22,842 bases of DNA from a virus, in IMG/VR virus record IMGVR_UViG_3300050821_001080, positions 1 through 22,842 of that record. One strand, written 5' to 3'. Of this stretch, positions 1 through 22,842 are shown in pieces; the first letter of the stretch is position 1; the number at the start of each line of letters is the position of its first letter. The translations under genes and the position numbers were made by a program. The notes beneath the pieces are model-generated. The model saw nothing but the letters and a program-made list of their open reading frames with translations. It had not been told where the DNA came from and made no database searches.

Positions 1-10
1 TCCTCAAAAG

Positions 11-745
11 ATGAGTGCTCAAGCACCGCAGCAAGACCCTTATGCCGGTTCTAACGCTAGTATACAAAATCAAAAAAATATGCAAAGTTTAATGAATCTT
101 AAAGATCCTAATGCTATTGGAGCTTCACAAAAAGCTGATCTAGATATGAAGCAGAAGCAATTAGATCAGCAAGGAAAGCTTGGACAAGAAGCTCAAGACA
201 CTAAAGCTGCACAAGAAAAGTTAAATCAACAGAAGAGCGATCAGATTCATGCTCAAAAGATAGCTGAATTAGAAGCTAAGCAAACTGAATCTAAGAATAA
301 GCTAGATTTAGCTACTCAAGGGTTAGCTGATAAAACTAAGAGTGCCGCTGACCAATTAGCTCTCCATAAAACTATCATGGATAATACTAAAGCATATCAT
401 GATGCTGAGATGTCTAAACAAGACTTGAAATTTCAGAAATCTCAGAGTGATCATAAAGATCAAATGGATGTAATGCAGAAGAAGCTAGATGCTGCTAATA
501 AGTCAGTTAAGACTACATTGAGTCCAGATGGAACAAGTAAGACTGTTCAGACAACTACTGGAAGTTCGGGAAAGACTGTCCAAGTTACTGGAAAAGATAA
601 TAAACCATATGAAATTCCAGCAGAGAAATTGGATGAATGGAATGCTCAACATGCTCCAGATAAAACTCCACCTCCTGCATTAGCTGGGCCGCAAGCTGGT
701 AGTGATGACGAAGAAGAAGATGATAGTAGTGAGAACGGCCAATGA
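11..745 (+). CDS. Lys/Gln-rich coiled-coil protein, probable late or virion-associated protein
   Basis: I do not recognise a family. The 244-residue product is almost entirely hydrophilic. Residues 1-30 are Gln/Asn-rich, and about 35-170 are dominated by K, Q, E, D and A in a spacing that suggests long helices or coiled coil. About 165-200 are Ser/Thr/Gly/Lys-rich, and the tail from 215 is Pro-rich and ends in a run of Asp/Glu/Ser. There is no signal peptide or membrane segment. The reading frame stays open to the left edge, so the ATG at 11 is probable but the gene could begin outside the window, and no ribosome site can be judged. Its stop overlaps the start of the deoxyhypusine-synthase-like gene by 4 nt (ATGA), so the two are likely co-translated. 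A scaffold or internal virion role is inference from composition and neighbours only. Confidence 0.75.
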   Translation: MSAQAPQQDPYAGSNASIQNQKNMQSLMNLKDPNAIGASQKADLDMKQKQLDQQGKLGQEAQDTKAAQEKLNQQKSDQIHAQKIAELEAKQTESKNKLDLATQGLADKTKSAADQLALHKTIMDNTKAYHDAEMSKQDLKFQKSQSDHKDQMDVMQKKLDAANKSVKTTLSPDGTSKTVQTTTGSSGKTVQVTGKDNKPYEIPAEKLDEWNAQHAPDKTPPPALAGPQAGSDDEEEDDSSENGQ

Positions 746-1737
746 TGCCAAGAGATATGAAACAGCCAAAGGAGGTTAAACTATCTGGAAATACGGCTAA
801 ATTCGTTAGGGAGAATTTTCATCATTATAGTGCTCAAAGTTTAAAGAATGCTACTATGGCATATCAACATCTACTTGATTCTGGTGGAAAGATGTTTGTA
901 TCAATGGCTGGTGCGATGTCAACTGGAAGACTAGGAATTTCATTAGCTAAGATGATAAGAAGAGGATATGTTTCTGGTCTTTCTGTAACTGGAGCAAACC
1001 TTGAGGAAGATGTTTTTAACCTCGTGGCACATGATGAATACGTTCAAATTCCAAGCTATAAAGATTTAACTCCAGATCAGGATGAGCAGTTAGCTAAAAA
1101 GAAACTCAATAGAGTAACAGATGCCGCTATACCGGCTACTGCAATGAAAGAAGTAGAAGATATTATCATTGAGGACTGGAAGAATTCAGATGAAAGAAGA
1201 TTTCCACACGAGTTTCTGACTGAAATTCTATTGTCTGGAAAGCTCAAAAAATACTATCAGATTGATGAAGTCGAAAGTTGGCTATTGGCAGCGGCCGAAA
1301 AAGACATTCCAATCGTAACTCCGGGCTGGGAAGACTCGACTCTAGGCAACGTCTTTACGGCTCTAGTTAGAGAAGGTGAAGTTGATTTATCAATATTAAA
1401 AACTGGAATAGAAGCTATGAATTATTTGGCTGATTGGTATCTGAAAACTAAAGAGGATAAAGGATTTTTTCAGGTTGGCGGTGGAATTGCAGGTGACTTT
1501 GCTATCTGTGTAGTTCCCTTTTTACGACAGGATTGCCATTTAGGGGATAAAATTAAACATTGGGCTTATTTCTGTCAATGTACTAATGCTATTGTTGAAG
1601 AAGGTGGATATAGTGGTGCTGAACCGAATGAGAAAATAACGTGGGATAAGATAAGCAAGAAAACTCCATCATTTGTAGTTAAAGGTGATGCTTCAATTAA
1701 TGTTCCATTAATATTCGCTCAGATTCTAGGTCTTTAG
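742..1737 (+). CDS. deoxyhypusine synthase family protein (bacterial DHS-like type)
   Basis: Deoxyhypusine synthases use NAD and spermidine to move a 4-aminobutyl group to a lysine of eIF5A; related enzymes make homospermidine. Bacteria lack eIF5A, and their DHS-like enzymes are thought to act in polyamine metabolism or on unknown targets. The 331-residue product aligns from memory over its whole length with bacterial members. Visible are MAGAMSTGRLGISLAKMIRR (55-74), VTGANLEEDVFNLVAH (82-97), LNRVTD (122-127), PHEF (155-158), AAAEKDIPIVTPGWEDSTLG (183-202), GGGIAGDFAICVVP (246-259) and SGAEPNEKITWDKI (291-304). Lys303 matches the catalytic lysine (human Lys329); Glu297 and Trp301 match other active-site residues. 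Tyr290 stands where the eukaryotic enzyme has Asp316, as I recall for bacterial members. No inactivating change is visible. The start overlaps the preceding stop (ATGA); a second ATG follows at 745. Family is near certain; substrate is unknown. Confidence 0.93.
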   Translation: MMPRDMKQPKEVKLSGNTAKFVRENFHHYSAQSLKNATMAYQHLLDSGGKMFVSMAGAMSTGRLGISLAKMIRRGYVSGLSVTGANLEEDVFNLVAHDEYVQIPSYKDLTPDQDEQLAKKKLNRVTDAAIPATAMKEVEDIIIEDWKNSDERRFPHEFLTEILLSGKLKKYYQIDEVESWLLAAAEKDIPIVTPGWEDSTLGNVFTALVREGEVDLSILKTGIEAMNYLADWYLKTKEDKGFFQVGGGIAGDFAICVVPFLRQDCHLGDKIKHWAYFCQCTNAIVEEGGYSGAEPNEKITWDKISKKTPSFVVKGDASINVPLIFAQILGL

Positions 1738-1739
1738 TA

Positions 1740-4700
1740 ATGCCTCCTTTTAGACAACCTGCTAGTCAGGAAGATGATGATTCTTGGACTCCACCGGATT
1801 ATGCTAAACCTGTGAGTGATTCATCTGATAATTGGAAACCTCCAGACTATGCTAAGGCTGTAAAAGAAGAGCCTAAAGGAAGTGAATTTAAAGCTAGAGC
1901 ATCTAAAGCTCTAGGAGAGTTTGTAAGTGATGTAAAATCTATTCCTCATTCATTAAATGAAGGTGTTAAAGGAGTTGTTTCTAAGGCATTAGACACTCCT
2001 ATAATTGGAAGAATTCTAAAAAGTCAAGATCCTGGCTCCGAATCAGTGTTGCCAAGATCTGAGAGTCTAACAAAAGAGCCAGAAACATATTGGGGTGGAT
2101 TTGCTAAAGGTTTATATGAGAATTGGGCTAGACCGTTAGCTAGTGCCACTGGAGTTGCTGGTTTATTATCTGGTGGAGAAGGAGAATCACTAGAGAAAAC
2201 TCCAGAAAGACCATTGGCCGTTCGTAGCCCTAGACCGTTGGATTATGTAAATAAGAGTGGTGAGAAATCAGCTATTAAACAGCCTGTATCTACGCCACAA
2301 AGTAATTTAGCTGAATATATGAAGAAGAATCCAGATGCTAAGATGGCTGATGTTGAAGAGTTTATTAAGAGCACACAAGTAGCTAAGACTCCCGCTAAAC
2401 AAGTTCCAGTTACTAGAATTACAGATAAAGGATTAGGTTTTAGTAGTGATAAAGAAAATACATGGGCTGTTCATGGTCATCTAGATGATGTAGAGGCAGC
2501 TAAGTTAAATGATATGTATAAGTCTGGTAAAGGAGATATTCATAGAGGATATATACCTGAATCAGATGTGGATCTGAGTAAAAATATGTCTGACGAGTTT
2601 GGTAATACCATTATTAATCCTAAATCAACAGCTAAATTTACTCCTCTTGCAGAAGCTGAATTGCCTAAAGGACTAGAAGAATATGATAAGAAACAGGGAA
2701 TGGCTCAGCCGTTGAGTGATGAAGAATTAACTAAGACTAAACCTCCAGTAGCTAAACAGAAGACATTCAATCCATTCGATAAGGTCAAAACGGCCGAAGC
2801 ATCACCTGAATTTGAAACAAAACCTGTTGAAGAGTCACAAGTTAGACAGCCAACTGCTAGATTTGCTCACTATGATCCTTTACTTGAAGCTAATCAATAT
2901 AATATTGAAGGTGGAGAACTTGATAGGAGTACTAAAGGACAGAAATTCATAGATGATAATAATATTCCTATTTCTGAGGGTCCAAGTAATAAACCTCGTG
3001 TTTTGCCGAATAAATTAGATGAATTAAGAGCTAAGGCTTCTGAAAAATCAGGCGAAGCCTGGAAGCCTCCTGATTACTTTAAGCCTGAAGAGAGAACTAG
3101 TGAAGAAGAATTAACTAAAGGATTTGGTGGTTCTGGACATCCTGAATCACCTGATTATGTTTCTAAAGTCTTAAGTGATGCTGGTAAAGGAGATGCTGGA
3201 TTAAAGATAGAAGATAAAGAAGGATTTAAGCATATAGTCTATAGAAATCAGAGCGGTGAGCCCATTGCGGCCGCTAAGATAGTTACTGGGCCTGATGGGA
3301 AGAATATGATACAGGATATCGCTGCTGATAAATCTAAAGGATTATTGACTGGAAGAGCAATGAAAGCTATTGGAGATAAACTTAATGAATTAGGAGCTAC
3401 TGAATCATCTGGAACTACAAGTAGTGACGCACAGAATTTCTTAGCTAAAATGAAAGATAGAATGTCTAAAGCTGCTGATATAAAAGTTGAATCTCCTGAA
3501 CCTGTTGGAATTGGAGCTAGAATAAAAGGATTTTTGAAGGATGAAGAAGGAAGTGCTAGACTTCCTGATGAAGAAGATGATATTACTGATTTACATGGAG
3601 GATTGGGAGCTATCGGCAGTCAAGCAAATAAACAACCATCAACAGGGCCGCACGCAGCTGTGCTGGATAAGTTGTTTAACAGTTTAGAAGAGTCTAAAGG
3701 ACTAACAGATGTTCAGAGTCAGATGTATAAGAAAGAAAGAGCTAAGAGATTTGCTGCATATTCTGATCAATCTATTAGTGGTGGTGGAGTATCAGGGGCC
3801 GCTAAGAGACTATCAACGCTTAAAGGACAATATGAGAAAATAGAGCCTCTATATGGTAAATTGCAATTAGATGAAAAAGAAACTGCCTCTCTATTTGATG
3901 CCGTTGATAAGGCTAATATTAGCACTCCTGAAAAAGCTAGAGGAACAGTTGCATTATTCAAATTGATGAATGGAGAATCTGTCCCGCAAAGAAATGAGTT
4001 AGCTCTACTAGATGAGGTTTTCGGTAATGGATTTGCTTCTAGAATTACCGAAATGCATGGAGGTTTAGGAGCTACTGGAATTAAGATAGCTAAGGCTGCT
4101 AATACTATGAAGTCAATGGAGAATGCTGTGAGCTTAGCGGCTCCTTTGCGTCATGGAGCCGGTTTGATGTATAGAAAAGAATTCACTCCAGCTTTTGCAG
4201 ACATGTTTAGGTTTTTTGGGAATAAAGAGTATTATAATGCTGCTATGGATGCTCTAGAAAAGCGTCCTGACTATCTATTAGGAAGAGAATCTGGATTATT
4301 CTTTGCTAAACAGGGAAGTATGCTTGATTCTGAGGAACAATTCTTAAATAGTTATGTCGGTGATCTTCCTAAACTTACAGGAATCCCGCAGACCGTAGCG
4401 GCCTCTCAAAGAGGATATGTTGGATTTCTTAATAAATTAAGATCAGATGTATTTGATGGTATGCTGAAAACTATGAAGAGTTTAGGAAATGAAACTCATA
4501 CTATGGTTGGAGATCAAATGGTTCCGTCTAAAGGAGTAGAAGCTATAGCTAAATTTATTAACAACGCTACAGGGAGAGGTGAATTACTTGGGAATATGAA
4601 TAAATTAACTAATGAGCTTAATATATTCTTATGGAGTCCTAGGATGATTAGCTCTCGAATCAATATGTTGGCCAATCCTAAAATCTACATGGATCTACCT

Positions 4701-5288
4701 AAAGGAATGAGGCTTGAAGGTCTTAAAAGTCTATTAGGAATAGCATCTATGAGTTTAGTAGTTAATGGATTGGGAATTTTAGGCGGGGCAACAGTAGGAA
4801 CTAATATATTAAGTACTGATTTTATGAAGAGCCGTTTTAAAGGTGGAAAAGTAATAGATCCGAACGCAGGAGTTCAACAATACATTGTTGCTGCTGCAAG
4901 ATTTCTAGCTGGAAAGACAGATTCTAAAACTCCAACTTCTCGATTGGAGATAGCAGGAAGGTTTTTAGCTAACAAGGAAAGTCCTCTAGTTTCATTAGCT
5001 CATACACTATTGACAGCTAAAAAATTCACTGGTAAATCAGATGATCCTGCGACAGCAGGAAATTTTACAACTCAATATGGAGAAAAGACTTCAATACAGA
5101 GTGAGATTGGTAAAAGATTTACACCAATTTTTATCCAAGATATAAAAGATCTAATAAAGAATGATCCAGACTTCTCAGATAATATCGGTCTTAATACAGC
5201 AATGGCCGGAGCTAGCCTAGCAGGAATGGAACAACAATACTCAGAAAGGAAGCCAAAGTCTGGACTAGGCTCCTTGCGGCTTCGTTAA
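1740..5288 (+). CDS. large virion-associated (LPD38-like) polyvalent protein
   Basis: The product has 1182 residues. About 1-600 are low-complexity, charged and Pro-rich, with short repeats W[TK]PPDY[AF]K at 16-23, 32-39 and 441-448. A segment near 480-570 (GEPIAAAKIV, then GLLTGRAMKAIGDKLNELGA) resembles a GNAT-like fold, seen only by pattern. HGGLGAxG occurs twice (near 618 and 774). About 770-1180 are better ordered. There the order NELNIFLWSPRMISSRIN, a hydrophobic GIASMSLVVNGLGILGG segment, then FKGGKVIDPNAGVQQYI matches the C-terminal region of large phage proteins known as LPD38-type or internal/injected proteins (family knowledge, from memory). The start follows the preceding TAG by 2 nt. 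A role inside the capsid or tail and in injection is inference. The stop codon interlocks with that of the converging minus-strand gene. Confidence 0.85.
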   Translation: MPPFRQPASQEDDDSWTPPDYAKPVSDSSDNWKPPDYAKAVKEEPKGSEFKARASKALGEFVSDVKSIPHSLNEGVKGVVSKALDTPIIGRILKSQDPGSESVLPRSESLTKEPETYWGGFAKGLYENWARPLASATGVAGLLSGGEGESLEKTPERPLAVRSPRPLDYVNKSGEKSAIKQPVSTPQSNLAEYMKKNPDAKMADVEEFIKSTQVAKTPAKQVPVTRITDKGLGFSSDKENTWAVHGHLDDVEAAKLNDMYKSGKGDIHRGYIPESDVDLSKNMSDEFGNTIINPKSTAKFTPLAEAELPKGLEEYDKKQGMAQPLSDEELTKTKPPVAKQKTFNPFDKVKTAEASPEFETKPVEESQVRQPTARFAHYDPLLEANQYNIEGGELDRSTKGQKFIDDNNIPISEGPSNKPRVLPNKLDELRAKASEKSGEAWKPPDYFKPEERTSEEELTKGFGGSGHPESPDYVSKVLSDAGKGDAGLKIEDKEGFKHIVYRNQSGEPIAAAKIVTGPDGKNMIQDIAADKSKGLLTGRAMKAIGDKLNELGATESSGTTSSDAQNFLAKMKDRMSKAADIKVESPEPVGIGARIKGFLKDEEGSARLPDEEDDITDLHGGLGAIGSQANKQPSTGPHAAVLDKLFNSLEESKGLTDVQSQMYKKERAKRFAAYSDQSISGGGVSGAAKRLSTLKGQYEKIEPLYGKLQLDEKETASLFDAVDKANISTPEKARGTVALFKLMNGESVPQRNELALLDEVFGNGFASRITEMHGGLGATGIKIAKAANTMKSMENAVSLAAPLRHGAGLMYRKEFTPAFADMFRFFGNKEYYNAAMDALEKRPDYLLGRESGLFFAKQGSMLDSEEQFLNSYVGDLPKLTGIPQTVAASQRGYVGFLNKLRSDVFDGMLKTMKSLGNETHTMVGDQMVPSKGVEAIAKFINNATGRGELLGNMNKLTNELNIFLWSPRMISSRINMLANPKIYMDLPKGMRLEGLKSLLGIASMSLVVNGLGILGGATVGTNILSTDFMKSRFKGGKVIDPNAGVQQYIVAAARFLAGKTDSKTPTSRLEIAGRFLANKESPLVSLAHTLLTAKKFTGKSDDPATAGNFTTQYGEKTSIQSEIGKRFTPIFIQDIKDLIKNDPDFSDNIGLNTAMAGASLAGMEQQYSERKPKSGLGSLRLR
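1785..1856 (+). repeat. tandem W[TK]PPDYAK peptide-coding repeat
   Basis: Two copies of an 8-residue motif (codons starting at 1785 and 1833) lie 16 residues apart, and a third copy with F for A starts at 3060. The codons differ between copies (CCACCG versus CCTCCA for Pro-Pro), so the peptide rather than the DNA is conserved. It may be a docking motif for a partner protein. Confidence 0.7.
5246..5275 (+). terminator. hairpin near the convergent gene ends, weak terminator candidate
   Basis: AAGG, a bulged A, then AGCC (5246-5254) can pair with GGCTCCTT (5268-5275) around a 13-nt loop. It lies inside the 3' end of the + strand gene, just before the converging stops. There is no U-run on either strand, so intrinsic termination is doubtful; it is the only hairpin I see at this junction. 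Confidence 0.2.
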
Positions 5289-5497
5289 TTCTTCTGCTGT
5301 TCTTTCAAAGATTCTAATTTCATTGAATAGACTGCACAAATAGCTTCAACCATATGGAATTCTTTTTCAGTCAAATCGAAAATAAATTCCTTAATTTCAT
5401 CATCTGTGCAGAGTACGTTTGGTTTTCTATATTTTATTCTTTCTAACATTGCTTCTGTAATTACCTCAATAGATTTCATTTCTCTTTTCGTAATCAT
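5285..5497 (-). CDS. small unknown protein, 70 residues
   Basis: I recognise no family. The product is a 70-residue charged protein with predicted helices (EAMLERIKYRK, then DEIKEFIFDLTEKEFHMVEA) and two cysteines that do not form a zinc motif. The ATG at 5497 is chosen because AGGAGA lies 8 nt upstream. It is the last gene of the leftward block, and its TAA shares the bases TTAA with the stop of the + strand virion gene. The 93 bp between it and the next gene upstream (5498-5590) hold no other coding frame that I can support. Confidence 0.7.
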   Translation of the reverse strand: MITKREMKSIEVITEAMLERIKYRKPNVLCTDDEIKEFIFDLTEKEFHMVEAICAVYSMKLESLKEQQKN

Positions 5498-5590
5498 TAA
5501 CGTTCTCTCCTACTCTCTTCTAGCCATTTCACAGAAACATATTCGTCCTTTCTATAGAAATACCAGTAATACAATAGAAATCTCAAAAAT

Positions 5591-5767
5591 CTAGAGATCA
5601 TCCTTTTCCTCTTTTGCGTCATTGATAGGGTTAATCATAGCTTCGAGAGTCTTGTTGTAAGCATCAATTATCTCTGCTGAAATCTCTACTCTAGTCCAGT
5701 TAGTCCTTTCGTTTAATCTTAAAATTAGATGGTTCTTGAATGAGCGAAGCCAATCGACTGTGTTCAT
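5591..5767 (-). CDS. small unknown protein, 58 residues
   Basis: This short gene encodes MNTVDWLRSFKNHLILRLNE followed by a helical region and an acidic/Lys-rich tail ending EEKDDL. Its ATG overlaps the stop of the upstream gene by 4 nt (ATGA), the same arrangement as in many pairs of this operon, which is the main reason to call it real. No family is recognised. The composition suggests a small soluble helical protein. Confidence 0.65.
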   Translation of the reverse strand: MNTVDWLRSFKNHLILRLNERTNWTRVEISAEIIDAYNKTLEAMINPINDAKEEKDDL

Positions 5768-5943
5768 GATTCATCCAACACTTTCAATCTAACATCCAAT
5801 TCACGAAGATCCATTCCTGCGTCGCAAACTCCATGCCAGTCTTCAACTTCTATTTTTAGATTTAGATATTCTATCATAGTTTCTCTCTGTCTAAGAAGTT
5901 TATTTCTAGCAACAACATCTCTGCTGTCTTCTCTTTCTTTCAT
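5764..5943 (-). CDS. small charged phage protein, 59 residues
   Basis: The product starts MKEREDSRDVVARNKLLRQR and is highly charged. The segment IEYLNLKIEVEDWHGVCDAG followed by DLRELDVRL resembles a small conserved phage family of unknown function that I have seen in other genomes (recollection only). A TTG six bases upstream is in frame, but the ATG at 5943 overlaps the upstream stop as ATGA, so I chose it. It lies between the tail-type gene and the 58-residue gene and is probably coupled to both. Confidence 0.75.
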   Translation of the reverse strand: MKEREDSRDVVARNKLLRQRETMIEYLNLKIEVEDWHGVCDAGMDLRELDVRLKVLDES

Positions 5944-6935
5944 ATCCAATATCCATTCGGAAGACGACAGCCATTTCCGAACCCATTAACGGCCGGAATC
6001 CTACTATCATCCCTAGTCGTATACAATAATTCCAAATCTCTCAGACATCCGTATTCTTCATTACACTGTCCATAAAGTTGTTTAGTAGCCATTGTTTCAT
6101 ATGCGTAGACCCTAGAGTTTAATGCTAAATTTCCATTTCCTCCTACTAATCCTAGATTAACTCTCTGACGAGCATAATACATTCTAGCTCCTTGCATTCC
6201 AGCAGGGTCATTCTGATCTGCTTGCCACATTAGATGTACTTTTCCATCATATTTATCCCAGCTTGTTAAAAACGAGTCTCTAGGGAACCCAGATGGATAA
6301 TTGCTTGTAAAATGTGCTCCAATCGGAATGCCATTAGCTGTTATTGATAATGTATTGTCTAGAATAGCTTCATATTGTTCTGCTGTTAGTTTAGAATCAA
6401 CTTCCTCTCCTGGAATACTCCAATCAATTGCATGATTATCAGTCAGAGCTTGAAGAGTTGGATCATCTAACATTGGAGAACTTCGCCAATAGACAATATA
6501 GAATCCCCAAGATTGAACATATTGTGCCCATTGAACAATACTAGCTGGAGAAGGATTGAAATTATTAGCCGTTAAGTTCCATCCATCACCTGTAATCACA
6601 AAATGAGTATAATTCCTTTCAGCATGTTCAGTCAAACAGGCATCCTGCCATTTTCTAGGATAGAGAATTAACATAGGAGTCATTAACATTGATAATGGAG
6701 TGCTGTTAGCTCCAGCTAGAAAAGGTGGATTCCCACTCCATCTATTAGTGTCTAATGTAACTCCATTAAAATCAGCTCTCATAAACATTAAGTCTCGTCC
6801 GGGTGGAATAGTTAATTCTGGAGGAGGGACTGTATGAACAATTCCTCCTGAATCATTAGGATCAAATGGAGGTAATAGAAAATGCTGTATTGGATTAGGT
6901 CTTAACGGCCGTTGAGTCCCTGCGTAGAAATACAT
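5940..6935 (-). CDS. putative tail-associated protein with glycoside-hydrolase-like barrel
   Basis: The product has 331 residues. After a Pro-rich start (PPFDPND, VPPPELTIPPG), the core reads MLMTPMLILYPRKW, then YTHFVITGDGWN, then VQSWGFYIVYWR. This alternation of hydrophobic strands and helices is typical of a TIM-barrel glycosidase-like domain. The C-terminus has GNGCRLPNG, a short ending I recall from phage tail or receptor-binding proteins with the same core. I see no signal peptide and cannot name catalytic residues. An ATG 48 nt further upstream lies inside the preceding gene; the ATG at 6935 is preferred because it sits one base after that gene's stop, with GGAG 9 nt upstream. A role in host-surface recognition or glycan binding is inference. 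It is odd that a tail-type gene lies on the replication strand. Confidence 0.6.
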   Translation of the reverse strand: MYFYAGTQRPLRPNPIQHFLLPPFDPNDSGGIVHTVPPPELTIPPGRDLMFMRADFNGVTLDTNRWSGNPPFLAGANSTPLSMLMTPMLILYPRKWQDACLTEHAERNYTHFVITGDGWNLTANNFNPSPASIVQWAQYVQSWGFYIVYWRSSPMLDDPTLQALTDNHAIDWSIPGEEVDSKLTAEQYEAILDNTLSITANGIPIGAHFTSNYPSGFPRDSFLTSWDKYDGKVHLMWQADQNDPAGMQGARMYYARQRVNLGLVGGNGNLALNSRVYAYETMATKQLYGQCNEEYGCLRDLELLYTTRDDSRIPAVNGFGNGCRLPNGYWI

Positions 6936-6936
6936 G

Positions 6937-7176
6937 TCAAGCGGCTCCGAAGAAATAAGGCACTCCAATAGGATTGTATACAACTAAATTTCCATTAATG
7001 TTGCATAGTTCGTATGCTCCTGCTGTTCCATTAGGTCTAGATTGCAATGTTCCATCAGGCTGGCAACTAATAACTGTTCCATCTGGATATTCTAGTGTTA
7101 CCTGACCATTATTCTGTGGATTAACCTTTCCAATTAGAACACCCTTATTCAAAAACTGAGCTGTCAATGCAATCAT
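6937..7176 (-). CDS. small beta-rich phage protein, possible tail accessory
   Basis: The 79-residue product is rich in Gly, Asn, Pro and Val with alternating beta-type residues (GKVNPQNNGQVTLEYPDGTV, then LVVYNPIGVPYFFGA). The ribosome site AGGAGA lies 5 nt before the ATG and is among the best in the window. Its start overlaps the stop of the DUF3987-like gene (ATGA), and its stop is one base from the tail-type gene. Position and composition suggest a companion of that tail-type protein; no family is recognised. Confidence 0.75.
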   Translation of the reverse strand: MIALTAQFLNKGVLIGKVNPQNNGQVTLEYPDGTVISCQPDGTLQSRPNGTAGAYELCNINGNLVVYNPIGVPYFFGAA

Positions 7177-8414
7177 TTTCTTCTCCTGTCTTCTCTGAAT
7201 CCACGAAGTTTTATTAACGGCTCACCATGCAAATAAATCATGTAGTCACTGTTAGCTCCAACTCCGACCCTTTGCTTTCTGATCCAACGCATTTCAACTA
7301 ACGTGTCGAGTATTCTGTCTAGTGATTGATTATCTAAGTCACCGAATCCTCTAACTAATAGATCCCTTCGTAATAGCTGATTATCCGGAGCGGCCATTAG
7401 ATGTTCTACTACTTTACGGGTGACTGCGGCTAACGGATCAATTCCTACTCCAGCAACTACCTTTTCGTTAGCATATACGAGAGCTGATACGTTTTGTATT
7501 GCTTCATGAACATCAGATTCTTCTATATTGTCGTTATGTTCATATCTAGCTAGTGCTAAACACATTGCAACCTTTAGCGTATGGTCAGGTACTCTATTGA
7601 CAAATCCTGTTCTATCCGTGTAATTCTTCTGGTTCTCTCTCCACTGCTTTCTCCAGGAATTGAACATGCTTCTAGCAGCATCAGTTGGGATTAGACGTGC
7701 CTTGTTAGCGGCTATCTTCTTTAAATGTGGAATAAATTTAGGTGTAATATAATTTGTGAAACGATCTTCGTCAACACTTTCTTTTTCTGAATCAAGTAAG
7801 TCTAAATCTCTCGATCTTTTTTCTTCATAGATGAGAAGATTGCGTCCTATGTAGCCACCTTCTATATTCGGCTGTGGAATGCTGTCATAGAAGTGGGAAG
7901 GACTGCTCCCGAACAAGCATGTTATATAAGGTTCCTTTAATTTTTCGTTTCCATCGCCCTTAAGCATATTCGTCCATATTGGATTATAGTTTCTATCATA
8001 TAAATCCGTTAATATTGTCAATGAGTCAGGGTCTTGAATGATTGCTGTGCTAAGTTCTCCATTTACAATAAAACCCCTACTATCTGTAATCACTGGCTTT
8101 CCATTAGCTGACCGTGTAGTGGCTAACTCTTTAATGATTGCTTGTATGGACGAACGGCCAGCAATAACTCTTGTATTGTCTGCTCCCTGAACTAATCTCT
8201 TCGCAAGATTAACCGGATAACCTTTTCCTAGACCACTTTCGCCCATGAGTATCACGTAGAGATTCGGGAAGTATAACAGGTTGCCCTTTAAAGTTCTTAG
8301 TGTGTACTGGTTTGCGGCAACTGCTGAGATACAACACATTAGAGACCAATATAGCCATGATTTTGGAGTTTCTACCGTTTGATTTTCTTCAACTAAATCG
8401 TCAATCCAATTCAC
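7173..8414 (-). CDS. DUF3987-like P-loop ATPase, probable replication helicase-type protein
   Basis: The 413-residue product has FPNLYVILMGESGLGKG (49-65), a Walker A motif, then GFIVNGELSTAI (114-125), where Glu120 could be the Walker B acid. EGGYIGRNLL (185-194) holds a possible arginine finger, Arg191. The C-terminus (about 345-400: LLRRDLLVRGFG, ILDTLVEMRWIRKQRVG) looks like a winged helix. This arrangement fits DUF3987-type proteins, which often lie near polymerases and primases in phage genomes and are thought to act as replication ATPases. No primase active site is visible. The start is GTG (8412-8414), overlapping the upstream stop as GTGA. The nearby polymerase fusion supports a replication role, which remains inference. 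Confidence 0.75.
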   Translation of the reverse strand: MNWIDDLVEENQTVETPKSWLYWSLMCCISAVAANQYTLRTLKGNLLYFPNLYVILMGESGLGKGYPVNLAKRLVQGADNTRVIAGRSSIQAIIKELATTRSANGKPVITDSRGFIVNGELSTAIIQDPDSLTILTDLYDRNYNPIWTNMLKGDGNEKLKEPYITCLFGSSPSHFYDSIPQPNIEGGYIGRNLLIYEEKRSRDLDLLDSEKESVDEDRFTNYITPKFIPHLKKIAANKARLIPTDAARSMFNSWRKQWRENQKNYTDRTGFVNRVPDHTLKVAMCLALARYEHNDNIEESDVHEAIQNVSALVYANEKVVAGVGIDPLAAVTRKVVEHLMAAPDNQLLRRDLLVRGFGDLDNQSLDRILDTLVEMRWIRKQRVGVGANSDYMIYLHGEPLIKLRGFREDRRRK

Positions 8415-8566
8415 TTTTCTTTGAGCTTAGATAGGAGTTTGTGATAGAGCTTAAATTGTATCACTTCTAGCTGTTTATTGATTGGTTGAGCAGACGAGAG
8501 TGCTGTAATAATTATCGATAACTCTATTTCGTTTAATTCTATCTGGAATATCTTAATATCGGCCAA
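8411..8566 (-). CDS. small helical protein, 51 residues, TTG start
   Basis: The frame ends four bases into the DUF3987-like gene (GTGA). It encodes a hydrophobic/charged pattern including QIELNEIELSIIITALSSAQ, then KLYHKLLSKLKEK, typical of a two-helix protein. Similar short proteins occur in phages (recollection). I find no ATG; the TTG at 8566 with AAAGGGG 5 nt upstream is the best start. It overlaps the end of the 76-residue gene by 14 nt. The overlap and the continuous frame make it likely real. Confidence 0.6.
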   Translation of the reverse strand: MADIKIFQIELNEIELSIIITALSSAQPINKQLEVIQFKLYHKLLSKLKEK

Positions 8567-8783
8567 TGCGGCCCCTTTCCAGGGCTAGATTATAAATCTT
8601 ATTAAATATAGATTCTGGCATGTTGTGTCCAGCAGAACCAATTACAAGAGGATAGAAATTGGAAGCAAAGACTAATTCACTTGGATTCTTAGGATAGAAC
8701 CAACATTCTTTAGGAATATTTTGAGATTTCGCAAACATTAGAGCTTCTTCATAGTTGCCAGCGATTAGACACAACTTAGTCAT
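8553..8783 (-). CDS. small unknown protein, 76 residues
   Basis: The product begins MTKLCLIAGNYEEALMFAKS and continues with mixed strand/helix character (ECWFYPKNPSELVFASNFY, LVIGSAGHNMPE). This suggests a small alpha/beta fold, perhaps a minimal Rossmann-like or NTP-binding-related module, but it has no P-loop. The ATG overlaps the stop of the 35-residue zinc-ribbon gene by 4 nt (ATGA). No family is named with confidence. Confidence 0.7.
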   Translation of the reverse strand: MTKLCLIAGNYEEALMFAKSQNIPKECWFYPKNPSELVFASNFYPLVIGSAGHNMPESIFNKIYNLALERGRIGRY

Positions 8784-8887
8784 TTATTTATCTTCATACT
8801 ACACGAAAGATGAATATAATTACCTTTACTATCAGTTGTAACTGATTGATGATTAGTTATTTCTTTTTTGCAAATGTTACAAATCAT
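8780..8887 (-). CDS. 35-residue mini zinc-ribbon protein
   Basis: The product starts MICNICKKEITNHQ and carries CxxC at residues 3-6, His14 and His26, and Cys29, a plausible single zinc site. It is held by ATGA overlaps on both sides: its ATG overlaps the polymerase stop, and its stop overlaps the next ATG. These overlaps are the chief evidence that it is translated. Function is unknown. Confidence 0.65.
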   Translation of the reverse strand: MICNICKKEITNHQSVTTDSKGNYIHLSCSMKINK

Positions 8888-11352
8888 AATTGAACCTTCT
8901 CAAACTCAGCGTAGCTGGTTCTCGAAATTTCAACTTCACAAGGAATCACTAACCTTATGTCACGTTTGAGAGTGCAATATGTTGAGAAATCTATCGGGGT
9001 CTCCATGTACTTCTTCATGAGTTTAGCATAAGGCAACCAGTTATTAGCTGGCGCTTGCAATGTCAGACTATCATGCTTCTCTTCACTCCATAACACTCCA
9101 GTATCTCCATTTAGTTCTTCATCTATCTTCAGAGCGGCTCCTTGTACCAGATGAGCCACAGTTCTTTGAGGAATGTTTGCATAGGCTTCACCATATAGTG
9201 AATCATCCATTCTTCCATTAAATATACGAACACCACCCATAGGGTCAATAAGAACCCTGGATGAATCGATCGCATCTTTGATATCTGCATGGTATTTCCC
9301 CCTAACTTTTGGAGATGCTGCATGAAATAAATCTAACATTTGATTAGCTCTCCACTCTGATATGTCCATAGGAATTTCATATTTCTGTGCGTCCGTATTG
9401 AATGTTATCATGAATGTATGCTTCTTCATGTCGTAATTAGATGCGTGACGTGTTTTCTTGCCTGTAAATCTTTCTGGACCGTCTTTAGGTAAGTCATCTA
9501 CTATTAAAACATGCTCTGTCGAGAGTATTAATTTCTGTGTATATCCGAAGATCAAACCGGCCGTTCGTCTATGCACATCTATCTTATCAAAGGCTTCTAA
9601 TAGCTCCCAGTCTTCTGATAAAACAGCAACTATTCTCGCTTCGGCTTGTGAAGCATCAACTTGGATAATAACTTTATTCTCATCGGCGATGAACATACTT
9701 TTGATATCTTTACCAAGGCGTCCATGTGCCGATATAGTGTGATCTGCGAGTCCGATTTTTTTAGGACGTAAAGGCTTTTTAAGAATTCCAGTAGACGATC
9801 TGCAAGTTTCAGTCGCTGAGATATTGTAAGCCGATTTGCAGCGTCCGTCGTAATCAGGTGAGAAAGAGATCTGTCTAGATTTTTGATCTCTAATTCGTCT
9901 TTCTTCGAGCACATTGTTTAATATCTCTTTCTGTTCCTTTTTCTTACAGGAACTCATTAAAGAGATTATTGTATCTTCTGATGTTGGATTTCTCTTTCTA
10001 ACCTTGAATTTCATAGTTTTGTATAACAAGTCGAACATCTGTGGATATGACTTCACGTTAATATCATCACCCAGCTTCGCTGTAATTTTATCATGCACTT
10101 CATTCTGCATCTGAGTGTATTTAGTCTTTAATTCTTTCTGACGAGCAACATCAACTCTCTTACCTGTAGTTTGCAGCTTTAAATAGAATTTATGTTTCTT
10201 CATCATGTAGTTGTAATAATAGTCTCGAAGAGGCACTGAGAATCGAGCACTCAAATCATCTAAATCTTGCTCTTGTGCTTCATCTACTTCGAATTCGACA
10301 GCGCAGTCTCTAGCATTGTACGTAAGTAATTTATCAATTTTGCTTTTTCCAAGTTTAAATTCTTTACCGTCATCTTTGTAATAGGGCTCTCTAGTCCATA
10401 AACTGCTAACCACGCACAGTCGTTTATCTGGAAGTTCCGGAAAGATAACTCTAGTTTTAAGTAATGTGTCTGAGTAGACTTTTGGGCATTCGTAGCCGAT
10501 AAGGTTAAGCTTATATTCGTCATACATGAAATTGTGTCCCACGATATTGATTCTTCTGAGTTGTTCATCAATCATTCTCCAACATTCATCAAGTTCGTTG
10601 TCACCCATATCAGTAAGATTGTTAGTCCCAATACGGCGAAGTAAGGGTATAGAAATAGCATGTTGTTTATTAAAAGCGAAGCCGACACACACAGGAACAC
10701 AATTAATAGACTCAATGTCAACAGCCGCTTTGTCCAATTTCTCATATTGCCTGAAGAATCTATGAAGATCAAGACTATTGTGAGCTATTTGTAGCTCTCT
10801 TTCTGGCAAATTCAGAGCGGCCGTTCGTGACTCTTCTGCTGCTCTTTGCACATCTGCTTGTATTACCTTATTCCATACCCAACTTAATCCTCCTTTATTT
10901 CCTTCATCATCTGTGTGTGAGAATAGAGCTGCTGGATGAATAGTACTGACTACTTTAGTATGCCCATCGTTTGCAGTAAGAATTGAACCACGGTAGTTAA
11001 GAATGCCACTAACCCCACAAGTAGCATTAAGAGCAAGATCTCCAACGGCCAATATGACGTTCGGATGAAGTTTGTTAATTTCATTTTCCCAGAGCTCTTT
11101 AATGGATTGTTCAATGTCGACTCCGATTAAATGAAGTTTCTTTAAGTCATTCATTGGCGGACGATATTTGATCACATTTGTTATGTAGCAATCAGATCTT
11201 TTCACTCCAGCCTTAAATAGATAATCATTAAGCATTCCTCCTGTTGGTCCTACGAACGGCGTAGATTGTTCATCCTCATGCTTTCCTGGAGCTTCCCCGA
11301 TTATCATTAATTTTGGTTCTACACTGCCAGTACCCGGAACATAGTTGGGCAT
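8884..11352 (-). CDS. uracil-DNA glycosylase / 3'-5' exonuclease / family A DNA polymerase fusion
   Basis: The product has 822 residues in three domains. Residues 1-165 are a UDG-superfamily (family 4-like) domain: GEAPGKHEDE (19-28), GPTGGML (35-41), TNVIKYRPP (58-66), IHPA (138-141). Family 4 enzymes carry Cys before RPP for an iron-sulfur cluster; here it is Tyr64, and the N-terminal cysteine pair is absent. Residues 185-360 are a DnaQ-like exonuclease with Asp212/Glu214, Asn274/Asp278 and YNARD ending at Asp349, so proofreading looks intact. Residues 370-822 are the polymerase: motif A VDASQAEARI (565-574), motif B GKKTRHASNY (631-640), motif C HDS (760-762). In motif B the O-helix lysine is His636, and the residue equal to E. 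coli Phe762 is Tyr640. The fusion probably replicates the phage genome. Its ATG overlaps the upstream stop by one base. Confidence 0.93.
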   Translation of the reverse strand: MPNYVPGTGSVEPKLMIIGEAPGKHEDEQSTPFVGPTGGMLNDYLFKAGVKRSDCYITNVIKYRPPMNDLKKLHLIGVDIEQSIKELWENEINKLHPNVILAVGDLALNATCGVSGILNYRGSILTANDGHTKVVSTIHPAALFSHTDDEGNKGGLSWVWNKVIQADVQRAAEESRTAALNLPERELQIAHNSLDLHRFFRQYEKLDKAAVDIESINCVPVCVGFAFNKQHAISIPLLRRIGTNNLTDMGDNELDECWRMIDEQLRRINIVGHNFMYDEYKLNLIGYECPKVYSDTLLKTRVIFPELPDKRLCVVSSLWTREPYYKDDGKEFKLGKSKIDKLLTYNARDCAVEFEVDEAQEQDLDDLSARFSVPLRDYYYNYMMKKHKFYLKLQTTGKRVDVARQKELKTKYTQMQNEVHDKITAKLGDDINVKSYPQMFDLLYKTMKFKVRKRNPTSEDTIISLMSSCKKKEQKEILNNVLEERRIRDQKSRQISFSPDYDGRCKSAYNISATETCRSSTGILKKPLRPKKIGLADHTISAHGRLGKDIKSMFIADENKVIIQVDASQAEARIVAVLSEDWELLEAFDKIDVHRRTAGLIFGYTQKLILSTEHVLIVDDLPKDGPERFTGKKTRHASNYDMKKHTFMITFNTDAQKYEIPMDISEWRANQMLDLFHAASPKVRGKYHADIKDAIDSSRVLIDPMGGVRIFNGRMDDSLYGEAYANIPQRTVAHLVQGAALKIDEELNGDTGVLWSEEKHDSLTLQAPANNWLPYAKLMKKYMETPIDFSTYCTLKRDIRLVIPCEVEISRTSYAEFEKVQL

Positions 11353-11714
11353 TATTTAATGCCAACTAGAATGCTATCTGGAGTTGGAAAAATTCCATTA
11401 CTAGGTCTCCATAGATGTAATACATATGGGTGATTGTTTACATATTCTGATTTCTTTGGATGAATTTGTATTACTGTATCTTCTTCGTCCCAAAATAGAT
11501 CTTTAATGTAGCACATATCATCCCAGGATGGAGTGTTATATTTGTTTTTTATTCTTAAAGTAACGCTTACATGCTCCCAATCTGCACCATCTGATGCTAT
11601 ACACTGGAAATAGAAACTTCCATGTGGAATTAAGAATAATCCATTATTACCATCATACTCATTAGTTCTGAACTGACCATCTTTAATTCTATATCGTTCA
11701 GGAACATGCATCAT
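11352..11714 (-). CDS. unknown protein, 120 residues
   Basis: I recognise no family. The product is beta-rich with many aromatic residues. It contains GLFLIPHGSFYFQCIASDGA, DWEHVSVTLRIK, a central acidic stretch LFWDEEDTVIQIHPKKSEYV and an ending DSILVGIK. There is no signal peptide or membrane segment. The spacing of hydrophobic strands suggests a small beta domain. It sits directly upstream of the polymerase fusion (TAATG junction) and downstream of the HTH protein (ATGA junction), so it is probably co-translated with both. Confidence 0.75.
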   Translation of the reverse strand: MMHVPERYRIKDGQFRTNEYDGNNGLFLIPHGSFYFQCIASDGADWEHVSVTLRIKNKYNTPSWDDMCYIKDLFWDEEDTVIQIHPKKSEYVNNHPYVLHLWRPSNGIFPTPDSILVGIK

Positions 11715-11962
11715 AATTCATCCATGTCTGTTTGCTTTTTATACTCTCTTATAAACTTCAGAGCATCAGCGGCCGTTGTGATTTTCTCTATTTGCGGAAG
11801 CTCTTTGTATGCTCTCACTATCTTCAAATCTTCTGAGACTGAACCAATTGATCTTCTGAGAGCACGAGCAGTATCAGAAACTCTCCATGAAGCCTGAATC
11901 ATTAACTTCTCTCTGTGGAAGTTATATGTTTCGACTGCTTTACGGAGATATTTAGGTGTCAT
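11711..11962 (-). CDS. ParB-type helix-turn-helix DNA-binding protein
   Basis: The 83-residue product contains WRVSDTARALRRSIGSVSED (26-45), a good helix-turn-helix of the ParB/KorB kind, in which SVSEDL is the recognition helix. The N-terminus (MTPKYLRKAVETYNFHREKL) and the C-terminal helix look like dimer or accessory helices; there is no ParB CTPase domain. The frame stays open upstream into the tRNA, but the ATG at 11962, just beyond the tRNA 3' end, is the only reasonable start. I see no strong ribosome site. It could be a local regulator or a replication accessory protein. Confidence 0.75.
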   Translation of the reverse strand: MTPKYLRKAVETYNFHREKLMIQASWRVSDTARALRRSIGSVSEDLKIVRAYKELPQIEKITTAADALKFIREYKKQTDMDEL

Positions 11963-11970
11963 AAAAGAAA

Positions 11971-12054
11971 TTCTGGGAGAGGGAATCGAACCCTCACGTT
12001 GTTTCCAACACAAGATTTTAAGTCTTGAGCGTCTACCATTTCCGCCATCCCAGA
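11971..12054 (-). tRNA. tRNA-Leu (anticodon UAA)
   Basis: The transcript is 84 nt. The acceptor arm TCTGGGA pairs perfectly with TCCCAGA (7 bp), and A is the discriminator base. The D arm has GGCGGAAATGGTAGACGC, the anticodon stem CAAGA/TCTTG holds loop CTTAAAA (anticodon TAA), a long class II variable arm (GTTGGAAACAAC) follows, and the T arm is GAGGG-TTCGATT-CCCTC. All of this fits bacterial tRNA-Leu. CCA is not encoded. It lies inside the replication operon, 8 bp before the HTH gene. Confidence 0.97.
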
Positions 12055-12063
12055 ATTTTTAGA

Positions 12064-12456
12064 CTAGCTCATAGGCTTAAAATCTACTAGGTCGTTGAAT
12101 TCATTCCCTTTGTTTGATTTCCCACGCTTAACATATCCCATCAGTTTGTGGCCTACTGTTTGCTCGAATAGCTGTGTAGTCAACTCATAACCTTTGACTG
12201 GATCGTATGGAAACTGTAGAGTCTTCCAAAGATTCTTACCGAATCCAAGAGCAGTCTCATTGAATAGCCGTTTAACTTGCGTTCCTTTACCTGGGCCATC
12301 AATAATCTTAAAATAGAAGTTGCAATTAGTTGAGCCAGGATTCTTTGCATCATCAGATGCTTCTGACTCATCATAATTGACAATCTCCATAGGATGCCAA
12401 CCAACCTCTACCAAATCACCTTTTTTCAGATCGTCTGGGCTTAGAATGGCTCTCAT
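12064..12456 (-). CDS. DUF669-like protein, probable ssDNA-binding partner
   Basis: The 130-residue product has GWHPMEIVNY (19-28), then NCNFYFKIIDGPGKGTQVKR, the DGPGKG turn typical of DUF669-type phage proteins. It ends with GHKLMGYVKRGKSNKGNEFN, followed by a short acidic/hydrophobic tail. These proteins usually lie next to Sak4 or RecA-like ATPases and are considered OB-fold, possibly ssDNA-binding (family knowledge). The RecA-like gene is three genes upstream here, which agrees. The ATG at 12456 has AGAGGA 6 nt upstream. The stop lies 9 bp before the tRNA start. Confidence 0.7.
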   Translation of the reverse strand: MRAILSPDDLKKGDLVEVGWHPMEIVNYDESEASDDAKNPGSTNCNFYFKIIDGPGKGTQVKRLFNETALGFGKNLWKTLQFPYDPVKGYELTTQLFEQTVGHKLMGYVKRGKSNKGNEFNDLVDFKPMS

Positions 12457-12488
12457 TGTTTTTCCTCTTTCCGTTTTGCGTTGCTGGT

Positions 12489-12689
12489 TTACGATTCTTT
12501 GTAGAGTAGGCTACGAACGGCCGCGTCTTTAGCTTCTAATAGCTTACGTAAAGCCACCGTCCTTTCCGGATTCATTGGGTAATTAGCAACTACTTTCTCA
12601 GCTAACTCACAGAATAATCTAGAAGCTTCTTGTAAGTGTTCAGGTAAATGTTTATATTGAAAGAACTGCAACATCCTATCTTGTGGCAT
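12489..12689 (-). CDS. small helical-hairpin protein, candidate Acb2/Tad1-type nucleotide sponge
   Basis: The product has 66 residues. It begins MPQDRMLQFFQYKHLPEHLQ and has a helix with FCELAEKVVANYP, then NPERTVALRKLLEAKDAAVR. The layout is a short aromatic N-terminus followed by two helices joined by a Pro turn, with ALRKLLEAKDAAVR as the second helix. It resembles small phage proteins that I believe are grouped with the Acb2/Tad1 hairpin domain, which bind cyclic or linear signalling nucleotides of CBASS and Thoeris defence. I am unsure: the conserved pattern is common in phages, and the assignment is from memory. It starts one base after the stop of the upstream 60-residue gene. Confidence 0.7.
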   Translation of the reverse strand: MPQDRMLQFFQYKHLPEHLQEASRLFCELAEKVVANYPMNPERTVALRKLLEAKDAAVRSLLYKES

Positions 12690-12690
12690 T

Positions 12691-12873
12691 TTAATCAGTT
12701 GCTAGGTTAACGGCGTCGATTGCTTTCTGAATATCCATCAACTTTCTAATATGATATTCTCTCTGCTGTTTAAGCTCATATACCATATGAGATTCTGTTC
12801 TCATAGCTACTTGATTATGAGCATATTTTGCATCAGTTGCTTGCTTCTCCTCATCTCTATATTTATCTGTCAT
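12691..12873 (-). CDS. small helical protein, 60 residues
   Basis: The product starts MTDKYRDEEKQATDAKYAHN and is a highly charged helix, continuing YELKQQREYHIRKLMDIQKA, very likely coiled coil. A longer frame runs upstream, but it would overlap the end of the RecA-like gene and read through its low-quality tail. The ATG at 12873, with GGAAAG close before it and GAGGG further up, is a better start. It ends one base before the Acb2/Tad1-like candidate. Function is unknown. Confidence 0.7.
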   Translation of the reverse strand: MTDKYRDEEKQATDAKYAHNQVAMRTESHMVYELKQQREYHIRKLMDIQKAIDAVNLATD

Positions 12874-12895
12874 ACTTTCCAGCCCTCTCTTTCTG

Positions 12896-13783
12896 CTAGG
12901 TTTTCCAGTTTGGTGTGAAGGATTTGACGTTGTCGTTTGGTTGTGTTGGTTCTTCTTTTGGTTCAATTCCTCTGCTCTTGTCAATTAACTCCTTCCAGAC
13001 TTCATAAAAGATTCGGTCTGTCATGTCGAACTCCTTTACGTAATCTCCTAGAAGTGGTGATTTCGCATAGTCATCTCCTATTGCTTCTGTGGATACGACA
13101 TACTTCAACTTAGAAGCACCAGTTGAGTAGTCTGAGACTTTAGAGAACTGATATATTTCGGTGAAGTTACCAGGAATCATTCCTGCAACTTTAGAGCCAT
13201 AAGTCACGATAGGATTAGTTTTAGTGACTTTAATAGATGCTCCAGAACCTTCTATTTTGATTGAAGGAAGAGGATGGGCCGTCCATATGACATGACAAGG
13301 AAGAGTTTTGGATATATCCAATGCTTGACTAACAAGGCTAGTCTCAACTTTGTATTCATCGAAGTCTGGTATCATCAATGGAGCATCTTTGTTTAGTTTA
13401 TCCTTCTTTGACTTATTTGGATCTCTGAAACCCATTGACCAGTTTACTGCTGACGCGGTAAGATTAGTTACTGAATCGGTTATAAATGCAAAATATCTAC
13501 AGTCTTTTGTGAAGCTAATGATTTTGTTGAGATATTCATGTGCGTTGTGTGCTCCGTATGTGTCGTATTCTATATTATCTAATATCTTCTTTGCTAGACT
13601 GCCGAATCGTTTCTCTGTGAAGTATGTAGTTAGTTCTATAGGCTTCATTTTATCGAAATATGCTAAATACACTGGCCCTTCTACAGCAAAGCTAGCAGCA
13701 GCTAGAGTCTTACCGAATCCTGGACTAGACTTGAATAAAAATGAAATATTGTTATCGGGTGTTATTGAGCTAGCTTTTGGCAT
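12896..13783 (-). CDS. RecA/Sak4-like AAA ATPase, probable recombination protein
   Basis: The 295-residue product has NISFLFKSSPGFGKT (12-26), a Walker A motif, followed by GPVYLAYFDKMKPIE and a Walker B-type strand YFAFITDSVTNL (97-108). IWTAHPLP (166-173) and a C-terminal beta region follow. The order matches phage nucleotide-binding proteins of the AAA_24/Sak4 type, which promote single-strand annealing or exchange. The start at 13783 is chosen because AAAGGA precedes it; an upstream in-frame ATG at 13816 would overlap the previous gene more deeply. The C-terminal 30 residues are Pro/Lys-rich and probably disordered. DUF669-like and exonuclease genes nearby support a recombination role. 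Confidence 0.82.
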   Translation of the reverse strand: MPKASSITPDNNISFLFKSSPGFGKTLAAASFAVEGPVYLAYFDKMKPIELTTYFTEKRFGSLAKKILDNIEYDTYGAHNAHEYLNKIISFTKDCRYFAFITDSVTNLTASAVNWSMGFRDPNKSKKDKLNKDAPLMIPDFDEYKVETSLVSQALDISKTLPCHVIWTAHPLPSIKIEGSGASIKVTKTNPIVTYGSKVAGMIPGNFTEIYQFSKVSDYSTGASKLKYVVSTEAIGDDYAKSPLLGDYVKEFDMTDRIFYEVWKELIDKSRGIEPKEEPTQPNDNVKSFTPNWKT

Positions 13784-13979
13784 TATATTCCTTTGGGTCT
13801 GGTTGGAGCCAATCATTGAGTCTAGAATAGCATCTATAGCAGAGTTCTACTCCTCTAGTATTTGTATTACTTAAATCATTAGATTGATATGACCTTGTAT
13901 CTGGAATGAGTAACTCTTTAATTCTACTTCTAATTTCATACTCTGAGCCACATTTATCGCATATGTATTTTGTAGCCAT
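13770..13979 (-). CDS. small zinc-ribbon protein, 69 residues
   Basis: The product starts MATKYICDKCGSEYEIRSRI with CxxC at 7-10 and has a second pair CYRC near residues 47-50, together a typical four-cysteine zinc ribbon. The ATG at 13979 overlaps the preceding stop by one base (TGATG); an in-frame TTG just before it is less likely. The 3' end overlaps the start of the RecA-like ATPase by 14 nt. It probably binds nucleic acid or a partner protein; function is unknown. Confidence 0.8.
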   Translation of the reverse strand: MATKYICDKCGSEYEIRSRIKELLIPDTRSYQSNDLSNTNTRGVELCYRCYSRLNDWLQPDPKEYNAKS

Positions 13980-14401
13980 CAAATTTCTTCATCCTGTTCT
14001 ACGACTGCTTTTTGTGCATTTTGAATAGTTGCTCTTAGTCTATCAAATAAGCTCAACTCTCCTAGAATCTCTCCTTGTTTAATCTCTCTATTCTCATGAA
14101 AGGTTGGTTTATCAAACAATTCTGTCTCTGCTGTCTGATTGTGATATGGAATGATTTCTTCTAACGGTTCGTGAAGTCCTTTCGGCTTATGGCATTGGGG
14201 ACAGTGCGGTTTTGCTAACCTTAGCGAGTATTCATCCATGATAAAGGCATTGCCACATCTCCAGCAAATTGATCTCTTTCCGAGTGATAAGGCGATGTTT
14301 GATTTAAAAGAACAGTCTGGGAGGCAACAGAAAAACACTTCGTTCCCACTCTTATAGCGGAGTCTCTTCAATTTGTGAATGTGCGACGACTTAACGGCCA
14401 T
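13979..14401 (-). CDS. double zinc-finger protein, 140 residues
   Basis: The N-terminal half, HIHKLKRLRYKSGNEVFFCC, then LPDCSFK, then RSICWRCGNAFIMDEYSLRL and KPHCPQCHKPKG, contains several Cys pairs that would form two zinc sites. The C-terminal half is acidic and helical (EILGELSLFDRLRATIQNA). I recall the N-terminal pattern from small phage proteins of unknown function. Its ATG overlaps the preceding stop (TAATG), and its stop overlaps the next gene. It may be a nucleic-acid-binding regulator. Confidence 0.8.
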   Translation of the reverse strand: MAVKSSHIHKLKRLRYKSGNEVFFCCLPDCSFKSNIALSLGKRSICWRCGNAFIMDEYSLRLAKPHCPQCHKPKGLHEPLEEIIPYHNQTAETELFDKPTFHENREIKQGEILGELSLFDRLRATIQNAQKAVVEQDEEI

Positions 14402-14607
14402 TACTCCTTCTCCATTCTGACATCTTTAATAACTCCGAAGAATTTACCTACATATTCTTTAGTAAAAGTGTAATTACATGCTAAGCATTGAAATGTGCTT
14501 TCTGGTAAAATTAGTCTTTCTAGTAAGAAAAGTGGAGAGTATTCATTTGCACAAATAGGACAGCGTATGAACTGTGGAATAAACATTACGTCTGTAGTAT
14601 TAAACAT
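14401..14607 (-). CDS. zinc-ribbon protein, 68 residues
   Basis: The product carries CPICANEYSP (CxxC at 16-19) and CLACNYTF (41-44), the two halves of a zinc ribbon, followed by a charged tail. The ATG at 14607 is preceded by GAGG about 6 nt upstream. That ribosome site comes immediately after the multi-hairpin element at 14623-14758, so translation of this gene could depend on the fold. It is the first gene of a run of three consecutive zinc-ribbon genes. Confidence 0.8.
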   Translation of the reverse strand: MFNTTDVMFIPQFIRCPICANEYSPLFLLERLILPESTFQCLACNYTFTKEYVGKFFGVIKDVRMEKE

Positions 14608-14622
14608 TTGAATCCTCGAAGC

Positions 14623-14758
14623 GGCCGGCTCCGACTGATTAGCAGTCCATTATTAGGCTGCGTAAATCAAAATCAGAACCGGCCTATCCTCTGCTTTGCA
14701 GCACTACTGTTCTCAATTGTTGCTTTCACAATCCCAGAACGACTAACAAAGCAGAGGA
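14623..14758 (-). ncRNA. multi-hairpin structured element in the operon
   Basis: A perfect 12-bp inverted repeat (14687-14698 with 14747-14758) encloses a second hairpin: GTTCT/AGAAC (14709-14713, 14736-14740) and ATTGT/ACAAT (14716-14720, 14728-14732). Next to it GGCCGG (14623-14628) pairs with CCGGCC (14679-14684) and encloses GACTG/CAGTC (14633-14637, 14643-14647). No coding frame, tRNA fold or U-run is present. It starts 6 nt after the 65-residue gene and ends just before the ribosome site of the next gene. It could be a small RNA, a processing site or a translational control element. Confidence 0.6.
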
Positions 14759-14764
14759 GTCTTG

Positions 14765-14962
14765 TTAATAAATATCATCTATTTTAGTTACTTTAACTGG
14801 TGGAGTATCAGGCTCTACTTTATATAGAATCATACATACATATCTAGATCTACCATCCTCTTTGACTTTTCTTATTGCTTCCCTAGTAGCCTCATCTTCA
14901 TATTCTAATAGAATGTGCCTTGCAGCATCTGGACTCATTGTTGTATAATATTTCTTCATCAT
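14765..14962 (-). CDS. small unknown protein, 65 residues
   Basis: The product starts MMKKYYTTMSPDAARHILLE. It has a helical, charged middle (DEATREAIRKVKEDGRSRYV) and an ending with strand character (CMILYKVEP, VKVTKIDDIY), suggesting a small alpha/beta protein. The ATG overlaps the stop of the exonuclease gene by 4 nt; a second ATG follows immediately. The gene is followed at once by the structured element. No family is recognised. Confidence 0.7.
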   Translation of the reverse strand: MMKKYYTTMSPDAARHILLEYEDEATREAIRKVKEDGRSRYVCMILYKVEPDTPPVKVTKIDDIY

Positions 14963-15876
14963 TCAACTCCTGTCATTTTCGCAGTGACATCCCATTCAGC
15001 TATTGTCACATAGTTATCTTCTAGCTTTCTATCCTTGGAGTCTTGCCCGCTGCTATCGCAAATCTCAAAATATTCACAGAGACGGTTAAACTTGTAGCAA
15101 CTAGTGGGTTTCTCAACCCAGTCTCCAGTTGCCACGCATGTTAAATATTCATTCAAGATCATCTTAGTAAGATTAGACTTCCAATCTACAATATAGATTG
15201 GATCATATGATAATGGTAGACGTTTAAATTTCTCTTCAGCCGTTTTAGGCTTCTTCACGTCTGGATCTTGCAATCCTATTCTATTAACTAGCAGATAATT
15301 GCTATCAACAGCAGAACAATAGTTGATGAATTGATTACTCTTCCTTAATACCATCGAATCTCTGGAATATGTCTTATGGTCAATAGGAAGCCGTTCGTAG
15401 GATGCCGATTGTCCAATTCCATGATAGTTTACGAGTAAGTCTATCTTTCCAGAGATGATGATTCTAACGCTGTCGTCTTCAAACAGATTGTATGCGAATG
15501 GGGTCTCAACGGCTAAGACTTCTAAACAGTTTTCATCATCAGCTCTCCAGTAATCACAATGTTCTTCAATCGCTGTTAAGACACGATTTACATCATCAGA
15601 TTCTAGGCTATTTTCTTCGGGGTTTGCAGCCATTTCTCGAATCTTCATCAGGCAAGCTTCTATTCTCTCATTGTAAGGTTGCTGCTCTTTGAGCATTGTG
15701 TAATAAACAGCTAGTCCTTCATGAGCTATAGAACCCTTTTCTAATGCTTCTGCTTTACGATACATTACAGGCAATGACTTATTATGGTTATGCCTAAAGT
15801 TGTATCTAGCTGGACAAGTTTCAAATAAGTCTATTTTGCTCGCATCCAAGATAATATTTGCTTTATTTTCAGTCAT
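14959..15876 (-). CDS. PD-(D/E)XK nuclease, Cas4/RecB-like exonuclease with probable Fe-S cluster
   Basis: The 305-residue product shows the RecB/Cas4-type order. DASKIDLFETCPARYNFRH (11-29) holds Cys21, GSIAHEGL (48-55) holds His52, ISGKIDLL (141-148) holds the metal-binding Asp146, and IDHKTY (165-170) holds Asp166 and Lys168. NQFINYC follows, with Gln182 and Tyr186. Three cysteines near the C-terminus (260, 267, 273) plus Cys21 match the four ligands of the 4Fe-4S cluster in this family. Such enzymes process DNA ends for recombination. The start at 15876 overlaps the end of the upstream gene by 8 nt. With the RecA-like ATPase it probably forms a recombination pair. Confidence 0.85.
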   Translation of the reverse strand: MTENKANIILDASKIDLFETCPARYNFRHNHNKSLPVMYRKAEALEKGSIAHEGLAVYYTMLKEQQPYNERIEACLMKIREMAANPEENSLESDDVNRVLTAIEEHCDYWRADDENCLEVLAVETPFAYNLFEDDSVRIIISGKIDLLVNYHGIGQSASYERLPIDHKTYSRDSMVLRKSNQFINYCSAVDSNYLLVNRIGLQDPDVKKPKTAEEKFKRLPLSYDPIYIVDWKSNLTKMILNEYLTCVATGDWVEKPTSCYKFNRLCEYFEICDSSGQDSKDRKLEDNYVTIAEWDVTAKMTGVE

Positions 15877-16207
15877 GTCCCATCACCAAATCCACTTCTA
15901 TTATCTCCAAATCTAATGCCGTTCGTCCATCTGGTTTAATATCAATATCATCTTCCCATTCTCCGGTATAAGAATTTGTACTAGAGATATGTCTAGCATT
16001 AGGATTAGCAGCCCACATTGATATGCACCTTGCGGCTTTTCGTCTAGTAGATATTAGTCTTGGAACATCTATAGCTTTCTTAAATTCGTGCTCTGGAACG
16101 TTGGGATTCCAATGAGAATAGCCTCTGTCTCTCTTAGCTTGTGGCATTAATTCTCCCGTAGCCTTATGTCTTATACAGTAATATCTAGCTGATGGATAAT
16201 CAGTCAT
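15869..16207 (-). CDS. conserved phage protein of unknown function, 112 residues
   Basis: The product starts MTDYPSARYYCIRHKATGEL and continues with MPQAKRDRGYSHWNP, RKAARCISMWAANPNARH and DLEIIEVDLVMG. I recall this order from small proteins in other phages but know of no function. The Trp/Arg-rich middle suggests nucleic-acid or substrate binding. Its ATG overlaps the preceding stop by 4 nt, and its end overlaps the exonuclease start by 8 nt, so it is probably coupled to the nuclease. Confidence 0.78.
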   Translation of the reverse strand: MTDYPSARYYCIRHKATGELMPQAKRDRGYSHWNPNVPEHEFKKAIDVPRLISTRRKAARCISMWAANPNARHISSTNSYTGEWEDDIDIKPDGRTALDLEIIEVDLVMGHD

Positions 16208-16476
16208 TTTCTAAGCTCATTAATGTTATGATAAACCACGAATCCCCTAGCACCAATGATACTCCAACCAATCAGCTTCGCTGCTTTTGGATGATTCTTG
16301 CCAAGTTTATTCAGCATGATGCTTGTAGAGAATGATTCAGCACCGACAAAGCCGTCAACAATGAATGGATTCTGTGATGGAATTATCACTTCTGTTCCAT
16401 TATGTTTCAATGCGTAATGGGTTGTCGTTGCGTCGGCTCCGAAAGTTAGATTTAGCACTATTAACATTATTTTCAT
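16204..16476 (-). CDS. small probable membrane protein, 90 residues
   Basis: The N-terminus MKIMLIVLNLTFGADATTTH is a hydrophobic segment that could be a signal or anchor helix. A second hydrophobic stretch lies near residues 67-80 (KLIGWSIIGARGFVVYH). The middle (VIIPSQNPFIVDGF) resembles small bacterial and phage membrane proteins of the DUF5658 kind, although this is only a likeness. The ATG overlaps the upstream stop by 4 nt. A role in the host envelope is inference. Confidence 0.65.
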   Translation of the reverse strand: MKIMLIVLNLTFGADATTTHYALKHNGTEVIIPSQNPFIVDGFVGAESFSTSIMLNKLGKNHPKAAKLIGWSIIGARGFVVYHNINELRK

Positions 16477-16655
16477 AAAGCGATATAACCTGTTCCTTTT
16501 TCTCTAAGAACTATTCCATGTTCATCTGTTATTGTTACATTAGACACATAATATTTCGGTTGTAAATCAACCTCTCCATAATCATCGTCATAACGGACGA
16601 TTTCAATGTCATCACCGAAAGGCTCAAGAAACTTAATCAGTTCAGCTTTTGTCAT
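16473..16655 (-). CDS. small acidic protein, 60 residues
   Basis: The product starts MTKAELIKFLEPFGDDIEIV and is acidic and beta-rich (RYDDDYGEVDLQPKYYVSNV). This suggests a small fold with a DxDDxE patch that might bind metal. An in-frame ATG six bases upstream (16661) is possible, but the ATG at 16655 has GAGA at better spacing. The 5' end overlaps the previous gene by 14 nt and the 3' end overlaps the next by 4 nt. No firm function can be given. Confidence 0.7.
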   Translation of the reverse strand: MTKAELIKFLEPFGDDIEIVRYDDDYGEVDLQPKYYVSNVTITDEHGIVLREKGTGYIAL

Positions 16656-16800
16656 GATCATTCTCTGTTTCTTCTACTTCTATTAATTTAATCTCTTTGG
16701 GATAGAACTGATCTTCTAAAGCATCCCTTATAGCTAGCTCAAAGTCCTCTTTCTTCTCATAGTAAGTATGAAAATAAATTGTTACCTTAAAGTTTTTCAC
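16642..16800 (-). CDS. small protein, 52 residues, GTG start
   Basis: The frame starts with GTG at 16798-16800, overlapping the stop of the 47-residue gene as GTGA, the same junction as that before the DUF3987-like gene. The product MKNFKVTIYFHTYYEKKEDF has a beta strand followed by a helix and a Glu-rich tail. It resembles small beta-alpha proteins seen in phage operons, but no family is recognised. The overlapping start and the open frame support translation. Confidence 0.6.
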   Translation of the reverse strand: MKNFKVTIYFHTYYEKKEDFELAIRDALEDQFYPKEIKLIEVEETENDHDKS

Positions 16801-16940
16801 TTCATCTCCAATAGCTTTTCTCTCAGCTCAGCTAACTGTTGTTTCATCTTCAATAAAATAGCTTCAACTTCATCGAATCGAACATATCTTCCGTCTGTTG
16901 ATTCCATCATACAGTAGTGATGAGGTTCATAGCGTTTCAT
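16797..16940 (-). CDS. small conserved-looking protein, 47 residues
   Basis: The product begins MKRYEPHHYCMMESTDGRYV, then a charged helix that continues to LLEMK. I recall the N-terminal pattern of basic, aromatic and His residues from small phage proteins. Its ATG overlaps the TAA of the upstream membrane peptide by one base (TAATG), and its stop overlaps the GTG of the next gene. Function is unknown; the helix may mediate dimerisation. Confidence 0.65.
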   Translation of the reverse strand: MKRYEPHHYCMMESTDGRYVRFDEVEAILLKMKQQLAELREKLLEMK

Positions 16941-17047
16941 TATTCTTCTCCTTCATTAAGAACTTCAAATATTACGTATATCATGAAGAGCATAACTCCC
17001 ATCATGAATGATGCCGTTATGGCTCCGATAATATCACCTAAAGTCAT
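16940..17047 (-). CDS. single-pass membrane peptide, 35 residues
   Basis: The product MTLGDIIGAITASFMMGVML continues with FMIYVIFEVL and ends NEGEE, giving one membrane helix and an acidic tail. The ATG at 17047 has AGGAGA 5 nt upstream, an excellent ribosome site. The small size and one helix suggest a membrane-active or regulatory peptide; a holin-like role is possible but unsupported. Confidence 0.65.
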   Translation of the reverse strand: MTLGDIIGAITASFMMGVMLFMIYVIFEVLNEGEE

Positions 17048-17056
17048 TATGTTCTC

Positions 17057-17272
17057 CTAAAAGCAAGTATCACAGGTGCAATGCGGCCGTTGTCCAGATT
17101 CACATCTATTAGATGGTTTATGTCTTGGAGCATGAATAGAAGTAAACATTACTCCTAACTTCAATTTCGGATAAAAGTATGCTTGACATGACAAGCAATC
17201 CTTTTTAAGATGTCCTTCTAACTCTAAATCTGAGATGTAATCCTCTACATTTTCATAAATATCATTTCTCAT
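17057..17272 (-). CDS. zinc-binding protein with C-terminal CTCDTC, 71 residues
   Basis: The product has CLSC near residues 26-29 and ends SNRCESGQRPHCTCDTCF, with five further cysteines and a histidine, probably one or two zinc sites. I have seen the RCESG...HCTCDTCF ending in other phage proteins (recollection). The ATG at 17272 lies directly next to the stop of the SNF2 gene. Its stop overlaps the ribosome site of the following membrane peptide. Role is unknown. Confidence 0.75.
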   Translation of the reverse strand: MRNDIYENVEDYISDLELEGHLKKDCLSCQAYFYPKLKLGVMFTSIHAPRHKPSNRCESGQRPHCTCDTCF

Positions 17273-18847
17273 TTAAAGACTCCAAGCCTTTCGGCCTCTA
17301 GAGACAAGCATATCTGCCAATTCTTTCATTAAACTCTGCTCATTCCAGGCAATGTCTTCATTATCCACAGCGGCTGCAATACGAGCACGTTTAATCTCAC
17401 CTATTTCAGTTAGCATATCATCTATTGTTCCAGATGCAATCATGTATACGATAGATACTGGATTCAGCTGACCAAATCTATGGAATCTATCCTCTGCTTG
17501 CTCTTCTTTTTTAGGTGTCCATTGACGTTCTAGAATAATTGCATCCGAACAGAACTGAAGATTTAATCCCTCAGTGAACATACACAACATTACTCTACGA
17601 GTAGGATCTTCCCTAAACTTTTTAACAACTTCAGTTCTATCATCACCGTTGAGTGAAGAGTTGAGAACTAAAACCTTATTGAAATCACCCTCAGCACACC
17701 ATTGATTCAATCTCTGCTCTAACATACTCATTACATCATTATGATGAACAAAGATTGTCATCTTCCTGTCTGTAGAGAGAAGGAACTCTGTAGTGAAGTC
17801 TACACACTCAGCTATTTTAGATATGCCTGTAATATGTCTCATTCTGCTCATGATAGCAATCGCTGAACCATTCATGCCGAATGCATTGCTATCACCTGTT
17901 AGAGCATCTTCTAACTCTTTTAGAAGGCCGTCGTAAACCTTATTTAGCTTTCTATCCAACTCTACATGATGAAACTTTCTTTCTTTTATCGGCAAGTCAG
18001 GTAATACATCTGCTTTAGTTCTACGAATGATAATATCCTTTGTTTCTGCGTGGAATCTTTCTCTATCTTTCAATCCACCAATCTTCTGTCCCCAACCGTT
18101 GCTGTATGTGTCTGCGTATGTGTCAATATATCTCTGATAGTGTGGAAATCTAGTAGGTGCTACAAGATTCAATACTGTAAAGAACTCTCCAACATGATTG
18201 TAAATTGGACTACCTGACATTGGCAATACATGCTCTGTCTTCCTGGCAATGCGCTGAACCGCTTTCGCGCGGTCGGATAAGTGATTCTTAATTCTCTGAC
18301 ATTCATCTATTATTACCGTCTTCACTGCGTTCGCCGGTAGTAGTCTAAAAAGATCTTCATTTTTAAGCATATCGTATGTCACAACGTAAATCTTAAATCC
18401 AGGCATTGCTAGTTCTTTACCTGATTGAATGACCTGAACTAGAAATTCCTTTCCGACTCCGCAGATACGATGAATCTCGAACATCCACTGTAATTTCACG
18501 GTGCTTGGACATACGATAACGGCTGGCAATAGTTCTTCTTGATGTAGACGGAGCAAACTCAGACATTCAATTGTCTTACCAAGACCTTGCTCGTCTGCAA
18601 TGATGCATCGAACGTTGCTTTCTTCCGCGAAGCGGATTGCATCAATCTGATATGGTCTAGGCTTACAACCATCTGAGAATACAATAGAGTCATATGTCGA
18701 TGTCGAAACTGCTATGTTCTCCGAATAGATTGAATGTCCACAAGCTAGTTTGATTACTAGAGACTTTCCGATTTTAAGTCTAGAATTCTCAACTGCTATT
18801 TTGTTGCAGACTGGACAAGTTTGACGGATTATTGATGTTAGAGCCAT
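17273..18847 (-). CDS. SNF2-family DNA helicase/translocase
   Basis: The 524-residue product starts with a small zinc motif (CPVC at 11-14, then ACGHS near 35-39). It then shows the ordered helicase motifs: RPYQIDAI (64-71, Q-like), IADEQGLGKT (83-92, motif I), VIIDECQRIKN (178-188, motif II DECQ), LPMSGSPIYN (208-217, motif III), FTEGLNLQFC (424-433, motif V) and QAEDRFHRFGQ (450-460, motif VI). All are intact, so an active ATP-dependent DNA translocase is expected. Phage SNF2 proteins are thought to aid replication, recombination or displacement of host proteins. The start lies 8 bp from the preceding gene. This is a firm family assignment; target DNA is unknown. Confidence 0.93.
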   Translation of the reverse strand: MALTSIIRQTCPVCNKIAVENSRLKIGKSLVIKLACGHSIYSENIAVSTSTYDSIVFSDGCKPRPYQIDAIRFAEESNVRCIIADEQGLGKTIECLSLLRLHQEELLPAVIVCPSTVKLQWMFEIHRICGVGKEFLVQVIQSGKELAMPGFKIYVVTYDMLKNEDLFRLLPANAVKTVIIDECQRIKNHLSDRAKAVQRIARKTEHVLPMSGSPIYNHVGEFFTVLNLVAPTRFPHYQRYIDTYADTYSNGWGQKIGGLKDRERFHAETKDIIIRRTKADVLPDLPIKERKFHHVELDRKLNKVYDGLLKELEDALTGDSNAFGMNGSAIAIMSRMRHITGISKIAECVDFTTEFLLSTDRKMTIFVHHNDVMSMLEQRLNQWCAEGDFNKVLVLNSSLNGDDRTEVVKKFREDPTRRVMLCMFTEGLNLQFCSDAIILERQWTPKKEEQAEDRFHRFGQLNPVSIVYMIASGTIDDMLTEIGEIKRARIAAAVDNEDIAWNEQSLMKELADMLVSRGRKAWSL

Positions 18848-18855
18848 ATTATTTT

Positions 18856-19518
18856 CTATTTAGCAAAAGGATTAAACATCTTTCCTGACGTATTGCTATC
18901 AATCTTCTTTTCGGCCGTTTTAAGGTCGGCAACGGCCGTTTCGACAATAGCAGCCTTTTCAGGATTCTTTACGGCTAATATCGTTCCGGCTCCCATTAGT
19001 CTCTGCGCTTCGCGCACAGCATCATTATGAGCCATTCCAGACTTCTTAAACATTTCTTCTAAGCCTGCTTGAATCTTCTCTTGCTTCGTCAACCGTTTTT
19101 GACGTTCTTTAATAGTGTTAATAGCATCCGTAGTTGATTGGTCTGTATTTAATGAACGTTCAAATCCTGTCGTGCGACGTTTTTCTTTCTTTTCGTCTTC
19201 GTCTATCTTGTCTACAGCAGCAACGTGCACTCTAGCTTCATATGCAATCTTCTGCATCTCTTCTCTGTATGCACGTCTAGTTAATGCATCCATTCCTGCT
19301 ACTATCTTTACAGCGCCTGTAAATAGCTCTTTGAATAATTCTTCTTGTGGTGTCATCTCTGCCTCACTTCGTTCGGCATGACATATATGATGTATGCATA
19401 CCTCTCTGATGTAATACTTATCTGGGTTATAGACCTTAATCTTATCTGACTGAAAACAGTATTCACAATAGCCGTTGTAATCTCCTAGTTCGTTGCGGCA
19501 TCTAGGACATGTCCACAA
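18856..19518 (-). CDS. zinc-ribbon plus helical protein joined through a REP-like element
   Basis: The 220-residue product begins MWTCPRCRNELGDYNGYCEY with CxxC pairs at 4-7 and 18-21 (a zinc ribbon). Next is CIHHICHAERSEAE (41-54), and from M55 comes an unrelated charged helical protein (KELFTGAVKIVAGMDALTRR, then KERQKRLTKQEKIQAGLEEM). Residues 46-54 are the signature of the CHAERSE-type repeat, encoded by the element at 19351-19383. I infer that an inserted repeat fused a short zinc-ribbon gene to a second gene. The ATG at 19356 could also be used on its own, with GTGAGG upstream supplied by the repeat. Function is unknown. Confidence 0.75.
   Translation of the reverse strand: MWTCPRCRNELGDYNGYCEYCFQSDKIKVYNPDKYYIREVCIHHICHAERSEAEMTPQEELFKELFTGAVKIVAGMDALTRRAYREEMQKIAYEARVHVAAVDKIDEDEKKEKRRTTGFERSLNTDQSTTDAINTIKERQKRLTKQEKIQAGLEEMFKKSGMAHNDAVREAQRLMGAGTILAVKNPEKAAIVETAVADLKTAEKKIDSNTSGKMFNPFAK
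19351..19383 (-). repeat. REP-like CHAERSE-type element with 6-bp terminal inverted repeats
   Basis: The 33-bp segment begins TGTCAT and ends ATGACA in the coding direction, with an inner GCC/GGC pair around GAACGAAGTGA. It has the form of the short repeats that give peptides such as CHAERSEA when translated, scattered in many bacterial genomes and often linked to REP-associated transposases (family knowledge). It is in frame inside the gene at 18856-19518. I find no second copy in this window. Confidence 0.65.
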
Positions 19519-19521
19519 CGA

Positions 19522-19803
19522 TTACTCTGACTCTTTATTAAGCGGAATCTGCTTTACTGTTCTAGTGTCTCTTAATAGGTTAGCCAATTTGAATACGAGA
19601 CTTGCTGGAATTTCTACTTCATCATATTCAATCTCACCAACTTCATTCTTCTCACCAGCGGAAGTGATGAGAATCTTACCATTCTCTTGAATCTTGGCAT
19701 GAATACCAAAATGTTCGATTGTTAACGGCTGATGAACATATACAACTCTAACAGTATTACCATGTTCATCTGTCATTGTTGGTCTGTTTCTGAATTGATT
19801 CAT
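19522..19803 (-). CDS. small phage protein, 93 residues
   Basis: The product starts MNQFRNRPTMTDEHGNTVRV and continues with beta-rich sequence (KILITSAGEKNEVGEIEYDE), ending with a helix LVFKLANLLRDTR. It may be a small beta protein; no family is recognised. A frame extends upstream to a TTG at 19863, but that region overlaps the end of the preceding gene. The ATG at 19803 with AAAGGAG 11 nt upstream is preferred. Confidence 0.7.
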   Translation of the reverse strand: MNQFRNRPTMTDEHGNTVRVVYVHQPLTIEHFGIHAKIQENGKILITSAGEKNEVGEIEYDEVEIPASLVFKLANLLRDTRTVKQIPLNKESE

Positions 19804-19834
19804 CGGCTTCGCCGCTCCTTTGATATGCTGACTG

Positions 19835-20008
19835 TTAGTCTTCAATTGTTTCAGTATTGACAAGCTTGAAGTCTACATCTGAAAAGTCGCATTTAGTGTT
19901 TAACAGATGATGCATATGCTTAATTGCATCTGTCCTAACAATTTCAGGGTCTTCACCTTCTAATATCTGAGTGTCGGCATATACTGTAAACGTGTATCTT
20001 ACTTTCAT
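19835..20008 (-). CDS. small beta-alpha protein, 57 residues
   Basis: The product starts MKVRYTFTVYADTQILEGED and contains a helix EIVRTDAIKHMHHLL, then CDFSDVDFKLVNTETIED. The strand-helix-strand order is typical of small ferredoxin-like folds, like the similar small gene at 16642-16800, which could be a distant paralogue. Its ATG follows the upstream TAA directly (TAAATG). Function is unknown. Confidence 0.65.
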   Translation of the reverse strand: MKVRYTFTVYADTQILEGEDPEIVRTDAIKHMHHLLNTKCDFSDVDFKLVNTETIED

Positions 20009-20335
20009 TTAGATTTTCACTTTCTCACCAAAAAACTTGGCGTTTGCTGAATTTACCATGTTAATAAAGTCTATTGCAGACTTCCCTGTTAGCTTCCAGC
20101 AATAGATTAGATGCTCATCTGGATGAGGATTATAGTCTTTATCCATATAAGGACCATAAATCTGTCCACCAAATTGTTCAACAAACCAGTCTAATGAGTC
20201 TTTATATGGATGCTCAAAAGTTATGCTCTCATTACCTTCTGTTAGAACTACTTGGCAATGGTCATTGCCTTTCTTAGCAGCATAGAATCCGGCTGCTCGT
20301 GCTTCCTTATGCTCATTCCAATACTTATTCACCAC
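20009..20335 (-). CDS. degenerate LAGLIDADG-like endonuclease-type protein
   Basis: The product has 108 residues. The sequence HKEARAAGFYAAKKG, then DWFVEQFGGQIYGPYMD, then IYCWKLTGKSAIDFINMV follows the layout of single LAGLIDADG domains, but the catalytic acid at the end of the first helix is not visible (AAKKG in place of D-G-E-G). It may therefore be a DNA-binding or inactive relative. The start chosen is GTG at 20335, because AGGAG lies 6 nt upstream and the codon overlaps the previous stop by one base (TAGTG). A longer frame from an ATG at 20353 lies inside the previous gene. The assignment is from recalled pattern only. Confidence 0.55.
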   Translation of the reverse strand: MVNKYWNEHKEARAAGFYAAKKGNDHCQVVLTEGNESITFEHPYKDSLDWFVEQFGGQIYGPYMDKDYNPHPDEHLIYCWKLTGKSAIDFINMVNSANAKFFGEKVKI

Positions 20336-20700
20336 TATTCTCTCCTGTAGCATCTAGTTGACGGCTTCTGCTCTTCTAGTGACTGTTTATCTGAGCATAC
20401 GAAGTAGTGAAAGTGGTTAACGGCGTATCTGATAGAGTAATACCACGCTGGAGCATGATTGAATGATATTACTCTATCACATATGCAGCACCTAATTTCA
20501 TTCCAATCAAAACCTACTAGAACTTTAGGCTTTGCTAGAATTAAAGAGAATTTCTTAACGGTGCTAGGATAAAGACGTAATTGGCCAGATGCTACACTAG
20601 TAATCTGGTCTCTCTTTCCGATGACTTGACCTTTCCTAGTCTCAGCCTTTAATGATTCTTGAAGGATTGATTCTAGTTCTGCTTTTTGCTGTTCTATCAT
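20335..20700 (-). CDS. unknown protein with cysteine/histidine cluster, 121 residues
   Basis: The N-terminal half is helical and charged (IEQQKAELESILQESLKAE). The C-terminal half has CCICDRVISFNHAP, then NHFHYFVCSDKQ, so two cysteine groups and histidines could bind one zinc ion. The Arg/Lys-rich middle (GKRDQITSVASGQLRLYP) might contact nucleic acid. The ATG overlaps the stop of the upstream gene by 4 nt. No family is recognised. Confidence 0.7.
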   Translation of the reverse strand: MIEQQKAELESILQESLKAETRKGQVIGKRDQITSVASGQLRLYPSTVKKFSLILAKPKVLVGFDWNEIRCCICDRVISFNHAPAWYYSIRYAVNHFHYFVCSDKQSLEEQKPSTRCYRRE

Positions 20701-20957
20701 CTCTTCATCCAGGTTGGTTTAATAGAATTGTTTTTATTCTGTTCTCTAGCTGCTTTTCTATCATATCCGAATAGAGCAGCTACGCTATCGCGTGTTTTAC
20801 GATTTTCTTTATTTCTATTATTTTGGTCTCTTTTATTACTTCTACATTTATTACACCACTTCTGTCCTTCCTCTTCTGCTGTTAACACTCTCTGACATTT
20901 CTCATTCTTACATCTACCTCGCATTGGATTGAATGGCGGTGGAGTGTTAAGGATCAT
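20697..20957 (-). CDS. basic zinc-binding protein, 86 residues, first gene of the long operon
   Basis: The product starts MILNTPPPFNPMRGRCKNEK and has CKNEKC and CNKC (residues 16-21 and 35-38), a compact four-cysteine zinc site. A very basic Asn/Lys/Arg-rich stretch (KRDQNNRNKENRKTR) and a short helix follow. The basic tail suggests DNA or RNA binding. It is the first gene downstream of the control region, so it could be an early regulator; that is inference. GGA lies some way upstream, so the ribosome site is weak. Confidence 0.7.
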   Translation of the reverse strand: MILNTPPPFNPMRGRCKNEKCQRVLTAEEEGQKWCNKCRSNKRDQNNRNKENRKTRDSVAALFGYDRKAAREQNKNNSIKPTWMKR

Positions 20958-21018
20958 TTTCTAATCCATTCCTTACTTGAATTGAAAACAAGACAATTCA
21001 CGATAGTCGATGACGGTC

Positions 21019-21048
21019 GGCCGCAGTCGGCGCCGGTGCGATGCGGCC
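21019..21048. other. GC-rich hairpin in the presumed operon leader
   Basis: GGCCGCA (21019-21025) pairs perfectly with TGCGGCC (21042-21048) around a 16-nt loop that contains its own palindrome GGCGCC. It would lie in the transcript leader if the promoter at 21122-21148 is used, 61 bp upstream of the first start codon. Confidence 0.5.
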
Positions 21049-21121
21049 TGACGGCCGTAAGCTGCTGACTCGTAAGGCTTTAGGCCGCGAAGCTGGTCTG
21101 CTCTCGTCATGTCTAGGTGAG

Positions 21122-21148
21122 AGTATCACGTTTAGTTTCGCCTGTCAA
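21122..21148 (-). promoter_or_regulatory. sigma-70-type promoter candidate for the leftward operon
   Basis: Read on the minus strand, TTGACA (21143-21148) is a perfect -35 box, and GATACT (21122-21127) is a 4/6 -10 box at a spacing of 15, shorter than ideal. It points at the gene starting at 20957, with a leader of about 150 nt that covers the G+C-rich hairpin segment. Confidence 0.35.
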
Positions 21149-21218
21149 CACCTATTTTTTACGTTTTCCGAAATTACGATTTTCGTAAATCTTCTATTCT
21201 TTTTCTTTATAAATATAT

Positions 21219-21236
21219 ATATATAATATTATATAT
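21219..21236. repeat. 18-bp perfect AT palindrome in an AT tract
   Basis: The 18 bases centred on AATATT are a perfect palindrome inside a run of about 40 A/T bases. Such a sequence melts or extrudes easily and could serve as an unwinding element. Confidence 0.7.
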
Positions 21237-21471
21237 CTATATATATAAAGGATAAATAGGAGAGAAAACGAGCGGTCGGACGGGAAAGGGTCGAAACTAA
21301 ATCTGACCCTCTCAGACGCGAAACGCGGCGCAATTCGCTAAGTGCCTGCCTGCCTTGACGTTAGCTCTGGTTTGAGGCAACGGAAAATGAGCGTTTCAGA
21401 TTTTTTCGCGTTCGCCTGACGTTTTCTGGTGTGAACTGGCCTGTTTGAAAATTTCAGACTTAATGATTCTT

Positions 21472-21594
21472 TCAATTCATTAATTTGAACAGTTTAATTG
21501 CCATACAAAAGGCAGACAATTCTGCGTTTTGCTGTTTTTTGGTTAACAAACCGGTCTTTATTGGATACTGCTTGATAAACTCTTGTAAAGTCAT
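21472..21594 (-). CDS. small basic protein, 40 residues
   Basis: The product MTLQEFIKQYPIKTGLLTKK continues QQNAELSAFCMAIKLFKLMN. The start has AGAGGA about 4 nt upstream, a good ribosome site, and the frame is open to a TGA. The Lys-rich helical character suggests a small DNA- or protein-binding peptide. It is probably transcribed from the right, upstream of the main operon. No family is recognised. Confidence 0.55.
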   Translation of the reverse strand: MTLQEFIKQYPIKTGLLTKKQQNAELSAFCMAIKLFKLMN

Positions 21595-21629
21595 AAAATC
21601 CTCTTTCTAGTAACGTAATTGTTACAAGT

Positions 21630-21662
21630 GAAGCCTGGAATCCTCATAAAACTCCAGGCTTC
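21630..21662 (-). terminator. 10-bp hairpin after the G+C-rich gene, terminator candidate
   Basis: GAAGCCTGGA (21630-21639) pairs perfectly with TCCAGGCTTC (21653-21662) around a 13-nt loop, 37 bp past the stop of the 21700-22194 gene. A second small inverted repeat, GTAAC/GTTAC (21610-21625), follows. No U-run is seen, so termination would be atypical. Confidence 0.4.
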
Positions 21663-21699
21663 TATCTAACAATTATCTCTAAAACCTTACTCTTTTCTG

Positions 21700-22194
21700 T
21701 TACTTTCTGCCAGGCGAAGCCTGAGAAGCGACAATTCCGGGCTTAATCAAAGCAACTGCGTCTTCAATTGAAACGTTTGCAGAACCGCTGTAATTCTTAA
21801 CAACGGCTTTGAACATTTTCTGAATTTCCTCAGGCCACGTCTTATCAACAAACTCTGCAATCGGGTCTGAAGCCTCCTTATAGAGAATCTCGTTGTCTCC
21901 GAGAATGAGTCGGCGAACTACAAACGCCTCTCCTTCGGCTTCAGAGAGTTTATCTCCACCTGTCAAATGCATAAACTCAGTAAACGAAGTGGGGAGAGTT
22001 TCCGGCTGCGTTTCATCCCAGTTCTCGTATTGAATTTCCTGCGGATTGCGGCCGCGAGTCAATCCGAGAGAAGTTCTGGTGCCCTTTCCAGTCTTGCCTG
22101 AGTTGAGAACCTTTTCACGAGCGTTCATTTCCGCAGTTCGCGCCGCAAGTGCTGCTTTCTTTTCCGCGTCGGTCTGTTCAGCAACGGTAGTCAT
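21700..22194 (-). CDS. G+C-rich gene of unknown function, 164 residues
   Basis: The product starts MTTVAEQTDAEKKAALAART, a charged Ala/Glu/Lys helix. A basic Gly/Thr segment (GKTGKGTRTSLGLTRGRNPQ), an acidic region (NWDETQPETLP), a folded segment (SFTEFMHLTGGDKL, EGEAFVVRRLILGDNE) and a helical C-terminus follow. The middle, with VVRRLI, may be a small domain of the kind found in virion or host-takeover proteins; I recognise no family. A longer frame begins at 22233, but AAGGA 9 nt before the ATG at 22194 decides the start. By eye the gene is about 50% G+C, above its neighbours, hinting at transfer or strong expression. It has its own promoter-like sequence and downstream hairpin. Confidence 0.75.
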   Translation of the reverse strand: MTTVAEQTDAEKKAALAARTAEMNAREKVLNSGKTGKGTRTSLGLTRGRNPQEIQYENWDETQPETLPTSFTEFMHLTGGDKLSEAEGEAFVVRRLILGDNEILYKEASDPIAEFVDKTWPEEIQKMFKAVVKNYSGSANVSIEDAVALIKPGIVASQASPGRK

Positions 22195-22214
22195 TTTTTC
22201 TGTCCTTCTGTTTG

Positions 22215-22232
22215 TGTCGGGTAATTCCGACA
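22215..22232 (-). promoter_or_regulatory. hairpin at the presumed transcript start
   Basis: TGTCGG (22215-22220) and CCGACA (22227-22232) form a perfect 6-bp stem with a 6-nt loop. It lies where transcription from the promoter at 22238-22266 should begin, so it may stabilise the 5' end of the RNA or be an operator. Confidence 0.5.
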
Positions 22233-22237
22233 AGAGA

Positions 22238-22266
22238 ATTGTCTCACGAAGCCGTTACGAAGTCAA
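22238..22266 (-). promoter_or_regulatory. sigma-70-type promoter candidate for the G+C-rich gene
   Basis: On the minus strand TTGACT (22261-22266) and GACAAT (22238-22243) are separated by exactly 17 bp, with matches of 5/6 and 4/6 to the consensus. The start codon of the 21700-22194 gene lies about 40 bp further down. It overlaps the stop region of no gene. Confidence 0.5.
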
Positions 22267-22269
22267 GTC

Positions 22270-22536
22270 TTATTTGGCCGTTCCACCGCCTTTTTTCACT
22301 TCGTTGCAGGCTTCAATAACCGTGCAATCAGGACAGATAGCGAAAAACACAGAAGTGTAATCGCCAGTTTCAAACTCGTGACCGAAGACGTGGTAAAACT
22401 TGCCAGTTTCTGGCCGCTCCGAGTCTACTTTATTGGCATCACAAATGTGACACCAATAAACTTGTGGAGACTTATACGGATTAGTTGAATTGCTCATTTT
22501 GTAACCTCGATTCTTTGGCAGCCCTTTTGTCGTCAT
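22270..22536 (-). CDS. small zinc-binding protein, 88 residues
   Basis: The product carries CHICDANK and CPDC (a zinc ribbon pair) and ends CNEVKKGGG. The middle, YHVFGHEFETGDYTSVFFAI, adds a histidine-rich turn and hydrophobic strands. Two starts are plausible: the ATG at 22536, with GGAG 6 nt upstream, and the ATG at 22497, with GAGG 8 nt upstream. I use the longer one, though the folded part begins after the second. It probably binds zinc; function is unknown. Confidence 0.7.
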   Translation of the reverse strand: MTTKGLPKNRGYKMSNSTNPYKSPQVYWCHICDANKVDSERPETGKFYHVFGHEFETGDYTSVFFAICPDCTVIEACNEVKKGGGTAK

Positions 22537-22589
22537 CTTGTTCTCCAAAATCTGGAATCTGAACTATTCAGGAATCAGGACTGATTAAA

Positions 22590-22715
22590 TTAGTCCTTTA
22601 TCGAATTGAGTAGCTGAATGACGGCCATGTATAGTGCTCTGCGACCGTTTGTAGGTTTTTGTAAGTAGTAGTTCCTACAGGCGTGGGCGGCTGCGACTAT
22701 CGTCAAGCTATTCAT
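22590..22715 (-). CDS. small basic protein, 41 residues
   Basis: The product MNSLTIVAAAHACRNYYLQK continues with PTNGRRALYMAVIQLLNSIK. A ribosome site GAGGAAGG lies 4 nt before the ATG, among the best in the window. The overall character is helical and basic. The remaining 127 bp to the right edge (22716-22842) hold no gene I can support, only one weak reading frame without a ribosome site. Confidence 0.6.
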   Translation of the reverse strand: MNSLTIVAAAHACRNYYLQKPTNGRRALYMAVIQLLNSIKD

Positions 22716-22842
22716 GTCACCTTCCTCTATGGTTATATATTGCATCGGCCATGCCACACTCTAAACCACAACATATGGTGTCAACGGCCGTTAAGACCAC
22801 AAGATGTAGGAATGCAATGGAGCCAGGGCTCTATCTGTCTGC

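Follow-up and report, generated by a model that had tools for sequence, protein, structure and literature searches.

The window, by which we mean the whole 22,842-base stretch of DNA that was analysed (IMG/VR record G000), encodes a member of the DS (PF01916) superfamily, as established by profile, fold and catalytic residues. With a probability of roughly two in three, the product is an active bacterial-type polyamine synthase resembling deoxyhypusine synthase (DHS), which would derive from bacteria, be carried as an optional cistron of a soil phage's late operon and have a predicted homospermidine-type product.

An intact enzyme of the DHS family

The gene of this SpeY-like enzyme lies at 742..1737 on the plus strand as an intact open reading frame of 331 codons that starts with ATG and stops with TAG. 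The sequence-only reading had described a full-length DHS-family protein of 331 residues, and this description stands: in the Pfam profile search, PF01916 (DS) matched with 141.7 bits (E 3.8e-41, cut-off 27), with residues 29-327 covering profile positions 11-287/288. A structure model, proposed at that stage as a check, has the DHS fold. The AlphaFold (AF2) monomer model (pLDDT 89.8, pTM 0.89) resembles human DHS with a Z of about 27 and an rmsd of 3.0 A over 289 residues, and 49 of the 50 PDB entries among the matches listed for it are DHS (Z 21-28). The active-site loop (residues 281-300) has a pLDDT of 65-69, which would plausibly fit a loop of the dimer interface in a monomer model. Eukaryotic and archaeal DHS (1dhs, 8put, 7cmc) share the fold (Z about 27), the catalytic lysine, Trp and Glu and the NAD motifs with the window enzyme, but their identity to it is 15-23%, and D243, H288 and D316 are not conserved.

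Every NCBIfam equivalog cut-off is missed by far, which counts against a homospermidine-type reading: the window enzyme scored 88.3 bits with the deoxyhypusine synthase model TIGR00321 (cut-off 304), 108.6 bits with the homospermidine biosynthesis protein model NF001980 (cut-off 450) and 77 bits, below its homospermidine-model score, with the CdmS-type model NF002699 (cut-off 500).

Active-site and NAD-site residues

The active-site segment GGYSGAEPNEKITWDK (residues 288-303; 1603..1650, plus strand) contains Tyr290, Glu297, Trp301 and Lys303, all four of which are invariant in an alignment of 43 homologs. Lys303, which had been named as the active-site lysine from the letters alone, indeed aligns (TWDK303) with Lys329 (WGK329) of human DHS 7a6s, and Trp301 and Glu297 line up with human Trp327 and Glu323. 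The NAD-site motifs TGANLEEDVF, WEDST, GGG, SGAEPNE and GDAS are all found in the window enzyme and are mostly invariant or nearly so among the 43 homologs; the stretch TGANLEEDVFN (residues 83-93; 988..1020, plus strand) is fully invariant. Alignment to human DHS also placed WEDSTLGN (residues 196-203; 1327..1350, plus strand), in which Asp198 corresponds to human Asp238, and GGGIAGD (residues 246-252; 1477..1497, plus strand), where the human His288 region is not conserved.

The earlier claim that both NAD- and spermidine-site motifs are present is therefore borne out for the NAD motifs only, since three positions that we take to bind spermidine in human DHS differ: Asp243 is replaced by Asn203, Asp316 by Tyr290 and the HH motif bearing His288 by 'GDF'. 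Judged from the alignment, the spermidine site is only partly of the eukaryotic type. The same three changes are common to the bacterial DHS-like clade and thus mark the bacterial branch rather than decay. That Tyr290 in place of the eukaryotic Asp indicates this branch, as first supposed, agrees with its alignment to Asp316 and with the nesting of the protein in the bacterial clade of the tree.

Selection, substitutions and bacterial origin

Lineage A, comprising the window and contigs L002-L011 (11 contigs), allowed selection on the gene to be assessed. With dS near saturation, dN/dS was about 0.05-0.12 for most pairs with finite dS and 0.24 for the window and L011; the gene is under strong purifying selection. 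The window enzyme differs at 29 of the 132 columns conserved in 80 bacterial homologs, and these 29 columns do not include Lys303, Trp301, Glu297 or the GANLEED motif. Could the protein have an altered or lost catalysis and act instead in structure or regulation, such as by sequestering NAD or polyamine? Three substitutions of the window sub-clade near the active site (D282N, S286E and S315G, beside the loop) alter columns that are constant in bacteria and point in this direction, but none of the core catalytic and NAD residues varies and the gene is strongly selected, which makes a loss of catalysis hard to credit. The three substitutions may tune the substrate of what we consider an active enzyme.

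In the tree, the window protein is nested in a clade of bacterial DHS-like homologs from many phyla (51-56% identity), within which the window lineage forms a supported clade (99). The bacterial clade includes Bdellovibrionota, Acidobacteriota, Bacteroidota, Verrucomicrobiota and others and appears to be uncharacterised; the members tested scored 105-114 bits against the 450-bit cut-off of NF001980 and passed no equivalog cut-off, and no characterised enzyme of the window's exact clade was found. Acquisition from bacteria is the best explanation of this topology. An 86-row tree suggests that lineage A and a second viral lineage, B, acquired the gene independently, but a single clade of viral copies is not rejected by the AU test (p 0.59), and the viral copies may go back to one acquisition or to several.

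An optional cistron of a phage late operon

The placement of the window in a tailed phage, made in the sequence-only reading, holds through its homologous contigs: related lineage-A contigs carry the genes for TerL (phrog_979) and the major head protein (phrog_14242) upstream on the same strand. Because TerL pieces lie at both of its ends, we read record G005 (48.9 kb) as a genome that is circularly permuted and nearly complete. The minus-strand half of the window encodes a family A DNA polymerase with a UDG domain, a primase-like DUF3987 protein, a Sak4-like protein, a PD-(D/E)XK exonuclease and an SNF2-type helicase (Pfam/PHROG). The polymerase (8884-11352, minus strand; 822 aa) has its uracil-DNA glycosylase superfamily domain fused at the N-terminus, and even the closest polymerases of named phages share only about 27% identity with it. 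A tRNA-Leu with a TAA anticodon (11970-12055, minus strand) also lies in this early/replication half.

The DHS gene is preceded by cistron c1 (11..745, plus strand), which encodes a coiled-coil-rich protein of 244+ aa with a frame open at the window edge and overlaps it by 4 bp (ATGA). It is followed by the last cistron of the late operon, c8 (1740..5288, plus strand), whose large product of 1182 aa gave a match with neither Pfam nor PHROG. The order c2 - c1 - DHS - c8 is common to the 11 lineage-A contigs, as far as each extends. Most tail-module genes of the lineage get no name from PHROGs; hence c1 and c8 are labelled as late or virion-operon genes by position. The supposed location among probable virion genes thus corresponds to a slot in the late operon.

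A search with the tail-module gene c10 (alignment A2) yielded 34 related contigs. In six of them (L219, L225, L227, L230, L231 and L236), c1 is directly followed by c8 without DHS, with a TAATG stop/start overlap in five and abutting genes in one, and no DS match was found elsewhere on these records, some of which are fragments. DHS-positive contigs hold exactly one cistron of ~1 kb in the slot, with junctions that usually overlap or nearly abut. Mapped on the c10+c11 tree, presence and absence require three changes, at least two of which are forced by well-supported branches. Being present or absent in one precise slot, DHS shows the behaviour of an auxiliary cistron in the late operon. Its neighbours c1 and c8, which occur in relatives without it, are independent of it. 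DHS therefore counts as a phage auxiliary metabolic gene: it lies in a true phage genome, is selected, has a cellular origin and is optional. Because the same operon occurs with and without one cistron, it also offers a clean comparison for testing the need for polyamines.

Another important question is whether a bacterial gene could have reached the window through an assembly or binning artefact, on a contig misfiled as viral. Among the other loci, L012, L013, L016, L204 and the L182 group lack clear hallmark genes, as such an artefact would predict, but in lineage A the slot recurs on 11 contigs, which come from several metagenomes, with TerL and capsid genes on related contigs and a precise empty slot in relatives. 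These observations rule out bacterial contamination for lineage A, and the probability of an artefact is negligible. Chance is excluded by the same gene in the same slot on 11 contigs together with the low dN/dS.

Predicted polyamine synthesis

As we infer its activity, substrate, product and purpose, the enzyme would work as DHS does: putrescine or a related donor would be oxidised by NAD+, Lys303 would carry the aminobutyl group as an imine, and a second putrescine (or agmatine) would finally receive this group, giving homospermidine or a guanidino relative. The putrescine or agmatine would be made by the host, since the lineage-A records hold no further polyamine gene of the kinds sought (PF02675, PF02784 and, in the records other than the window's, PF00491), and a full pathway on the phage is accordingly rejected for lineage A.

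The gene context in bacteria points to the same chemistry. In nine bacterial loci, speA (arginine decarboxylase) lies 21-142 bp from DHS on the same strand, which favours a polyamine role, one of the two hypotheses of the sequence-only reading, as the leading one. In bacterial loci L077 and L079, DHS has agmatinase-type genes no more than 64 bp away, and in the bacterial-looking IMG/VR locus L013 one lies directly upstream, within the same distance. Against the polyamine reading, speA or speB is nearby in only 15 of 80 bacterial loci, many of which have short flanks, and the link to putrescine or agmatine genes is not present in the window's phages. In a different phage record (G594; L193, 1337-3414), whose contig also contains a portal gene and matches a terminase, an arginase/agmatinase-family gene adjoins DHS divergently, and the pair is a possible agmatine-to-homospermidine module. 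In addition, about 20 Bacteroidota loci and L033 (6294-7193) have a conserved gene ~0.8 kb upstream of DHS that, by eye, is presumably histone-deacetylase/acetylpolyamine-amidohydrolase-like.

Two bacterial DHS homologs are characterised polyamine synthases, namely SpeY, which makes homospermidine, and CdmS, which makes caldomycin (PMC9992855, PMC10407285, PMC10981699). Taken with the speA and agmatinase neighbours and G594, they support polyamine synthesis, most likely of homospermidine. SpeY of Anabaena and Ca. Pelagibacter (Burnat 2018, Li 2023) shares with the window enzyme the DHS family, a bacterial setting and the lack of eIF5A, and NAD-dependent lysine chemistry is expected in the window enzyme too. 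Unlike SpeY, the latter is phage-encoded, falls in a different sub-clade (108.6 bits against the 450-bit cut-off) and has a predicted activity.

Could the product be a different polyamine, formed by coupling agmatine as in caldomycin or by using spermidine as the aminobutyl donor, so that the host pool is remodelled and gains no homospermidine? Thermus CdmS (caldomycin synthase), likewise a bacterial DHS homolog and polyamine maker with a conserved lysine, couples agmatine (PMC10981699), several bacteria have the gene adjoining arginine decarboxylase, the maker of agmatine, and SAR11 work calls such enzymes promiscuous (PMC8437039). The window enzyme scores weakly on the CdmS-type model (77 of 500), under its score with the homospermidine model, and we regard a different polyamine as unlikely.

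Virus-encoded routes to homospermidine are known from HSS of Ralstonia phage RSL1, Achromobacter phage Motura and chloroviruses, but HSS is related to carboxyspermidine dehydrogenase and non-homologous to the window enzyme (PMC9992855); if our reading is right, DHS-type genes would be a second route by which phages may make homospermidine. The SpeD-type decarboxylases of marine phages are also polyamine auxiliary metabolic genes but represent a different step and fold, and none was found in the lineage-A records.

The namesake reaction of the DHS family suggests yet another activity, in which a lysine, either in a virion protein or in host EF-P, receives an aminobutyl (deoxyhypusine-like) group. 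The conserved location of DHS among virion-operon genes would suit such protein modification, but six relatives have c1 and c8 and lack the enzyme, bacterial relatives adjoin putrescine-pathway genes, and the human spermidine-site residues D243, H288 and D316 are not conserved. A search of 20 viral records for the EFP_N (eIF5A/EF-P-type) domain found no target on the phage, and to our knowledge bacteria have no eIF5A/aIF5A substrate. Modification of a virion protein, raised in the sequence-only reading, thus gained no positive evidence, and the flanking late-operon genes do without the enzyme. Protein modification is very improbable overall, and its late-infection form, on a virion or host protein lysine, slightly more so; if true, it would be the first case in which a bacterium or phage aminobutylates a protein.

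For the preferred homospermidine-type synthase, the translationally coupled late operon with its overlapping junctions suggests the timing: as the enzyme would be translated with the late genes, its triamine is probably needed late. It would help to neutralise the charge of the packaged DNA, to translate virion proteins, or both. Some phages package polyamines along with their genome, and polyamines are important in phage DNA synthesis, maturation and translation (review PMC7226272), which makes a late role in DNA packing or translation plausible.

Distribution among viruses

The profile search revealed 53 viral DHS loci, whose representatives form about 17 gene-content groups; phage hallmark genes are clear on the same records in 12 of these by our count. 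Lineage B is a T4-type phage group whose TerL is 48% identical to that of Flavobacterium phage immuto. That DHS is unexpected in a tailed phage, as supposed at first, is weakened in part by the 53 uncultivated-phage loci but holds for named phages, as tblastn gave no DHS match in 50,697 named phage records. The window enzyme has no PHROGs match and no BFVD match at E<=0.001. Li et al. 2023, the one study found in the open literature that surveys viral polyamine enzymes systematically, reported that no SpeY homologs were detected in the genomes of viruses or phages and no DHS among virus proteins (PMC9992855), and no later report of viral DHS or SpeY was found in the open literature (subscription papers and most preprints were outside the search). 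The DHS-type genes in dozens of uncultivated phage contigs from many unrelated groups fill this stated gap.

In several unrelated groups, DHS is close to portal, tail, capsid, virion or lysis genes. It directly follows the portal gene in L175, is flanked in L206 by genes for a tail protein and an endolysin, and adjoins a virion structural protein gene in L169 (a relative of which is about 2 kb from DHS in L015). In L014, L027 and L168, the major head protein gene lies about 2 kb downstream of it. Such repeated closeness to virion genes points to a polyamine need late in infection.

Several loci show further features. In lineage C, DHS is preceded at a distance of about 1.7 kb by the gene of a SPASM/radical SAM protein (L027:7451-8275). 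L184 is a jumbo-sized IMG/VR contig (record G588, 464,605 bases) with a DHS-family gene, and in L174, its gene-content relative, a metallophosphoesterase-type gene (phrog_1649) adjoins DHS. On the record of L206, the terminase frame (G597:C1:33909-35084) contains two in-frame TGA codons, and this phage may be recoded to read TGA.
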